Assembly (NCBI GenBank): GCA_034189865.1
Contig: JAXHTV010000006.1
Span: forward strand, 1-64,000
Direction of reading: 5' to 3'
Source: Pseudomonadota bacterium
Lineage (GTDB): Bacteria; Pseudomonadota; Gammaproteobacteria; UBA5335
Length of the DNA stretch: 64,000 bases
Part shown: positions 1 through 64,000 of the stretch, one piece after another
How positions within the stretch are numbered: position 1 is the stretch's first letter
How the letters are laid out: the number at the start of each line of letters is the position of its first letter
Translations under genes and position numbers: made by a program
The notes under the pieces: model-generated
What the model saw: only the letters and a program-made list of their open reading frames with translations
Told to the model about the DNA's origin: nothing
The model's database searches: none

Positions 1-104
<104 letters not shown>

Positions 105-166
105 CCCTCGCTCAATTGGAATACCAAAACACCTTAAAAATGCCGCTTGCTTTGTGGAGGTAAAAA

Positions 167-1420
167 GTGGAACAACAACTTGCGGAACTGAGCTACGCGC
201 TCGACACCTTCTATTTATTATTGTCCGGCGCATTGGTGATGTGGATGGCAGCAGGCTTCGCGATGCTGGAAGCCGGCTTGGTTCGATCAAAAAACACCGC
301 TGAGATTCTCACCAAAAATGTCGCTCTGTATGCCATCGCCTGCATCATGTATCTGGTGGTGGGCTACAACATCATGTATCCGGGTGGAGCCGTCAGTTCC
401 TGGTGGCCGGGCATTAGCTTCTTCGTTGTCGAAGACAACACAATCGAAGCGCTCATTGCGGGTGGCGAAAACACACCTACGTACTCTGACATGTCTAGTT
501 TCTTTTTTCAGGTGGTCTTCGTTGCAACGGCCATGTCCATTGTCTCGGGCGCCGTTGCGGAACGCATGAAGCTGTGGTCGTTCCTGGCTTTTGCCGTGGT
601 CATGACCGGCTTCATCTATCCCGTGCAAGGCTATTGGCATTGGGGCGAAGGCTTCCTGTTCAAAGCTGGTTTCGCAGACTTTGCCGGTTCCGGTGTCGTA
701 CACTTGGCCGGCGCCACCGCAGCCCTGGCCGGTGTTCTACTGCTCGGCCCCCGCCTGGGAAAATACGGCAAGTCCGGCGAGATCAATGCCATCCCCGGCG
801 CCAACCTGCCATTGGCGACCCTGGGCACGTTTATTCTCTGGTTCGGTTGGTTCGGATTCAATGGTGGTTCAAAGCTAAGCCTAAGTAATTTCGAAAATAG
901 TAACGCGGTCGCCAACATCTTCGTCAACACCAATGCCGCCGCCGCGGGCGGTGCTGTCGCGGCCTTGATTATGTCCAAAATTCTTTTTGGCAAGGCGGAT
1001 CTGACCATGGCGCTGAACGGTGCTTTAGCCGGCTTGGTCGCCATCACCGCCGAACCTCTGACGCCAACGGCCGGATGGGCAACCGTGATCGGTGCCATCG
1101 GCGGCATTATCGTCGTCAACGCCATTGTCGCCTTGGACAAGGCCAAAATCGATGACCCGGTGGGTGCCATCTCGGTCCACGGGGTGGTGGGTATTTGGGG
1201 GCTGCTGGCAGTCCCGCTGACCAATAACGATGCCACCTACGGTGCTCAATTGTTGGGTACCGCCGTGATCTTCGCTTGGGTCTTCGCGGCCAGCTTCGTT
1301 GTCTGGTCCGTCATCAAGGTGCTGGTCGGCATCCGCGTGTCGGAAGAAGAGGAATACAAGGGCGTGGACTATACCGAGTGCGGTCTGGAAGCCTATCCCG
1401 AATTCGGCCCGCAAAAATAG
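167..1420 (+). CDS. amt: Ammonium transporter (Amt family), copy 1
   Basis: A 417-residue inner-membrane ammonium channel. Translation starts at GTG after a clear GGAGG (156-160). The Amt signature DFAGSGVVHLAG puts the conserved Asp at 171 and the first pore His at 179; the second His is H338 in ISVHGVVGIWG. The hydrophobic pattern fits about 11 transmembrane helices. Unlike copy 2 it has no cleavable signal peptide, and its cytosolic tail (EEEEYKGVDYTECGLEAYPEF) resembles Amt proteins of the cyanobacterial type, as far as I can recall. The upstream P-II gene is the probable gating partner. A strong terminator follows, so this pair is probably a transcription unit of its own. Confidence 0.95.
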   Translation: MEQQLAELSYALDTFYLLLSGALVMWMAAGFAMLEAGLVRSKNTAEILTKNVALYAIACIMYLVVGYNIMYPGGAVSSWWPGISFFVVEDNTIEALIAGGENTPTYSDMSSFFFQVVFVATAMSIVSGAVAERMKLWSFLAFAVVMTGFIYPVQGYWHWGEGFLFKAGFADFAGSGVVHLAGATAALAGVLLLGPRLGKYGKSGEINAIPGANLPLATLGTFILWFGWFGFNGGSKLSLSNFENSNAVANIFVNTNAAAAGGAVAALIMSKILFGKADLTMALNGALAGLVAITAEPLTPTAGWATVIGAIGGIIVVNAIVALDKAKIDDPVGAISVHGVVGIWGLLAVPLTNNDATYGAQLLGTAVIFAWVFAASFVVWSVIKVLVGIRVSEEEEYKGVDYTECGLEAYPEFGPQK

Positions 1421-1445
1421 TACAACCCCTACCAGCAACCCCAAG

Positions 1446-1475
1446 GCGGGCACCTTTCGGTGCCCGCTTTTTTTT
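1446..1475 (+). terminator. Rho-independent terminator after amt copy 1
   Basis: A perfect 9-bp stem (1446-1454 with 1459-1467), TTTC loop and a run of eight T (1468-1475). It separates the first P-II/Amt pair from the second. Confidence 0.95.
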
Positions 1476-1500
1476 ACATGGCCCCACTTCCGACCCATAA

Positions 1501-1899
<399 letters not shown>

Positions 1900-1949
1900 A
1901 ACGCGAAGACACCACCGAAGAAGAATACGAATGTAAGGAGACAAATGGG

Positions 1950-3257
1950 ATGAATGGTTTTCCGCGTTGGATGAGGCATGGAAGCCCGGCCATCATCGGC
2001 TTGATCGCGGCGCCGTTGGCCTGGGGCGCTGAGAGCACAGAACTCAATGCCGGAGACACCGCATGGATGCTGGTCGCCACGGCCTTGGTTTTGTTCATGA
2101 CCATCCCGGGTTTGTCGTTGTTCTATGCCGGTATGGTTCGAACCAAAAATGCGCTGTCCGTGCTGATGCAATGTTTCGCCATTACGTGCTTGGTCACCAT
2201 ATTGTGGGTGCTGTGCCTATACAGCCTGGCGTTTGCCGATGGCGGCGCCTACAACAGCGTGATCGGCGGCCTGGACTACCTGTTCATGCGCGGCATAACG
2301 GCTGATTCCCTTTACGGAACCATCCCAGAGACGGTTTTTTCCACCTTTCAACTGACCTTCGCGATCATCACCCCGGCACTGATCGTGGGCGCTTTTGCCG
2401 AGCGCATGAAATTCTCCGCTCTGCTGCTTTTCGTCACGCTCTGGGTGATTGTCGTCTATGCGCCGGTAGCTCATTGGGTTTGGGGCGGTGGCTGGTTAGG
2501 CGAACTGGGGGTACTGGATTTCGCCGGTGGTACCGTGGTGCACATTAACGCCGGTGTGGCCGGGCTGGTGGCGGCCTTGGTAATCGGCAAACGACAAGGC
2601 TATCCCTCAACCCGCATGCCACCTCACAGCCTGGTCCTGACCTTGACCGGGACCGGCATGCTTTGGGTGGGCTGGTTCGGGTTCAATGCCGGCAGCCAAC
2701 TGGCGGCCGACGGCGGAGCGGGCATGGCCATGCTGGTCACTCAAGTGGCCACTGCGGCCGCCGCGTTGGTCTGGATGTTTGGTGAATGGCAGGCGCACGG
2801 TAAGCCCAGCGCGCTGGGAATCGCATCGGGCGCCATCGCCGGCCTGGTAGCCATCACGCCTGCCGCCGGTTTCGTCGGCCCCATGGGTGCATTGGCGATC
2901 GGTGCGCTGTCCGGATTCGGTTGCTTCCTCGTCACCACGCGGCTCAAGCCCGTTTTGGGCTACGACGATTCGCTGGACGCGTTTGGCGTTCACGGTATCG
3001 GCGGTATAATCGGTGCAATTCTCACCGGTGTCTTTGTCGCCGAGAATCTCGGAGGCGAGGGCCTGGAGGATGTGACCATGTCCGCACAAGTGATCAAGCA
3101 AGCCATCGGCGTGGTTGTCACCGTGGCCTACGGCGCGGTGCTAACGCTGATCATCTTAAAGCTGGTGGACGCCCTCATAGGGCTCAGGGTACCCGAAGAG
3201 GCCGAGGTCGAGGGCCTGGACTTGGCGCTGCACGACGAACGAGGTTACAACCTCTAA
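1950..3257 (+). CDS. amtB: Ammonium transporter AmtB, copy 2
   Basis: A 435-residue AmtB-type channel. It begins with a signal-peptide-like segment (about residues 1-26, ending PLAWGA), as in enterobacterial AmtB. The signature DFAGGTVVHINAG gives Asp190 and pore His198; the second pore His is H348 in FGVHGIGG. The start is supported by AAGGAGAC just upstream. It forms a pair with the P-II gene at 1561. It is clearly different in sequence from copy 1, so this is not a recent duplication. Confidence 0.96.
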   Translation: MNGFPRWMRHGSPAIIGLIAAPLAWGAESTELNAGDTAWMLVATALVLFMTIPGLSLFYAGMVRTKNALSVLMQCFAITCLVTILWVLCLYSLAFADGGAYNSVIGGLDYLFMRGITADSLYGTIPETVFSTFQLTFAIITPALIVGAFAERMKFSALLLFVTLWVIVVYAPVAHWVWGGGWLGELGVLDFAGGTVVHINAGVAGLVAALVIGKRQGYPSTRMPPHSLVLTLTGTGMLWVGWFGFNAGSQLAADGGAGMAMLVTQVATAAAALVWMFGEWQAHGKPSALGIASGAIAGLVAITPAAGFVGPMGALAIGALSGFGCFLVTTRLKPVLGYDDSLDAFGVHGIGGIIGAILTGVFVAENLGGEGLEDVTMSAQVIKQAIGVVVTVAYGAVLTLIILKLVDALIGLRVPEEAEVEGLDLALHDERGYNL

Positions 3258-3268
3258 GTGTCCGTATC

Positions 3269-3300
3269 GTCGGGGTTTCGGTTGCATCCGAAACCCCGAC
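3269..3300. terminator. Strong hairpin downstream of amtB copy 2
   Basis: A perfect 13-bp inverted repeat (3269-3281 with 3288-3300) with a 6-base loop starts 11 bases after the amtB stop. It has no T-run on the plus strand, so it may be a transcript-end stabiliser or an imperfect terminator rather than a classical Rho-independent one. Confidence 0.5.
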
Positions 3301-3427
3301 GGCGAACCCGAAATCCGTTGTGATAACACACGGAAAACGCCGGACGCATATCACGCCTGGATACCAGAGAGCATCGTGCAGCAACTCGCCAGCTCAATCT
3401 CACCTTAAATTGCGGATCCGCTAAGAC

Positions 3428-4021
3428 GTGTTAGAAGTTCGGCATCTGAGCACCGACCAAATATCTTCCGTGGACTTCCATATCGAATTCGGCACGTGCG
3501 TGACCCTGTTTGGCCCGTCGGGCGCGGGGAAAACGCGGCTGCTCCGCGCCATCGCCGATTTAGATCCCCACGGTGGCGAAGTGCGACTGGATGGGGTCCC
3601 GGCCCAGCAGTTCTCGGCCACGGCTTGGCGCCGCCAAGTGCAGTTGATGCCCTCCGAGCCCAAGTGGTGGTACCCCCATGTCGGAGATCATTTTCCCGAG
3701 TTCGACCAGGCGGCAGCTGCGGCGCTGGGTTTCGATCCCGCGGTGGCCACATGGCCCATCGAGCGCTTATCAAGTGGCGAACGCCAGCGCCTGGGTTTGC
3801 TTCGATCACTTGCCGTTGGACCGCGTGTCTTATTGCTTGATGAACCCACAGCCAATCTGGACGGCAAAAATGTTCAGGCGGTGGAAGCGTTGCTCGGAAA
3901 TTATCGGCGTGATCACGCCTCGGCGCTGTTGTGGGTCAGCCATGATCCGGCCCAACGACGTCGTGTGAGCGATCGTCAACTCTGCCTTGATAACGGGCAG
4001 TTGGCGGAGGTGGCTCCGTGA
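3428..4021 (+). CDS. fetA: ABC transporter ATP-binding protein, FetA/YbbL-like
   Basis: A short (197 residues) ABC ATPase with Walker A GPSGAGKT (29-36), signature LSSGER (114-119), Walker B VLLLDEP with the catalytic Glu, and switch His172. It starts at GTG; a good Shine-Dalgarno is not evident. It overlaps the next gene by 4 bases (GTGA), and that gene encodes a FetB-type permease, so the two form one transporter. FetAB of E. coli is linked to iron export and oxidative stress tolerance; that substrate is inferred from family only. The ATPase is a little shorter than E. coli FetA. Confidence 0.82.
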   Translation: MLEVRHLSTDQISSVDFHIEFGTCVTLFGPSGAGKTRLLRAIADLDPHGGEVRLDGVPAQQFSATAWRRQVQLMPSEPKWWYPHVGDHFPEFDQAAAAALGFDPAVATWPIERLSSGERQRLGLLRSLAVGPRVLLLDEPTANLDGKNVQAVEALLGNYRRDHASALLWVSHDPAQRRRVSDRQLCLDNGQLAEVAP

Positions 4022-4833
4022 ACTTGATCCAGCTCTCCGCCTGGGATCTGGCCATCAGCGCCAGCTTGATCGGCATCCTGGCCCTACTGAGCGTGTCGCT
4101 ACAGCTGAGAGTGGCGCGAGAACTATTGGTGGCGGCCGGACGCATGATCGCGCAGCTCCTTCTCGTTGGCTTGGTGCTGAAAGCCCTTTTCAGCTACGTG
4201 AGTCTCTGGCTCGTGGGTGCCGTGTCGTTGGTGATGCTGGCGGTCGCCGGTTACGAGGTGATGCAGCGGCAAACCCGCCCGTTTCGCGGCGTTTGGGGGT
4301 ACGGCATGGGCACCGCGTCCATGTTCGCCTCTTCTTTCACGCTCACCATCTTTGCTCTGCTGGTGCCCGTTTCGGCGACACCGTGGTATCACCCACAGTA
4401 CGCGATTCCGCTGCTGGGAATGATTCTGGGCAACACCATGAACGGAATCTCTTTGGCACTGGATCGGGTGACGCAATCCTGCTGGGATCAGCGCGAAACC
4501 ATCGAGCAACGCCTAATGCTGGGTCAAACCGGCTCTCAAGCTTTGGCGGAAATCCGACGATATAGCATCAGGAGCGGTTTGATCCCCATCATCAACGCCA
4601 TGGCGGTTGCCGGCATCGTCAGCTTGCCCGGCATGATGACGGGGCAGATCTTGGCCGGCGCACCACCCGAAGAAGCCGTGAAGTATCAGATTCTCATTAT
4701 GTTTCTGATCGCCGGAGGTTCCGGGTTGGGGACGTTGGTTTCGGTACAACTCAGCGTGCGGCGGCTGTTCGATCAGCGCGACCGGTTGCGGCTGGAGCGG
4801 CTGAGGCTACCATCGTCCTCGGGGGCGAAATAG
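4018..4833 (+). CDS. fetB: ABC transporter permease, FetB/YbbM (UPF0014) family
   Basis: A 271-residue membrane protein with about seven hydrophobic segments. It carries the UPF0014 hallmark around residues 130-165: a conserved loop with GNTMNGISLALDR, and later LPGMMTGQILAG. It starts at GTG inside the fetA stop codon, so translation is probably coupled. It would form the membrane half of a putative metal or iron exporter with the ATPase upstream. No periplasmic binding protein is encoded nearby, consistent with an exporter. Confidence 0.85.
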   Translation: MNLIQLSAWDLAISASLIGILALLSVSLQLRVARELLVAAGRMIAQLLLVGLVLKALFSYVSLWLVGAVSLVMLAVAGYEVMQRQTRPFRGVWGYGMGTASMFASSFTLTIFALLVPVSATPWYHPQYAIPLLGMILGNTMNGISLALDRVTQSCWDQRETIEQRLMLGQTGSQALAEIRRYSIRSGLIPIINAMAVAGIVSLPGMMTGQILAGAPPEEAVKYQILIMFLIAGGSGLGTLVSVQLSVRRLFDQRDRLRLERLRLPSSSGAK

Positions 4834-4875
4834 ACCCATCACCGCTTCCCGATGCATTGCAGCAGGAGCGAGAAC

Positions 4876-5292
4876 ATGAACACAACACGGCCAATGCCCG
4901 TCTGGTTACTCGGATTGCTACTGATCGCAACGCCGGCGCTGGGCGAAGTGTATCGCTGGACCGGTGAAGACGGTACGCCGGCCTATAGCGACCGGGCGAT
5001 CAGGCCCGGTGCCGAGAAGACTCAAATCGACTACTCAAAAAACCCCACCGATCCAGCCGAGGATACGGCTGAGGATTCGGTCGAATCTTTGGAAAATACC
5101 GCACCAAGTCAGGCCGATTCGGCCGCGCAATGCGACAAGGCCCGGACGACACTCGCGAAATACGAGCGCGCCAGTTATCTCTACCGGGAAGACCCGGACG
5201 GCGAAACACAGATCCTCAGCGATGAGCAATACCAGGCCGAAGTGGAGAAGGTTCGGATGCTAGCCCGCAAAGCTTGCGGCGACGCCGACTAA
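4876..5292 (+). CDS. DUF4124 domain-containing secreted protein
   Basis: A 138-residue protein with a signal peptide (about residues 1-19, ending TPALG) followed directly by the DUF4124 core EVYRWTGEDGTPAYSDR. The rest is acidic and low in complexity, then a C-terminal segment with two Cys that might pair. An upstream ATG at 4852 is in frame, but the ATG at 4876 follows CAGGAGCG and starts right at the signal peptide, so I prefer it. The DUF4124 family is widespread in gammaproteobacterial periplasms and has no established function. The gene is convergent with speE. Confidence 0.75.
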   Translation: MNTTRPMPVWLLGLLLIATPALGEVYRWTGEDGTPAYSDRAIRPGAEKTQIDYSKNPTDPAEDTAEDSVESLENTAPSQADSAAQCDKARTTLAKYERASYLYREDPDGETQILSDEQYQAEVEKVRMLARKACGDAD

Positions 5293-5306
5293 AAATCCGG
5301 TTTTGC

Positions 5307-6167
5307 TCAATCGCTCTCTGCAAAGGCATTGGCCACAAACGGTGGAACAGCCAAAGCGGCTTGATGGATGTCGGCTGAGTAGTATTGGGTCGCAAACGGG
5401 CAAGATCGCGCCACGTCCTGCCGCGCAAAAGTGACCTGGCCATCCCGGCCGGCCAAAGTCGCGGTCCACCAGCCCGAAGGATAGACCGGCTGCGGGTAGC
5501 TCAGCAGTTGGATATCGGCGAATCCCGCCCGCCGAAGACCGGCCCTCACGCCTTGAATGATCGGCAAATGATACAGGGGCGATTCGGTCTGCTGAACCAA
5601 TAGCCCGCCGGGCCTGAGTGCCCGATACACATCCTGATAAAAGCTTTCGGAAAACAAGCCCAATGCCGGGCCGACCGGATCGGTGCTGTCGATGATCACC
5701 AAATCCAGACTACCGGCCGGACGCTCCGACATCCAGGCGATGCCATCGCCGAAATAGAGCTCGGCCCTGGGGTCATCATTCGCTTCACACAGGCTCGGAA
5801 AATATTGTTCTGAGAGCCGTGTCACCCGTTCGTCGATTTCAACCTGAATGGCGTGCTCCACTTCGTCGTGTCGGAGCACTTCCCGCAGCGTGCCACAATC
5901 CCCGCCGCCAATGATCGCAACTTCGCGCGGCGCGTTGTGGCTGAACAATGCGGGATGGGTCATCATCTCGTGGTACAGGAAGTTGTCGCGCTCGGAGAGC
6001 ATAATACAGCCGTCAATGACCATCAGCCGGCCGAATGTCTCGGTTTGGTAAATTTCGATGAGCTGAAATTCGCTGCGTTCTTCGTGCAATTTTTCCGTTA
6101 CGCTCAGCGAAAATGCACTCCCGCCGCGACCATCAACCTCGCTAAACCACCTGCCTTCCAGCGCCAT
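5307..6167 (-). CDS. speE: Spermidine synthase (polyamine aminopropyltransferase)
   Basis: A 286-residue aminopropyltransferase that would move the aminopropyl group of decarboxylated S-adenosylmethionine to putrescine. The nucleotide-binding loop GGGDCG is at 87-92, the acidic pocket residue at E110, and the catalytic Asp in VIIDSTDPVGPA (D160). A GGTGGAG ribosome site precedes the ATG. It is divergent from speA across 142 bases, so the two polyamine genes may share a control region. No speD, speB or speC is in the window. Confidence 0.93.
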   Translation of the reverse strand: MALEGRWFSEVDGRGGSAFSLSVTEKLHEERSEFQLIEIYQTETFGRLMVIDGCIMLSERDNFLYHEMMTHPALFSHNAPREVAIIGGGDCGTLREVLRHDEVEHAIQVEIDERVTRLSEQYFPSLCEANDDPRAELYFGDGIAWMSERPAGSLDLVIIDSTDPVGPALGLFSESFYQDVYRALRPGGLLVQQTESPLYHLPIIQGVRAGLRRAGFADIQLLSYPQPVYPSGWWTATLAGRDGQVTFARQDVARSCPFATQYYSADIHQAALAVPPFVANAFAESD

Positions 6168-6309
6168 GATTTACTCCACCACGAAAATGACGAATTATAG
6201 CGGGCCGCCATGACATTGGCAGCCAACAGAACCGGGCCGGATTGTCGTATTCTTTTTTCCCTGGCCTTCCCTTACCCTGTGCCCCGAACCCACTAATCTG
6301 GACGATCGC

Positions 6310-8199
6310 ATGAGCGACTGGACAACCGACGACGCACGCAGCCTATACAACGTCCCCGACTGGAGCGACGGCTACTTTGACACCTCGCCCGAGGGCCATG
6401 TTGTGGTCAAGCCTCATCGCGACCCGGCGCGTGGTGTGATCAATCTGCCCGCTTTGGCGTCCGACTTGACCCAGGCCGGACTCAACCTCCCCGTTCTGGT
6501 CCGTTTCACCAACATTCTGCACGATCGGATCGACAGCCTGCTCGGTGCGTTCGATCGCGCCATGCAATCTCACGAATACGCGGGCCAATACACCGCAGTG
6601 TATCCGATCAAGGTGAATCAGCAACGGGCGGTGGTCGAGGAAATTCTCGCCCACAAAGAGGGCAACGTGGGCTTGGAAGCGGGCAGCAAACCAGAGCTGA
6701 TGGCCCTGCTCGGGCTCGCCCCCCGGAATGGCTTGATCATTTGCAATGGCTACAAAGACCGGGAATACATCCGCCGTGCCCTGATGGCAAAGCGCCTGGG
6801 ACACCGTGTTTTCATCGTGCTGGAGAAACTCAATGAAATCGACTTGGTCATTGAGGAATCCCGCGCGCTTGGTATCGATCCGTCTTTGGGCGTCCGGGTG
6901 CGCCTGGCCAGCCTGGGTGCCGGAAAATGGCAAAACACGGGGGGAGAGAAGTCCAAGTTCGGGCTGTCATCGACCCAACTGATGCAGGCGGTGGAGAAGT
7001 TAACCTCCGCCGGAATGAAGACTTGCCTTGAGCTGCTGCACTTTCATATGGGTTCCCAAATCTCCAATGTTCGGGATATCCGCGGCGGTTTGACTGAAGC
7101 GGCGCGGTATTTTACCTCCCTGCACGAGTTGGGCGTGTCCATCGCCTTCGTGGACGTCGGCGGCGGGCTGGGGGTGGATTACGAAGGCACCAAATCGCGC
7201 AGTTTTTGCTCCATCAACTACAGCGTTAACGAGTATGCCCATGCGGTGGTTCACGCCCTGAAAGAAACCTGCGTCACTCACGACCTGCCGGAACCTCACA
7301 TCATCACCGAGGCCGGCCGTGCCATGACGGCGCACCACGCCGTACTCATCACCCAGGTCATGGAAGTCGAGCTCCCGGAAGCGGAGACCGCGACGCTCTG
7401 TGCGCCGGAAGCGGATGATCCGCCCATCCTGCACGATTTGTGGGACAACTATGAAAACCGCGATAGCCGATCACCCGTAGAAATTTATCACGACGCCATT
7501 TTCGGTTTGACCGAAGCGCGAACCATGTTCACCCACGGGGTCATCAACCTGGCGCAACGAGCCTACGCCGAACGTGTCTACACCGCCACCTGTCTGGCGC
7601 TACCGCGCCGACTCAACCCAACCAAGCGACCACATCAGGATATTCTCGAACAGCTGGATGATCGACTGGCGGCCAAGTACTTTTGTAATTTTTCGGTCTT
7701 TCAATCACTGCCGGACGTGTGGGCGATCAAGCAGATTTTTCCCATCGTTCCGCTGCAGCGGCTGGACCAGCGTCCCACCCATCGCGGCATCATCCAAGAC
7801 CTGACTTGCGACTCCGACGGCTGCATCAATCTGTATGTTGAACAAGACGGCGTCACAGGCACCTTACCGTTGCACCTTCCCGAGGGCGATGAACCGTATT
7901 TGATCGGGTTCTTCATGGTGGGCGCCTACCAGGAGATCCTGGGAGATATTCACAATCTGTTCGGCGATACCGACGCGGTGAACGTCCAGCTGACCCCCGA
8001 CGGCGGATATACCCTGCGGCAGCCGGAGCGCGGCGATACCGCCGACCAGCTCTTGGCCTACGTCCACTTTGAACCGAATCAGCTCATGGTGAGCTATCGG
8101 GAAAAAGTGGCCCGAGCCGGCCTCAAGCCGGAGGAGGGCGAGCGATTTCTGGCCGAACTGACGGCCGGACTGTACGGCTACACCTATCTAAAACGCTAA
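6310..8199 (+). CDS. speA: Biosynthetic arginine decarboxylase
   Basis: A 629-residue PLP enzyme of alanine-racemase fold that converts arginine to agmatine. The Schiff-base lysine lies in VYPIKVNQQR (K101), and the second active-site region DLTCDSDGC lies near 500. The length is near the usual 630-660. No clear Shine-Dalgarno precedes the ATG. With divergent speE it points to the agmatine route to putrescine and spermidine; agmatinase or AguA/AguB must be encoded elsewhere. The next gene follows after 14 bases. Confidence 0.95.
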   Translation: MSDWTTDDARSLYNVPDWSDGYFDTSPEGHVVVKPHRDPARGVINLPALASDLTQAGLNLPVLVRFTNILHDRIDSLLGAFDRAMQSHEYAGQYTAVYPIKVNQQRAVVEEILAHKEGNVGLEAGSKPELMALLGLAPRNGLIICNGYKDREYIRRALMAKRLGHRVFIVLEKLNEIDLVIEESRALGIDPSLGVRVRLASLGAGKWQNTGGEKSKFGLSSTQLMQAVEKLTSAGMKTCLELLHFHMGSQISNVRDIRGGLTEAARYFTSLHELGVSIAFVDVGGGLGVDYEGTKSRSFCSINYSVNEYAHAVVHALKETCVTHDLPEPHIITEAGRAMTAHHAVLITQVMEVELPEAETATLCAPEADDPPILHDLWDNYENRDSRSPVEIYHDAIFGLTEARTMFTHGVINLAQRAYAERVYTATCLALPRRLNPTKRPHQDILEQLDDRLAAKYFCNFSVFQSLPDVWAIKQIFPIVPLQRLDQRPTHRGIIQDLTCDSDGCINLYVEQDGVTGTLPLHLPEGDEPYLIGFFMVGAYQEILGDIHNLFGDTDAVNVQLTPDGGYTLRQPERGDTADQLLAYVHFEPNQLMVSYREKVARAGLKPEEGERFLAELTAGLYGYTYLKR

Positions 8200-8213
8200 C
8201 GGAAGATCCAGCG

Positions 8214-9080
8214 ATGCGTACGGGATTCATCGGTTTGGGGGCTATGGGCCTGCCCATGGCGCGAAACTTGAGCCACGCCGGCTTGCTGACCGCAATCTGG
8301 AACCGCAGCCGGGATAAAGCCGCGGCGTTAGCGGAAGAGACCGGCTGCCGACTGGCCGCCTCGCCAGTGGACCTCACATCCGACTGCGAGGCGATCGTAC
8401 TGTGTGTCTCGGCCGATTCCGACGTATTGTCCGTCGTTGATGCGCTGACGCCGGGTTTGGGTAAGAACCACATCATTATCGACTGCTCCACGGTCGCCCG
8501 ATCAACCGCCATTGATGCGGCCAAGCGCGTTCGCGCGCGAGGAGCCGATTTTCTCGACTGCCCGGTCTCCGGCGGTACCGAAGGGGCCCGTCTGGGAACC
8601 TTGGCGATCATGGCCGGCGGCGCACCAGAAACGCTGGAGCGTGCACGGCCGGTACTCCAGGTCATGGGTCAGCGGATCGTCCACATGGGCGATGTGGGGA
8701 ACGGCCAGGCCACCAAAGCAGTCAACCAAGTCATGGCGGCCGGTATCAACCAGGCGGTCACCGAAGCACTGGCTTTTGGCGATGCCCTTGGCCTGCCGAT
8801 GGACGCCCTGATCGACGTGATCGGCGGCGGTGCCGCCGGCAATTGGTTTTTGAGCCATCGCGGCCCCACCATGGTTCAAGGCCGATTCGAACCCGGCTTT
8901 AAACTGGCGCTGCACGACAAAGACTTGGCCATATGCGAAGCCATGGCCGCACAAGCCGGTGGCGAGCTACCCACTGTTCATGCAACGCGGGCGCACTACC
9001 AAGAACTCATGGCCACCGGCCACGGCGAACAAGACATCTCGGCCCTTTATTTACTCAAGCGCACGCTCTTCTCGTCCTGA
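8214..9080 (+). CDS. NAD(P)-dependent beta-hydroxyacid dehydrogenase (3-hydroxyisobutyrate/tartronate-semialdehyde type)
   Basis: A 288-residue protein with the N-terminal Rossmann motif GFIGLGAMGLPMARNL, the substrate motif DCPVSGGTEGARLGTLAIM (about 119-137) and the catalytic Lys region GNGQATKAVNQ (about residue 167). These mark the 3-hydroxyisobutyrate dehydrogenase superfamily, which oxidises beta-hydroxyacids or reduces semialdehydes. The exact substrate (tartronate semialdehyde, succinic semialdehyde, hydroxyisobutyrate) cannot be read from the sequence. It follows speA closely, but a pathway link is not obvious. Confidence 0.85.
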   Translation: MRTGFIGLGAMGLPMARNLSHAGLLTAIWNRSRDKAAALAEETGCRLAASPVDLTSDCEAIVLCVSADSDVLSVVDALTPGLGKNHIIIDCSTVARSTAIDAAKRVRARGADFLDCPVSGGTEGARLGTLAIMAGGAPETLERARPVLQVMGQRIVHMGDVGNGQATKAVNQVMAAGINQAVTEALAFGDALGLPMDALIDVIGGGAAGNWFLSHRGPTMVQGRFEPGFKLALHDKDLAICEAMAAQAGGELPTVHATRAHYQELMATGHGEQDISALYLLKRTLFSS

Positions 9081-9274
9081 CCACCGCACCGACCGTACGG
9101 GAACTTTCGCCGAAATCCTGCTCTATGTGCGAGAATCTACGGCCAAAGGCGAGATGCCGCCAGGCTGAGCAGCCGCCCCCGGCGCATCCCAACGCCGGCC
9201 CGCCGTGATTCAGCGTCTGTTCGATGCTGCACGATCCGGGCGGCCGGCTTGACGAACAACAGGAATACGCGGTG

Positions 9275-10414
9275 ATGGCGGAGCAACACGATTCAGCACG
9301 CCCCTCGATCAGACTGGTCACGGACCCCCAGCGGGGTCGGGTCGTGAACGTCGGTGGACCGTGGATTCTCCGTGAACTGGGCCCCAGGCTCGAAGAGATG
9401 CGGGGGCGACTCGGACAACTGGAATCCCCTGCGTCACTCACTTGGGATTTGACGGCCATCACCACCCTGGATAGCGCCGGCGCACTGTTGCTTTGGCAAA
9501 CGTGGGGCGACACCGAACCTTCGCAGCTCGTGGTGCGGCCCGACCAGAAACCATTGTTCGCCCGATTGACCGGCCTGACCGAACGCGCGCCGAAACCGGC
9601 GCGGCAAAACCCGTTGGATTTTATTGCCGGAATCGGTGATCTCTTGTGGCGAGGATCAGGGCACGCGCGGGATGTCACCTTCCTGGTCGGTCAGATCGTC
9701 TTGGATCTCCTGTTCCTGATCACTCGGCCGCACCGGGTTCCCTGGCGCGAGATCTCCGCCACTATTTACAAAACCGGAGGCCGTGCGCTGTCCATCACCG
9801 GGCTGGTGGGGCTGCTGATCGGCATCGTCATCAGTTATCTATCGGCCTTGCAGCTTCGCCTGTTGGGAGGAGAGGCATTCATCGTCGACCTGATGGGATT
9901 GGCCGTTACCCGGGAGCTGGGCCCCTTGCTCGCGGCTATTTTAATCGCCGGCCGATCGGGCTCGGCCATGACGGCGGAATTGGGCGTCATGCGGCTGACC
10001 CAAGAACTGGATGCACTGCAGGCCATGGGAATATCCACCAGCTTGCGGATTGTCCTGCCCAAGGTCATTGCACTGGCCATCGCGATGCCGCTGCTGGTGC
10101 TTTGGACCAATGCCGCCGCCATCTTCGGCGGTATGCTGGTCGCCCAGTCGGAGCTGGACATTAAGTTCGGACAGTTTCTGCTCAACCTACCGGCTGCCGT
10201 TCCGGTCGGCACCTACTGGCTGGGGATCGGCAAGGCGGCCGTCTTCGGCATGTTGATCGCGTTGGTGGCCTGCTACTTCGGGCTGCGGATACAACCGAAC
10301 ACGGAAAGTTTAGGCCGCGAGACCACTAACGCGGTGGTTACCGCCATCACCATGGTAATTCTGGCCGATGCGGTGTTCGCCGTGGCCCTGCGCGACGTGG
10401 GTTGGTATGACTAG
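9275..10414 (+). CDS. MlaE-family lipid ABC transporter permease with N-terminal STAS-like domain
   Basis: About 379 residues. The first 100 resemble a STAS domain (LTWDLTAITTLDSAGALLLW), and the rest is an MlaE/YrbE permease with its long conserved helices (VTRELGPLLAAILIAGRSGS; ELGVMRLTQELDALQAMGI). Frame analysis allows an ATG at 9224, but AGGA at 9261 favours GTG 9272 or ATG 9275. It is the first gene of a four-gene Mce-type transporter that probably moves phospholipids or other lipids across the envelope. In the Mla system the STAS protein (MlaB) is separate; here a STAS-like part is fused to the permease. Confidence 0.88.
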   Translation: MAEQHDSARPSIRLVTDPQRGRVVNVGGPWILRELGPRLEEMRGRLGQLESPASLTWDLTAITTLDSAGALLLWQTWGDTEPSQLVVRPDQKPLFARLTGLTERAPKPARQNPLDFIAGIGDLLWRGSGHARDVTFLVGQIVLDLLFLITRPHRVPWREISATIYKTGGRALSITGLVGLLIGIVISYLSALQLRLLGGEAFIVDLMGLAVTRELGPLLAAILIAGRSGSAMTAELGVMRLTQELDALQAMGISTSLRIVLPKVIALAIAMPLLVLWTNAAAIFGGMLVAQSELDIKFGQFLLNLPAAVPVGTYWLGIGKAAVFGMLIALVACYFGLRIQPNTESLGRETTNAVVTAITMVILADAVFAVALRDVGWYD

Positions 10415-11177
10415 CGAAGCCGTCATTCAACTGAAGGACATCACGACCCGGTTCGGCCGGCATCTGATCCACGACGGAATCAGTTTGGATCTGCTGCGAG
10501 GCGAGGTTTTAGGGCTGGTGGGCGGATCCGGTTCCGGAAAAACCACCTTGCTCCGGGAGATGATCGGACTGCTCACTCCCAGCGCCGGCGAAGTCCGGGT
10601 GTTCGGTCACGAATTGGGCGGTGCCAGCCGCAAAACCCAGGAAGCCCTCAGACGACGGTGGGGTGTACTCTTCCAACACGGCGCCTTGTTCAGCGCCTTG
10701 AGCGTTTTCGACAACATCGCCCTGCCACTGCGGGAGCTGAAACAGCTGGACGAGGGCCTAATATGCCGCCTGGTCAACCTAAAACTGGAGTTGGTGGGAC
10801 TGTCCACCAAAGACGGCCCTAAACTGCCCGCCGCCTTATCGGGGGGCATGATCAAGCGGGTCGCCCTGGCCCGCGCCCTGGCGCTGGAGCCGGAACTGCT
10901 GCTTCTTGACGAACCCACCTCCGGCCTGGATCCGGTCACCAGCGAGTTGTTCGTCAAGCTCATCGATGACCTCCGGCGCGAATTGGGTCTGACGGTGGCT
11001 CTAGTTACGCACGACCTGGATACGTTAAAGGATCTGTGCGACCGGATTGCCGTCCTGGCGGATCGACGACTCGTGGCCATCGGACCGCTCGAAGAAGTCG
11101 TTCGGGTGGATCACGCGTTCATTCAAAGCTATTTTCACGGCAGGCGTGGCCGGCGTACGATCGGTTTGAGGAGTTAA
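10407..11177 (+). CDS. ABC transporter ATP-binding protein, MlaF-like
   Basis: A 256-residue ATPase with Walker A GGSGSGKTT, signature LSGGMIKRVALARAL and Walker B LLLLDEPTSGLDP. It overlaps the permease by 8 bases; the ATG at 10407 is preferred over an in-frame start at 10368 because the N-terminus SEAVIQLKDITTRFG then matches the family. It energises the lipid transporter formed with its neighbours. The MlaF-type signature LSGGM (rather than LSGGQ) supports the Mce/Mla assignment. Confidence 0.9.
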   Translation: MTSEAVIQLKDITTRFGRHLIHDGISLDLLRGEVLGLVGGSGSGKTTLLREMIGLLTPSAGEVRVFGHELGGASRKTQEALRRRWGVLFQHGALFSALSVFDNIALPLRELKQLDEGLICRLVNLKLELVGLSTKDGPKLPAALSGGMIKRVALARALALEPELLLLDEPTSGLDPVTSELFVKLIDDLRRELGLTVALVTHDLDTLKDLCDRIAVLADRRLVAIGPLEEVVRVDHAFIQSYFHGRRGRRTIGLRS

Positions 11178-11184
11178 ACAAGCA

Positions 11185-12102
11185 ATGGAGAATCGCGCGT
11201 TCGCCTTAATGACCGGCCTGTTCGTGGTCGCGCTGGGCCTGGCGTTGATGGTGGGTGGTTTCTGGATCGGTCAGCGGGGCGAGGATCGCATCGCCTACCT
11301 GGTCGTCTCACAAGGCTCGGTGGCCGGCTTGTCACCCTATTCCACCGTGCAATATCGTGGCGTGGAAGTCGGCCAAGTGACGTCGGTGGTGTTCGCAAAT
11401 GATCAAAGTCGAGATATTTTGATTCGTATTGAAATCAACCCCACCGTCCCGATCACCGCCAATACCTATGCCACCTTACGCTATCAGGGCATTACCGGCC
11501 TGGCGCAAGTGGAATTGGCTGACGAGGGCCCGGTGGATGCGGAGCGGCTGGTGTCGACCGAAGCCAACTTGGCCCGCATCCCCATGAAGCCCTCGCTGAT
11601 CGAATCCATCGGCGAGTCGGGCGAAGAACTGCTCAAGCGGGTCCAAGACCTGGTTCAGAACCTCAACGAAGTTTTGAATGAAGAGAACCAGGCCCGTTTC
11701 AGTGCCATTATGGCGAATGTGGAGAACATGACCCAACATCTCTCCGCCATGGCGGACGGGATGTCCCCGTTCCTGGAAATCTTGCCGAAGCTGGGTGAAG
11801 ACAGCGGTGCAACGATTCAGAGCGCCCAAGCGGCCATCCAGCGAATCGGTGAGGCCACCGAACAACTGCGGGAAGTCACGGCACGGGCCGCCGCCGTCGG
11901 CGAGATCGCCGAAACGGCTGGTGAAGAGTTCCTCATCACCACCATTCCCCAGATCAACGAAACCTTGCTCGATCTCGAAAATGCCGCCCGGAACATCGAA
12001 CGGCTAAGCCAAGAATTACAAAGCGACCCTTCCAGCATCGTCTATGGGCGGCAGCGGCGAGCCCCCGCACCTGGCGAAGCAGGTTACGGAGACTCTCCAT
12101 GA
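11185..12102 (+). CDS. MCE (MlaD) family protein of a lipid ABC transporter
   Basis: A 305-residue protein with an N-terminal membrane anchor (about residues 7-27) and one MCE domain (about 40-120: GLSPYSTVQYRGVEVGQVTSV and RYQGITGLAQVEL). A long helical tail rich in Glu, Gln and Ala may form the tunnel or needle seen in MCE hexamers. It is anchored in the inner membrane and faces the periplasm. It overlaps the following lipoprotein gene by ATGA, so all four genes are likely one operon. Confidence 0.9.
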   Translation: MENRAFALMTGLFVVALGLALMVGGFWIGQRGEDRIAYLVVSQGSVAGLSPYSTVQYRGVEVGQVTSVVFANDQSRDILIRIEINPTVPITANTYATLRYQGITGLAQVELADEGPVDAERLVSTEANLARIPMKPSLIESIGESGEELLKRVQDLVQNLNEVLNEENQARFSAIMANVENMTQHLSAMADGMSPFLEILPKLGEDSGATIQSAQAAIQRIGEATEQLREVTARAAAVGEIAETAGEEFLITTIPQINETLLDLENAARNIERLSQELQSDPSSIVYGRQRRAPAPGEAGYGDSP

Positions 12103-12743
12103 TCTTACGTTTCTCGAACCTGGCTATCGTTGCCCTCACCGCGGCGGTGTGGCTCAGCGGTTGTACAGTCGTGCCTGAGCGACTTCCCCCACCCTTGACC
12201 CACGATCTCGGCGAACAGTTGAACGCCTCGCCGCTGACCATGCCCGCCGTGACTGTGGTGGTCTCGGCGCAGGCGCCGTCGTGGCTGAACAGCACGGCCG
12301 TGCCTTACCGCATGCCCTACCTGGACGCCACCGAACTGAAGTATTACAACGACACGCACTGGATCGCAGCGCCGGTGGAGCTGGTATCGGAGCGGCTAAA
12401 ACAGCGCCTGCACAATGCCGAGCCCGGGTACAGCCCAACCGGGGGTCGGCAGACCATTTATCGCTTGGAATTGCGCCTTGAGCAGTTCGAACAGGTTTTC
12501 GTCACGCCGGCATCAGCGGAGGGACGGATTCGTGTTCACGCCACTTTAACCAACGCCCGTACGCGCGAGCGCATCGCCCAGTCGACGGTGCAAGAAACCG
12601 TTGCCTGTCCCACTCCCGACGGACCGGGCGGTGTCCAGGCATTGGCCAATGCCGCCCACGGCGCAGTCGAGCAAATCGCCCAGTGGGCGAGCGCATCCGT
12701 TTCGTCCGTATCGCCCCACGATCCACGCGTGGGCGAACCGTAA
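12099..12743 (+). CDS. ABC-type transport auxiliary lipoprotein (PqiC/YmbA-like)
   Basis: A 214-residue lipoprotein. The signal sequence ends in the lipobox LSGC (Cys22). The body has the pattern of the ABC transport auxiliary domain (SAQAPSWLNSTAVPYRMPY... then YYNDTHWIAAPVELV). PqiC-like proteins sit at the outer membrane and work with MCE proteins in bridging the envelope. The start codon overlaps the MCE gene stop (ATGA), and the gene closes the four-gene transporter set. Confidence 0.85.
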   Translation: MILRFSNLAIVALTAAVWLSGCTVVPERLPPPLTHDLGEQLNASPLTMPAVTVVVSAQAPSWLNSTAVPYRMPYLDATELKYYNDTHWIAAPVELVSERLKQRLHNAEPGYSPTGGRQTIYRLELRLEQFEQVFVTPASAEGRIRVHATLTNARTRERIAQSTVQETVACPTPDGPGGVQALANAAHGAVEQIAQWASASVSSVSPHDPRVGEP

Positions 12744-12763
12744 ATCACGGAGGAGGAATCACC

Positions 12764-13444
12764 ATGGGAGAAATCATCGAGTATTCGCGACCTGACGGCC
12801 AACAAGCGAAAGGCTATCTGGCAAAAGCCAACGATCCAGCCGCGCCGGGGTTGGTGGTCATCCAGGAATGGTGGGGACTGCAAAACCAGATCAAAGGCCT
12901 GTGTGATCGATTCGCCGCGGACGGATTCCACGCCCTTGCACCGGATTTGTTTCACGGAACCGTGATTCCCTACCACGACATGTCGGCCGCCGCCAAAGCC
13001 ATGCGGTCGTTGGATTTTGTCGCCACCACCGACCAGGACGTACGAGGCGCTGCGCAATACTTTAAAAATCAGGGCAAAAAAGTCGGCCTGACGGGCTTTT
13101 GCATGGGGGGAGCCATTACCATTATCGGCGCAGTTCGAATTCCGGAACTCAGCGCAGCGGTGTGCTTTTACGGCATTCCACCGGAGCAGGTGGCCCATCC
13201 CCGCGACATCCGCGTTCCATTACAGGCCCATTTTGCCAATCAAGACGATTGGTGCAGCCCTTCGGTGGTTGACGCGTTCGAAGCCGCATGCCGCGAAACC
13301 CAGTCCCCGGTTGAAATCTATCGCTACGACGCGCAGCACGCTTTCGTAAATGAGCAGCGTTCAGATGTTTACGATGCGGCCGCCAGCGAACTGGCTTGGA
13401 AACGCTGCCTCGACTTTTGGCAACGACACTTGGCGGACCAATAG
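12764..13444 (+). CDS. Dienelactone hydrolase family protein
   Basis: A 226-residue alpha/beta hydrolase. The catalytic Cys is in GFCMGG (C113), the acid in NQDDWCSP (D161 or D162) and the base in AQHAF (H192); E35 in VIQEWWG matches the Glu that activates Cys in dienelactone hydrolases. GGAGGA directly before ATG 12764 fixes the start; a longer in-frame reading from 12683 overlaps the lipoprotein gene and is unlikely. Dienelactone hydrolase activity itself is unproven: many chromosomal members lack a chlorocatechol pathway, and none is visible here. Confidence 0.85.
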   Translation: MGEIIEYSRPDGQQAKGYLAKANDPAAPGLVVIQEWWGLQNQIKGLCDRFAADGFHALAPDLFHGTVIPYHDMSAAAKAMRSLDFVATTDQDVRGAAQYFKNQGKKVGLTGFCMGGAITIIGAVRIPELSAAVCFYGIPPEQVAHPRDIRVPLQAHFANQDDWCSPSVVDAFEAACRETQSPVEIYRYDAQHAFVNEQRSDVYDAAASELAWKRCLDFWQRHLADQ

Positions 13445-13522
13445 ACGAACGCAGCGGCGAATCTTGCGTGTAACCTAAAGCAGAGCGGGGAGACTGCGTC
13501 CGACGACGCGCCTGAACCGACC

Positions 13523-14119
13523 CTACAGATCGTCGAGAATTTCGGCACCGGCCGCGGCCATCTGGCGTAAGGCCTCTGCTCCTTTCTCCGCGTCCACCGG
13601 CCGCGTGGCCGCGCGCAGCAATACCACCTCGAAACCTTCTTTCCGCGCCGACAGGACCGTGTCGCGAACGCAAATATCTTGTGCCAAACCACCGATAAAA
13701 AGGCGCTTGACACGTTGGCGTTTCAAGTACGAACCCAATCCTGTGTTATGGAAGGCGGAATAGGCATCTTCATCGAAGCGTGTCCCTTTGCTCACAATCA
13801 CCACGCCATCGGGCAATTGTAAATCGGGATGAAACTCAGCACCCCAGGTATCCTGAACGCAATGGTCGGGCCAAGGACCGCCTTGCGCCTGGAAACTGAC
13901 GTGCCCGACGGGATGCCAATCCCGTGAGGCGATCACCATGGCACCGGCTTTTATCGCCGCCGCCAGCCACTGATTCAGGACCGGCACCACCTGATCGCCC
14001 TCGGCAACTTCCAAGTGCCCCCCGGGGCAAAAGTCGTTCTGCACATCAACGACGAGCAGCGCGTCGCCGGGCTTTAACTCAAGATTCACCGGCGCCCTCT
14101 CCCTCGTGGACAGAGTCAT
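13523..14119 (-). CDS. Nicotinamidase-related cysteine hydrolase
   Basis: About 198 residues of the isochorismatase-like fold. The catalytic triad of nicotinamidase can be seen: Asp in LLVVDVQNDF (D25), Lys in VSKGT (K111) and Cys in AQDICV (C150). The metal site DWH is at 67-69. This suggests nicotinamide deamidation in NAD salvage, although other amides are possible. The ATG at 14119 lies 8 bases after the upstream gene; a GTG at 14089 with GAGGGAGAGG in front is an equally good start. The reading frame stays open to 14212 but would then overlap the upstream gene. Confidence 0.82.
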   Translation of the reverse strand: MTLSTRERAPVNLELKPGDALLVVDVQNDFCPGGHLEVAEGDQVVPVLNQWLAAAIKAGAMVIASRDWHPVGHVSFQAQGGPWPDHCVQDTWGAEFHPDLQLPDGVVIVSKGTRFDEDAYSAFHNTGLGSYLKRQRVKRLFIGGLAQDICVRDTVLSARKEGFEVVLLRAATRPVDAEKGAEALRQMAAAGAEILDDL

Positions 14120-14127
14120 GTGAACGC

Positions 14128-14691
14128 TTAAAACGCAATCCGACCACCCAGGCGGTACGTCTCCACATCGTCGGTCAACTCCGCGCGCGCGAAAACGTGG
14201 AAGCGGGACCATACGCCGAGAACCGCACCCAAACCAAGCACCGTCTCACTGTCATCGAGGACATCGATATATTCCACATCCGCATTCAGCTCCAAGCGCT
14301 CCACCGGCCCGAAGCGCACACCGGCCATCACACTATAGCCGTTGTCTTCCGCATCATCCCCAACGAACAAGTCGAACTCGCGGCGCACCCAGTTGACCAA
14401 ACCGAATACATCCAATTGCTCAGAGGCGCCGTATCGGTAGCCGGCCCCTACCGACAGATCAAGGATTTCGATATCCACTTCATCGCCTTCAGTGTAGGCA
14501 TTGCGGATTCGACCGATGATGTTGTCGGTCAATCCGAGAGAGATATTCAGCCCGAAGCCTTCCAGGTCGTCGTCGTCCGCATTCAGGAACCGGTAGTCGA
14601 CATCGACGTAGTCATAACCGAGTTCCGCCGCCGAGGCGGGCATGCTCACCAGACCACCTAAGGCAGCGATCGCAAGCCAACGTTTTTGCAT
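14128..14691 (-). CDS. Small outer-membrane beta-barrel protein, function unknown
   Basis: A 187-residue protein with a clear signal peptide (residues 1 to about 21, ending MPASA-A). The mature part alternates polar and hydrophobic residues (YDYVDVDYRFL, LSVGAGYRYGA, VMAGVRFGPVERLELNADVEY), as in an eight-strand barrel, and ends in a C-terminal aromatic (RIAF), the outer-membrane insertion signal. It may be related to OmpA/OprF-like or porin superfamilies but I do not recognise the family. The nicotinamidase-like gene follows 8 bases downstream. Confidence 0.75.
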   Translation of the reverse strand: MQKRWLAIAALGGLVSMPASAAELGYDYVDVDYRFLNADDDDLEGFGLNISLGLTDNIIGRIRNAYTEGDEVDIEILDLSVGAGYRYGASEQLDVFGLVNWVRREFDLFVGDDAEDNGYSVMAGVRFGPVERLELNADVEYIDVLDDSETVLGLGAVLGVWSRFHVFARAELTDDVETYRLGGRIAF

Positions 14692-14809
14692 TTATATTTC
14701 TCCACACATATTGAGCCGTTGGGGAAAGTCCGGTGGATGCTCAGCCGACCCCGGACCCACTCACGCCTGCTGATCATAACAGCCAACGGCCCTGATTCGA
14801 CAACGAAAT

Positions 14810-16201
14810 TCACTCGGCGCGCCGTGCCCGGGCAACAGCCGCGCGCACCTGATTCGGCGCGGTACCGCCGATATGATCCCGAGCGGCAACGGAACCTTCC
14901 AGCGTCAGCACCGCAAAGACATCCTGTTCGATCAGCGGCGAGAAGGATTTGAGCTCATCGAGATTCATCTCGGAAAGATCCCTGTCGGACGCCACGCCCG
15001 CGGCCACCGAACGGCCCACCACTTCGTGGGCGTCACGAAACGGCAGGCCCTTACGCACCAGATAGTCGGCCAGATCCGTGGCGGTGGAAAATCCGGCTCG
15101 GGCGGCCGTTCGGCAGCGGGCTCGATTCACCGTCACCGCTGGAATCATGTCGGCATAGGCCCTTAGGCAGCCCGCAAGCGTATCCACCACATCGAAAATG
15201 GGTTCTTTGTCTTCCTGATTGTCCTTGTTGTAAGCCAACGGTTGGGACTTCATCAGGGTCAACAAGCTCATCAAATGCCCCACCACGCGCCCGGTCTTGC
15301 CACGAACCAGCTCCGGAACGTCGGGATTCTTCTTCTGCGGCATGATGCTCGAACCGGTACAGAACCGATCAGGCATATCCACAAAGCCGAATTGGGCCGA
15401 GGACCAAAGCACCAACTCTTCCGAACAACGGGACAGGTGCGTCATCAAAAGGGCCGCATGGGCGGCAAACTCGATCGCAAAGTCTCGATCACTCACCGCA
15501 TCCAGCGAATTCTCAGCAACCCCGTCGAATTGGAGCAAACGCGCAGTGTATTCGCGATCAATCGGATAGGTGGTACCGGCCAACGCGGCCGAACCCAATG
15601 GCATCACATTCACTCGGGCGCGACAATCAAGCAGGCGGGCCCGATCCCGGCTCAACATGGCATGCCAAGCCAACATGTGATGGCCGAAGGTCACCGGCTG
15701 GGCCACCTGCAGGTGGGTGAAGCCGGGCATGATCGTTTCGGCTTCCCGCTCGGCAAGGTCCAACAGCGCCGAGCGCAAACGATCGAGTTCGCGAAGCAAT
15801 GCGTCAATGGCATCGCGCACGTACAAGCGAAGATCGGTCGCCACCTGGTCATTCCGCGAACGGCCGGTGTGCAATTTCTTGCCGGTATCACCGATGAGCT
15901 GCACCAGTCGGGCCTCGATGTTCATGTGCACATCTTCCAGTGCCACCGACCACTGAAATGCGCCTCCCTCGATCTCACCACGGATGGTCTCTAGACCTTC
16001 GACAATCTGCTCGCTTTCCTGGGCAGACAAGACACCCACGTGCGCCAACATCCGGGCGTGAGCGATCGAACCCGCTATGTCCTGAACATACAACCGCCGA
16101 TCAAAAGCCACCGAGGCGGTAAACGCCTCAACGAACGCATCCGTACTTTCGGTAAATCGACCACCCCAAGGCTTGGGGGCGGGGGACGCTTGATCGGACA
16201 T
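14810..16201 (-). CDS. argH: Argininosuccinate lyase
   Basis: A 463-residue enzyme of the fumarase/aspartase superfamily that splits argininosuccinate into arginine and fumarate, the last step of arginine synthesis. The superfamily signature [11 protein letters not shown] is intact, and the N-terminus PWGGRF is typical of ArgH. The start at 16201 follows CGAGGA; the frame extends upstream to 16360 but that part has no family similarity. It is divergent from algZ, the same arrangement as in Pseudomonas. Confidence 0.96.
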
Positions 16202-16348
16202 GAATTTTCCTCGAAACACCTGGGCATCGGCGCGAACGCCGCCTGCCATCCAGAAACGCGTGAATGTGCCGACGATTATACCGGGTCCGCCTGCGCCGCG
16301 CCTTTCGGGCGTGCTGCAAAGAATTCCAACGAAATACAGGAGAGGGGA

Positions 16349-17425
16349 TTGTCCCGACACGCGCGGTCATCCGACGATGATTTTTTCCTGCCGGATTTAT
16401 GTAACGTCCGTGCAGTGTTCGCCATTGTCGTGAGCACTCAATTGTTGGCGTTCGTGCTCACCCTCGCCGGCGGCGACGGCGAATTCTGGTCCCGACTGAG
16501 TTTCACGTCCTTGTTCGCGCAATGGATTTCGCTGTCCGGCACCGGGCTGCTGTGTACCATCCGCCCCTGGCTGCAACGTCTGACACGGGTACTGGCGGTG
16601 AGCTTCACCTTCGCCGTGCTGGTGAGCGTTTGCGCCCTGGTCAGCGAGATCGCCTATCAGGGCCTGAGCCAACTCGAACGTGGCCTTTGGGCTGCCGCCG
16701 ACGCTGAACATATCGGTTTTGTCGGACGAACCACAGCCATCGGCGCCATCGTCTATGCGTTGGCGCTTCGATACTTGTACGTTCAACATCAATGGTGGCG
16801 CAACGTCCAAAACGAAGCCGAGCTGCGGATCCAGGCCTTACAAGCACGGATCCGCCCTCATTTCCTGTTCAACAGCATCAACACCATCACGTCCCTGATC
16901 CGAAGTCAGCCCGAGGTGGCTGAAGAGGCCCTGGAAGACATGGCTGATCTGTTTCGAGTCAGCTTGGGGAAGCGCAAAACCCTGGTGCCACTCAGCGAGG
17001 AGCTTGAAATCTGCCGGCGCTATGCGCGGATGGAGGCGCTGCGCCTCGGCGATCGGCTCGAGATCTACTGGGACTTCGCCGGCGTTCCCCTCGATGCATT
17101 GGTGCCCCTGCTGGGTCTTCAGCCCCTGCTGGAAAACGCGATTTATCACGGTATTGAAAACCTGCCCCGAGGCGGCGTGGTCCGGCTCGGCGGCGAGATC
17201 CGAGATGAGATCATCACATTATGGATCAGCAATCCCATTCCCAACCGCCGGCACCCCCAACGACAGGGTCACCGGATTGCCGTGGACAACACCCGTCAGC
17301 GTTTGGCACTGGCCTATGGCGACAAAGCGCGCCTCACGCTGGAGGAAGAGGACGATGAATACCGAGTATGGCTGCGGTTTCCCTACCTGCGTGCCGATAA
17401 CACGGTGACAGACCAGGGAGCCTGA
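16349..17425 (+). CDS. algZ: Sensor histidine kinase, AlgZ/FimS family
   Basis: A 358-residue LytS-type kinase. Four or so transmembrane helices (about 22-145) are followed by a short linker, the phosphoacceptor motif [13 protein letters not shown] (H171) and an HATPase domain with ENAIYHG (N263). Translation starts at TTG 16349, preceded by AGGAGAGGGG; the open frame upstream of it has no Shine-Dalgarno. It lies just ahead of algR, so the two form one two-component system. In Pseudomonas it controls alginate, twitching and biofilm genes; here the targets are unknown. Confidence 0.9.
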
Positions 17426-17428
17426 TTT

Positions 17429-18169
17429 ATGCGAATCATGATCGTTGACGACGAGCAACCGGCTCGCGAACGCATCAAGCAAATCCTAGATAGCCTGGAA
17501 GATTACAGCGTCGTGGCCGAAGCGGACTGCGGAGAGCGAGCGTTGTCAGCCATGGTGCAGTGCGATCCGGACGTCGTTCTGCTGGACATCCGAATGCCAG
17601 GGATGGACGGGCTGGAAACGGCGCGGAACATCGCACTGCTCGACGAGCCACCCGCCGTCATCTTTACCACCGCTTATGAAGACCACGCGTTGGAAGCCTT
17701 CGGCGCCCAAGCGGTCGGCTATTTGCTCAAACCGGTCCGCAAACAACGGCTGCAAGATGCACTGCAATCGGCATCCCGCGTGACCCGCGCCCAACTCAAC
17801 CAAGTCAGCGCGCCACACTCCCGGGAGAGCGAGCGCAGCCACCTCTGTGCCCGGGTTCGCGGGGGATTGGAGCTAATTCCCTTGGACGAAGTGATTTATT
17901 TCAAGGCGGACCAGAAATACGTCACCGTGCGCTACGTAAACGGTGAAGTGCTACTGGAAGAATCCCTCAAACAACTGGAATCGGAGTTTGGCGACCGATT
18001 CGTCCGAATCCACAGAAACGCCCTGGTGGCCAAAGATTACATCGCCGGCCTGCAGCGACGCGGCGCCGCCGGCTGCGATCTCTCGCTGCGCGGTTGTGAC
18101 GAATTGGTAGCGGTGTCTCGCCGGCACCTACCCGGAATTCGACGCTTGTTGAAACAGCAAGCCGGTTGA
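17429..18169 (+). CDS. algR: LytTR-type response regulator AlgR
   Basis: A 246-residue regulator with an N-terminal receiver domain (D7, D8, phosphorylated D53 in LLDIRMPGMDG, conserved Thr/Lys in FTTAYED and LLKPVRK) and a C-terminal LytTR DNA-binding domain (about 140-240; IYFKADQKYVTVRY, FVRIHRNALV). It starts 3 bases after algZ. Downstream is the heme gene hemC, as in Pseudomonas. Confidence 0.93.
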   Translation: MRIMIVDDEQPARERIKQILDSLEDYSVVAEADCGERALSAMVQCDPDVVLLDIRMPGMDGLETARNIALLDEPPAVIFTTAYEDHALEAFGAQAVGYLLKPVRKQRLQDALQSASRVTRAQLNQVSAPHSRESERSHLCARVRGGLELIPLDEVIYFKADQKYVTVRYVNGEVLLEESLKQLESEFGDRFVRIHRNALVAKDYIAGLQRRGAAGCDLSLRGCDELVAVSRRHLPGIRRLLKQQAG

Positions 18170-18199
18170 TCCGTCCGGCGCTGGGATTGCGATGCGCTG

Positions 18200-18245
18200 G
18201 GTCGACTCGTAGGATGGCCAGATTTGGTCATCCTACGAGTCCTGT
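18200..18245. repeat. Long inverted repeat (hairpin) directly upstream of hemC
   Basis: A perfect 13-bp inverted repeat, GACTCGTAGGATG at 18204-18216 with CATCCTACGAGTC at 18229-18241, extends inward by four more pairs (one of them G-T) to leave a 4-base loop. There is no T-run after it. It stops five bases before the hemC ATG, where a ribosome site should be. It may be an interspersed repeat, a terminator-like element of algZR, or a translational control hairpin. Confidence 0.7.
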
Positions 18246-19187
18246 ATGAGAACCCGGTCTTTGCGCATCGCAACCCGCAGCAGTCAACTGGCATTGTGGC
18301 AATCCGAGCATATTCGGGACCGTTTAAAACAACACCACCCCGAGCTGACCGTCGAGATCGTCCCCTTCAAGACCCAGGGCGACAAAATCCTCGACGTACC
18401 GCTGGCCAAGATCGGCGGCAAGGGCCTGTTCACCAAGGAACTCGAACTGGCCCTGCTAAGCGACAAAGCCGATATTGCGGTGCACTCCATGAAAGATATC
18501 CCCGCGGATCTCCCGGAGGGGCTCCATATCGGCGCGGTGCCCGCCGCGGGAGACCCGCGCGATGCCTTTGTGTGCAACGACTATCCGACCCTGAACGATC
18601 TGCCACAAGGCGCCCGTTTGGGCACCTCCAGCCTCCGGCGCCAAAGCCAGCTCTTACATCATCGACCGGACCTGAAAGTGGGTTTTCTGCGCGGTAACGT
18701 GGGGACGCGCCTGTCGAAACTCGATGCCGGCGATTTCGATGCCATTGTGCTGGCCGCCGCCGGCCTGCGGCGATTGGGTCTGGCCGAGCGCATCCGCAGC
18801 GCCATTGAACCGGATGTCTGCCTGCCGGCCGTGGGACAGGGTGTTCTCGCCATCGAATGTCGAATTGACGATGAACACATCCATCAATGCCTGGCGCCGC
18901 TTCAGGATACGAATGCCAACATCCGCATCGCCGCCGAACGGGCATTCAGCGCACGCCTGGAAGGCGGTTGCCAAGTACCGATGGCCGGCCATGCCGTGGT
19001 GCAAGGAGAGACCGTCACCCTCCGCGGCTTAGTGGCACGCCCTGACGGCAGCGAACTTATCCAGGGCGAGTTAACCGGCCCCAAAGCGGAGGCCAAGCGC
19101 ATTGGTGTCACACTGGCCGAGCGATTGCTGGATCAAGGCGCGGGCCGCATTTTGGCGGAGCTCGATGACACTCACCCATCGCCCTGA
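18246..19187 (+). CDS. hemC: Hydroxymethylbilane synthase (porphobilinogen deaminase)
   Basis: A 313-residue enzyme that polymerises four porphobilinogens into hydroxymethylbilane. The N-terminus RIATRSSQLALWQ is the family hallmark, and the Cys that carries the dipyrromethane cofactor is C242 in EGGCQVPMAGHA. The start at 18246 aligns with the family start, but no Shine-Dalgarno is visible because the preceding bases belong to the inverted repeat. It heads hemC-hemD-hemX-hemY. Confidence 0.97.
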   Translation: MRTRSLRIATRSSQLALWQSEHIRDRLKQHHPELTVEIVPFKTQGDKILDVPLAKIGGKGLFTKELELALLSDKADIAVHSMKDIPADLPEGLHIGAVPAAGDPRDAFVCNDYPTLNDLPQGARLGTSSLRRQSQLLHHRPDLKVGFLRGNVGTRLSKLDAGDFDAIVLAAAGLRRLGLAERIRSAIEPDVCLPAVGQGVLAIECRIDDEHIHQCLAPLQDTNANIRIAAERAFSARLEGGCQVPMAGHAVVQGETVTLRGLVARPDGSELIQGELTGPKAEAKRIGVTLAERLLDQGAGRILAELDDTHPSP

Positions 19188-19200
19188 GGGAATATGAACC

Positions 19201-20016
19201 GTGGGGAACGCCGCCAACCGGCCGCTGGAAGGCACCTGTGTGGTGGTGACCCGGCCGGCTCATCAAGCCCAAGCGCTGTGTGAAAAACTCGGTGCACTGG
19301 GGGCCGAGGTAGAACGCTTTCCGGCGATGGACATCGAGCCGGTTCACATATCCGGAACGAGCGATCTTGCCATTCGCGGCAAAAAGGCTGACTGGTTGAT
19401 TTTCATCAGCGCCAACGCGATTCGCTGTGCGCTGCAATTGGCGCCCGCCCTCATCGCGGAGACCCAAGCGAAAGTGGCGACAGTCGGGCCGGCAACGGCC
19501 CGAGCTTTTGAGGCGATCGCCGGGCGCGCGCCAGATGTGATCCCCGATGGCGGTTTTACCAGCGAAGGGCTCCTCGCATGTGCCGCTTTGCAAGCCGTGG
19601 AGAATCAACAAATCCTCATCGTACGCGGCGTCGGTGGGCGGGAAATACTCGCCCGAACCCTGCGCGAACGAGGTGCACAGGTGACATACGCCGAAGTCTA
19701 TCAACGCCGACGCCCCAAGCCCGATTCGTCGGAAATTCAGAAAGTTTGGCTCAGCCATGCGCACCCATTGGTCGTCACGGCAACCAGCCAGGAAGTACTG
19801 GCCAATCTCAAAGCCATGCTGGCACACGGGCCGGCCGCCAAGCGCCTTGCAGATTCGCAACTGGTGGTGGTGAATGAGGCTATGGTAAAAATGGCACGAG
19901 ATTTGGGCTTCCGGGAACCCGCGTTGCTCGCCGCGGCCGCGAATGATGACGCTGTGGTTCAGGCGATCTTGCATTGGCGGAAAACAGGACATCATCCGGG
20001 CGAACCGGCGGCATAA
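19201..20016 (+). CDS. hemD: Uroporphyrinogen-III synthase
   Basis: A 271-residue HemD with the two-lobe pattern of this poorly conserved family: VVVTRPAHQAQALCEKL at the start, LIFISANAIR near 60, a central VGPATARAFEA and TATSQEVL in the second lobe. It cyclises hydroxymethylbilane with inversion of ring D. It starts at GTG 19201 with GAGGG upstream and lies 13 bases after hemC. The position between hemC and hemX supports the call. Confidence 0.93.
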   Translation: MGNAANRPLEGTCVVVTRPAHQAQALCEKLGALGAEVERFPAMDIEPVHISGTSDLAIRGKKADWLIFISANAIRCALQLAPALIAETQAKVATVGPATARAFEAIAGRAPDVIPDGGFTSEGLLACAALQAVENQQILIVRGVGGREILARTLRERGAQVTYAEVYQRRRPKPDSSEIQKVWLSHAHPLVVTATSQEVLANLKAMLAHGPAAKRLADSQLVVVNEAMVKMARDLGFREPALLAAAANDDAVVQAILHWRKTGHHPGEPAA

Positions 20017-20028
20017 GGAGTTGCCTAC

Positions 20029-21120
20029 ATGGCCGAAGAACAAAAACCCTCCCAGACAATACCGGCACCGACCCATGCCGCTGAATCGCGAACCGGTGGC
20101 GCGCCCCCCGCAAAACCCGGACGTGGCGCCCTCCTGCTGGCGCTGGTGGCATTACTGATCGCGCTGTCCTCCGCCGGTGGCGGAGCCTATATCGGCTACC
20201 GGGGTTTGGAGCTGGAAACCAGCGCCGATCGCCAGAGGGAAACCTTGGTCGGGGTCCAAAGTGAGCTCAATGATCTAAAACAAACGGTGGTGTCGCCGGC
20301 CGCGCTCGACGCGGCCGTCAGCCCGCTCAAAGCCGGCCTGGACGATTTATCTCAACAAAACAATGTGCTGAACGATCAATTTGCCACCATGCGGGGGCTG
20401 GTCGAAGGTGGCCGGGCCGCTTGGCTTCGTTCGGAAGCCGGGTATTTGTTGCAGATGGCCAACCAAGCCCTGCAATTGCGTGGTGACGTAACAACTAGTC
20501 TGCGCGCGCTAAAACTCGCCGACCGCAGCTTGGAACTACTCGCCGATCCGCGCTTGCTTCCGGTCCGCGCCGCGCTGGCCGAGGAAATGGTCGCCCTGCG
20601 AGCGGTGGCCATCGCCGATATCGAAGGCATCGCATTGCAGTTGTCCAGCCTCAGCGCCCAGTCCGAACAATGGCCCTTGACCCGTCACGTGCCGGGGCCC
20701 TTCACTCACGGAACGCGAGAGATTCCCCCGAACGCCGGGGAGGCCCGATCGCCGTGGCAACGATTCGTGTCATCCGTGCTGGCGACGTTGCATTCGATGG
20801 TGGTCATTCGGCGACACGACGAGCCCATCGCAACGCTGGCGGCTCCGGAAATCGAACGTCTCCAGCGCCTACAAACGAAGATCGCCCTGGAAAGTGCGCG
20901 CCTTGCCCTGTTGCAACGCAATCAAGACAGCTTCCGCGAGCAAATCCGAAGCGCGATCCACGCAATCGACGACTATTTCGCAACGGATCAACCGCCGGTT
21001 CAAAGCGCCTTGGCACAGTTGGAGGAAATGTGGGCGGCGCCACTGGCACCTGAGCTGCCGAATCTAACCCAATCGCTCACGCTGTTGAGGGATTTCGAAG
21101 CCAGTATGGTGACGCCATGA
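20029..21120 (+). CDS. hemX: HemX-like membrane protein (uroporphyrinogen-III C-methyltransferase-like annotation)
   Basis: A 363-residue inner-membrane protein: a Pro/Ala-rich cytosolic N-terminus, one transmembrane helix (about 36-58) and a periplasmic helical part likely to form coiled coils (QQNNVLNDQFATMRGLVEGGRAAWLRSEAGYLLQMANQAL region). Despite the name often used, it lacks the methyltransferase motifs of CysG/CobA. Its place between hemD and hemY is conserved in gammaproteobacteria; its role in heme synthesis is unclear. AAGGAG precedes the ATG. Confidence 0.9.
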   Translation: MAEEQKPSQTIPAPTHAAESRTGGAPPAKPGRGALLLALVALLIALSSAGGGAYIGYRGLELETSADRQRETLVGVQSELNDLKQTVVSPAALDAAVSPLKAGLDDLSQQNNVLNDQFATMRGLVEGGRAAWLRSEAGYLLQMANQALQLRGDVTTSLRALKLADRSLELLADPRLLPVRAALAEEMVALRAVAIADIEGIALQLSSLSAQSEQWPLTRHVPGPFTHGTREIPPNAGEARSPWQRFVSSVLATLHSMVVIRRHDEPIATLAAPEIERLQRLQTKIALESARLALLQRNQDSFREQIRSAIHAIDDYFATDQPPVQSALAQLEEMWAAPLAPELPNLTQSLTLLRDFEASMVTP

Positions 21121-22364
21121 GAGCGGCGATCATCCTGATTGCGGTACTCGTTGCCAGCGTCACCCTGGGGCTTTTTTTAAGGGAAGACAACGGCTACGCC
21201 CTGCTGGCCTGGGGTGGCTGGAGCCTGGAGACCTCGCTGGTCGCCTTCCTCATCGGTCTGATCGCCGCCATTGTCGCGGCCTACCTGATCAGCCGCACCT
21301 TCCTGGGTACGATCCGTTTGCCAGGCAGAATTCGCCGGCGCTCCAGGGCGCGACGTCGTCATCAGGCCGCCATGGACTTGGCGCGCGGTGCGCTCGAACT
21401 TCAGGCCGGACATTGGACGCGTTCGGAGCGAACCTTACTCGCTCATGTGGATTCGGCCGAACACCCTGTGGCGCACTACGTCACCGCCGCGCGGGCGGCC
21501 CAACTCTTGGGTGCAATGGAGCGACGGGATCGATATTTACGGCTGGCCTACGAGCTGGCCGACAAGGACGACCCGGCTATCTTAATGACGCAGGCCGAAT
21601 TGGCCCTGCAGGATCAGCAGTTCGAACGCGCGTTGGCGACACTCAATAGTCTCACGCCCGACGACTCCAACGCCGCTTCGCACACGCGTCTGCTGGTTCG
21701 ATGTTACGAGGCCCTTCACGACTGGTCCAAGCTTCGGGAATTGCTACCGAAAATTCGCGAAACGCGAGCACTGGATGCTGAAGCGCTGGACAATCTGGAG
21801 TTCGAAGTCTATCGCCAAGCCATTCGTATGGCGGTGGAACGTAACGACATCGCGGCCTTGGAAACCGCATGGCGCGACATGTCACGACCGCTGAAACGAA
21901 ATGGCGAGATGCTGAACGAATACGTCCGAAATCTGCGTCGGATGAAACTGGATGAAACAGCCGCCGATCTGATCGAGCAACACCTTAAGCAACATTGGGC
22001 CGAACCTTTGGTGCTGCAATATGGCTTGCTGGAGACGAAAAAGCCCGCTGAACAATTGGATTACATCCAAAAATGGACGGAAAAATACGGTCAACAGCCC
22101 GTATCTCTGCTCACCGCCGCCCGCATTTGCCGACGGCTTAAGATTTGGGGTAAAGCCAAGCAGAACTTCGAAACCTGTCTGCGATTGGACCCAAACCCGC
22201 AGGCCTATTGGGAACTGGCAGAATTATTGGTGGAGACCGGTGAACCCGATCAGGCTCAACGACTCTATCAGGAAGGATTGAAAAACTGCGCGGGGCTGTC
22301 CCAAAAGCCAATGACGGCGATCAAGCCAGACACAGAATCCGGCGGGTCAGCGCTCCCAGCTTAA
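21117..22364 (+). CDS. hemY: HemY-like TPR membrane protein
   Basis: A 415-residue protein with two N-terminal transmembrane helices (about 3-20 and 38-62), a basic cluster (RIRRRSRARRRHQ) and then a TPR-rich helical domain. It overlaps hemX by ATGA. This is the proteobacterial HemY, not the Bacillus protoporphyrinogen oxidase with the same name; a scaffolding role in heme synthesis is suspected. Its TAA stop shares the TTAA palindrome with the stop of the convergent gene. Confidence 0.9.
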   Translation: MRAAIILIAVLVASVTLGLFLREDNGYALLAWGGWSLETSLVAFLIGLIAAIVAAYLISRTFLGTIRLPGRIRRRSRARRRHQAAMDLARGALELQAGHWTRSERTLLAHVDSAEHPVAHYVTAARAAQLLGAMERRDRYLRLAYELADKDDPAILMTQAELALQDQQFERALATLNSLTPDDSNAASHTRLLVRCYEALHDWSKLRELLPKIRETRALDAEALDNLEFEVYRQAIRMAVERNDIAALETAWRDMSRPLKRNGEMLNEYVRNLRRMKLDETAADLIEQHLKQHWAEPLVLQYGLLETKKPAEQLDYIQKWTEKYGQQPVSLLTAARICRRLKIWGKAKQNFETCLRLDPNPQAYWELAELLVETGEPDQAQRLYQEGLKNCAGLSQKPMTAIKPDTESGGSALPA

Positions 22365-23371
22365 TCGACCGACCACTCGAAGCTATCGAACAATAGCTGG
22401 TCGCGAGGCAAGCCCCGGGCGAGGAAAGCTGCCTCGGCCGCGTCAATCATGGCGGGCGGGCCACTCGTGTACACCTGATAGTCTGCCAAGTCCGGGTAGT
22501 CTGCGATCACCGCCTCGTGCACCCAACCACGACGAGTGTTCACATCGTCGTTCGGTTCTGCCGCGGAAAAAACCGGTGTAAACAGAAAGTTGGCATGTTG
22601 GTCGGCCAGATCCCGGAGCCGGTCGCCAAGATATAAATCGCGGCCCGCACGCACGCCCCAATAGAGATGCATCGGCAAGGAGAAGTTCTGATCGACGGCA
22701 TGTTCGATCATGGCCTTGAGCGGCGCGATTCCGGTTCCACCGCCGACCAAAAGCACCGGGCGCTCCACGCCCTCCTGCCAAAAGAACCCTCCCAAAGGGC
22801 CCTCCAAACGAAGCAACGCTTTCTCCTGCATTTGGGAAAAAACATATTCACTAAACGCGCCGCCGCTCACCCGTCGAACGTGAAGTTCTAATTCTTCACC
22901 GCGGCCCGGAGCCGTAGCGAGGGAATAACTGCGTCGTCGGCCGTCCTTGAGTAGCACATCGACGAATTGCCCCGGCAAATACCGAAAGGGTTGGGCCGAC
23001 GGCGGTCTCAACCGCACGATCATCACATCGTCAGTCACCCGCGATAAACTGACCACACGCACGGGAAACCGGTGAGGGCGCACGTCACCCGCAGGTAAAA
23101 CGCGGGCGCGTATCTTGAGATCAGATTCCGGGCGCGCCAAACACAGCAGCACTTCACCCGCATCGTGATCGGCAGCAGACAAGGCGGACGGGCGCCCGTC
23201 TTCGTACCCGACGGAACCTGAAATCAAACGCGCGCGGCAGGTGCCGCAGGTGCCGTTTCGGCAACCATAGGGCAGCGCCACCCCTTGTCGTAGCGCCGCC
23301 TCGAGTACGGTTTCACCCGGCTCGACCTGAAAACTCACCTGGCCCGGCTCCAGAATCACGGACCTACCCAT
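22361..23371 (-). CDS. Ferredoxin-NAD(P)H oxidoreductase with N-terminal 2Fe-2S domain (CDP-6-deoxyglucoseen reductase-like)
   Basis: A 336-residue flavoprotein. A plant-type 2Fe-2S domain comes first (C37, C42, C45 in YGCRNGTCGTC, and C77), then an FAD-binding domain (RRSYSLA) and an NAD(P) domain (VGGGTGIAPLKAM). Homologues near ubiD in Pseudomonas are often named CDP-6-deoxy-delta-3,4-glucoseen reductase, but no deoxysugar pathway is seen here. A general role as electron donor is more likely, perhaps for the flavin chemistry of ubiquinone synthesis; that is inference from its position two genes from ubiD. Confidence 0.85.
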   Translation of the reverse strand: MGRSVILEPGQVSFQVEPGETVLEAALRQGVALPYGCRNGTCGTCRARLISGSVGYEDGRPSALSAADHDAGEVLLCLARPESDLKIRARVLPAGDVRPHRFPVRVVSLSRVTDDVMIVRLRPPSAQPFRYLPGQFVDVLLKDGRRRSYSLATAPGRGEELELHVRRVSGGAFSEYVFSQMQEKALLRLEGPLGGFFWQEGVERPVLLVGGGTGIAPLKAMIEHAVDQNFSLPMHLYWGVRAGRDLYLGDRLRDLADQHANFLFTPVFSAAEPNDDVNTRRGWVHEAVIADYPDLADYQVYTSGPPAMIDAAEAAFLARGLPRDQLLFDSFEWSVD

Positions 23372-23590
23372 GCACGATACTCCTTCTTGCGCAGAATGAG
23401 TCCGAGGATACCTGATCCGCCCCCGAGACCCATTGAACGGTCACTTAGCAAGCTATTGATAATACGACAAATACAGAGAACCGAAAGTACTGACTTATAG
23501 AGCACTCACACGAGGCTCTTGCCTGACTGTTCGACAAAATCTATAAGGGCCCCATCATCGGCATGCAACCCCTCGGCAGGAAGGAATTGA

Positions 23591-24469
23591 ATGGCCACGG
23601 TAGTGATCGTCGGATGTGGGGACATCGGCCAACGGGTGGCCCGACTCTATCAAAAACGCGGCGTTAAATTGCTCGGCGTAGTCCGCAGCGATAACAGCGC
23701 ACGAAAACTTCGGAATCTCGGCATCGAATCGATGAGCCTGGATTTGGATGTGAACGGACCAGGAGATGGGCTGCCCACCGCGGACAGCACTATCCACTAT
23801 TACGCTCCACCCCCCCGGGAAGGTCGGGGCGATCCCCGGCTGGAACGATTTCTTGCTGGTATCGATCCCGCCAAGCGGCCAAAGCGCATTGTTTACATCA
23901 GCACCAGTGCTGTCTATGGCCACTGTGACGGTGACTGGGTTGATGAAGACCGGGCGCCGAGCCCTGACACAGACCGTGGCCGGCGACGACTGGCAGCCGA
24001 ACAAATACTGACCGAATGGTGTACCCGAAACGATGTGGAGTATGTGATTCTTCGCGTCCCCGGTATTTATGGTCCGGGGCGCCTACCCGTCAAGCGGTTA
24101 AAAAGTGGCGCCCCCATCGTAGATGAGAACGAAAGTTCCTATACCAACCGCATTCACGCCGACGATTTGGCCCAGATTTGCTTCGCGGCCGCCGACAAAG
24201 CACCCTCCGGACGGGTCTACAACGTCAGCGACGGTCACCCCACCACCATGTCCGATTACTTCCTGCGGGTCGCCGATCTTTTGGGCCTGGAACCACCGCC
24301 GACCATCAGCCTGGACGAAGCGCAGGAAGTCTTGAGCCCGGCCATGCTCTCGTTTCTTAACGAATCCAAACGGCTGGAAAACAAACGCATGGTGAAAGAA
24401 CTCAAAGTCAAATTGAAATATCCCACCCTACGTGACGGCTTGCCGGCCTGCCTGAACGATTCGGAGTAA
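23591..24469 (+). CDS. NAD-dependent epimerase/dehydratase-like SDR protein
   Basis: A 292-residue extended-SDR protein with the N-terminal motif VVIVGCGDIGQRVARLY and the active-site region YISTSAVYG near residue 100, where Ser and Tyr of the SDR triad lie; the Lys of YxxxK is not obvious. It resembles the YeeZ type. Substrate unknown. The gene is convergent with ubiD, with only 15 bases between the stops. Confidence 0.75.
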   Translation: MATVVIVGCGDIGQRVARLYQKRGVKLLGVVRSDNSARKLRNLGIESMSLDLDVNGPGDGLPTADSTIHYYAPPPREGRGDPRLERFLAGIDPAKRPKRIVYISTSAVYGHCDGDWVDEDRAPSPDTDRGRRRLAAEQILTEWCTRNDVEYVILRVPGIYGPGRLPVKRLKSGAPIVDENESSYTNRIHADDLAQICFAAADKAPSGRVYNVSDGHPTTMSDYFLRVADLLGLEPPPTISLDEAQEVLSPAMLSFLNESKRLENKRMVKELKVKLKYPTLRDGLPACLNDSE

Positions 24470-24484
24470 ATATCGCCCTGTAGG

Positions 24485-25948
24485 TCAGATATCAAGCGAA
24501 TCCCAAAGGCTGTCGATACGCCGCTTCACCGTCTCGTCCATGACAATGGGACGTCCCCAAACCCGGTCGGTCTCGCCTGGCCATTTATTGGTGGCGTCCA
24601 TTCCCATTTTCCCCCCCAGACCCGGCACGGGCGAGGCAAAATCCAAATAATCGATGGGACTGTTTTCCACCAGGTGGATATCGCGAACCGGATCCATACG
24701 CGTGGTCAAGGCCCATATGACGTCTTTCCAGTCCCGCGCATTCACGTCTTCGTCCACCACAATGACGATCTTGGTATACATAAACTGCCGTAGAAACGAC
24801 CACACACCCATCATCACGCGTTTGGCGTGGCCCGCGTACTGCTTTTTCATGCTGACCACGGCCAAACGATACGAGCAACCTTCCGGCGGCAGATAGAAAT
24901 CCGTGATTTCCGGAAACTGCTTTTGCAGAATCGGCACGAAAACCTCGTTGAGCGCCATGCCCAAAATGGCCGGTTCATCCGGTGGACGACCGGTGTAGGT
25001 GCTGTGATAGATCGGTTGCTCACGGTGGGTGATGCGATCGATGGTGAACACCGGAAATGTCTCGGTTTCGTTGTAATAGCCAGTGTGATCGCCGAAAGGC
25101 CCTTCGACCGCCGTGTCATCGGGGTGGATGTGCCCTTCCAAAACGAACTCGGCACTTGCCGGCACCTGAAGATCCGAGCCCTTGCACTTAACCAACTCCG
25201 TGCGCGAGCCACGTAACAAACCGGCGAAAGCATACTCGGAAAGGGTATCGGGCACGGGGGTGACAGCCCCCAGAATCGTGGCCGGATCGGCCCCCAATGC
25301 CACGGCTAACGGGAACGGCTCGCCGGGATGCGCACGTTGCCAATCCTGAAAATCCAATGCCCCGCCGCGGTGGGAGAGCCAACGCATGATGACACGATTC
25401 GGTCCGATCACTTGCTGACGGTAGATACCCAAATTCTGCCGCGTTTTCTCGGGCCCGCGCGTGACCACCAGCCCCCAAGTGATGAGGGGACCCGCATCGC
25501 CTGGCCAGCAGGTCTGTATGGGTAAACGACCCAGATCCACCTCACTGCCTTCGATCACCACCCGCTGACACGGTGCCCGCCAGACTGTCTTCGGCGCCAT
25601 ATCCAGCGCTTTGCGCACGATGGGTAGCGCATTCCAGGCATCACGTACGCCGCGCGGTGGATCGGGTTCCTTCAAAAACGCCAAGACCCGGCCGATTTCA
25701 TGAAGCGCTTCGGTATCATCCGCGCCCATGCCCAAAGCCACTCGGCGTTGGGTTCCGAACAAATTGGCCAGCACCGGGATATTCGATCCTTTCGGCTGCT
25801 CGAACAGGATCGCCGGCCCGCCATCGCGCAAAACGCGATCGCAAATTTCGGTCATCTCCAGGTTCGGATCCACCGGAACACTGATCCGTTTGAGCTCGCC
25901 CAACTGTTCCAGTCGCGACATAAAATCGCGCAGATCTTTGTATTTCAT
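24485..25948 (-). CDS. ubiD: 4-hydroxy-3-polyprenylbenzoate decarboxylase
   Basis: A 487-residue UbiD enzyme that decarboxylates the ubiquinone precursor with prenylated FMN. Family motifs include [22 protein letters not shown] at the start, [23 protein letters not shown] and the E[10 protein letters not shown] segment. The ATG at 25948 is chosen because it matches known N-termini; AAAGGA lies 12 bases upstream, and the frame that stays open to 26188 adds no recognisable sequence. It needs UbiX for its cofactor, which is not in this window. Confidence 0.95.
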
Positions 25949-26084
25949 TGAATTGACAGGTCCTTTCAAGCCAGCCCCGATACGATGCGGATTATCACAA
26001 CCCGCTTGACAGCAAACGTTACCGCGCGATCGGATATCACGGCTAAAATAGCTTCTCTTAAGCGCAAGGGGTATCTTCTCCCGT

Positions 26085-26909
26085 ATGGGCCTCCGTTTTA
26101 CCAAAATGCACGGCTTGGGTAACGATTTCGTGGTTATCGACGGCGTGCACCAGCGCGTGAACTTGAACGCTGAACAAATCCGATCCATTGCCGACCGGCA
26201 TTTTGGCGTGGGTTGCGATCAACTCCTGCTGGTCGAACCGGCCAGTGCCCCCGGCGCCGATTTCCGCTATCGGATCTACAACGCCGATGGCCGGGAAGTC
26301 GAGCAATGCGGCAACGGCGCCCGCTGCTTCGCCCGTTTTCTTCTGGACCACGGTCTGAGCGATAAGTCCGTCATTCCCGTTCAAACGGCCGCCGGGCTCA
26401 TTGAGCTCTATCCCGAAGGCGAGATGGTGCGGATTAACATGGGCGTGCCATCACTGGAACCGGAGCAAGTGCCCTTCAATGCACCAGGGCGCCGCATTGA
26501 ATATACCCTTGCCGTGGGCGATGAGACCCTGACCCTCGGGGTGGCGGGAATGGGTAATCCGCACGCGGTGTTACCGGTTAACGATATCGATACCGCACCG
26601 GTGGATACCCTCGGCCCGAAATTGGAACACGATGTCCACTTTCCCAGCCGGGTCAATGTGGGATTTATGCAAGTCATCTCGCGCGACCACATCCGTTTGC
26701 GCGTTCACGAGCGCGGTGTGGGCGAAACACTGGCCTGCGGCACCGGCGCCTGTGCCGCGGTGGTGGTCGGCCGTTTGTGGGAAAAGCTGAACGAGGAAGT
26801 TCGGGTGAGCCTCCCGGGAGGTGATTTAACAATTCGATGGGCCGGCGAGGGAGAGCCTGTCTGGATGAGCGGGCCAGCGGTGACCGTCTTCGAAGGCGAA
26901 CTGGCCTGA
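26085..26909 (+). CDS. dapF: Diaminopimelate epimerase
   Basis: A 274-residue epimerase that converts LL- to meso-diaminopimelate for lysine and peptidoglycan. The two active-site cysteines are C75 ([10 protein letters not shown]) and C218 (LACGTGACA). The start matches the family ([16 protein letters not shown]). It is the first gene of the conserved dapF-DUF484-xerC order. Confidence 0.97.
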
Positions 26910-26937
26910 CATTGAAACACCGGATAAGACATGGAGC

Positions 26938-27636
26938 ATGATGGATAACCAAGCCAACGAGCGCAAAGAAATCGATGCGGATGAAAGCGCACAATTCATC
27001 GAATTTTTACGCCGCCATCCCGATTTCCTGCTGCAACAACCGGAGCTGCTCGGCCAACTCGAAATACCCCATGCCACCCACGGCGCCACCTCCTTGATCG
27101 AACGTCAGGTCGGTGTGCTGCGCGATCGAAACCGGCAACTGGAATCCACCCTGGATGAGCTGTTCAGCCAGGCACGCAACAACGAGTCACTGGTCGAACG
27201 GGTCCACCGCCTGGCGCTGACCCTGATTGAAGCGACTGACTTGACGAGCGCGCTGGCGGCCATCATCGGCGGCCTTCGCCAAACCATCGGTGCCGACGAG
27301 GTGACGTTAGCACTGCCGGCGGCCTGGGCCGAAGGGCAAGAGCTCGAAGAGCTCAGACCGCTGGATACCCAATGGCCGTCCGAACTTGCGCAGCTCTGCG
27401 AATCCGATCAACCCCGCTGCGGGGTCTTTCAGGCCACGACGATCCAATACCTGTTTGGCGAGCGAGCAGAGCACGTATCCTCCGCGGCGATCATCCCCAT
27501 GCGAATCGATGATGAACCGGTCGTGATCGCGTTGGGGGGCCACGAGGCCGAGCGTTTCTCCGAAGAGATGGGCACCCTGTTTTTATCACGCGTGAGCGAA
27601 TTGGTGAGCGCGGCCCTGCGAACCCGCCGGTGGTAA
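26938..27636 (+). CDS. DUF484 family protein
   Basis: A 232-residue cytosolic protein. It opens with FLRRHPDFLLQQPELLGQLEIPH, the DUF484 hallmark, then a helical segment (ERQVGVLRDRNRQLESTLDEL) and a GAF-like half. Function is unknown, but the gene is nearly always found between dapF and xerC. Start could be 26938 or the adjacent ATG at 26941, which has better spacing from GGAG. Its TAA directly abuts the xerC ATG. Confidence 0.9.
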   Translation: MMDNQANERKEIDADESAQFIEFLRRHPDFLLQQPELLGQLEIPHATHGATSLIERQVGVLRDRNRQLESTLDELFSQARNNESLVERVHRLALTLIEATDLTSALAAIIGGLRQTIGADEVTLALPAAWAEGQELEELRPLDTQWPSELAQLCESDQPRCGVFQATTIQYLFGERAEHVSSAAIIPMRIDDEPVVIALGGHEAERFSEEMGTLFLSRVSELVSAALRTRRW

Positions 27637-28560
27637 ATGGACGCGCAGGCTCGCGACCAACGCTGCGCTTATCTGGACCAACTGCGAATCGAACGACAGC
27701 TCTCGCATCGCACCGTTGAAAGCTACGCCCGGGACCTTATGCTGGTGGAAGCCCACTGCGGTCGGGTTGCTGTTGCCGATTGGGGCGCCTTGCGCCGCCA
27801 CCACGTTCAAGACTTACTCGCCCACCAGCATCGGCGGGGTCTTTCGCCGCGCAGCCTGCAACGGCTCTTGTCCGCGCTGCGCGGCCTATATCGATATCTG
27901 ATCCGGGAAGGTTGGGCGGCGCACAACCCGGCCGAGGGGGTGCGGGCACCACGCCAACGACCCGCTCTTCCAAAAGCGCTGGATCCGGACAGTGTCGATC
28001 GGTTGTTAAGCCTCCCGCCAGGAGCGCAGACACCCTTGCTGATCCGAGATCTGGCGGTCACCGAGCTCATCTACTCCTGTGGGCTGCGCTTGGCCGAGAC
28101 TGTGGCACTGAACTTGGGCGATCTCGAGCTTGCTGCCGGCGAAGCGCGGGTGACCGGCAAAGGGAACAAGACTCGGGTGGTACCCATAGGCGAGTTCGCA
28201 CGCCGGGCCCTTAAACGATGGTTCACCATCCGCAGTGAATGGGTCGCCGCCGGCGAACAGGCGGTATTCATCAGTCAACGTGGCAACCGGCTCTCAGCCC
28301 GCAGCGTTCAGTCCCGTCTTGAGAAGTTGACCCAACGGCAAGGATTGGATCGCCACATCTCCCCGCACATGCTTCGCCACTCCTTCGCCACCCATCTGCT
28401 GGAATCCTCCGGTGACCTTCGTGCCGTTCAGGAACTGCTCGGTCACACCAGCATCAGCACCACACAGGTTTATACCCACCTGGATTTTCAACACCTTGCC
28501 CAGGTCTACGACAACGCCCACCCCCGAGCCCGCAAGCGCACCAGAAGACAGCACGACTAG
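27637..28560 (+). CDS. xerC: Tyrosine recombinase XerC
   Basis: A 307-residue tyrosine recombinase with all catalytic residues visible: R151 (CGLRLAE), K175, H244 and R247 (HMLRHSFATH), H270 (LGHTS) and Y279 (TTQVYTH). The N-terminal SAM-like core-binding domain spans about 1-95. It resolves chromosome dimers at dif with XerD. Placement after dapF-DUF484 distinguishes it from XerD and from phage integrases. Confidence 0.95.
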   Translation: MDAQARDQRCAYLDQLRIERQLSHRTVESYARDLMLVEAHCGRVAVADWGALRRHHVQDLLAHQHRRGLSPRSLQRLLSALRGLYRYLIREGWAAHNPAEGVRAPRQRPALPKALDPDSVDRLLSLPPGAQTPLLIRDLAVTELIYSCGLRLAETVALNLGDLELAAGEARVTGKGNKTRVVPIGEFARRALKRWFTIRSEWVAAGEQAVFISQRGNRLSARSVQSRLEKLTQRQGLDRHISPHMLRHSFATHLLESSGDLRAVQELLGHTSISTTQVYTHLDFQHLAQVYDNAHPRARKRTRRQHD

Positions 28561-28648
28561 GGCCGGGATCATGTACAATTTGCCGCCTAAGCACCCCTTG
28601 ATGATTTAAACGCTCGCCGGATGGCCGACGGGCTTGCGGAGGCTTGCC

Positions 28649-29185
28649 GTGCAACAATTTCATGGAACCACTATCCTGTCGGTCCGCCGCGACGGACGAG
28701 CGGCCATGGCCGGTGACGGCCAAGTGTCCATGGGCGACACCGTTATGAAAGGGAACGCTCGCAAAGTTCGCCGTCTGTTCCGCGATAGCGTCATTGCCGG
28801 TTTCGCCGGCGGAACAGCCGATGCATTCACGCTCTTCGAGCGATTCGAGGGGAAACTGGAAGCGCACGGCGGGCAGCTCGCGCGCGCCGCCGTTGAGTTG
28901 GCCAAAGATTGGCGGACCGACCGCATGCTGCGCCGGCTCGAAGCGCTGATGTGCGTGGCCGATGCTCAAACCTCGCTCATCATCTCGGGCAACGGTGATG
29001 TGATCGAGCCGGAACAGGACATCATGGCCATCGGCTCGGGCGGCCAGTATGCCTTGTCGGCGGCGCGGGCGTTGGCGTTCAACACCGACCTGTCGGCCCG
29101 CGATATCGTGGAGAAGTCGCTCCATATCGCCGCGGATATTTGTGTTTACACCAACCATAATTTGACCATTGAAGAAATCGGGTAA
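28649..29185 (+). CDS. hslV: ATP-dependent protease subunit HslV
   Basis: A 178-residue proteasome-like threonine peptidase. The start is GTG 28649 with CGGAGG upstream; the protein begins [14 protein letters not shown], so a short six-residue leader has to be removed to expose the catalytic Thr. In E. coli only Met is removed. The conserved [14 protein letters not shown] and [17 protein letters not shown] segments are intact. It forms the HslUV complex with the next gene. Confidence 0.96.
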
Positions 29186-29240
29186 CACGGGTCCGCTTTC
29201 CTCTCTTCTCAGAGCGTGCGCCGCACGCAGGTAAGTCGCC

Positions 29241-30581
29241 ATGTCCTACATGACACCACGGGAAATCGTCGAGGAACTCGACAAACACATCGTCGGCCAG
29301 AATTCCGCCAAGCGGGCAGTGGCAATTGCGCTGAGAAATCGTTGGCGGCGGCAACAGGTCGCCGAACCTTTGCGGGGAGAAATCACCCCCAAGAACATCC
29401 TCATGATCGGCCCCACCGGTGTGGGTAAGACCGAGATCGCGCGCCGCTTGGCGAAGCTGGCCAAAGCGCCATTTTTAAAGGTGGAAGCGACCAAGTTCAC
29501 TGAAGTCGGTTACGTCGGCCGGGAAGTTGACTCGATCATCCGCGACCTGGCGGACATGGCGTTCAAGATGACCCGGGAGCAGGCCATCGAAACCATGCGT
29601 TTCCGAGCCGAGGAAGCCGCCGAAGAGCGTATTTTGGATGCTCTCCTGCCGCAGCCCCGGGCACCCTACGGCGGCGCCGAATCGACGGTCAGCGAGGACA
29701 CCCGACAGAAAATGCGCAAGAAGCTGCGGGAAGGTGATTTCGACGAGAAAGAAATTGAAATCGACACCCAAGGCAGTTCCATGGGGGTGGAGATCATGGC
29801 GCCGCCGGGCATGGAAGAACTCACCGGGCAGCTTCAATCCATGTTTCAAAACCTGGCCGGATCCATTTCCACGCGGCAGCGGCGGATGAAAGTGAAAGAC
29901 GCTTTCAAGCTGTTAACGGACGAGGAAGCACTGAAGATGGTCAACGAGGACGACCTGAAAGTCCAGGCCATCAAAAACGTGGAGGAGAACGGCATCGTCT
30001 TCGTCGACGAAATCGACAAAGTCTGCCGTCGCTCGGATATCACCGGGAGCAGCGGCGCCGATGTCTCGAGAGAGGGTGTCCAACGCGACCTCCTGCCGTT
30101 GGTCGAAGGCTGCTCGGTTAGCACCAAATATGGCATGGTGAGAACCGACCATATCCTGTTTATCGCCTCGGGCGCTTTTCATCTCGCCAAGCCGTCCGAC
30201 TTGATCCCTGAACTCCAGGGAAGACTCCCCATCCGGGTGGAACTAGAACCGCTGCGAATCGAGGATTTCGTTCGCATCCTGACCGAGCCCGATGCATCCC
30301 TGACCCGGCAATACCAATCCTTGCTGGAAACCGAGGGGGTCACACTCCAATTTCAACCCGAGGGGGTCAACCGAATTGCCGAGGTGGCGTACCAAGTCAA
30401 CGAGCGGACCGAGAATATCGGCGCCCGTCGCTTACACACTGTGATGGAACGGTTGTTGGAATCGGCTTCCTTCGAGGCTTCCGACCGTTCGGGTACCACG
30501 GTGACCGTCGATGCCGCATTCGTCGACGCATCTTTGGGCGATATCGCCAAAGATGAAGACCTCAGTCGCTATATTTTGTAA
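29241..30581 (+). CDS. hslU: ATP-dependent protease ATPase subunit HslU
   Basis: A 446-residue AAA+ unfoldase with Walker A GPTGVGKT (57-64), Walker [10 protein letters not shown] near 255 and the C-terminal tail ending SRYIL that docks into HslV. The middle I-domain (about 110-230) is present. It follows hslV by 55 bases. Confidence 0.97.
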
Positions 30582-30620
30582 CCGCCACGACATGGCCGCA
30601 GTGTATTGAGATTGTCCAAG

Positions 30621-30992
30621 ATGAGCAGCAAGCCGACGCCCCGCCCGACACGGATCACGTTGCACCAACGCTCCCGACTGCTGGAGGTCGCCTTCGACAC
30701 CGGCGAAACCTTCTCGATGAGCTGCGAGTACCTGCGGGTTTTCTCGCCTTCAGCGGAAGTGCGGGGACATGGCCCCGGCCAGGAAGTGCTTCAAATCGGC
30801 AAAGAAAATGTCAACATCACCCGCATTGACCCGGTGGGGCATTACGCTGTTCGACTACATTTCGATGACGGCCATCACACTGGATTGTACTCCTGGAGCG
30901 TACTGTACGAGTTGGGAACACAACAAAGCGCCAATTGGAATACTTATTTGCAACGATTAAAGGCCGCGGGACATCAGCGCAAAGGCGAATAA
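30621..30992 (+). CDS. DUF971 domain-containing protein
   Basis: A 123-residue protein with the DUF971 core (LEVAFDTGETFSMSCEYLRV; VNITRIDPVGHYAVRLHFDDGH; GLYSWSVLYEL), the domain also found at the N-terminus of gamma-butyrobetaine hydroxylase. Stand-alone members are common next to hslU and ubiE; they may have a metal or Fe-S related role, but this is not established. ATG 30621 is preferred over TTG 30606. Confidence 0.85.
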   Translation: MSSKPTPRPTRITLHQRSRLLEVAFDTGETFSMSCEYLRVFSPSAEVRGHGPGQEVLQIGKENVNITRIDPVGHYAVRLHFDDGHHTGLYSWSVLYELGTQQSANWNTYLQRLKAAGHQRKGE

Positions 30993-31073
30993 AGCCATCA
31001 AACGGGCGGGGCCGAGGCCACCCCGGATGAACGAGCGGCGCCGACGCATCACCTTCGGCAGAGGGACAGCGAA

Positions 31074-31838
31074 ATGAGCGATCAAGACGATTCGCATTCC
31101 GACCAAACCCATTTTGGTTTCGAGCAGGTACACCGAGCCGACAAGCAACACCGGGTCCGCGAAGTCTTCGATTCGGTGGCTCCCCGCTATGATCTGATGA
31201 ACGATTTGATGTCGTTCGGCCTTCACCGGCTGTGGAAACGCTTTACGGTCAATTTGGCCGCGGTGCGCCCCGGTGAGACGGTGCTCGATCTCGCCGGCGG
31301 CACCGGGGATTTGGCGCGCCAATTCGCCAAACGGGTCGGACGCGACGGCCATGTCATTTTGTCCGACATCAACCAGGCCATGCTCTCCCGCGGCCGGGAG
31401 CGGATGATCGACCACGGGGTATTGGGCAACATGGGTTTCATGGTGGCCAATGCCGAAAAACTGCCCATCCGGGACGCAGCGGCGGATTGCATCACCATCG
31501 CGTTCGGCCTTAGAAACGTCACCGAACAGAACGCGGCGTTGGCCGAAATGTACCGCTGTTTGAAACCCGGCGGGCGGGTGCTGATTTTAGAGTTCTCGAC
31601 CCCCGCAATCGCCGCCTTGCGCCCCGCCTATGACTGGTATTCGTTCAACGTTCTGCCGCGAATGGGGCGCCTAGTGGCGGATGATGCTGACAGTTACCGC
31701 TACCTCGCCGAAAGCATTCGGATGCATCCCGACCAGCAGACCATGAAACACATGATGGAAGAAGCCGGTTTCGAGAACTGTCAATACTTCAACCTCTCCG
31801 GCGGGATCGTCGCCATCCATCGCGGTTACCGGATATGA
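31074..31838 (+). CDS. ubiE: Ubiquinone/menaquinone C-methyltransferase
   Basis: A 254-residue SAM methyltransferase with motif [13 protein letters not shown] and the UbiE signatures [17 protein letters not shown] and [13 protein letters not shown]. It methylates the quinone ring in ubiquinone (and menaquinone) synthesis. It opens the ubiE-ubiJ-ubiB set. Confidence 0.97.
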
Positions 31839-31854
31839 CCCATCGAGGCCCTCA

Positions 31855-32490
31855 GTGCTGAGCAACGATAGCCCGGTTCTGGCCGCGGTGGAGCAAGCGC
31901 TCAACGCCGCCATCGGCCAAAGCCCCAGTGCCATGAATATTTGCCGAGGCTTATCCGGAAAGCGGCTGCAGTTGCATTTTGCCGACCTGGATATGGACCT
32001 GTTTCTGGTATCCCATGGCCACAACGTCCAAGTGTTGCGACGGTTAGACCAACCGGCACAGACCTGCCTCTCCGGAAGTACCCTGGCCCTGACGCTCATG
32101 GGTTTAACCGAAACCCGGCCCGGTGCGCTGTTTTCGGGTGAAGTCCGAATCAGCGGCGATGTGGAAACCGGTCAGCGTTTTCAGAAACTGTTGCGCCTTG
32201 CGGCACCGGACTGGGAAGCGCTGTTGGCCCGCGTCACCGGCGATGTGGTCGCGCATCAAGTGGGCGAGGGCGTGCGTGGCGTGGCTCGCTGGCTGAAGCA
32301 AAGCCTGAAGGCCGTGGGGGAAGACCTATCGGAGTACTTGCAGTACGAAACCGGCGAAATCCCGGACGTTGGCGAGTTGGGTGAATTCGTTCGCGACGTC
32401 GACCAGCTGCGGGATGACACCGAGCGCCTCGAAGCACGGCTTGAACGCATCGAGAAAACCTTGTCCGAGAACCAAGAAGCCGACTCATGA
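31855..32490 (+). CDS. ubiJ: Ubiquinone biosynthesis accessory factor UbiJ (SCP2 domain)
   Basis: A 211-residue protein with an SCP2-type lipid-binding domain in the first 110 residues (LHFADLDMDLFLVS; GEVRISGDVETGQRFQKL) and a C-terminal coiled coil (DDTERLEARLERIEKTL). UbiJ helps assemble the soluble Ubi complex. It starts at GTG 31855 and overlaps ubiB by ATGA. Confidence 0.93.
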   Translation: MLSNDSPVLAAVEQALNAAIGQSPSAMNICRGLSGKRLQLHFADLDMDLFLVSHGHNVQVLRRLDQPAQTCLSGSTLALTLMGLTETRPGALFSGEVRISGDVETGQRFQKLLRLAAPDWEALLARVTGDVVAHQVGEGVRGVARWLKQSLKAVGEDLSEYLQYETGEIPDVGELGEFVRDVDQLRDDTERLEARLERIEKTLSENQEADS

Positions 32491-34154
32491 TTGGGCACAC
32501 GCCAATATTTCGTATCCTCCAGGCTGGGCGCGTGATTCTGCGTCATCGACTCTACGAGGCTGCGTTCCTCATCCCTATCTTGGCCCCTTACGCCAAACTG
32601 CAATATTTGCTGCCGTGGCACTGGTTCTCGACGCCGGAGCCGCCGCTGGCCGTTCGCATCCGGCTGACGCTGGAAGAACTGGGCCCGGTCGCCATCAAAA
32701 TGGGACAGGCCTTATCTACTCGACGCGATTTGCTGCCGCTGGATGTGGCCGACGAGTTGGCCAAACTCCAAGACCGCGTCCCGCCCTTTCCCGGCCATAT
32801 CGCCAGACGAATCATCGAAGAAGCCTATGGTTCTCCCCTGGAGCAGGTGTTTTCGCAGTTCGATGAAAACGCCTTGGCTTCCGCCTCCATCGCCCAGGTT
32901 CACTTAGCCCGGCTTGTCAAAGACGACCGGGAAGTGGTGGTGAAAGTTCTGCGGCCCGGGGTTGAGGAGCAGATCCGCCGCGACCTGCGCGTGATGTATC
33001 TCATGGCCCGGCTCATCGAGCGATTCCTGCCCGACGGTGATCGACTCCGCGCCCAGGAAGTCATTGCCGACTATGAGAAAACCATTCTAGATGAGCTCGA
33101 TTTGGTCCGCGAAGGCGCTAACGCCACCCAGACCCGGCGCAATTTTCAGGACCGACCGATCCTTTACGTACCGGAAGTTTTCTGGGATTGGACGCGACGA
33201 ACCGTGTTAGTGACCGAGCGAATTCATGGCGTACCCATCAGCGACCTCGAAACGCTGCGCGCTCGGGGCGTCAACCTCAAATACTTGGCCGAACGGGGCG
33301 TGGAGATTTTCTTCACCCAGGTGTTTCGACACAATTTCTTCCATGCCGACATGCATCCCGGCAATATCTTCGTAGATACTAGCACCCCCCAAAAGCCGGG
33401 TTATTTGGCAGTGGATTTCGGCATTGTCGGTAGCCTGAGCAAAGAAGATCAGCAGTACATCGCCCACAACATTTACGCATTTTTCAACGGAGATTACCGC
33501 CGTGTTGCGGAGTTGCACGTCAGTTCCGGCTGGGTTGCCGAACATACGCGACCGGAAGAACTCGAATCGGTCATTCGCACGCTGTGCGAACCGATTTTGT
33601 ATCGCCCGTTCAGTGAGATCCCATTCAGCCAACTGCTGTTGCGCTTGTTCGAAATTGCCAGACGCTTCGACATTCAAGTGCAGCCGCAGCTGATACTACT
33701 CCAAAAAACGCTGGTTCAAATTGAGGGCCTGGGACGTCAGCTCTATCCCGAGCTGGATCTGTGGACCACCGCCAAACCGTTTATGGAACGATGGATGCAC
33801 GAGCAACTGGGCTTACGCGGGGTCGTGGGCAAAGTCCGGGACAATCTTCCGGAAATGATGAACACGCTCCCGACGCTGCCGCTGACCGTGGATCGTGCGC
33901 TGAAAAGCCTTCATGCGGCGGAGCAACGCCAACAGGTGCTCGAACAACAACTGGAAAATGTGGACCAACAATTAAAAAGAAACGGCCGCCGGGGCGTACT
34001 TGCGATTGTCGGTGGAACACTGGTGGTCAGTGCGGCCATTTTGATGGGATTGGACGAGATCACACCCCGATGGTGGCTGGAAACGCCGTTTTCGACCTGG
34101 GTTTTAGGAACCGCTGGCGCACTTTGTCTGGTGGCCGCTTGGCCCAACAACTAG
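32487..34154 (+). CDS. ubiB: Ubiquinone biosynthesis protein kinase-like UbiB
   Basis: A 555-residue ABC1/ADCK-family protein. The KxGQ motif (IKMGQALSTRRDLLP) and the A-rich loop ALASASIAQVHLA mark the atypical kinase fold; H-A-D-M-H-P-G-N is the catalytic loop and VDFG the metal site. Two C-terminal transmembrane helices (about 500-550) anchor it. It acts as an ATPase that supports ubiquinone synthesis. Confidence 0.96.
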   Translation: MIGHTPIFRILQAGRVILRHRLYEAAFLIPILAPYAKLQYLLPWHWFSTPEPPLAVRIRLTLEELGPVAIKMGQALSTRRDLLPLDVADELAKLQDRVPPFPGHIARRIIEEAYGSPLEQVFSQFDENALASASIAQVHLARLVKDDREVVVKVLRPGVEEQIRRDLRVMYLMARLIERFLPDGDRLRAQEVIADYEKTILDELDLVREGANATQTRRNFQDRPILYVPEVFWDWTRRTVLVTERIHGVPISDLETLRARGVNLKYLAERGVEIFFTQVFRHNFFHADMHPGNIFVDTSTPQKPGYLAVDFGIVGSLSKEDQQYIAHNIYAFFNGDYRRVAELHVSSGWVAEHTRPEELESVIRTLCEPILYRPFSEIPFSQLLLRLFEIARRFDIQVQPQLILLQKTLVQIEGLGRQLYPELDLWTTAKPFMERWMHEQLGLRGVVGKVRDNLPEMMNTLPTLPLTVDRALKSLHAAEQRQQVLEQQLENVDQQLKRNGRRGVLAIVGGTLVVSAAILMGLDEITPRWWLETPFSTWVLGTAGALCLVAAWPNN

Positions 34155-34173
34155 CGTTGTTCGCCCGCAGCGC

Positions 34174-35160
34174 TTAGTTGGCCATCAGCACGTGTCGCAA
34201 CGCCACAGCGCCTAACAGAATCAGCAGCGAGATTAGCCAAAACACAATAAACGCCATCAACGAGCGCCGCGCTCGCTGTCGTTCCATCCAGGTTCGAGGT
34301 CGCACCCCGCGCCAGGCAAAAACCAACTTGGCCGCCAGATTGACGCTGACCACGTTAACCGCCAACAACAGTCCGGCACCAAGCGCCAGCGGCCACTGCC
34401 CGGTACCCAGCAACAGCCCCAACACCGTGGCCGGCGGCAACAAGGCGACAGCGACCATCACACCCACCAGCACGGACGACACGCCGGTGGTCATAGACAA
34501 GGCGGCCGCCGCGCCAGAAGCCAAGGCCAAGGCCACCCCGTCCAGGCCAACATCCGTGCGCGCCAGCACTTCCAAACTGCCAAGTGGCGTGGACCACATC
34601 AACCCGACAACAAACGCAATGGCAATGGCCAGCAGTAGACCGGTGAATGTGGTCCGGAGCGCCGTCGCCGCCAAATGATGATCGCCAATGGCGGTGGCCA
34701 GCGCCAGTGCTAGGTTTGGCCCCAACAACGGCGCAATCAGCATCGCCCCAATGACGACGGCGACGTTGTCGCTGATCAATCCGACGGCCGCCACCACACT
34801 GGACAGCGCCACCAACCCCAGAAAGCTCAGATCCAACCGCGCACTGCGTTCCATTTCTTCGATCAGCTCTTCGCGGGTGGTCTTTGATGCCTCCTGTGCC
34901 GCAACCTCCCCTGCCGGGCGCGGCAAAACGGCCTCCACCGGCAATAGCAAAATGCGGGAGCCCTCACTCGCACCGAGCACTTTTTGCAGCCCGTCGAGCA
35001 GCGCCTGTGTACACTCATCGGTGACCAAGATTCGCACGCACACCCGCCCGCCCGTTTCATCGGCCTGAAGCACCCATGAGTCAATCACTTGTCGTTGCTC
35101 AGCCAAGCCCTGCACGGTGTCTTGATAACCTTGTTCAGTGACAACTTCAATCAGATGCAT
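34174..35160 (-). CDS. DUF389 / TIGR00341 family membrane protein
   Basis: A 328-residue protein: a soluble N-terminal domain (about 1-100, MHLIEVVTEQGYQDTVQGLAE) followed by about six transmembrane helices with the conserved DNVAVVIGAMLIAPLLGP segment. Such proteins are found in many bacteria and archaea; no transport substrate is established. It is convergent with ubiB. Confidence 0.8.
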   Translation of the reverse strand: MHLIEVVTEQGYQDTVQGLAEQRQVIDSWVLQADETGGRVCVRILVTDECTQALLDGLQKVLGASEGSRILLLPVEAVLPRPAGEVAAQEASKTTREELIEEMERSARLDLSFLGLVALSSVVAAVGLISDNVAVVIGAMLIAPLLGPNLALALATAIGDHHLAATALRTTFTGLLLAIAIAFVVGLMWSTPLGSLEVLARTDVGLDGVALALASGAAAALSMTTGVSSVLVGVMVAVALLPPATVLGLLLGTGQWPLALGAGLLLAVNVVSVNLAAKLVFAWRGVRPRTWMERQRARRSLMAFIVFWLISLLILLGAVALRHVLMAN

Positions 35161-35217
35161 GGGTTTGTATTCCAGATCATCAGGAGGACGACAGAGAAAC
35201 AGGAATTGAAGCGCGCT

Positions 35218-35769
35218 TCAGGAACGTTGTAGGGCTGCTTCCACTGCGTGGCGCTGCTCCGGGCCGAGTAGGATCTCAATCAGGGCCAGAGAAAAATCCA
35301 TCGCGGTTCCCGGACCTCGCGAAGTGATAATGGGACCATCCCGCACCACCGGCTGCTCAAGATACATCAGCCCAGGCACCGCTGCCGGCTTCAAAAAACC
35401 CGGGTAGCTGGTGGCCATTTTTCCCGCCAGCAAGCCCGCCTCGGCAAGAACTTTCGGCGCCGCGCAGATCGCTGCCACGTATTTTCCGGCCGCAATCATC
35501 TCCCGCAACAGGGGCAGAATCCGATGATCTCGCGCAAGGCGCTCGGCACCTTGGGCGCCACCGGGCAGCACCACCATGTCGTAAGAATCGGCCAAGGCCT
35601 CATCGAGGGTTTGGTCCGGAACAAGCATCACACCCCGGCTCGCCCGAACCGGGCCGGAGACCAGCCCAGCGCTGACCACGACCACCCCCGCACGCCGAAG
35701 CAGGTCGATGATGGTCACCGCCTCGAGCTCCTCACAACCTTCGGCCAAGGGAACGAGAACCTGTGTCAT
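35218..35769 (-). CDS. DJ-1/PfpI family protein (YajL-like)
   Basis: A 183-residue flavodoxin-like protein. The nucleophile-elbow Cys is in VAAICAAPKVL and the partner Glu in AEGCEELEAV, as in DJ-1/YajL. These proteins are reported as chaperones or glyoxalase/deglycase-like enzymes. The ATG at 35769 overlaps the stop of the upstream yibQ gene by 4 bases, so the frame extending to 35835 is not used. Confidence 0.88.
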   Translation of the reverse strand: MTQVLVPLAEGCEELEAVTIIDLLRRAGVVVVSAGLVSGPVRASRGVMLVPDQTLDEALADSYDMVVLPGGAQGAERLARDHRILPLLREMIAAGKYVAAICAAPKVLAEAGLLAGKMATSYPGFLKPAAVPGLMYLEQPVVRDGPIITSRGPGTAMDFSLALIEILLGPEQRHAVEAALQRS

Positions 35770-36569
35770 GGTGAGGGTTCCTGCTGAAACCGTATCGCGT
35801 CCTGCAACGATATCAACTCCACCCCCTGCGCGCACAACTGGGGTAAGGCGGTTTCCAAGTAGGCCAACGTTTCCGGATAAGGATGTCCGATACCGACCGA
35901 CACGCCGTTCTGCCGGCCCAAGGCGACCAATCGCTCGAACTCGCGCTGGATGGCATCGTCATCGCGGACATGATCTAAGAACACGTCTCGGCGAGTGTGC
36001 GGAATCTTGGCCGACGCCGCGGCGGCCATCGCCACACTTTCTGGCGTGGTGTAACTATCGACGAAAAATAGGGATTGATCTTGCAATTCTTCCATCAACC
36101 AGCCCATGGGCTCGCGATGACGCGTGAGCAGGCTTCCCATGTGCGTATTCAGCCCATGGACCGCGGGTAGTGATTTTAGATTCTCACGCACGATCTCACG
36201 AAAGTGGCTCTCGCTCATCTTCATCGTGAGCCCGCCCGGACCAAGCGCCGCACCGGTTTGCGGCTGTAGAGGCAAATGCAGCAGAACTTCTTTACCCGCG
36301 TTGCGAGCGGCAGCGGCAAGTGCGGCGGCGTGAGGCCGGTGTGGCAGGAATGCCAGTGCCACAGGCCCCGGTAACGCCACAGACCGCATGCCCAGGGTGG
36401 AGTTCTGACCGAGATCGTCAATGATGACAGCAACCCGCGCACGCGCCGACCCCGGGCCTGACGGCACAGGACAGCTTGCCTGCGCAGACGGCGGTGACCA
36501 CCCCACAACCAGCAGCACCGCGAACAGCGCGCCCGCCCATTGTCTGCGGTTACATACAAAAAGCGACAT
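35766..36569 (-). CDS. yibQ: Divergent polysaccharide deacetylase family protein (YibQ)
   Basis: A 267-residue secreted protein (signal peptide about 1-31, ending PPSAQA). The body is the DUF610 divergent polysaccharide deacetylase fold, with the opening ARVAVIIDDLGQNSTLG and HLPLQP segments. It lies in the conserved envC-ctpA-yibQ neighbourhood, suggesting a cell-wall role, but the enzymatic activity is not known. Confidence 0.88.
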   Translation of the reverse strand: MSLFVCNRRQWAGALFAVLLVVGWSPPSAQASCPVPSGPGSARARVAVIIDDLGQNSTLGMRSVALPGPVALAFLPHRPHAAALAAAARNAGKEVLLHLPLQPQTGAALGPGGLTMKMSESHFREIVRENLKSLPAVHGLNTHMGSLLTRHREPMGWLMEELQDQSLFFVDSYTTPESVAMAAAASAKIPHTRRDVFLDHVRDDDAIQREFERLVALGRQNGVSVGIGHPYPETLAYLETALPQLCAQGVELISLQDAIRFQQEPSP

Positions 36570-36583
36570 GAGCCAGGTGCCGG

Positions 36584-37882
36584 CTATTTCTGCCCCTGAT
36601 ACAGGCTCAGCCCTTTCAGCAATACCAATGCCTCGTAAAGCTGATAGTCCGATTCCACCAATCCGTTGTCGCCATTGTTGCGGCGAGGTTGGTCATCCTC
36701 GCCGTCCGGTTCGAGCCGGCCAGCGAGATCCGCTTCCCGCACGAAACCTGCACTGTCCGTTTCGACGGTACTGACTTTGAGTCGCTGTAGAGGCACGTCC
36801 GGAACAATGCCCTCGGCCTGGATGGAACGACCGCCCGGTGTGTAGTAGCGCGCCGTGGTCAACTTGATGGCATCGCCATCGGGCAGAGGTAATATCGTCT
36901 GGACCGATCCCTTACCAAAGGTATCGGTCCCCATCACAATCGCCCGCCGGTTGTCTTGTAAAGCGCCGGCGACAATCTCGGAAGCCGATGCAGACCCCCC
37001 GTTCACGAGCACGATCAGCGGCGCGCCATCGAGCGATTCCCCGGGTTTGGCGTAGTAGTCCTGCCGGGCACTGGCCTCACGACCTTGCGTATAAACCACC
37101 AGACCACCATCTAAGAACACGTCTGCCACTTCAACCGCGGCCGTCAGTAGCCCGCCTGGGTTGTTTCTAAGATCCAATACCGCGCCAGTTAACGGGCCGT
37201 TGTTTTCCTTCTCCAGTTTTGCCAACGCTTTGCGCAGATCCTTCGCCGCTTCGTTGCGAAATTGAGTCACCCTTAGATAACCGTAACCCGGCTCCAACAA
37301 ACGCCGCTTGACGCTTTGAACGTTAATGACGGCTCGAGTGACAGTGACGGTGAACGGCGCATCGCGCCCCTCACGCACAATGGTCAACTTGATTTTGCTA
37401 CCGGGGGTGCCACGCATGAGTTGCACGGCTTCGTTCAAACTCAAACCTTTTACCTGTTGATCGTCGAGACGAATGATCAGATCCCCGGCTTGCAATCCAG
37501 CCTGTGCGGCAGGGGTGTCATCGATGGGTGCGACGACTTTGACGAAACCATCCTCCATCTGGACTTCGATCCCCAGGCCGCCAAAACGGCCACTGGTATT
37601 GATCTGCATCTCTTCGAATTCGTCGACATCCAGATACGCCGAGTGCGGATCCAAGCCTGCCAGCATGCCCCGAATGGCGCTCCGCAGAAGGGTTTGATCG
37701 TCGATTTCTTCAACGTACTCCGCCTTCACTCTCTCGAGAATCTCAGTGAAGTTGCGAATTTCGTCGATAGGAACCGATTCGGACTTGGGCCGATCGGCTA
37801 ACACAGAATGCGCGAAGGTCAGCCAAACGCCGATTAATACGCCAATAAAAAGCAGCAAACCGCTGCGGGTACGATTCAACAT
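36584..37882 (-). CDS. ctpA: S41 family C-terminal processing peptidase
   Basis: A 432-residue periplasmic serine protease. Order: signal/anchor helix (about 8-25), helical N-domain, PDZ domain (about 100-180, FGGLGIEV) and the S41 catalytic domain with the Ser-Lys dyad S301 (GGSASASEI) and K324 (TFGKGSVQ). The Asp/Gly-rich C-terminus (DGEDDQPRRNNGDNG) is probably disordered. CtpA-type enzymes trim cell-wall hydrolases or their regulators, which fits the envC neighbour. Confidence 0.94.
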   Translation of the reverse strand: MLNRTRSGLLLFIGVLIGVWLTFAHSVLADRPKSESVPIDEIRNFTEILERVKAEYVEEIDDQTLLRSAIRGMLAGLDPHSAYLDVDEFEEMQINTSGRFGGLGIEVQMEDGFVKVVAPIDDTPAAQAGLQAGDLIIRLDDQQVKGLSLNEAVQLMRGTPGSKIKLTIVREGRDAPFTVTVTRAVINVQSVKRRLLEPGYGYLRVTQFRNEAAKDLRKALAKLEKENNGPLTGAVLDLRNNPGGLLTAAVEVADVFLDGGLVVYTQGREASARQDYYAKPGESLDGAPLIVLVNGGSASASEIVAGALQDNRRAIVMGTDTFGKGSVQTILPLPDGDAIKLTTARYYTPGGRSIQAEGIVPDVPLQRLKVSTVETDSAGFVREADLAGRLEPDGEDDQPRRNNGDNGLVESDYQLYEALVLLKGLSLYQGQK

Positions 37883-38192
37883 TATCTAATCGTCTCCGAA
37901 ACCAAATGATCGCGACGCAAAAAACGTCGGCATCACGCCTATATGAGCGTGTCGGCTCCATCCATCACAATGCCACAATCCATTGCGTAAGAACGCTTCC
38001 TTCGTGCTTGCCGTAACTCAGGCGGTGGCGTCGCTCACCTCGTTGTCAAGCGCCGCTGGGACCCAGGCAGAACAGCAGCACAGCCCTTCCGTTTTAAGAC
38101 AGCGGCGCCGGCGCATTCATTGTGATCCGCGCATTTGCAACCACTCGCGTCCATCATTGTCCTTATTCGTTAAAAAAATGTCCATTTGCGAG
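37883..38192. other. Intergenic region between envC and ctpA (310 bases)
   Basis: I see no supported gene here. It probably holds the ctpA promoter on the minus strand. A seven-T run on the minus strand lies just past the envC stop (near 38170-38178), but I found no convincing stem ahead of it. Confidence 0.4.
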
Positions 38193-39395
38193 TCAGGAGC
38201 GCGAAGCGGAAAGCCAAATTTCCGGATTCTGTGGCCTGGAACCCTGGCGGATCTCAAAATATAGCGCCGGCTCCGAACGGCCCCCGCTATCACCAACCCG
38301 AGCAATCAGTTCACCACGAGAAACCCAATCGCCTGCCGATTTGTAGAGTGCCTGGTTGTGTCCGTACAGACTCAGGTAGTCATGCCCGTGATCGACGATC
38401 ACAACCAAACCATAGGCAGGCAACCACTCCGCGAACACCACCTGACCACGGGCCACGCTTCGAACCTCTGTGCCCGCTTCGGCAGCGATCAATATGCCGC
38501 GCCATTGCAAGCGGCCCTCCCGCCTTGCCCTCCCGAAATGAGCCACCACCTGACCGTCGGCAGGCCACTCGAGTTTTCCACGAAGCTTCTGGAAATCGTC
38601 TTCTCGGCCCAGTTCTTTTGGAATATCGGCCAAACTGCTTCGAATTGAGGCCAAAAGATCTTCGAGCCGTGCTTGATCGGACAAAAACACATCGAGTTGT
38701 TGCTCGCTGTCCGTAAGCGATTTCTTCAGCGCCGAATACGCGATCGCCCGCTCAGCCCGTTCTTTTTCAAATCGATCATGCGCCACCAACTGACGATCCC
38801 GCAGTTGATCAAGATGGACTTTCTCGGCCCGAAGCCGGGTCTCGACATCGGCCAACGCACGAAGCCGGTTGTTCAATTCGGTCAGCCGCTCCGCTTGCGC
38901 CTTGGAGAAATAGTCGTAGTAGACCAAGGCGCGCCCGACCGCGGCCGGCTCTTGTTGATTCAGCAGCAGTTTGAGGCGCGGTTGTTGGCCAAGTGCGTAG
39001 GCCGCCCGTAGTTGGTGGGTGAGCTGTGCCCGGTCCTGCGCCAAGTGACGGCGAAGACCATCACGCTCCGCCTCCAGCGCCGTCAGTCGCCGCTTGGCGG
39101 CGGCCGCATCGCGTTCGGTGATTTCCAGTGCGGCTGCCGCTTTGGCGACGCGCTTCTCCGCCGCCTGAAGCGTGGACACGGAGCGATCCATCGCGTGACG
39201 ATCCTGGGAAAGCTGCTGCTGTAGATCGGCGATCCGTGCCTTCAGTTCACGCAGCTGCTCGGCGGTGGCCTCCGCTCCCCCCGTGGCCGGCAGCATCAAG
39301 AGCAGCGCCAAGCTCCCGGGGATGATGACCGACCTAAACGGAAAGCGGGACGCTTCGAAGATTCGTCGCCCGCGATCAGCCCTGTCGTTCGACAT
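38193..39395 (-). CDS. envC: Murein hydrolase activator EnvC
   Basis: A 400-residue secreted protein: signal sequence (residues about 18-41), a long coiled coil (about 45-270, QLRELKARIADLQQQLSQD onwards) and a C-terminal LytM/M23 domain. The LytM metal ligands are degenerate (HxxxD reads HFGRA, and the HxH position reads YFEI), as expected for EnvC, which activates amidases instead of cutting peptidoglycan. The ATG at 39395 is chosen because the signal peptide follows; other in-frame ATGs upstream (39407, 39437) cannot be excluded. Confidence 0.92.
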   Translation of the reverse strand: MSNDRADRGRRIFEASRFPFRSVIIPGSLALLLMLPATGGAEATAEQLRELKARIADLQQQLSQDRHAMDRSVSTLQAAEKRVAKAAAALEITERDAAAAKRRLTALEAERDGLRRHLAQDRAQLTHQLRAAYALGQQPRLKLLLNQQEPAAVGRALVYYDYFSKAQAERLTELNNRLRALADVETRLRAEKVHLDQLRDRQLVAHDRFEKERAERAIAYSALKKSLTDSEQQLDVFLSDQARLEDLLASIRSSLADIPKELGREDDFQKLRGKLEWPADGQVVAHFGRARREGRLQWRGILIAAEAGTEVRSVARGQVVFAEWLPAYGLVVIVDHGHDYLSLYGHNQALYKSAGDWVSRGELIARVGDSGGRSEPALYFEIRQGSRPQNPEIWLSASRS

Positions 39396-39651
39396 GATCA
39401 GACCCATCATCCATCGCTTGGTGAAAATTCGATACATCATCTCACAACTGGACCACGGCGCGACTGCGTATAGAAACCCAACTCGAACGCCGCCAACCGG
39501 GATCCACCGCTGCAGATCAAGGTTGGACGCCTGAGTTTCCCGGCCGGGATAACAATGGGAAGGCACGGATGATTCACATCACGGTAGCGGTTTATACTGT
39601 GCGCCCCATAGCGGAGGGGATATTCTTCCGTGGCCTTCGGAACGGTGAAAA

Positions 39652-40068
39652 ATGTCGCAACTTTTGCAATTTGTTGGAAATCACCCCTATCTGGTTGGCG
39701 CCTTTACCTTGGTGCTGCTGGCATCCCTGACCTTAGAGTTGAGTCGGCTGATTCGCTTGCGGCGGATCGAACCAGTCGAAGCGGTCCAGATGCTAAACCG
39801 GGAGAATGCGGCGGTGATCGACATTCGGGATATGGGTGATTTCAAGAAAGGTCACATCATCGACGCGGTAAACGCCCCCGAACGACACTTGGATGAGCAT
39901 CTCGATCGCTTGGCGGAGATCAAGCCGCGCCCCGTCATAGTTTGCTGCAGCACCGGCTTAAGTGCCGGCCGCGTCGCCAGTCGTTTGTCAAAAGCCGGTT
40001 TCGCGAAGGTTTACATACTCAAGGGTGGTATTCAGGCATGGCGCGAGGCTAATCTGCCACTGGATTGA
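39652..40068 (+). CDS. yibN: Membrane-anchored rhodanese-like protein (YibN type)
   Basis: A 138-residue protein with one N-terminal transmembrane helix (about 12-31) and a cytosolic rhodanese domain with the active-site loop CCSTGLSAGR (catalytic Cys probably C99). In E. coli yibN is followed by grxC, secB and gpsA; here grxC is absent and secB comes next. The sulfur acceptor is unknown. Confidence 0.88.
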   Translation: MSQLLQFVGNHPYLVGAFTLVLLASLTLELSRLIRLRRIEPVEAVQMLNRENAAVIDIRDMGDFKKGHIIDAVNAPERHLDEHLDRLAEIKPRPVIVCCSTGLSAGRVASRLSKAGFAKVYILKGGIQAWREANLPLD

Positions 40069-40156
40069 CGGTGGTTGAAGGCACACGCCCCTACAGGGCC
40101 GGAACCCGCTAAACGGAAGGAAATTTTAGGACCACGAACGGACGGGGATACCAGAG

Positions 40157-40291
40157 ATGGATCTTGATAGCCCCAGAAACGAACCACGGCCTCAAACAGA
40201 CCTTCTGATCGAACGAGATTCGATCCTGGCGACCGGCGGCCGTTCGAAGCCCGCATTCGAACCAATCATTCATTTAACGAGCGAGATCTGA
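40157..40291 (+). CDS. Possible 44-residue small ORF before secB
   Basis: An open frame from ATG 40157 to TGA 40291, ending one base before the secB ATG. It would encode MDLDSPRNEPRPQTDLLIER and 24 more residues, with no motif I recognise and a poor ribosome site. It is listed because it is tightly placed ahead of secB, but it may be chance. Confidence 0.2.
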   Translation: MDLDSPRNEPRPQTDLLIERDSILATGGRSKPAFEPIIHLTSEI

Positions 40292-40292
40292 C

Positions 40293-40769
40293 ATGGCAAC
40301 CGCACATCCGAACAACGGCAACGCCGGCGAAAACACCAAACGTCAGCTGCAACTCCAAAGAATCTACGTCAAAGATGCCTCGTTCGAAGCGCCGAGCGTA
40401 CCATCAGCCTTCCTTAACCAGGTCAATCCCAACATTCAGGTGGACTTGGATCACCAGGTCGACGAACTGACCAACAACCAATATCAGGTGGTCCTGCGCA
40501 TCACCGTCACCGCGACGCACGAAGAAAAAACCGTTTTCCTTGCCGAAGTCCATCAGGCCGGCCTGTTTCGGATCGAAGGGCTCAATCCACAGGAAATGGG
40601 CGCAGTCCTCGGCGCGTACTGTCCCAATACATTATTCCCTTATGCCCGGGAGGCCATCTCCTCCCTGGTCAGCCGCGGCGGCTTCCCTCAACTGTTGTTG
40701 GCCCCGGTCAACTTCGATGCGCTTTACGCGCAACGTCTGCAGCAATCCCCCAAAGCCGGGACGTCTTAA
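40293..40769 (+). CDS. secB: Protein-export chaperone SecB
   Basis: A 158-residue SecB, the tetrameric chaperone that keeps preproteins unfolded for SecA. Hallmarks: QRIYVKDASFEAP near the start, VHQAGLFRIEG and the C-terminal LLAPVNFDALYAQR. It is followed 4 bases later by gpsA, as in E. coli. Confidence 0.97.
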   Translation: MATAHPNNGNAGENTKRQLQLQRIYVKDASFEAPSVPSAFLNQVNPNIQVDLDHQVDELTNNQYQVVLRITVTATHEEKTVFLAEVHQAGLFRIEGLNPQEMGAVLGAYCPNTLFPYAREAISSLVSRGGFPQLLLAPVNFDALYAQRLQQSPKAGTS

Positions 40770-40773
40770 ACCC

Positions 40774-41772
40774 ATGAATTCACCCATCGCAGTCCTGGGC
40801 GCCGGTTCATGGGGTACCGCCCTGTCGATCCATCTGGCCCGACGGGGACGCGAAGTCCGGCTCTGGGGGCACCACCGGGATCATATTCGACAACTGAGCC
40901 AAGATCGGGAAAACCGGAAATATCTCCCGAGCTACGCATTTCCCAACGATCTGAACCCGGTCGAAAACCTGGAACAGGCGATTGACGGATGCCGCGAGAT
41001 TCTCATTGTCGTACCCAGCCACGCGTTTCGCGCCCAGCTGGAGCGATTACAGCCAATCTGGCCAGAACAGGGTCGATTGATCTGGGCAACCAAGGGTTTC
41101 GAGCCCGGCACCGGCACTTTACTCAGCGATATTGCCCAATCTGTATTGGGTGATATTCCCATGGCGGTGATTTCCGGCCCGACCTTCGCGGCCGAAGTGG
41201 CCGGTGGCTATCCGGCGGCACTCACTGTGGCCTCCCGTGATCCAGACTACGCCATGGCGGTGGCCACGACCCTCCACGATGGTCGTTTCCGCGCCTATAC
41301 CTCGACCGACATCATCGGTGTGCAAGTCGGCGGTGCAGTGAAGAACATCATGGCCATCGCCACCGGCGCTTCAGACGGCCTGGGTTTCGGCGCCAACACG
41401 CGGGCCGCGTTGATCACCCGGGGGCTCGCCGAAATCATGCGTTTCGGGCTCCGCTTGGGTGGCCGGCAGGAGACGTTCATCGGCTTGGCCGGCGTGGGTG
41501 ATCTGGTTCTAACCTGTACCGACGATCAGTCCCGGAACCGACGAATGGGATTGGCGCTGGCGGAAGGCTTGAGCATCGAGGCTGCCAGCCAGCGCATCGG
41601 GCAAGTCGTGGAGGGGGTGAAGGCGACCCAGGCCGTGTGGCACCGGGCGAGAGAACTGACGGTGGATATGCCCATCACAGAGCAACTCTATCGGGTGCTC
41701 TACGAAGGCTTAACGCCCCGATCGGCCGTGGAATCGCTGACCAGTGGCGAAGCCAAACCTGAAGCCAGCTGA
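40774..41772 (+). CDS. gpsA: Glycerol-3-phosphate dehydrogenase [NAD(P)+]
   Basis: A 332-residue enzyme that makes sn-glycerol 3-phosphate for phospholipids. Rossmann motif VLGAGSWGTALSIHLA at the start; the catalytic Lys in VKNIMAIATG and the signature GLAGVGDLVLTC are present. ATG 40774 aligns with the family; the frame open to 40540 overlaps secB and is not used. Confidence 0.97.
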   Translation: MNSPIAVLGAGSWGTALSIHLARRGREVRLWGHHRDHIRQLSQDRENRKYLPSYAFPNDLNPVENLEQAIDGCREILIVVPSHAFRAQLERLQPIWPEQGRLIWATKGFEPGTGTLLSDIAQSVLGDIPMAVISGPTFAAEVAGGYPAALTVASRDPDYAMAVATTLHDGRFRAYTSTDIIGVQVGGAVKNIMAIATGASDGLGFGANTRAALITRGLAEIMRFGLRLGGRQETFIGLAGVGDLVLTCTDDQSRNRRMGLALAEGLSIEAASQRIGQVVEGVKATQAVWHRARELTVDMPITEQLYRVLYEGLTPRSAVESLTSGEAKPEAS

Positions 41773-41781
41773 CCACGCACA

Positions 41782-42246
41782 CTAGGCGCCATGGGTAAAA
41801 CCCTGCTGTCGCCAAGCCTCATAGACCACGATCGCCACCGCATTGGATAGATTTAAACTGCGACTGTCCGGCCGCATGGGGATTCGCATCACCCGATCCG
41901 ATGGCAGTGAAGTCAACACATCCGTCGGCAAACCGGCGGTCTCGGAACCGAACAAAAGCGCTTGGCCGGGGCGAAAACGGGCTTGATCGTAGCGTCGCCC
42001 ACCGCGAGTGGAAAACGCCATCAGGTCCACAGGGCGAACGGTATCCAGAAATGACTCAAGCGTCGGGTGCTCGCGAACGGCGGCGAACTCATGGTAGTCC
42101 AACCCAGCTCGCTTCAGTCGACGTTCGTCCAAGTCAAAACCCAACGGGTGAATTAGATGCAGACTCGCCCCGGTATTCGCGCAAAGCCGAATCACGTTGC
42201 CGGTGTTGGGTGGAATCCGAGGCTGGAATAGAACAATGTGGAACAC
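41782..42246 (-). CDS. trmL: tRNA (cytidine(34)-2'-O)-methyltransferase
   Basis: A 154-residue SPOUT methyltransferase. Motifs: PPNTGNVIRLCANTG, LFGSETAGLP and IPMRPDSRSLNLSNAVAIVVYEA, the knot region binding SAM. It modifies the wobble base of tRNA-Leu. It lies near gpsA, as in E. coli, but on the opposite strand with 9 bases between the stops. Confidence 0.95.
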   Translation of the reverse strand: MFHIVLFQPRIPPNTGNVIRLCANTGASLHLIHPLGFDLDERRLKRAGLDYHEFAAVREHPTLESFLDTVRPVDLMAFSTRGGRRYDQARFRPGQALLFGSETAGLPTDVLTSLPSDRVMRIPMRPDSRSLNLSNAVAIVVYEAWRQQGFTHGA

Positions 42247-42295
42247 GATCCGGATAAGCCGTCTTTTCGCTACAATAGGGTTCGACTGAAATCAC

Positions 42296-43264
42296 GTGAA
42301 CAAACAGACAATGCATACCTCAAGCGATGATCCGCTGACGGTCGACTTCTGTGGTCTGAAACTGGCCAACCCGCTGGTCTTGCTATCCGGTTGCGTCGGG
42401 TTCGGCGAAGAATACACACGTGTCGCCGGCTTTTCCAACGCCGATGTGGGCGCAATCTGCCTCAAAGGCACAACAGCCACTGCGCGGCTCGGCAACCGTC
42501 CACACCGAATTTATGAAACCCCCGCCGGCATGCTCAATGCCATCGGACTTCAAAATCCAGGGGTTCAGGCGGTCATCGACGACATTTTGCCCTCGCTCAA
42601 TTTCGACGAAACTCGTTTCGTCGCCAACGTTTCGGGATCGACCGTGGAAGAGTACGAAGAGGTCACCCGCCTGTTCGATGATTCATCAGTGGATGCCATT
42701 GAGATCAACATCTCGTGTCCGAACGTGAAAGAAGGTGGCGTTGCGTTCGGCAACAGCCCGGACATGTCCGCCCGTGTGGTTGCGGCCTGTCGCGCAGCGA
42801 CCTCCAAACCACTCATCACAAAACTATCGCCCAATCAAACAGATATCGCCGAAAATGCGCGACGCTGTATCGAAGCCGGGAGTGACGCATTCTCCGTCAT
42901 CAACACCTTGCAGGGAATGGCAATTGATGCGGAAACCCGTCGCCCCATTCTCGGCAACGTTCAAGGCGGGCTTTCAGGCCCCGCGATCAAACCCGTCGCA
43001 TTGCTCAAAGTTCATCAGGTCTATCAAGTCTGCCGACCGCACGGTATCCCCATCATCGGTCAAGGCGGGGTTATCAGCGCGACCGATGCCATAGAATTCC
43101 TGATTGCCGGCGCCAGCGCCATCGGCATCGGCACAGCCCTGTTCTATGATCCACTCGTGTGTCACAAGATCTGCGAAGGACTTCGAGCCTACCTTACTCG
43201 CCACAAACTGACGCACATCTCCGAGTTAGTGGGCAGCCTAAAATGGGCAGGCCAGACAGCCTGA
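42296..43264 (+). CDS. pyrD: Dihydroorotate dehydrogenase, class 1B-like catalytic subunit
   Basis: A 322-residue TIM-barrel flavoprotein. The catalytic base is Cys (C141 in INISCPNVKEGG), the class 1 feature, and the segments KGTTATARLGN, ETPAGMLNAIGLQNPG and GGLSGPAIKPVALL match class 1B PyrD of Gram-positive bacteria. Gammaproteobacteria usually carry membrane-bound class 2 PyrD with a catalytic Ser. Class 1B needs a PyrK electron-transfer subunit, and none is adjacent. The start is GTG 42296 or ATG 42311. Confidence 0.85.
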   Translation: MNKQTMHTSSDDPLTVDFCGLKLANPLVLLSGCVGFGEEYTRVAGFSNADVGAICLKGTTATARLGNRPHRIYETPAGMLNAIGLQNPGVQAVIDDILPSLNFDETRFVANVSGSTVEEYEEVTRLFDDSSVDAIEINISCPNVKEGGVAFGNSPDMSARVVAACRAATSKPLITKLSPNQTDIAENARRCIEAGSDAFSVINTLQGMAIDAETRRPILGNVQGGLSGPAIKPVALLKVHQVYQVCRPHGIPIIGQGGVISATDAIEFLIAGASAIGIGTALFYDPLVCHKICEGLRAYLTRHKLTHISELVGSLKWAGQTA

Positions 43265-43461
43265 ATAAAAAATTTAATGTCTCGCCACGCAATTCGGTGC
43301 ATACTAGCGAAGCTGTCAAGCAAAACCGCTGCTTGGCGCAGGCGTCGCTTCACCCCGTGGTGCGGCTTCGTATGGTACCGGACGACGGTCTCGTGATCCT
43401 CCCGGTGATTTACGCTGATCAGCCCTGATTGGCGCGTTTTTTATTTTCGGAATAGTGTTTT
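43265..43461 (+). promoter_or_regulatory. Leader region of the RRM gene with possible attenuator hairpin
   Basis: A 197-base leader. Near its end GCTGATCAG / CTGATTGGC (about 43414-43433) can pair with two G-U pairs and is closely followed by T6 (43437-43442), which looks like an intrinsic terminator or attenuator before the RNA-binding protein gene. The two-base loop makes this uncertain. Confidence 0.3.
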
Positions 43462-43746
43462 ATGTCCAAATCAATTTACGTAGGCAACATCCCCTTCACC
43501 ACGACCGAAGAGGAGTTGCGGGACTTGTTCTCAGCCCATGGTTCTGTGCTGTCCGTCAAACTCGTTTCTGATCGGGAAACCGGTCGTCCCCGTGGTTTCG
43601 CTTTCGTGGAAATGGAATCCGACCAGGCCGATGCAGCCATTGATGCACTCAACGGAAGCCAGCTTGGCGGACGTAGCCTGCGTGTGAACGAAGCGCTTGA
43701 GCGCGGCGCCAGCCGCCCGAGCCGCGGGCCGCGTCGTCAATTCTAA
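43462..43746 (+). CDS. RRM-type RNA-binding protein
   Basis: A 94-residue protein that is one RNA recognition motif: RNP2 IYVGNI (residues 4-9) and RNP1 RGFAFVEM (about 45-52), then a short basic tail (RPSRGPRRQF). Small bacterial RRM proteins of this kind are often cold-induced and are thought to act as RNA chaperones. A terminator hairpin follows. Confidence 0.93.
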   Translation: MSKSIYVGNIPFTTTEEELRDLFSAHGSVLSVKLVSDRETGRPRGFAFVEMESDQADAAIDALNGSQLGGRSLRVNEALERGASRPSRGPRRQF

Positions 43747-44083
43747 GTTTTCCCGAAAACTAGCCAGCTGCGACTGATCTCTCTTTCCATCGTGGCTGCA
43801 GTTCGGCCTAGCGTCCGGTGAATCCGGGCGCTAGGCTGGCTATTGTTTGACAATACCTAATCTAGCCCACCACCAGACCGTCAAACTAACGCTCAACCAC
43901 CCGCCTATTCTGCCGATAGAGCCACAACAGGATGGCTTGAATAACAATCTCTGTGAAAGCCCGTTTCCGGAGTGCCGTTGGGCTGATCCCAACTCGAAAC
44001 GGGGCGAACGGACTATTCATCACGGTTATTCCGTCTTGAACCACGATCCGGCAATTCATCAGAGCGGAGAGAACTATCTAAAG
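43747..44083. other. Intergenic region between the RRM gene and the CheY-like gene (337 bases)
   Basis: It contains the terminator hairpin at 43806-43836. The rest is the upstream region of the signalling operon. The frame of the next gene stays open back to 43847, but that part has no recognisable domain, so I treat it as non-coding. Confidence 0.5.
43806..43836 (+). terminator. Probable terminator after the RRM gene
   Basis: A 13-bp stem with one G-U pair (43806-43818 with 43824-43836) and a 5-base loop, followed by TGGCTATTGTTT, a weak T-rich tail. Confidence 0.7.
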
Positions 44084-44449
44084 ATGGCGGTTTCAACCCT
44101 CATTTGCGACGACTCAGCCATGGCACGCAAGCAAATTTCTCGTGCGCTGCCGGAAGAATGGCTTGGCTCGATTCGAATGGCTTCCAATGGCGTCGAAGCA
44201 CTTGAAGTGATTCGGACCGGTGGTGGCGACTTGGTTTTTCTCGACTTGACCATGCCGGAGATGGACGGCTTCCAGGTCCTTGAAACCATCCGACGCGAAG
44301 ATCTGAACACCCTGGTGTTTGTCGTATCCGCTGACGTACAACCCGAAGCGCGAGCACGCGTGATGGAACTGGGAGCGCTGGATTTTATTCGCAAGCCTGT
44401 CGACAAAGAGCGGCTTCGCTCGGCCATGAAGAGCTGTGGGTTGCTATGA
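44084..44449 (+). CDS. Single-domain response regulator (CheY-like)
   Basis: A 121-residue receiver domain without an output domain. Acidic pocket D9/D10, phosphoacceptor D54 (VFLDLTMPEMDG), conserved Ser82 and Lys104 (FIRKPVD). It overlaps the following CheC-like phosphatase gene by ATGA, which suggests that the phosphatase acts on this regulator. No histidine kinase is encoded next to it, and no other chemotaxis genes are in the window. Confidence 0.92.
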   Translation: MAVSTLICDDSAMARKQISRALPEEWLGSIRMASNGVEALEVIRTGGGDLVFLDLTMPEMDGFQVLETIRREDLNTLVFVVSADVQPEARARVMELGALDFIRKPVDKERLRSAMKSCGLL

Positions 44450-45081
44450 ACACGGCCGTTCAGTTCACCGAAGCGCAGCGTGACTGCCTCCAAGAGACGA
44501 TCAATATTGCCATGGGCCAAGCCGGCGACTCCTTGGCGAGGCTTTTGAATGTCTTTATCTATCTTTCGGTCCCTACAGTTTCCTTGATCGCGCCAGGACA
44601 AATGATCGGGGCGCTGAGCGGTTTGCTAAAACACGACTCCGCCGTATCGGCCGTACGCCAGGGCTACTACGGCGCCACCGATCCCCAAGGATTGCGGGGA
44701 GAAAGCATTGTGGTTTTCAGTGATGCCAGTTACCACGAGCTCGCTAATCTGCTAGCCTACGACAGTCAGTTGGACCTTCACGCCCAGCAGGAACTCCTGC
44801 TGGATGTGAGCAACATTCTGAACGGTGCATGCCTGGGTAGCCTTGCCAACCAGCTTGGCCAGCAGTTGAGCTATGCGCCCCCGGCATTGATCGGCCAAGG
44901 CATTCCAATTCAAAACGTTGTCGACCCACAGCAATTAAACTGGCACCAGGTCTTGGTTGTTAACATCAATTACAAGCTCGAAAACAATAGATTCCAGTGC
45001 GACATGTTGCTGCTTATGCCGGATCCCACTGTCCGCGTGCTATTACAATCATTAGATCGAATTCTGGATCAATTGGAGTGA
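44446..45081 (+). CDS. CheC-like phosphatase (CheC/CheX/FliY family)
   Basis: A 211-residue protein with two copies of the CheC active-site pattern: ETINIAMGQAG (E17, N20) and DVSNILNGACLG (D120, N123). CheC proteins dephosphorylate CheY-P. In the second site Asp replaces the usual Glu. It sits between a CheY-like regulator and a diguanylate cyclase, joined by 4-base overlaps on both sides (ATGA and GTGA), so the three are probably translated together. Confidence 0.85.
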   Translation: MNTAVQFTEAQRDCLQETINIAMGQAGDSLARLLNVFIYLSVPTVSLIAPGQMIGALSGLLKHDSAVSAVRQGYYGATDPQGLRGESIVVFSDASYHELANLLAYDSQLDLHAQQELLLDVSNILNGACLGSLANQLGQQLSYAPPALIGQGIPIQNVVDPQQLNWHQVLVVNINYKLENNRFQCDMLLLMPDPTVRVLLQSLDRILDQLE

Positions 45082-46043
45082 GTGAATTACCGCTTGCCCG
45101 GATTTTTCCGCTGATTGTCGACCAAATCAACCTGGGTGTTTTCGTGGTCGATAAAGACATGCGCGTCCAATTGTGGAACCGTTATCTGGCCAGTCGCAGT
45201 GGATATCCCAGCGACGAGATCGTGGGTAAGAACCTTTTCGATGCCTTTCCCGAACTACCTAAAGCGTGGCTAGAAAAGAAGATTCACAGCGTTTTCGTTC
45301 TGAACAATTTCGCCTTCACATCTTGGGAACAACGCCCCTTTCTCTTTCCGTTTCAACACAACCGGCCGGTTACCGGAAACCTCGAGCACATGCGTCAGGA
45401 TTGCACGTTTTTTCCTTTGCACCTGGACCCGAGTGGCGAAGTCTCCGCGGTGTGTATCACCATTAGCGACGCCACAGATGCAGCGATCTATCACACACAG
45501 CTATCGACCACACTGCAAAAACTGGAAGAGCAAAGCCAATTGGACGGACTCACTGAAACGTTCAATCGCGCCTATTGGGAGCAGCGCTTGCGTGAGGAAA
45601 TCGCGCGAACTCAGCGTTATGCACACCCCTTGTCACTGGTGATCTGCGATTTGGACCATTTCAAGGACGTCAACGACGAATGCGGACATCTGGCCGGTGA
45701 CGCCGTACTTCGAACCATAACCGGACGACTGAGGGGCGCGCTCCGCAAGACCGACATCCTCGGACGCTACGGCGGCGAGGAATTCGGCATCGTCCTGCCG
45801 GATACCGATCTTGGCAACGCCATCCGCGCCGCGGAACGCTTGCGCCGTGGCGTCTCGAGCAAACTCATCCCATTCGAAGAGAACGAGCTGTACATCACGG
45901 CGAGTTTGGGTGTTGCGCAGTGGCATGACAAAATGGACTCGGTGGAAAGTTTTATTGCCGCCGCAGATCAAGCACTCTATCAAGCCAAGGCTTTAGGAAG
46001 AAACAGGGTCTGCGCGGCGGCTCGAGCGGGTAAAGTGGCTTGA
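45078..46043 (+). CDS. PAS-domain diguanylate cyclase
   Basis: A 321-residue protein: PAS domain (about 10-135, with GVFVVDKDMRVQLWN), a short helix and a GGDEF domain with intact active site GGEEF (232-236), metal site DLDHF (191-195) and the inhibitory I-site RKTD (223-226), five residues before GGEEF. It should make cyclic di-GMP and be product-inhibited. Start GTG 45078 overlaps the CheC-like stop; the frame extending to 44997 lies inside that gene. Confidence 0.88.
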   Translation: MSELPLARIFPLIVDQINLGVFVVDKDMRVQLWNRYLASRSGYPSDEIVGKNLFDAFPELPKAWLEKKIHSVFVLNNFAFTSWEQRPFLFPFQHNRPVTGNLEHMRQDCTFFPLHLDPSGEVSAVCITISDATDAAIYHTQLSTTLQKLEEQSQLDGLTETFNRAYWEQRLREEIARTQRYAHPLSLVICDLDHFKDVNDECGHLAGDAVLRTITGRLRGALRKTDILGRYGGEEFGIVLPDTDLGNAIRAAERLRRGVSSKLIPFEENELYITASLGVAQWHDKMDSVESFIAAADQALYQAKALGRNRVCAAARAGKVA

Positions 46044-46074
46044 TCCGCGGCGCCACGACAACTACTTTTTTCGT

Positions 46075-46719
46075 GTGATCATTGATATCTACGCCGACAC
46101 CACTTGTCCTTGGTGCCTGATCGGCAAACGCCAGTTAGAACGCGCTTTACGTGAGACAGGCCGGGAAGATGCCATCATTCGTTGGCGGGCTTTCCAAATT
46201 TACCCTCACATGCCTGATCGTGGGGGTTCGAGAACCGAGTGGTTGGCTTACCGTTATCCCGAACCGGTCATGCTGCGCGATACCATGCAGAGACTCCACT
46301 CACTGGCAGCCCGGGAGAACGTTGAACTTGATTGGGCCAAACTCGATCATTTGCCTAACACCAAAGATTCCCACCGACTGATACGACTCGCCGCTGATTT
46401 CGACTGTCAGGAGACTATTGTCGATTCCGTGTTCGAAGCTTATTTTCTGCAACAGCGGGATATCGGTGACCGAGATGTATTATTGGACATCGCGAAAAGT
46501 GGGGGATTGAACACCGACATGGTAGCAACCCACCTTGATAGCAATGACGGCGTGGCAGAGATCAAGTCCGATGACCAATACGTCCGGCGACAGGGAATCG
46601 GCGCCGTTCCGTTATTTGTCTTCGAAGGCGAGATGGCTTTTACCGGCGCTCAGGACATGCGGGTATTCCGAGCGGTCTTTGACAAAGTGGATAAACTGAT
46701 CGCCAAACGAAAAACATAA
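46075..46719 (+). CDS. DsbA-family oxidoreductase, FrnE type
   Basis: A 214-residue thioredoxin-fold protein without signal peptide. The redox motif CPWC is at 11-14 and the cis-Pro loop GAVPLFVF near 177, as in FrnE and polyketide-associated DsbA-like proteins. It is probably a cytosolic thiol-disulfide oxidoreductase. It starts at GTG 46075, 31 bases after the diguanylate cyclase, and may belong to that operon. A terminator follows. Confidence 0.87.
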   Translation: MIIDIYADTTCPWCLIGKRQLERALRETGREDAIIRWRAFQIYPHMPDRGGSRTEWLAYRYPEPVMLRDTMQRLHSLAARENVELDWAKLDHLPNTKDSHRLIRLAADFDCQETIVDSVFEAYFLQQRDIGDRDVLLDIAKSGGLNTDMVATHLDSNDGVAEIKSDDQYVRRQGIGAVPLFVFEGEMAFTGAQDMRVFRAVFDKVDKLIAKRKT

Positions 46720-46755
46720 TCCTCCGAGATCGCCGTAAGACCATCATGCTAGATC

Positions 46756-46791
46756 AAAAAAGGCCGATGCCCTCCGGGCATCGGCCTTTTC
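46756..46791. terminator. Bidirectional Rho-independent terminator
   Basis: An 11-bp GC-rich stem (46762-46772 with 46776-46786), flanked by A5-A6 on the left and T4 on the right. It can end transcripts from both convergent genes. Confidence 0.92.
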
Positions 46792-46816
46792 AACAGACCC
46801 TAGGGTAATGACTCAA

Positions 46817-48118
46817 TTACAAGGCAGTAACCTTGGTCGATACCGGGTCCAGATATTTTTCGATTTCGGCCGTGGGATCGCTGCCTTCCCAAATGCCATC
46901 GGCAAAGTAGAGATTCACTCCTAAATCCACGTCCACACCGGTGGGAATATCGGATACGACGTAACCGACCTGTGGATGCGAACCTTTATAGCGCTCGGGC
47001 TTATCCGGATCATCGCCGGTCGTGTCATCCATGTACAGGATATCCAAGCCGGGACTAAATCCTTCAGATAAATAGAACGTCGCCAGAATATCGAAGCCCT
47101 TATCGTGGCTGCCGGTCAGCCAGTTGGATTCCAGATCGACTTTCTGCTGCGATGCCAAATCACTTTTCTCACCCGTCACCAGAGCCTCTTCCGGCCCCAA
47201 CGCGGAACGGATCTTGGCACCTTCGAGTTCGTGGAAATCGAGCGAGATCTCAATCTTGAGATCACTCAATGCAGCGGCCGCCGACGGGATCGTGGCCAAA
47301 ACCGGAACCTGCAATGAACCCGGCGCGATCACGAAATCAGCGCCCGCAGTCAAGAGGGGAATCCGTAAGATGGTAATCGACGCATCCGCCTCAACGATGC
47401 TGCGCACCGGTCCGTTTTTGACGGCAAGGACCTCGTTCGGAATCAAACCATTGTGGATGGTGGCTCGCACGAAGCCCAGTTTGGCTCGTACCCGCACTTT
47501 CATCGTGTCCAAAATCGTGCGGTCTTCGGCAAAGTCCTTGAATTTGAAGTCGCTCCAGGTCAGCGGACTATCGGGGTCCATTTGTAATGACCAATAATCG
47601 GTTTTGGCCACGCCCGTTTCGCGATCGTAATGCGTATACTCCTTGTCGCTGCGGGCGCTGTTGCCTTTCACGACGTAGGCGTACCCCGTGGATTTCCCGT
47701 CGCCGACTTCAAGTTCGGAGACCAGCGTGCCTTCAACAGCAGCTTTGGCTTCATCGCTGGCTTGCGGTCCGGTGTCTTTGAACATAAACACCAGCTCGTC
47801 CTGCGCATCGAGAACACCTTCTGTGCCGTTGATGGCGAACTTACCGCCGGGGACATATGGGAAACCCCGCTCGTTAATATCATCGAATTGATACGGAATC
47901 GGTGCCAATTGTCCGTCAACGACGGCCATCACGGAATAATCCGCCGTCGCCTGACCCGACAACGCTGTTAACTTTTCGCCCTTGATAACAGCCACTTCCA
48001 ACTGCCGGGCTGCGCCCAACGGTTCACCGATAGGGGCTGCATTAGTGGCGCCCATCATCGCCACCGGGGTAATAAGTGCCATCCCCAATCGAACGGCGGA
48101 CGTATAGAAACTACGCAT
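46817..48118 (-). CDS. Secreted protein of unknown family
   Basis: A 433-residue protein with a signal peptide (about 1-28, ending GATNA-A). The mature part looks like a mostly beta secreted protein with short acidic stretches (DDTTGDDPDKPERY) and no cysteine or catalytic motif that I recognise. SD GGAGG lies 11 bases before ATG 48118. It is divergent from an alpha/beta hydrolase across 234 bases and ends at a shared terminator. A periplasmic or extracellular location is likely; no function can be given. Confidence 0.8.
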   Translation of the reverse strand: MRSFYTSAVRLGMALITPVAMMGATNAAPIGEPLGAARQLEVAVIKGEKLTALSGQATADYSVMAVVDGQLAPIPYQFDDINERGFPYVPGGKFAINGTEGVLDAQDELVFMFKDTGPQASDEAKAAVEGTLVSELEVGDGKSTGYAYVVKGNSARSDKEYTHYDRETGVAKTDYWSLQMDPDSPLTWSDFKFKDFAEDRTILDTMKVRVRAKLGFVRATIHNGLIPNEVLAVKNGPVRSIVEADASITILRIPLLTAGADFVIAPGSLQVPVLATIPSAAAALSDLKIEISLDFHELEGAKIRSALGPEEALVTGEKSDLASQQKVDLESNWLTGSHDKGFDILATFYLSEGFSPGLDILYMDDTTGDDPDKPERYKGSHPQVGYVVSDIPTGVDVDLGVNLYFADGIWEGSDPTAEIEKYLDPVSTKVTAL

Positions 48119-48352
48119 AAAATTAAACTCCTCCAAATGAGTCACTCTGATCTGAAAACCTGTCCCGACCGATGCCGATAAGGACGTCCCCCCTCGCTTA
48201 TAACCGCGCTAGCGGTCAGGCTATCTCAGGTCCGCTCCATCTAGCGGTAGAGCAGCTTAGCGGATGCTCAGATCCTAGCGCACTGTCATAATGGACGCCC
48301 GATTTTAACCTTGTCTGATCGACAAAGAACAGGGGAAAAGGATGTCTCTGCT

Positions 48353-49264
48353 ATGAAGAATTGCCCACTGCTCCAAAGGGCCCATGGTTGGGACTGTATC
48401 ACAGAAAATTCAGTAATTATTCGCGGTATCCATCGATTTCACCCCGAACGACCGACAATTCACTTCCTGCCCGGTACGGGTTTTTGCGGTCTGATGTACT
48501 GGCCTTACCTGCGCCACTTCACGTCCAGATACGGTATATTTACGCAGGATTATCAAGGGCATGGAGACAGCGACAATGGCGAGGAGTTCGCCGGCTGGGA
48601 CGGAAATCTACGGCGCTGCAAAGAGGTGATTGAAAAGCAACTTGCTAATGAGAATCACCTGCCTTTAATCGGAATGGGCCACAGCTATGGGGGTGTGATG
48701 ACCGCGTTATTGGCCGCGGATCACCCGGAATGGTTCTCCGCCCTGGTCCTGCTCGATCCCATTTTGTTGCCGGAGGAATGGATAAAAGGCAACGACGGAA
48801 GCCCCAGTCCCATGACCCTGAGCACCTTACGCCGACGCACCCAATGGGCATCCAAGACCGAGGCTGAAGCCTACTTTTCCAGCAAGCCGACGTTCAAGAA
48901 CTGGCACCCCGATGCCTTATGCAGCTTAGTTGACCACCTGTTGGAAGCCCACCCAGACGGCCGCCGAACGCTAAAATGTCCACCGGAAATGGAGGCACCC
49001 ATCTATAGCGACCCGTTGACCACATTGTGGGATGCCTTGCGGCGCCTCCGCGTCCCTACCGTGATCGTCTATGGCGATCGCACCATACCCACGATACCCC
49101 CGGGCGCACAAAAGGCCGCTGCCGAGAACCCAATGATTCAGTGCGCACGCATCCGCGGTAGTCACAACTTTATGCAAGAAGAACCGGAAATGACCTACGA
49201 ATTGGTGCAATCGCTGATCAACTCAGTCTTGGTAGATGCCCATGCGGCCGGGCTGACCGCCTAG
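48353..49264 (+). CDS. Alpha/beta hydrolase
   Basis: A 303-residue hydrolase. Oxyanion region LPGTGFCG, nucleophile elbow GMGHSYGGV (S111), catalytic acid in VIVYGDRT and base in RIRGSHNFM. The ATG at 48353 is preferred, with AAGGA ten bases upstream; TTG 48311 is also in frame. Substrate unknown: esterase, lipase and haloalkane-type enzymes all share this fold. Confidence 0.85.
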   Translation: MKNCPLLQRAHGWDCITENSVIIRGIHRFHPERPTIHFLPGTGFCGLMYWPYLRHFTSRYGIFTQDYQGHGDSDNGEEFAGWDGNLRRCKEVIEKQLANENHLPLIGMGHSYGGVMTALLAADHPEWFSALVLLDPILLPEEWIKGNDGSPSPMTLSTLRRRTQWASKTEAEAYFSSKPTFKNWHPDALCSLVDHLLEAHPDGRRTLKCPPEMEAPIYSDPLTTLWDALRRLRVPTVIVYGDRTIPTIPPGAQKAAAENPMIQCARIRGSHNFMQEEPEMTYELVQSLINSVLVDAHAAGLTA

Positions 49265-49287
49265 CCGTAGCGACGGCCCGCAAGACC

Positions 49288-50463
49288 ATGGCACAGAAGC
49301 GATTACCCGCGGTATTAATGCGCGGCGGCAGTAGTAAAGGCTTGTTCTTCGGTGAGGGCGTGTTGCCAACCGCAGCACGGGCGCGTGATAGCGTATTGAT
49401 ACGCGCCCTCGGAAGTCCCGATCCCTATGGCACTCAAATGGACGGTTTGGGTGGCGGGACTTCCAGCACCAGTAAAGTCGCCATTGTGGGCCGCTCATCG
49501 CGGCCCGATTGCGATGTCGATTACTGGTTCGGGCACGTCGCAATCCAGCAAGCCCTGGTGGATGATTCGGGAAGTTGCGGCAACCTCGCGGCGGCGGTGG
49601 GCCCATTTGCGATTGAGGAAGGCCTCGTCGAGACCACGGACCCCATGACCACGCTGCGTATCTGGCAACGTAACGTAGGCAAACGGATTGTGGCCGAGAT
49701 ACCCACCGAAAAGGGCGTTCCACGTGTCAGCGGTGATTTCCGGCTTGATGGTGTCGCCTTCCCCGGCGCGGCAATGCGACTAATCTATCTGAACCCGAAC
49801 GGACCTGGGGAGACGGTGCTGCCCACCGGGCAAGCCTCAGAGATACTTGATATCGCGGGCTGGGGTCCTCTCCGTGTCAGCCTGTTGAACGCGGGCAATC
49901 CCATTGTATTTGTTCGGGGCGAAGACGTCGGCTTGACCGTCCATGAAGGGCCTCGAGAGCTCGCCGCCGACCTGGAACGTTTTGACCGATTCGAAGCGAT
50001 CCGATCCCATGCGGCCGTGGCGATGGGTCTTGCAAGTACGCCCGAAGAGGCGACAAGAAACCGTCCCGCCACCCCCAAGTTGGCATTCGTCGCCCCACCC
50101 GGTTCGTTCGTGACTAGCGACGGATGCCTTATCGACGAGAGCGCGTGCGACATCCTCGGCCGAATTTTATCGATGGGCCGACCCCATCACGCGTTCACGG
50201 GCACCGGTGCGATCGCCGTCGCCGTAGCTGCCAAACTGCCTGGTACCGTGATCTACGAGTCAGTCAGATCTGAGAGTCGCTCGAAACCAGCAGTGCGGCT
50301 GGGCCATGCTGCCGGAGTGATGTCGTTGGATGCCCATGTGGAACAGCACGACGGCATCTGGCGCGCACGATCGGTGAGTATGTATCGGAGTGCCAGGCGT
50401 CTGATGGAAGGCGCGATTTTGATACCAGAAGCTGATTTCGAAATCGCGATGAATGAACGCTGA
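49288..50463 (+). CDS. PrpF-family isomerase/tautomerase
   Basis: A 391-residue protein with the PrpF hallmarks MRGGSSKGLFF, DGLGGGTSSTSKVAIV (the conserved Lys) and DSGSCGNLAAAVGPFAIEEG (the Cys region). Relatives are 2-methylaconitate isomerase (PrpF) and 4-oxalomesaconate tautomerase (GalD). No prpC, acnD or gallate genes are adjacent, so the pathway is open. It is 23 bases after the alpha/beta hydrolase and may share its transcript. Confidence 0.88.
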   Translation: MAQKRLPAVLMRGGSSKGLFFGEGVLPTAARARDSVLIRALGSPDPYGTQMDGLGGGTSSTSKVAIVGRSSRPDCDVDYWFGHVAIQQALVDDSGSCGNLAAAVGPFAIEEGLVETTDPMTTLRIWQRNVGKRIVAEIPTEKGVPRVSGDFRLDGVAFPGAAMRLIYLNPNGPGETVLPTGQASEILDIAGWGPLRVSLLNAGNPIVFVRGEDVGLTVHEGPRELAADLERFDRFEAIRSHAAVAMGLASTPEEATRNRPATPKLAFVAPPGSFVTSDGCLIDESACDILGRILSMGRPHHAFTGTGAIAVAVAAKLPGTVIYESVRSESRSKPAVRLGHAAGVMSLDAHVEQHDGIWRARSVSMYRSARRLMEGAILIPEADFEIAMNER

Positions 50464-50512
50464 TGATCAACACCGCACGGCCACTACCGAATAGGCTGCG
50501 CCGGCCGGGTCG

Positions 50513-51001
50513 CTAGGGCGCGCTGTGCTGCGCTTCCCATCGATCGACGGCATCGACCAACCGTAGCGCCACGGTACGTAAACCGGCCTCGGCCGCCTGT
50601 CGCTCGCCCCTCTTGAGCGCCTGCCAAATCTCGTCCAGTAGCGTGTCTTGGCCGGCGAGCACGCCTGCCTGCTGGACCATTCGATGAGAAACCGCCAACG
50701 CATGCTGACATTGGGTCAATTGATCCGGGCTCATTGTCGACTGCCGCAAGGCCATCATGCAGGCCGCATCAGGTGCCTGCCGCAGAACCTCTGACTGCGA
50801 AGCACCCGAAAACTCATCACCACCGACCCGGTAACGGTCAGCTAACTCGCCCACCAAATGTCGAAGCGTGATCATGCTCGCCATATCGGTAAACAGGAAC
50901 GGATCCCGACGACCGGCGGCCAATTCCGCCGTCACTTTCAAAACCGGGCCGACCAGCAGTTGGTATTCTTCCGGGGACAAAGCACCTAAAGGGATTTTCA
51001 T
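50513..51001 (-). CDS. Hypothetical protein
   Basis: A 162-residue soluble, helix-rich protein without signal peptide or membrane segment; opening MKIPLGALSPEEYQLLVGPV. I do not recognise the family. It is convergent with the PrpF-family gene and divergent from the membrane protein gene at 51206. Its codon pattern looks like its neighbours. Confidence 0.6.
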   Translation of the reverse strand: MKIPLGALSPEEYQLLVGPVLKVTAELAAGRRDPFLFTDMASMITLRHLVGELADRYRVGGDEFSGASQSEVLRQAPDAACMMALRQSTMSPDQLTQCQHALAVSHRMVQQAGVLAGQDTLLDEIWQALKRGERQAAEAGLRTVALRLVDAVDRWEAQHSAP

Positions 51002-51205
51002 CAGTATCGCTTCACCATCGCCAGCGAGATGCTATTGTAACCGGCAAGTGCCGTGAATGTTCGGCCGGGTCGTCAAACAATCACTTCCATTTTTTTTCTC
51101 AGGACGTACCCTAGTTGCACCACAGACGGTTCATATCATCTGAACCAAAGGTTGCATCCTGGCCGCCCTGAAGGGCCCCGCTGACAACGCATTGAGGAAA
51201 AACAG

Positions 51206-51841
51206 ATGGCCTTCGGGCTCTTGATCGGACTCATCTTAATCATGGTCGGTTCCGCCGCCCTGGGTATCGGAACCCGTCGGTTGTGGTCGAGCCGCCGAGT
51301 GGCTGCTATCTATTTATCCCTGGCTGGCCTCATCTTGGTGATCACCGGCCTGGCCATCGGTGGGGTAAGTCACTATCTGGAAACCTATCTAGACGCTGAC
51401 CAGAAGGCGAGTTGGCGCGTGCATTTCGAGCAAACTGACCGACAACAGTATCTGGTCACTTTGGAGCCTTCTCCCGATTCTTCCGACCGTATGACGGTAT
51501 TTGGCGACGAGTGGCGGATCGACGTGCGCTACTTTCGAAAACCGCCGTCGCACTACCGCCTACAATGGTTACGAACACGTTATACGGATTTGAATCAACT
51601 TCCATCACGCCCCCCCACGACCGAACCGCTCTATCGTGAGGCATCTTTGCAAAGTTGGTTGGGCGAATTTATGCGGTCTATCGGGGATCGCATTTCGACG
51701 TCGATCGTTTGGGAAGCCGATGCCGGTTACTGGCCCATGACCGACGGCGCCATATACGAGCTCACCTATGAAGGCGAGCGCTTGGTGGTCACGCCGATCA
51801 ACGACGCTGCATGGCAAGCAGTCCGTGACCGTTCCGTGTAA
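51206..51841 (+). CDS. Membrane protein of unknown function
   Basis: A 211-residue protein with two N-terminal transmembrane helices (about 3-22 and 31-52) and a C-terminal soluble domain of mixed structure (about 65-205). No family recognised. It lies 48 bases before an SppA-type peptidase gene on the same strand. GAGGAAAAACAG precedes the ATG. Confidence 0.7.
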   Translation: MAFGLLIGLILIMVGSAALGIGTRRLWSSRRVAAIYLSLAGLILVITGLAIGGVSHYLETYLDADQKASWRVHFEQTDRQQYLVTLEPSPDSSDRMTVFGDEWRIDVRYFRKPPSHYRLQWLRTRYTDLNQLPSRPPTTEPLYREASLQSWLGEFMRSIGDRISTSIVWEADAGYWPMTDGAIYELTYEGERLVVTPINDAAWQAVRDRSV

Positions 51842-51889
51842 TTTCGAGCGTCCCATATCACCCATGAAAATTCAGAGAGGAGCTCCCAC

Positions 51890-52900
51890 ATGATCTCGCG
51901 CCTGCCCCACATCCGATCCCGAGCCATCGGGTTTCTGATCGTTGTCAGTGCAGCTCTGATGACGAGCGGCTGTTTAGTAGTCAGCGGCCCATCCGGCTTC
52001 TTCCAAGAGGTCGAAGAACGGGAGCAAATCGTTGTCTCCGGGTCCGGCCATCACAAGATATTGCTCATCACTGTCGACGGTGTGATATCTGATCAATCCT
52101 CCAGCAGCGGCTTCGGCTTGTTCGTGGACGAAAGCATGTTGTCCAGAATCGAAGGCGAGTTGGAATCTGCCGCCCGGGATTCTCAAATCACTGCGGTTAT
52201 TCTTCGCATCAACAGCCCCGGTGGTGGTGTCACGGCCAGCGATGAAATATACGCCCGCATCCAAGCCTTCAAACGAGAGCAGAACATTCCAGTCTTCGCG
52301 TCCATGGGCGATATGGCCACTTCCGGTGGCTACTACGTTGCTCTGGCGGCCGATCGCATCTACGCCAGCCCCACCACGGTTACCGGGTCCATTGGCGTGA
52401 TCATGACCGGATTCACGGCCACCGAGCTGCTCGATAAGATCGGTATCGAAAATCAGACCTATACATCCGGGGAAAACAAAGATCTCATGTCGCCCTGGAA
52501 AGAACCCACGCCGGAAGAGCGCCAAATTATGCAGGGCGTATTGGACGGCATGTACGGGCGATTTGTCAGCTTGGTTCGGGAAAACCGATCCGACCTCAAG
52601 TCGGAGCAATTGGAAACCATTACCGACGGCCGCATCTTTACCGCAGAGCAGGCCCTCAACCTCGGCTTGGTCGACGAAATTGGGCGATTACATGATGTCA
52701 TTGAAGCGGCCAAAGCAGCTGCCCATGTCCATCAGGCACAAGTCGTCGTTTATCGCCGAAACGGCATCTTCAACGACAACGTGTATACCCAGGCCGCGGC
52801 CCAAAGCCCGCAAACGGGATGGGCCGCGGTGGCCGAGCAGCTGGTCGGCCCTCAGAGTCCTCGTTTTATGTACCTGTGGTTGCCGGGAGCGCTACCATAG
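51890..52900 (+). CDS. sppA: SppA-type signal peptide peptidase (S49), predicted lipoprotein
   Basis: A 336-residue S49 serine protease with a Ser-Lys dyad: S145 in GDMATSGGYYVALAA and K197 in SGENKDLMSP. It is of the short SppA type, with one S49 domain. Unlike a typical SppA its N-terminus ends in a lipobox (MTSGC, Cys28), so it may be a lipoprotein anchored in the envelope. GAGAGGAG lies before ATG 51890. A terminator follows. Confidence 0.87.
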   Translation: MISRLPHIRSRAIGFLIVVSAALMTSGCLVVSGPSGFFQEVEEREQIVVSGSGHHKILLITVDGVISDQSSSSGFGLFVDESMLSRIEGELESAARDSQITAVILRINSPGGGVTASDEIYARIQAFKREQNIPVFASMGDMATSGGYYVALAADRIYASPTTVTGSIGVIMTGFTATELLDKIGIENQTYTSGENKDLMSPWKEPTPEERQIMQGVLDGMYGRFVSLVRENRSDLKSEQLETITDGRIFTAEQALNLGLVDEIGRLHDVIEAAKAAAHVHQAQVVVYRRNGIFNDNVYTQAAAQSPQTGWAAVAEQLVGPQSPRFMYLWLPGALP

Positions 52901-52930
52901 GAAGAACCGCCGCTAGAACAAATCAATGAG

Positions 52931-52964
52931 AAGGAAAAGGCCCGCTATCGCGGGCCTTTTCCTT
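52931..52964. terminator. Bidirectional Rho-independent terminator
   Basis: A perfect 15-bp stem (52931-52945 with 52950-52964) with a TATC loop, located between the convergent sppA and SDR genes. Confidence 0.92.
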
Positions 52965-52985
52965 CGAGATGACTGAATCTCTGGT

Positions 52986-53831
52986 TCAATGACCTCTGGC
53001 CTTGGTCATATCAGCGACAGCTTTCCACTGCTCGGCAACACTTTCTACCGTGGGTTCCTTGATCGTGGCACCCTGGTTTTCCATCATTTGAGCCCGGAAG
53101 AATCGGCCACCACCCGCCTGGAGAATAAAGCCATTGGGGGCATCTTCGGTACATAGATACACCACACCCGGTGTCACCAGTTCCGGTTTCAGTTGGTCGA
53201 GCATGGGTTGTGGCATAAGGCCCTGGGTCATGCGCGTCCCGGCGATGGGTGCGATGGCATTGCATCGGATGTTCTTCTTCGCCCCTTCTTTGGCAAGGGT
53301 GTTCATGAATCCGACAATACCCAACTTTGCGGCACTGTAATTGGTTTGGCCGAAATTACCCCAAAGCCCGGAAGCCGAGGTGGTGACCACGATGCGGCCG
53401 TACTCTTGCTCTTGCATGATGGGCCAAGCGGCCTTTGTCACTAGCACGGTGCCCATTAAGTGCACTTCCACGACGGCCCGAAAATCTTCCATGGTGACGT
53501 TTTTGAAGCTCTTATCCCGCAGAATGCCTGCATTGTTAATCAGAACATCCACGCGACCCCAAGCGTTCATCGCATCATCAATCATGCTTTGCGCGCCCTG
53601 CGGATCGGACACGGATCCACCATTGGAAATGGCCTCGCCGCCACCATTTTTGATCTCTGCCACAACCTGCTGAGCCGCTTCGCTAGAACCGCCCGTACCA
53701 TCAACGTTCCCACCCAAGTCGTTGACGACAACTTTGGCTCCTCGCTTAGCCAGTTCCAGCGCGTGCGCCCGGCCCAATCCGTGGCCAGCACCTGTTACCA
53801 CAGCAACTTTTCCATCAAAGCTGAAGCTCAT
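52986..53831 (-). CDS. SDR dehydrogenase, (3R)-hydroxyacyl-CoA dehydrogenase-like
   Basis: A 281-residue classical SDR: cofactor motif TGAGHGLG (13-20), NNAG (99-102), and the triad S153, Y165, K169 (YSAAK). The stretch VNDLGGNVDGTGG is typical of the dehydrogenase domain of multifunctional beta-oxidation enzyme type 2 (17beta-HSD4). A role in fatty-acyl or steroid-like substrate oxidation is inferred. GAGAGACC precedes the ATG. Confidence 0.85.
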   Translation of the reverse strand: MSFSFDGKVAVVTGAGHGLGRAHALELAKRGAKVVVNDLGGNVDGTGGSSEAAQQVVAEIKNGGGEAISNGGSVSDPQGAQSMIDDAMNAWGRVDVLINNAGILRDKSFKNVTMEDFRAVVEVHLMGTVLVTKAAWPIMQEQEYGRIVVTTSASGLWGNFGQTNYSAAKLGIVGFMNTLAKEGAKKNIRCNAIAPIAGTRMTQGLMPQPMLDQLKPELVTPGVVYLCTEDAPNGFILQAGGGRFFRAQMMENQGATIKEPTVESVAEQWKAVADMTKARGH

Positions 53832-54004
53832 ATCGGTCTCTCCTTTTGTATCTCGTTATCCGCCAGCGTCGACGTGCCCCATCCAGGCCTCGTCTCGACC
53901 CATCTCCTTGGCGGTATATCAAAAAGCGCGGTGTCCCGGCCTTTCAAGAAGCCACTTAACCATCTTCTAAGATCCACCGCAACGTTAACAATCGCTGAAG
54001 AGAA

Positions 54005-55465
54005 TCAGGGTCGCAGCGGTTGGGCCAATGCGTCAGGTATAACATTACCTAACTCGCCCGCGAGTTGGCCATTGATCAGTAGATTGGCGTTCTTCAACTC
54101 GATTTCTGATTTCAGCCGACCGCCCTCTCGCAGCCAAACGCCCCGGCTCACGAGCTCATCAAAACGAGCCTGACCCCATCTGGCAGCGGCCGCATCCAAC
54201 TCGGGCCCACTGGGCATGCCTTCTTCCAGTAGATCCCAGCGGCTACGCTCGATCAGCACATCTAACAGCACCTGTTCGGGCAAACTCAGGCCTGCAGCAG
54301 CATGGGTCCGGCCGATCAACGCTCTGATATCGAATAACGGAACATTACCCCCGCCGGCGAACGCCACTTCGCCATGGCCGCGCACCTCACCATCGGGAGT
54401 CATCAACACCATCTCCTTGATTTCAAACCGCGGGGAAGCGGCCAACAAGCCAACGAGATCGTCGAAACCGCCAACCACAAGCGCGGCGTTAAGTCCTCCG
54501 CTACGAGCTTGCAGCAAGCGGCGACGCAGTCCCGCCAACGCAATAGGATCAAGGTTTTCCAACCGCAGTTCGAGATTGCCAGGCCCCAGGCGCTCCTGCG
54601 CCCACTCCAACCCCGTCAGACGCAGTTTTTGACCGAGATTGATCAGCTCGCCGTTTTGATCCACATCGTAGATGCTCTCAACCGATTCGGCCCGCCAATT
54701 CGTTGCAGTGTCACCGCCCGACTGCCCCGAGATGGCGTCCATTCGAACCGTGTATCGCCCGAGATAAATCCCCGAAGGTCCAGGCCGCATTTCGCCGTCA
54801 CCACCCAATCCGTCGACTTGAATCCGTTGCCCGTCCGGCAAACTGATCGTCAGCCGCGGCCAAGCGACCGATGTCTTGAGTATTTGGCTGTGCGGAGTCA
54901 GTGTGAATGCCAATTTGGCGGGTTCCCAGGCCACCGCACCTCCCGGCTGCCCATGAATCGGGCCCTGGTAAGCGGGAACGTCAAAGTGTCCATTAAGTCG
55001 GCCGGTGAACGTCATTTCACCCTGAGTCGTCAGGACCGCGCCGTCCGGAAAATAACCGGCCAGTTGCTGTTGTAAGTCCGGCGGCAAAGAAATGGCCGTT
55101 TGAATTCTACCGGCGCCGAAACCGAGTGCGGATGCGCCCACCGCGCGCCACATCGGCCCATGATCGATCTGATGCTTCATCGTCAACGGGACCGATGCGC
55201 GTTGGTCAATGCCCAACCGATCCAACCATTGCCCCAAACCCCGCGAACGACGCGGCCGGACCCACTCCAACACCACGACCGCTTGCGACTTCCGATAGCC
55301 ACGCTCATAGGATTGCGAGACCACGTGAATCTGAGGGTCCTGGTCCAAGGTGATGATGAGGTCTTGGAAGTGGCGCTCGGCAATAACCCCCACTCCGTAC
55401 GGGGTGGCCAAGGCCAGAGTGACCATCAGAAGAAAAACAAGCCCCAATAAGGTCCATCTTGTCAT
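54005..55465 (-). CDS. DUF945 (YdgA-like) family protein
   Basis: A 486-residue protein with an N-terminal hydrophobic segment (about 5-22) that may be a signal or an anchor, followed by the DUF945 fold (TPYGVGVIAERHFQDLI; QSYERGYRKSQAVVVLEW). YdgA-like proteins face the periplasm and have no clear function. The gene stands alone between the SDR gene and urtE. Confidence 0.85.
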   Translation of the reverse strand: MTRWTLLGLVFLLMVTLALATPYGVGVIAERHFQDLIITLDQDPQIHVVSQSYERGYRKSQAVVVLEWVRPRRSRGLGQWLDRLGIDQRASVPLTMKHQIDHGPMWRAVGASALGFGAGRIQTAISLPPDLQQQLAGYFPDGAVLTTQGEMTFTGRLNGHFDVPAYQGPIHGQPGGAVAWEPAKLAFTLTPHSQILKTSVAWPRLTISLPDGQRIQVDGLGGDGEMRPGPSGIYLGRYTVRMDAISGQSGGDTATNWRAESVESIYDVDQNGELINLGQKLRLTGLEWAQERLGPGNLELRLENLDPIALAGLRRRLLQARSGGLNAALVVGGFDDLVGLLAASPRFEIKEMVLMTPDGEVRGHGEVAFAGGGNVPLFDIRALIGRTHAAAGLSLPEQVLLDVLIERSRWDLLEEGMPSGPELDAAAARWGQARFDELVSRGVWLREGGRLKSEIELKNANLLINGQLAGELGNVIPDALAQPLRP

Positions 55466-55566
55466 GTCCGCTCCTCAGCCAGCGCAAGAGGTTCATTCTG
55501 AGCCGGGAACACCCCAGGCCCGTTGGCGAAGTCTAGCCGGGAAAAGAGCCCGACCGACAGCGGAAA

Positions 55567-56268
55567 TTACACGGTGAGGTATTGTTTGACCAGATCGTTG
55601 TTCAGTTCGGTCATGGCGCCGCCCGCTACCAACCGCCCCCGTTCCAAAATCTGGAAATGACTCGATGCGTGGCGTGCGAACTCCAGCTTTTGCTCCACCA
55701 ACAAGACCGTTAAACCCAATTCACGGTTGAGTTTGACGATCACGTCGGCAATCTCTTGCACAATATTGGGCTGAATACCCTCGGTGGGTTCGTCCAGAAT
55801 GAGCAGCCGTGGCTCCAGCGCCAGTGCCCGACCGATGGCCAACTGTTGTTGCTGGCCGCCGGAGAGGTCCCCGCCGCGGCGGTGAAGCATCGTCTTTAGA
55901 ACCGGGAACAACTCGAAAATCAAATCGGGCAACTGTTTGGGCTTTTTGGGATTGGCCAAAAGACCCACCCGAAGATTTTCCTCGACCGACATCAGCGGAA
56001 ACACATCCCGGCCTTGGGGAACGTAACCAATACCGACTGCGGCTCTTTTTTCCGCGGCGAAAGGCAAAAGATCCACGCCATCGAACAAAACGCGACCTGT
56101 ACGCGCCGGCAGCAAACCCATCACACATTTAAGGAAAGTGGTCTTACCGACCCCGTTGCGCCCCATCAAACAGGTGCAGCTGCCTTCTGGAATCTCGGCA
56201 TTCAAATCCCAAAGGATGTGACTTTGACCGTAGTATTGATTCATGCTTTCGATGGTTAACATGTTCAC
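55567..56268 (-). CDS. urtE: Urea ABC transporter ATP-binding subunit UrtE
   Basis: A 233-residue LivF-type ATPase with Walker A GRNGVGKTT, signature LSGGQQQQ and Walker B LLILDEPTEGIQP. It starts with GTG 56268 overlapping the urtD stop (GTGA); ATG 56262 is an alternative. It is the last gene of the urtABCDE set. Confidence 0.95.
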   Translation of the reverse strand: MNMLTIESMNQYYGQSHILWDLNAEIPEGSCTCLMGRNGVGKTTFLKCVMGLLPARTGRVLFDGVDLLPFAAEKRAAVGIGYVPQGRDVFPLMSVEENLRVGLLANPKKPKQLPDLIFELFPVLKTMLHRRGGDLSGGQQQQLAIGRALALEPRLLILDEPTEGIQPNIVQEIADVIVKLNRELGLTVLLVEQKLEFARHASSHFQILERGRLVAGGAMTELNNDLVKQYLTV

Positions 56269-57101
56269 GACCCCAAGTACACTTCCACCACCTGGGGATT
56301 GTTCTGTACCTGCTCCATCGTGCCTTCCGCCAGAACGTGACCTTGGTGGAGAACGGTCACTTGTCGTGCGATGGACCGTACAAATGCCATATCGTGCTCC
56401 ACCACCACCACCGAATGGCGTCCTTCGAGGGACAACAGCAGTTCGGCTGTGCGCTCCATTTCCTGATGGGTCATTCCTGCGACGGGCTCATCGATGAGCA
56501 ACAACTGGGGTCGCTGCATCAACAACATACCGATTTCGAGCCATTGTTTTTGGCCATGGGAAAGAGCGCCCGCCAAATAATTGGCCTGATCCGCCAGACC
56601 GATTACACGAAGCTTTTCGTCAATCAAATCCCGTTGCTCGCCCGTCAAGCGGGATACCAGAGTCGGCCAGACAGCTTTGTTGGCGTGCATGGCCAACTCC
56701 AGATTCTCGAACACGCTCAGCGTTTCGAACACAGTGGGCTTTTGAAACTTTCGGCCGATACCCATACTGGCAATCTCCGGCTCGGTGAGCCGGAGCAGAT
56801 TGATCCGCTGGCCGAAAAAAACCGTGCCTTGGTCCGGACGCGTTTTGCCGGTAATGACGTCCATCATCGTCGTCTTACCCGCACCGTTTGGCCCGATAAT
56901 GCAACGCAACTCACCCCGTTGAACGTAGAGATTGAGATCGTCGATGGCCTTGAAACCATCGAAGGAGACGCTGACACCTTCCATGTAGAGGATGGGGCCA
57001 TGCCGGGTATCCAAATCCGGGACATCGACGGGCGAGTCGGCGACGAAATCGAACACCCGATCCCGACGCATGGTTTCTCGAAACCGGTCCAGAGACTTCA
57101 T
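56265..57101 (-). CDS. urtD: Urea ABC transporter ATP-binding subunit UrtD
   Basis: A 278-residue LivG-type ATPase with Walker A GPNGAGKTTMMDVITG, the signature region ALSHGQKQWLEIG and Walker B LLLIDEPVAGMT. ALSHGQ is the UrtD form of the ABC signature. ATG 57101 overlaps the urtC stop (ATGA), so the frame open to 57302 is not used. Confidence 0.96.
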   Translation of the reverse strand: MKSLDRFRETMRRDRVFDFVADSPVDVPDLDTRHGPILYMEGVSVSFDGFKAIDDLNLYVQRGELRCIIGPNGAGKTTMMDVITGKTRPDQGTVFFGQRINLLRLTEPEIASMGIGRKFQKPTVFETLSVFENLELAMHANKAVWPTLVSRLTGEQRDLIDEKLRVIGLADQANYLAGALSHGQKQWLEIGMLLMQRPQLLLIDEPVAGMTHQEMERTAELLLSLEGRHSVVVVEHDMAFVRSIARQVTVLHQGHVLAEGTMEQVQNNPQVVEVYLGS

Positions 57102-58195
57102 GCGCGCTGCTCCGCCCGTCTTCGTTGGAGCAAACCGACAATCCCGCGCGGCAACGCGATCGTGACGAGGACAAACAACGCGCCTAAAGCGAACAACCAC
57201 ACTTCGGGCAACGCCGCCGTGAAATAGGTTTTGGCGTAATTGACCAAGAAGGCGCCCACGATCGCGCCATACAGCGTCCCTCGACCGCCGACGGCAACCC
57301 AAACGACCAGTTCGATTGAGTTCAGCGGTGAGAACTCGCTGGGGTTAATGATTCCCACTTGCGGGACATACAACGCACCGGCAACACCAGCCATACAGGC
57401 TGAGAACACGAACACCCATAGCTTGAAATTTTCAACTTTATAGCCCAGGAAACGTGCTCGATCTTCCGCATCACGCAGAGCAACCACCACCCGCCCGAGC
57501 TTGGAATTAACCACGTACAACGAGGCCAGATAGCCTGCAATCAATGCCACAGCTGAAGCAAAAAACAGCGCGGCCCGAGTGTGATCGGATTGTAGGTTGA
57601 AACCGAGAATGTCCTTGAAATCCGTTAAGCCGTTATTGCCACCGAATCCCATTTCATTGCGGAAGAACGCCAGCATCAACGCATAGGTCAGGGCTTGGGT
57701 GATGATCGAGAGATACACGCCGGTGACCCGCGAACGAAACGCGAACCACCCGAACAAAAACGCCAGGATTCCGGGAACCAAAACCACCATCACCATGGCG
57801 AACCAAAATTGATCGAATCCGTACCAGTACCATGGCAGTTCGGACCAATTCAGAAAAACCATAAAATCCGGCAGGATCGGATGACCATAAACCCCCCGAT
57901 CGCCGATCTGACGCATCAGGTACGTACCCATCGCGTATCCACCCAGCGCAAAGAACGCGCCATGGCCCAGGCTTAAAATGCCGCAGTAGCCCCAAACGAG
58001 ATCAAGAGCCAAAGCCAACAAGGCAAAACTGAGATACTTACCGAACAGCGTCAGAGTGTAAGTGGAGATGTGCAACGGCGAATCGGCGGGCACCCACAGG
58101 TTACAGACCGGAAACGCCACCGCCATGAGGGCGATCGCCCCGAGCAACAACCAGCCGATCAAATCATGGGCTCTGAGATACCTCATCAGCATCAT
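57098..58195 (-). CDS. urtC: Urea ABC transporter permease UrtC
   Basis: A 365-residue LivM-type permease with about nine transmembrane helices. The conserved GYCGILSLGHGAFFALGGYAMG region, and a long loop with HPILPDFMVFLNWSELPWYW typical of UrtC, are present. The start shares one base with the urtB stop (TGATG). Confidence 0.96.
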   Translation of the reverse strand: MMLMRYLRAHDLIGWLLLGAIALMAVAFPVCNLWVPADSPLHISTYTLTLFGKYLSFALLALALDLVWGYCGILSLGHGAFFALGGYAMGTYLMRQIGDRGVYGHPILPDFMVFLNWSELPWYWYGFDQFWFAMVMVVLVPGILAFLFGWFAFRSRVTGVYLSIITQALTYALMLAFFRNEMGFGGNNGLTDFKDILGFNLQSDHTRAALFFASAVALIAGYLASLYVVNSKLGRVVVALRDAEDRARFLGYKVENFKLWVFVFSACMAGVAGALYVPQVGIINPSEFSPLNSIELVVWVAVGGRGTLYGAIVGAFLVNYAKTYFTAALPEVWLFALGALFVLVTIALPRGIVGLLQRRRAEQRA

Positions 58196-59868
58196 CAGCC
58201 CTCCGCCGCCCGGCCTTTCTGCGGAAACAAACCGCGGGGTCGGCGCTGAATGAACAATATGATGAACACCAGGACCAGCGTCTTGGCCAACACCGCCCCG
58301 GAATAGGGCTCCAGGAACTTGTTCGCCACTCCCAACGTGAGCCCGCCAACGAGCGTACCCCAGATATTCCCAACGCCGCCGAATACCACAACCATAAAAG
58401 AATCGATGATGTACGCCTGCCCCAGATTGGGTCCTACATTGGTCAGCTGGCTGAGCGCCACACCGGCAACGCCGGCAATGCCCGAGCCCAGACCAAAGGT
58501 CAACGCATCAATCCAGTTGGCGCGAATACCCATGGCGCGGGCCATGGCACGATTTTGAGACACGGCCCGCACTTTAATACCCAGCGTGGTTCGGTTGAGC
58601 ACGAGCCACAACAAGGCAAAGACAAGCAAACTGAATAGCAAGATGTAAAGGCGGTTGTACGTCAACGACAACGCACTGTTGATTTCCAGCGAACCACTCA
58701 TCCAACTCGGCGTTGCCACCGACCGATTCAAGGGCGAGAAAATGGATCGCACCGTTTGCTGCAACAACAAACTCACACCAAAGGTCGCCAACAGCGTTTC
58801 CAACGGCCGCCCATAGAGGAACCGAATAACGCCTCGCTCGATCAAGATACCCACCAGACCCGATACTAAGAACGCCGTCGGAATAGCCAGCAACACCGAC
58901 CACCCAATCTGGTCGGGAAGTAGCTGCTGGATGACATAGGTGGTGTACGCGCCCAGCATGATGAGCTCACCGTGGGCCATGTTGATAACGCCCATGACCC
59001 CAAAGGTAATCGCCAAACCGATGGCCGCGAGAACCAAAACCGAGCCCAAACTCAAGCCGAAAAACACCGTTTCGATGAGCTCGTAAAAGGCTACTCGCGA
59101 TTCGATGTCGCGCAACGCTTTTGCGGCTGACGCCCGTACCTCGGTGTCAGACTCCCCGAAATGCCCGTCAGAATCGGTCTCGGTCATCGCACGCAGGCGG
59201 TTGGCCACGACCGGCAACAAGCTTCCGGCGACAATGTCGATCGCGGCCAAGCGGACCGCACGGTCGCCATGGCTCAGGTCGTTCAGCGCCAAGGCCACGG
59301 CCAATTGACGTTTAACCCCCTGATCGGACTCCACAGCAAGTCGCTCAACAAAGAGCTGAATGATTTCCGGCTCCGCCTGACCCGTCAGTTCCTTAACCGC
59401 CGCCGAACGAACATCCGGCTCCGGATCGGAAAGGCTTAAGGTAGCGATCTGCATCTTCAGCAAACCGCGAATTGTGTTGTTGATCGAAATACGCTTGACC
59501 GCTCGCTTGCCTACGACACCGAGTGCTTCGCCCGATAAGACGTCGGCGACGGAATACCCGTCCGAAACGGGAGTGACAAGCACCACGGCATCGAAAGGCT
59601 TGGCATAGTAAAGGTCGCCGTCTAAAAGCTGCTTAAAAAGTGGCAGGACGCGACGATCCGGAGACTGCGCCAAGCTTTCGATGACTCGGGCTTTGGCCGC
59701 GAAGCTCCGCGTGTTGAGTTCGGCCAACTGCTCGGCCAGGGAAACATCACGTTCGCTCGCTGCGACACTGGGCGGACCCGACATGCCGAGCATGACCAGC
59801 AGCACTGCCAGGAAACAACGAACGGACCGACCTACGTGAATCAGCGATCCCATGGCTCGATCCCCCAT
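58195..59868 (-). CDS. urtB: Urea ABC transporter permease UrtB
   Basis: A 557-residue protein. A signal peptide (about 1-37) is followed by a periplasmic HEAT-like helical domain (about 40-240, with LSDPEPDVRSAAVKEL and ALNDLSHGDRAVRLAAID) and a LivH-type permease domain from about 260 (MGVINMAHGELIMLGAYTTY). This long form is normal for UrtB. The start is ATG 59868 or ATG 59853. Confidence 0.95.
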   Translation of the reverse strand: MGDRAMGSLIHVGRSVRCFLAVLLVMLGMSGPPSVAASERDVSLAEQLAELNTRSFAAKARVIESLAQSPDRRVLPLFKQLLDGDLYYAKPFDAVVLVTPVSDGYSVADVLSGEALGVVGKRAVKRISINNTIRGLLKMQIATLSLSDPEPDVRSAAVKELTGQAEPEIIQLFVERLAVESDQGVKRQLAVALALNDLSHGDRAVRLAAIDIVAGSLLPVVANRLRAMTETDSDGHFGESDTEVRASAAKALRDIESRVAFYELIETVFFGLSLGSVLVLAAIGLAITFGVMGVINMAHGELIMLGAYTTYVIQQLLPDQIGWSVLLAIPTAFLVSGLVGILIERGVIRFLYGRPLETLLATFGVSLLLQQTVRSIFSPLNRSVATPSWMSGSLEINSALSLTYNRLYILLFSLLVFALLWLVLNRTTLGIKVRAVSQNRAMARAMGIRANWIDALTFGLGSGIAGVAGVALSQLTNVGPNLGQAYIIDSFMVVVFGGVGNIWGTLVGGLTLGVANKFLEPYSGAVLAKTLVLVFIILFIQRRPRGLFPQKGRAAEG

Positions 59869-59937
59869 CGACCTGTCAAGCGCGGTTTCCCGTGAAACCG
59901 CAGGACCAATATCACTTGGAACATTACAGAAAGAAAA

Positions 59938-59963
59938 GGCTGGGCCGGAACACCGGCCCAGCC
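59938..59963 (-). terminator. Intercistronic hairpin between urtA and urtB, terminator-like
   Basis: A perfect 11-bp GC-rich stem (59938-59948 with 59953-59963), loop of 4, and read on the minus strand it is followed by TTTTCTTTCT. It lies 17 bases after the urtA stop, so it may reduce urtBCDE expression relative to the binding protein, or stabilise the urtA 3' end. Confidence 0.75.
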
Positions 59964-59979
59964 TGAATGCTATGGCGAT

Positions 59980-61284
59980 CTACTCGTAATTTTGCCCGGA
60001 GCACTGGCCGGTTTTGATGTTGAAATTCCCGCAGTTTACCGGCGGTGTCCAATCGGCAATGATGTCTTTGCTGCCGGGGAGAAAGTCGGACCAAGCGTCA
60101 CCAATCACGGTACCCGGCGTTTCCCAGACCACTTCGAACTGGCCATCGTCTTGAATTTCCCCAATCAATACCGGCTTGGCCAAGTGGTGATTGGGGTACA
60201 TCACCGAAACGCCGCCGGTCAAATTGGGATAAGTCATGCCGATCATCGCTTTGGCAACCGCATCGGTGTCGGTGGTACCGGCCTGTTCCACCGCCTTAAC
60301 CCACATGTTGAAACCGATGTAATGGGCCTCCATGGGGTCATTGGTCACGCGGTCGGAATCTTTGATGAACTTATGCCAAGCTTGAATGAATTCGTCGTTC
60401 TCTTCGCTGTCTACACTCATGAAGTAGTTCCAGGCAGCGAGGTGGCCCACCAAAGGCGCGGTGTCGATTCCGGAGAGTTCTTCCTCACCGACCGAGAATG
60501 CCACCACCGGAATCTCATCGGCCGAAACGCCTTGGTTACCCAACTCTTTATAGAAGGGTACGTTGGCATCACCGTTAATGGTGGAGACAACTGCGGTTTT
60601 CTTGCCCGCCGAACCGAACTTCTTGATCTCAGAGACAATGCTCTGCCAGTCTGAGTGTCCGAACGGTGTGTAATTGATCATTATATCGGCGTCCGCCACG
60701 CCTTTGGCCTTGAGATATGCCTCTAAAATCTTGTTGGTCGTCCGCGGATAAACGTAGTCCGTTCCGGCCAGCACCCAGCGCTCGACACCCAAATCATTCA
60801 TCAAATAGTCCACCGCGGGGACGGCCTGCTGATTGGGCGCCGCGCCGGTGTAAAAGACATTCTTCGAGGATTCTTCGCCCTCATACTGAACCGGATAGAA
60901 AAGCAAGCCGTTCAGTTCTTCGAAAACCGGCAGCACCGATTTGCGCGAAACGGAAGTCCAACAACCAAAAGTGACAGCCACTTTGTCTTTGGCGATCAGT
61001 TCCCGGGCTTTTTCAGCAAACAAAGGCCAGTTGGAGGCCGGATCCACCACCACCGGTTCGAGCTTCTTACCCAACACACCGCCTTTCCGATTCTGCTCTT
61101 CGATCAGCATCAGCATGGTGTCTTTGAGGGTTGTCTCACTGATCGCCATGGTTCCCGAAAGCGAATGCAAAATTCCCACTTTGATGGTCGATTCCGCATA
61201 AGCCGCCGGCAAGGCCAAGGTAAAACACAGCGCGATGCTTGCAACCAGACGCACTCGATCCTGCGATATCCGCCCGTTTCGCAT
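59980..61284 (-). CDS. urtA: Urea ABC transporter substrate-binding protein UrtA
   Basis: A 434-residue periplasmic binding protein: signal peptide (about 1-30, ending LPAAYA), then the UrtA sequence (VGILHSLSGTMAISETTLKD; FGCWTSVSRKSVLPVFEELNGLLFYPVQYEG; TDYVYPRTTNKILEAYLK). Strong AAAGGAGGT before the ATG implies high synthesis, as usual for binding proteins. Confidence 0.97.
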   Translation of the reverse strand: MRNGRISQDRVRLVASIALCFTLALPAAYAESTIKVGILHSLSGTMAISETTLKDTMLMLIEEQNRKGGVLGKKLEPVVVDPASNWPLFAEKARELIAKDKVAVTFGCWTSVSRKSVLPVFEELNGLLFYPVQYEGEESSKNVFYTGAAPNQQAVPAVDYLMNDLGVERWVLAGTDYVYPRTTNKILEAYLKAKGVADADIMINYTPFGHSDWQSIVSEIKKFGSAGKKTAVVSTINGDANVPFYKELGNQGVSADEIPVVAFSVGEEELSGIDTAPLVGHLAAWNYFMSVDSEENDEFIQAWHKFIKDSDRVTNDPMEAHYIGFNMWVKAVEQAGTTDTDAVAKAMIGMTYPNLTGGVSVMYPNHHLAKPVLIGEIQDDGQFEVVWETPGTVIGDAWSDFLPGSKDIIADWTPPVNCGNFNIKTGQCSGQNYE

Positions 61285-61319
61285 GGTGGACCTCCTTTGG
61301 AATTCGTATTAGAAAGAGG

Positions 61320-61344
61320 CCTGCCCGCCGTGTAGACGGGCAGG
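61320..61344 (-). terminator. Weak terminator-like hairpin between porin and urtA
   Basis: An 8-bp stem (61320-61327 with 61337-61344) and a 9-base loop; on the minus strand it is followed by CCTCTTTCT. Weak: it probably causes partial termination or marks the porin mRNA end. Confidence 0.4.
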
Positions 61345-61355
61345 TTAAACGAAGT

Positions 61356-62111
61356 TTAGATGATGCCGAACTTGTAGCTGACGCTCAGCACCATGGTATC
61401 GCCTTGTTCTTGTTCTGCACGGTCTTCACCACCAAAGATGTAGGTGACGGCCATGTCGGCGCCGGTGCTACCGATGGGATGCGACAAGGTCAGGTTGGCG
61501 TGACGGAAGCCGGAGTCTTGCAACGTAACACCACCGAGCTCGTCGTTATCGTCGTCGTCATAGGTGTAGTAGCCGATATCGACGGCCAAGCTGAAGTCGG
61601 CTGGCAACGCGAAGGCATAGCCGGCGGTCCAGTAGATATCGCCACTGTTACCCCAGAAGCCATCGTTGATCAGGTACTGAGCTTGCACGTAACCGTCAAG
61701 GAAGTTGAAAGCCAAGACGGCTTCGGTGAGATCCGAATCATCCACACCGATGTAATAGTACTGGATGACGCCAACGTCGAAGCCGTAATCACCGAAGCTG
61801 GGAGCGAAACCGACATAAAAGTCGTTCTCGAAACCGCTGCTGACGGGGTCATCAACCGGATCAGAGTAGTAGGTGTAATCCAGATTAGAAGCCCACCAAC
61901 CGGCATAGAAACCGCTGTCGTGAGCATAGTCCAGCCCGCCTTGAACAGCCGTGTTGCTGTTCTCAGCTGCCGCAGTGATCCCACGTAGAACGTACTTTGA
62001 GTAAACGCCGATGTTACCGGACAACTCTGCGTGAGCTGCGCTGGCACCGAAAGCCATAGCGGAAACTAAAGCAGCACCGGCGACCTTCTTTTGGATGTTA
62101 TTTCCTCTCAT
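61356..62111 (-). CDS. Putative outer-membrane porin, TorF/TIGR02001 type, urt-linked
   Basis: A 251-residue protein with signal peptide (about 1-28, SAAHA-E) and a beta-barrel pattern of repeated short aromatic strands (GNIGVYSKYVLRGIT, YAGWWASNLDYTYYSDP, YIFGG). The opening and the VLRGI motif resemble the TIGR02001/TorF family; this family call is from memory. It lies between ureG and urtA on the same strand and just downstream of a sigma-54 promoter, which makes it a candidate for urea or amide passage through the outer membrane. Confidence 0.75.
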   Translation of the reverse strand: MRGNNIQKKVAGAALVSAMAFGASAAHAELSGNIGVYSKYVLRGITAAAENSNTAVQGGLDYAHDSGFYAGWWASNLDYTYYSDPVDDPVSSGFENDFYVGFAPSFGDYGFDVGVIQYYYIGVDDSDLTEAVLAFNFLDGYVQAQYLINDGFWGNSGDIYWTAGYAFALPADFSLAVDIGYYTYDDDDNDELGGVTLQDSGFRHANLTLSHPIGSTGADMAVTYIFGGEDRAEQEQGDTMVLSVSYKFGII

Positions 62112-62198
62112 AACAAAGCATACTCCTAGCTGTATTGAAACACCCGTTTACCAGACAGCCCAACGTCCGTACGGGTTTTCGTTGGTCCCGACCTAATG

Positions 62199-62214
62199 AG
62201 CAATTCTTGTGCCA
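62199..62214 (-). promoter_or_regulatory. Sigma-54 (RpoN) promoter upstream of porin-urtABCDE
   Basis: On the minus strand the bases read TGGCAC-AAGAA-TTGCT, with GG and GC separated by exactly ten bases. It matches the -24/-12 consensus TGGCAC-N5-TTGCW fully. The predicted start of transcription would be near 62188, about 77 bases before the porin ATG. An NtrC-type activator is expected for sigma-54; no clear NtrC palindrome was found by eye. Confidence 0.8.
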
Positions 62215-62252
62215 TATGGCGAGAATCATTCATTTACCCCCGGGACATCGGT

Positions 62253-62275
62253 TTTTGGCCGACCATCGGCCAAAA
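62253..62275. terminator. Hairpin between ureG and the sigma-54 promoter
   Basis: A 9-bp stem (TTTTGGCCG at 62253-62261 with CGGCCAAAA at 62267-62275) and a 5-base loop. It is upstream of the sigma-54 promoter and may end the ureG transcript or be an operator. There is no strong T-run on the minus strand. Confidence 0.4.
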
Positions 62276-62327
62276 TCTTTGATATCAAACCTCCCCCAAA
62301 CCATCCAGGATGGTGCGCCATTGGGCG

Positions 62328-62999
62328 CTACGCGCCTTTTTGGTGCAAATCGATCGGCTCAGGCGATGTCGAACGCCCGCTTCTACGGAGCATGCCGGCA
62401 TCGACGATAAAATCCATGATGTGGCTCAAACCCTCCTGGGACTTGAGATTACTGAACACAAAAGGACGATCTTCCCGCATTTTTTTCGCATCGCGCCGCA
62501 TGACATCCAACGAGGCGCCGACGTGCGGTGCCAGATCGATTTTGTTGATCACCAGAAGATCGGAACGCGTGATTCCCGGCCCCCCCTTGCGGGGAATCTT
62601 GTCTCCGGCCGAAACGTCGATGACATAGATCGTCAGGTCCGAAAGTTCGGGACTGAAGGTGGCCGCCAGATTGTCGCCGCCACTTTCAATAAAAACGACA
62701 TCCAAATCGGGAAATCGGGATGACAGCTCCGCCACGGCGGAGAGATTCATCGATGCATCCTCCCGAATGGCGGTATGCGGACAACCGCCGGTTTCCACAC
62801 CCATGATGCGGTCCGACGTGAGCGCCTGACTGCGGGTAAGAAAATCCGCATCTTCACGGGTATAGATATCATTCGTCACGACGGCGATCTGGAAGTGTTC
62901 TCTCATTTGTTTGCACAAAGCGTCGACCAAAGCCGTTTTGCCGGAGCCCACAGGGCCGCCGATTCCCACTCTCAATGCGCCATGCTTGGTCTGTTCCAT
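62328..62999 (-). CDS. ureG: Urease accessory GTPase UreG
   Basis: A 223-residue SIMIBI GTPase with P-loop GPVGSGKT (15-22), the nickel-binding CPH motif (73-75 in [12 protein letters not shown]) and the GTP-specificity motif VINKIDLA. It helps insert nickel into urease together with UreE, UreF and UreH/D. The C-terminus has an unusual tail ([17 protein letters not shown]) beyond the common family end. Confidence 0.97.
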
Positions 63000-63019
63000 A
63001 TCGTTATTTCCTCCGCGGC

Positions 63020-63706
63020 TCAGGAACGAAACAGCCGGACCCGCTGCGTTTCATGCTGAGCTGACGCGAGCGCGAGACCCACGGCCAGTTGGCCGATCTC
63101 ACCGTCGCGACAGTCCAACCCGCGCGCCACCGACGTCGGCATTTGTCGCTGCAATTGACTTAACAGGCGCTGCCCGGCGGTTTGCCCGAGCGGAACCAGC
63201 TTAATGGCCGCCGCCACTTGATTTTCCGTCCAGCTCCACAGATAACCCAGCAGAGTCTCCCGAAGCGGAATCCGCCATGCGACACCCGCGAGCGAAAACG
63301 CATTGGCAAATGCCGTCGGTCCGGTCCACGACTTCGCCTGCGGCACATCCAAGTCCGCCAACAGCCGCATCAATGCCCCACCCAATTGCGTATCTTCGGC
63401 CCGCAGTTCGCGCGATTCCCGATTGGCCAGCAAAAAAGCATTCCAATGCTTCACCGCGAGTTCATTATCCTCCGTCTGCCAAGCACGATATAGGCGCGTC
63501 AAACAAGGCAAATCAAGCATCGATAGACTGTGGCTCAACAGGCCACCTATCCAATTTAAGGCGCTGCTTTCGTCGTTCACCCAACCGACGTGTACGGCGT
63601 ATTCCAAACCCTGTGACCAGGCGAAGGCGCCCACCGGCAAAGCCGGGCTCGTCACCTGCAACAAACGCAGCAATCCGGCGTCGTCTAATGGGACTGAACT
63701 AGCCAT
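63020..63706 (-). CDS. ureF: Urease accessory protein UreF
   Basis: A 228-residue helical UreF, with the family motifs [24 protein letters not shown] near the start and the pattern [13 protein letters not shown] and [13 protein letters not shown]. It serves as a GTPase regulator of UreG. The ATG at 63706 overlaps the ureE stop; ATG 63718 in the same frame is also possible. Confidence 0.95.
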
Positions 63707-64000
63707 GCGAATGCCCATGGTGCGTATGTTGGCTGTAGGCACCCGATTCCGGTTCGAACGGTGCTTGTTCAGACCGCACCACCAACCCTAATCCGACCAC
63801 CATCTCGTCCAAGACATGGTCCTTCTGATAGCTAAGCCATCCCTCACCCATCTGAATGGGTACGTGACGATTCCCCAAATGATAGGCGCAACGAGCCAAT
63901 TGGAAAGCGTCAGGTGTTGAAGCGATCGACAATGATTCGGCAGCCGCCACGACACGTATGAAGCGTCCTGCCTCATCTCGCAGCAGATCACCCCCTCGCA
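63699..64000 (-). CDS. ureE: Urease accessory nickel chaperone UreE, C-terminal part (5' end beyond window)
   Basis: The reading frame is open from the window edge and reads GDLLRDEAGRFIRVVAAAES, then the UreE core (CAYHLGNRHVPIQ with the nickel His) and a His-rich tail ([10 protein letters not shown]). It overlaps the ureF start. UreE delivers nickel to the urease apoenzyme. The N-terminal domain is outside the window, as are ureA, ureB and ureC, if present. Confidence 0.93.
   Translation of the reverse strand, partial: RGGDLLRDEAGRFIRVVAAAESLSIASTPDAFQLARCAYHLGNRHVPIQMGEGWLSYQKDHVLDEMVVGLGLVVRSEQAPFEPESGAYSQHTHHGHSHG

Follow-up and report, generated by a model that had tools for sequence, protein, structure and literature searches.

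The window, by which we mean the whole stretch of 64,000 nucleotides that was analyzed, carries three genes that run in one direction on the + strand and encode a receiver (44084–44449), a CheC-type protein (44446–45081), and a PAS-GGDEF protein (45078–46043). Each gene overlaps the next by 4 bases, ATGA at 44446–44449 and GTGA at 45078–45081, and the signature residues are intact in all three proteins. The frames, order, and strand agree with a preliminary description of this DNA, which had recognized a receiver, a CheC protein, and a PAS-diguanylate cyclase with 4-base overlaps. The features of the region, with the basis of each assignment, are as follows.

43803–43839, +, terminator-like hairpin of 16 pairs, downstream of the RRM gene and ahead of the trio
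44084–44449, +, single-domain receiver, PdcC-like, 121 residues (Pfam, residues, homology to Burkholderia cenocepacia)
44446–45081, +, predicted CheC-type phosphatase, PdcB-like, 211 residues (Pfam, alignment with 1xkr, residues)
44494–44505, +, CheC site 1, E17–N20 (alignment with 1xkr)
44803–44814, +, CheC site 2, D120–N123 (alignment with 1xkr)
45078–46043, +, PAS-GGDEF diguanylate cyclase, PdcA-like, 321 residues, GTG start (Pfam, model)
45114–45503, +, family-specific PAS domain (conserved residues)
45522–46016, +, GGDEF domain (Pfam, residues, fold match)
45744–45755, +, I-site, R223xxD226, intact
45771–45785, +, active site, GGEEF, intact
46075–46719, +, DsbA-like thioredoxin-fold gene, 31 nt past the last stop of the trio

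The ten flanking genes that were scanned (38–49 kb) are housekeeping genes or have no assignment, and neither a receptor nor CheD, the partner of CheC in chemotaxis, was found among them. Searches of the window's own genome gave no CheW or HATPase_c match inside the 64-kb window, and none lies among the flanks scanned, which bears out the earlier statement that the trio has no kinase nearby. The hairpin upstream of the trio is suggestive only of a transcript that may begin with the receiver gene, and the number of terminator-like sites in the region (3, compared with 3.3 in shuffles) is not above chance. No terminator-like site was found between the trio and the DsbA-like gene, which is possibly co-transcribed with it. 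The DsbA-like gene is nevertheless outside the conserved module and does not occur in the flank families common to at least five loci. Farther downstream, 46817–48145 on the – strand encodes a protein of 442 residues that, judged by eye, may have a signal sequence and to which no Pfam family matches at E 0.001.

Conserved residues of the three proteins

The receiver (Response_reg, E 2.9e-27) keeps its phosphorylation residues intact and lacks an output domain. Its signature comprises Asp9, Asp10, the phospho-acceptor Asp54 (44243–44245), Ser82, and Lys104, and the phosphorylation residues are invariant or almost so across the 75 receiver rows of the alignment.

The second protein matches the CheC family (PF04509) with an E value of 2.7e-6 and 27.7 bits, the cut-off being 22, over the single stretch of residues 12–46. 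Assignment to the CheX family (PF13690) was rejected; the score of 17.1 bits is below the cut-off of 27, and the genome itself has no match to PF13690. Thermotoga CheC (1xkr) is the nearest solved relative by sequence and matches over the full length (E 6.9e-6). In that alignment Glu17–Asn20 corresponds to its first site and Asp120–Asn123 to its second, so that, with the positions read off the Thermotoga protein, the first site has the E..N residues of a CheC active site intact and the second has Asp where the motif has Glu. The two active-site copies that had been noted earlier therefore hold by full-length alignment. In the family alignment, site 1 has Glu in all 97 and Asn in all 98 rows that have a letter at these positions, whereas site 2 has Asp in 90 and Glu in 8 of 98, with Asn in 86, Ser in 10, and Thr in 2. 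The replacement of Glu by Asp in site 2, which had been singled out before, is thus present (Asp120) but is not peculiar to this protein; it is what most of the family has, and the two Burkholderia CheC proteins that were inspected share it. The presence of the catalytic residues suggests that the CheC protein of the trio would dephosphorylate the receiver.

The third protein matches GGDEF (E 5.6e-48) and PAS_4 (E 2.2e-8). The intact active site and I-site of the preliminary description were confirmed as GGEEF and R223xxD226; the active-site residues are conserved across the family, and the I-site is intact in all 78 rows of relatives with letters there. The PAS domain has its own set of conserved residues, namely Trp33, Asn34, Lys68, Phe80, Trp83, Arg86, Met105, Gln107, Pro113, Asp131, and Thr133. 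A model of the complete protein had a pLDDT of 90.6 and a pTM of 0.69, and its GGDEF part closely matches solved cyclases, superimposing on 3ign with an rmsd of 1.0 over 166 residues (Z 28.5). A phage or viral origin was considered and rejected. None of the 58 viral stretches that fit a pattern encodes a relative; 95 phage records match the cyclase, those listed mostly through the GGDEF part, and only 1 of the 95 covers 80% of the cyclase.

Distribution and variation of the module

The search for the same trio in other genomes that had been suggested at the outset found the set recurring across beta- and gammaproteobacteria, and for that reason the association of the three genes is far beyond chance. 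The abstract of Wang et al. 2022 is said to describe homologous operons as widespread in both classes. Near the window's genome the module is patchy: of the 56 genomes searched, 12 encode CheC relatives, one of them being the window's own, and the eight further genomes from its family or order have none. At least 582 stretches from named genomes code for a relative, and 80 of these were kept. In a survey of 323 genomes of the class, 62 had a CheC-family match and 48 had the PAS domain at E 1e-10. All 41 strong CheC matches in these genomes are followed by the PAS domain 3–88 nt downstream, compared with 9 of the 27 weak matches; CheC proteins at large thus also occur in other settings. Conversely, CheC lies upstream of 50 of the 52 PAS matches. 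The CheC-PAS pair thus hardly ever splits. The plasmid search for CheC gave 49 records, and each of the 20 rows listed adjoins a PAS match from a separate search (compared by eye).

The organization of the module was compared in 98 loci, a set that includes the window (L001) and two loci with an identical CheC sequence, L002 and L053, both of which were counted. Separate genes encode the receiver and CheC in 48 loci, the two are fused in 27, and 23 have no receiver above the threshold beside CheC. The last group comprises five loci at contig ends (L014, L022, L024, L034, and L050); two distant relatives, L011 and L012, that have weaker receiver neighbors (both) and a weaker cyclase neighbor (L012) below the thresholds; and 16 others. 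For these 16, eight genomes were searched, and seven of them have an orthologue of the receiver elsewhere, with 53–60% identity; none was found in the genome of L052. In Cellvibrionales-type genomes (L135–L141) the lone receiver gene adjoins an aminotransferase-like gene, away from CheC and the cyclase, and in several of them YihY-like and arsC-like genes, named from reading their translations, are on its other side. No kinase gene was found beside these lone receiver genes.

A third protein with the PAS domain is present in 96 of the 98 loci and falls into three groups. (i) In 79 loci the PAS domain is followed by GGDEF, which is degenerate in L046 and cut by the contig end in L007. (ii) In seven loci it is followed by a histidine kinase. 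(iii) In ten loci it is followed by something else or nothing; these include the CheA-like protein of L015 (see below), a probably broken cyclase (L045), and proteins that consist of the PAS domain only, beside REC-CheC, in Vibrio and Pseudomonas. The constant part of the module is the receiver, CheC, and PAS, the PAS domain rather than the cyclase being the conserved third part and GGDEF one of several outputs attached to it. In a quick tree of CheC (96 rows), in which 36 of 92 inner branches are open and many are weak, the output switches at least nine times and the state of fusion at least four times. The fused receiver-CheC protein of L090 was modeled with a pLDDT of 83.9 and a pTM of 0.78; the matches listed in a fold search with this model were all receiver chains, the absence of CheC chains there being uninformative.

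Two unusual arrangements were also seen. A metagenome-assembled genome of Algicola sp. (L015:7636–10560) encodes a CheA-like protein of 974 residues with PAS, Hpt, HATPase, and CheX domains, so that a single chain holds both a CheA-like kinase and, in CheX, another domain of the phosphatase type. The mobilizable plasmid pOCN014 of Vibrio coralliilyticus (L096:2451–8564) has a cluster encoding an HDOD-receiver protein, a receiver, CheC, a PAS-histidine kinase, an EAL protein, and an HD phosphohydrolase; here a form of the module with a kinase output adjoins genes whose domains are typical of proteins that break down c-di-GMP.

Relation to known systems

The trio had been put forward for as long as it was not a known, widespread module of characterized function, and the Burkholderia pdc operon is one. 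The PdcABC proteins of Burkholderia thailandensis (BTH_II2363–II2365; orthologues BPSS2342–2344 in Burkholderia pseudomallei) are reported to be the same three proteins, PdcC being the receiver, PdcB a CheC/CheX protein, and PdcA a PAS-GGDEF cyclase (PMC9899790). The trio is a module of the PdcABC type that has already been described, a fresh member and not a novel system. According to the same report, the operon couples a phospho-signal to c-di-GMP: phosphorylated PdcC binds the PAS domain of PdcA and inhibits the cyclase, and PdcB acts by dephosphorylating PdcC (PMC9899790). The coupling proposed in the preliminary description is thus reported for the homologous operon and would extend to the trio by homology.

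Identities were computed against a locus of B. cenocepacia (L206) that has the same gene order as the window and are 54% over 121 residues for the receiver, 33% over 210 for CheC, and 45% over 304 for PAS-GGDEF, so that the Burkholderia CheC is distant in sequence from that of the window. The loci of B. cenocepacia and Burkholderia multivorans differ from the window in having a divergent hybrid kinase gene beside the trio. This gene is directly upstream (L206:1266–3515 and L094:916–3246), and the protein has a weak dCache match, HisKA, HATPase, and a receiver; it is a candidate for the kinase of the receiver in Burkholderia.

Mutants of orthologues have been described. Loss of the B. cenocepacia cyclase BCAM2836 is reported to increase swimming by up to 18% and to change biofilm formation, and the cyclase gene is said to be cotranscribed with the CheC/CheY gene BCAM2837, an arrangement like that of the window trio (PMC6335245). 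A mutant of an orthologous cyclase, II2523, reportedly has changed biofilm and raised motility (PMC9040570). The BCAM2837 mutant is described as able to swim but defective in swarming; BCAM2837 is given as one CheC+CheY protein and, in strain J2315, as a pseudogene (PMC3296584), whereas the window has two genes.

In Pseudomonas syringae, Psyr_0886/PSPTO1039 combines a receiver with CheC and is counted among the orphan response regulators (PMC2222644). By analogy with Pseudomonas asturiensis (L097), in which the neighbor is a PAS-only protein without GGDEF, Psyr_0886 is probably a fused form of the module; the window trio, in contrast, is unfused and has GGDEF. Purified Psyr_0886 is reported to have shown no detectable phosphorylation by BphP1, the one kinase tried (PMC5654926); dephosphorylation by its own CheC part could have masked a faint signal. 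The chemotaxis CheC of Bacillus and Thermotoga shares homology and active-site motifs with that of the window (1xkr), but its partner is the flagellar switch, whereas the partner here is a cyclase and site 2 has Asp in place of Glu.

Proposed mechanism and alternatives

We consider it highly probable that the trio is a phospho-switch of the PdcABC type acting on c-di-GMP synthesis. A histidine kinase would phosphorylate the receiver at Asp54, for which the necessary residues are seen; the phosphorylated receiver would dock on the PAS domain and restrain GGDEF, as reported for PdcC and PdcA; and CheC would strip the phosphate by means of Glu17 and Asn20, as reported for PdcB, freeing the cyclase and raising c-di-GMP. 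The gene overlaps would keep the three products in step. This interpretation is preferred because each gene is homologous to its counterpart in the Burkholderia operon and the order is identical; because the mechanism of that operon has been described (PMC9899790); because the residues of the receiver, of CheC site 1, and of the GGDEF active site and I-site are conserved family-wide; because CheC and PAS keep together (41 of 41 and 50 of 52); because the receiver is fused to CheC in 27 of 98 loci and unlinked orthologues occur in seven of eight genomes; and because the orthologue mutants are reported to have altered biofilm, motility, and swarming. Against it count the identity of just 33% between the CheC protein and its Burkholderia counterpart, the outcome for Psyr_0886, the lack of CheC relatives in the eight genomes of the same family or order, and the weak CheC matches, of which 9 of 27 are followed by the PAS domain. 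All of these reactions and their sign are attributed to the trio by homology, and the gammaproteobacterial branch may use another sign of control than inhibition by the phosphorylated receiver.

The kinase that supplies the phosphate is the one point at which a rather unlikely alternative departs from the PdcABC-type switch: the flagellar CheA would feed the receiver, and the trio would branch off from chemotaxis to set c-di-GMP. This would account for the lack of a kinase gene beside the trio, and the own genome, with 6 CheW, 17 HATPase_c, and 33 GGDEF matches (the last count including the trio cyclase), has two frames, 680 and 1900 residues long, in which CheW and HATPase_c matches occur together and which are of the CheA type. 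All 62 class genomes with a CheC-family match have CheW, compared with 244 of the 323 overall (lists compared by eye). When an E value below 1e-34 was taken as a strong CheW match, a proxy for the flagellar type, such a match was present in 38 of 39 genomes with a strong module and 118 of the 284 others, a difference (Fisher p about 2e-12) that is uncorrected for kinship or genome size. CheW was also present in all 28 module-bearing genomes chosen from the named records. The hybrid kinase that adjoins the trio in Burkholderia and the branches in which PAS-histidine kinase takes the place of PAS-GGDEF point instead to dedicated kinases. A conserved neighboring kinase was looked for among the flank families common to at least five loci, and none was consistent; two of these families, each at five loci, are signaling-like by eye, a Hpt-like protein and a large PAS-rich protein. 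Because CheW is also found in 244 of the 323 class genomes, CheA is a candidate kinase for the receiver and nothing beyond that.

Two other alternatives concern the contacts within the trio. PAS domains often bind ligands, and the preliminary description had supposed that this one may do so. It might then respond, as a conventional sensor, to light, redox state, or a small molecule, with the receiver and CheC belonging to a separate pathway and merely co-transcribed; the strong conservation of aromatic and charged PAS residues would suit such a sensor. We regard this as improbable, since CheC is directly upstream of PAS in 50 of 52 cases, PAS-only proteins persist beside REC-CheC in Vibrio and Pseudomonas, and the PAS domain of PdcA is reported to bind phosphorylated PdcC (PMC9899790). 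That the PAS domain persists where GGDEF is missing or a kinase has taken its place argues for a contact point for the receiver or CheC, and a docking site for the receiver is favored here over a ligand sensor. Alternatively, CheC could be mainly an adaptor, the complex of CheC with the phosphorylated receiver controlling the PAS protein and phosphatase activity being secondary. There is a precedent in Bacillus subtilis, where the CheC-CheD interaction reportedly outweighs the phosphatase activity of CheC (PMC3513319), and CheC and PAS adjoin even where the receiver gene has moved away. The invariance of the catalytic Glu17 and Asn20 and the reported dephosphorylation of PdcC by PdcB (PMC9899790) speak against such an adaptor, and we judge it unlikely.

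A broader proposal, which we hold tentatively and at somewhat less than even confidence, is that the receiver, CheC, and PAS form a portable read-out cassette in which PAS is the landing pad for the phosphorylated receiver and the outputs are swapped. Different loci would carry GGDEF, HisKA-HATPase, a CheA-like kinase that includes CheX, or no output at all. Where the output is a kinase, the receiver would regulate the enzyme that phosphorylates it and so close a feedback loop; where the PAS domain stands alone, it would work by binding another partner.

What the survey adds to the described module is that its PAS domain is constant while the outputs are swapped, that the receiver and CheC are fused in some loci, and that receivers encoded elsewhere in the genome still go with it. 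The question of what the PAS domain senses becomes one of receiver docking, which is testable, and the relatives with swapped outputs are natural experiments. A phosphatase-controlled c-di-GMP switch that, as far as we have found, was hitherto known mainly from Burkholderia is thereby placed across beta- and gammaproteobacteria.

Follow-up and report, generated by a model that had tools for sequence, protein, structure and literature searches.

The TorF/Gcw_chp family porin gene and the urea-transporter genes urtABCDE, which follow one another on the minus strand of the 64-kb window (the whole stretch of DNA that was analysed; table 1), are preceded by a sigma-54 promoter element and, further upstream, by an NtrC-like dyad. 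We consider it very probable that the sigma-54 promoter serving this locus is activated by NtrC and belongs to the Ntr (nitrogen starvation) regulon. The same pairing of sites, with the two elements set at helically phased distances, was found in front of many other TorF genes of the Gammaproteobacteria, repeatedly next to ammonium or urea transporter genes.

The porin–urt locus and its promoter region

The preliminary description of this DNA had placed the promoter 5′ of a porin gene and the five urt genes, an assignment that curated HMMs bear out for every gene concerned. All five UrtABCDE subunits score above their curated family cut-offs, and the porin, whose N terminus resembles a signal peptide, reaches 120 bits with TIGR02001 (cut-off 47) and 81 bits in a second profile search (cut-off 24); it is also the sole TorF match in this genome. 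The longest urtD ORF extends to 57302, with a likely start near 57101. On the same strand, 3′ of urtE, lies a DUF945 gene (54005–55465) with no known role in urea use.

Table 1. Features of the porin–urt locus and its upstream region (positions in the window)
Feature	Position	Strand	Basis or remark
ureG, last urease-cluster gene, directly upstream	62328..62999	-	HMM
NtrC-like dyad TGCACCAAAAAGGCGCG, 9/10 core bases	62331..62347	-	within last ureG codons
Weak second NtrC-like dyad CGCACCATCCTGGATGG, 7/10	62301..62317	-	starts 102 bp upstream of -24 element
Second IHF-like candidate site, 1 mismatch	62272..62284	-	tentative
Perfect 10-bp inverted repeat, 3-nt loop, TTTTGGCCGA-TGG-TCGGCCAAAA	62253..62275	.	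between NtrC site and promoter
IHF-like candidate site, 1 mismatch to WATCAAN4TTR	62224..62236	+	about 22 bp upstream of -24 element; tentative
Sigma-54 -24/-12 promoter element TGGCAC-N5-TTGCT	62199..62214	-	pattern and matrix score
TorF/Gcw_chp family putative porin	61356..62111	-	TIGR02001, PF09694
Terminator-like hairpin between porin and urtA	61320..61344	-	10-bp, strong, partly T-rich tail
urtA, urea ABC transporter substrate-binding protein	59980..61284	-	TIGR03407
Terminator-like hairpin between urtA and urtB	59937..59964	-	
urtB, permease	58195..59868	-	TIGR03409
urtC, permease	57098..58195	-	TIGR03408
urtD, ATPase	56265..57101	-	TIGR03411
urtE, ATPase	55567..56268	-	TIGR03410

The promoter element itself, TGGCACAAGAATTGCT, reads TGGCAC-AAGAA-TTGCT on the minus strand from 62214 to 62199, with the exact GG-N10-GC spacing that had been claimed for it, and its predicted +1 falls at about 62188. 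With an approximate sigma-54 scoring matrix, it obtains 16.9 bits and ranks first among the roughly 128,000 positions of both strands of the 64-kb window, the runner-up obtaining 13.7. Upstream, the preliminary description had proposed a search for an NtrC motif between 62215 and 62330; the good dyad was found just beyond that interval, within ureG, and it is also outside the range originally described (61356–62275). The distance from the start of this good dyad down to the -24 element is 132 bp. On its own such a site is no more than suggestive, since about 0.008 dyads of this grade are expected per 131 bp of the window. Its spacing is in helical phase with the set of TorF promoters described below. 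The perfect 23-bp palindrome at 62253–62275 was considered as a repeated operator and discarded, no second perfect copy being present in the genome; likewise, a sigma-54 site 5′ of ureD (CTGGCGTGTTATTTGCT, near 68104) proved mediocre, with a good dyad absent at normal distance.

Comparison with close relatives had also been put forward as a check on the promoter, and its outcome was favorable: the order ureG–porin–urtA is found in three genomes of the same family, each with an NtrC dyad of 9/10 or better. The sigma-54 element scores 13.3 bits with a 9/10 dyad in L118, 15.1 bits with a 10/10 dyad in L120, and a weak 10.6 bits with a 9/10 dyad in L119, so that close relatives with the same gene order retain both elements rather than lack them. 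The same order and promoter pair also occur in other families (e.g., L049, L115, L122, and L236). For four members of the family, the upstream sequences had diverged too far for a DNA alignment to be of use, and it was set aside. One genome of this family, G002 (L250, L257), has two copies of urtA, with 80% and 70% identity to that of the window, and its porin-linked urtA is the more diverged copy.

Transcription of the porin and urt genes

The preliminary description had presented a single sigma-54-driven porin–urtABCDE unit. The promoter does stand upstream of these genes; that they form one unit is less secure, as a strong terminator-like hairpin separates the porin gene from urtA, and urt expression would therefore need read-through. 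The likeliest reading of the sequence is that one promoter would give high porin expression and lower urt expression. One could suppose instead that the promoter is real and mainly yields a monocistronic porin transcript, with the hairpin at 61344–61320 stopping most transcripts and urtABCDE being expressed from an unrecognised promoter. This is a rather unlikely arrangement, albeit one with some substance, considering the strength of the hairpin here and the presence of a stem-loop 3′ of the porin in 11 of the 12 porin–urt loci examined, several with long T runs. However, the porin–urtA interval of the window shows no further promoter-like site, and no sigma-54-type site was found 5′ of urtA in L049, L115, or L057. 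Some porin-less genomes, moreover, have the sigma-54/NtrC pair directly 5′ of urtA (8 of 80 loci), which likewise speaks against this arrangement. Finally, stem-loops near genes for substrate-binding proteins commonly grade expression rather than act as full stops.

The probable activator and the TorF promoters of the Gammaproteobacteria

Both proteins needed for the proposed control are encoded in the genome: RpoN (TIGR02395, 510 bits, over cut-off) and NtrC (TIGR01818, 752 bits against a cut-off of 559), the latter at C6:73885–75372, on the same contig as the porin–urt locus and about 12 kb away. Together with the phased 9/10 dyad and the conservation in relatives, their presence supports the NtrC control that had been called probable, and we likewise regard a sigma-54 promoter under NtrC control as probable from sequence. 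The genome encodes about ten strong enhancer-binding proteins (EBPs), NifA among them, and a different EBP, such as NifA, could in principle activate this promoter instead of NtrC. We hold this to be very unlikely, as no NifA-type TGT-N10-ACA site was found in a search near the porin promoter, when an NtrC-like dyad is present there at a phased distance typical of the family. The NifA gene, which is over its family cut-off, lies on contig C5 (L155, L156), where an IscA-like gene is found near sigma-54-like sites; the NifA and IscA-like genes suggest a nitrogen-fixing organism.

The wider genome was surveyed through pattern searches and selected stretches. Over its 2.9 Mb, TGGCACN5TTGCW is matched exactly at 11 places, compared with 1 for a reversed-pattern control. 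Several fall within ORFs and are probably due to chance. Others stand 5′ of pilA, itself 0.6 kb from an EBP gene, of a gene in a flagellar region, of a nirB-like gene, and of an operon for an ABC transporter. That the element of the porin–urt locus should itself be a chance match, an ordinary promoter serving these genes, is extremely improbable even with such ORF-internal matches in view, given that it is the best of the window, rightly placed, conserved with the gene order, and paired with an NtrC dyad, and that no sigma-70-like promoter was found on the minus strand between 59800 and 62500. A genome-wide count of NtrC dyads with one mismatch was too noisy to define a regulon by itself (195 places against 110 for the reversed control). 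Strong sigma-54 sites were observed ahead of an ABC-transporter operon (contig C45, L159:2488) and of a NirB-like gene (contig C33, L158:14108), the latter with a 9/10 NtrC dyad 123 bp upstream.

TorF genes are present in 145 of the 276 sampled genomes of the class. A promoter pair was counted where a sigma-54 site scoring 13 or more had an NtrC dyad of 8/10 or better at a distance of 60–190 bp. In a first sample, this pair was found in front of 25 of 37 TorF genes; the corresponding figures were 13 of 2020 for control ORFs and 1 of 740 for shuffles. In a second, class-wide sample, it was found for 43 of 79 TorF porins against 12 of 596 control ORFs, and these 12 are explained by overlap with the porin itself or by a divergent urtA. 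Some loci occur in both samples. Among 66 distinct promoters (score of at least 12.5), an upstream dyad reaches at least 8/10 in 58 and at least 9/10 in 44. The dyad distances group at about 90, 101, 111, 121, 132, and 143 bp, that is, with a period of 10.6 bp (R = 0.63), and none of 5000 uniform or jittered simulations was equally strong; the loci were spread across families to lower relatedness, kinship lying outside the simulation model. In 22 of the 66 promoters an IHF-like motif falls at the same, fixed offset, compared with 0 promoters at the median offset; the IHF-like sites of the window have offsets that differ from this commonest family position. TorF copies lacking the pair are numerous outside the Gammaproteobacteria and also occur within the class, and since few TorF genes from Alphaproteobacteria and other genomes of the phylum show it, the rule is not phylum-wide.

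Proposed porin function, known systems, and genomic partners

On this reading of the locus, nitrogen limitation would lead phosphorylated NtrC to occupy the dyad at 62331–62347, which lies about 132 bp upstream, probably on the face of the helix that is common to the family; DNA bending, tentatively by IHF, may assist its contact with the promoter, and NtrC would then open the RNA polymerase–sigma-54 complex at 62214–62199. The porin would be transcribed first, and probably most, followed by urtABCDE, probably through read-through of the terminator-like hairpin. The porin may thereby raise the permeability of the outer membrane to small nitrogen solutes, here urea, which Urt would import and the adjoining urease would split. 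The AlphaFold model of the porin, of moderate confidence (12 strands, mean pLDDT 72, pTM 0.69, from an alignment of six sequences), has PDB matches that include the small monomeric porins OmpG, NanC, and VhGalP at TM of about 0.5–0.6. The model thus fits an outer-membrane barrel and is silent on the substrate; a search for solved structures by porin sequence gave insignificant matches only.

Several known systems resemble parts of this locus. In Herbaspirillum seropedicae, nlmA–glnK–amtB is NtrC-dependent and induced 21-fold under nitrogen limitation, NlmA being a membrane-associated and probably periplasmic protein (PMC3023670). In both layouts a membrane-protein gene precedes nitrogen-transporter genes, under NtrC control there and probably so here, whereas in the present case a porin heads urtABCDE rather than glnK–amtB. 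In the glnK promoter of this same genome (contig C23), a perfect and a 9/10 NtrC dyad stand 111 and 124 bp upstream of the sigma-54 element, a phased spacing similar to that of the porin–urt locus, but no porin gene lies between that promoter and glnK. By comparative genomics, Leyn et al. (2016; PMC5343134) predicted NtrC control of ureABC and urtABCDE in several proteobacterial orders, so that NtrC regulation of urt is expected, as predicted here too; unlike the regulons described in the main text of that study, which does not mention a porin, the present locus has a TorF porin behind the promoter. As for the porin, Shewanella TorF shares its family-model name (TorF family putative porin) and is annotated as a “TMAO reductase system outer membrane porin,” an annotation that refers to TMAO respiration, with a role in nitrogen starvation unstated there (PMC5955497).

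What appears to be new is that, in the Gammaproteobacteria, a porin family, TorF, repeatedly carries a phased NtrC/sigma-54 switch beside ammonium or urea transporters. No description of a link between TorF, phased NtrC sites, and nitrogen transporters, nor any mention of TIGR02001, Gcw_chp, or PF09694, was found in the literature searched, whose coverage was incomplete, and Pfam assigns no function to the family. We would give about an even chance to the broader proposal that gammaproteobacterial TorF/Gcw_chp proteins are largely an outer-membrane arm of the nitrogen-starvation response, that is, channels for small nitrogen solutes that are paired with AmtB and expressed from a helically phased NtrC–IHF–sigma-54 promoter, a single lineage having come to be paired with the urea transporter and being possibly specialised for urea. 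In the textbook Ntr regulon, uptake is an inner-membrane matter, without a conserved outer-membrane partner for ammonium or urea. If the link with TorF holds, a family of unassigned function would gain a testable role, and one may ask why, under starvation, nitrogen solutes that are small and neutral or cationic would need a dedicated outer-membrane channel. In these phased spacings there is also a ready natural data set for studying the way in which an activator bound at its enhancer reaches the sigma-54 promoter.

In the phylogeny, glnK and amtB are the commonest downstream partners of TorF, an approximate labelling assigning them to 39 of the 85 tree rows; 14 of the 85 rows are urt-linked. 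Because most relatives adjoin glnK–amtB, it is equally possible that the porin of the window is a general nitrogen-starvation porin rather than a urea carrier. Thirteen of the 14 urt-linked rows, together with five others, form a supported subclade of 18 (99/92), with the fourteenth, L057, just outside it. As this subclade nests among amt-linked porins, the TorF–urt pairing looks like a derived variant. One of these five others, a porin of the urt clade (L233, about 1195–3598), has strong sigma-54 and NtrC sites and, in place of urt, directly precedes a gene with a NifA-type GAF likeness, as judged from the start of that gene. At two further loci (L229 and L239), the TorF porin is divergent from urtA, each side having its own sigma-54/NtrC-like pair, and a small cytochrome-c-like gene lies 3′ of the porin.
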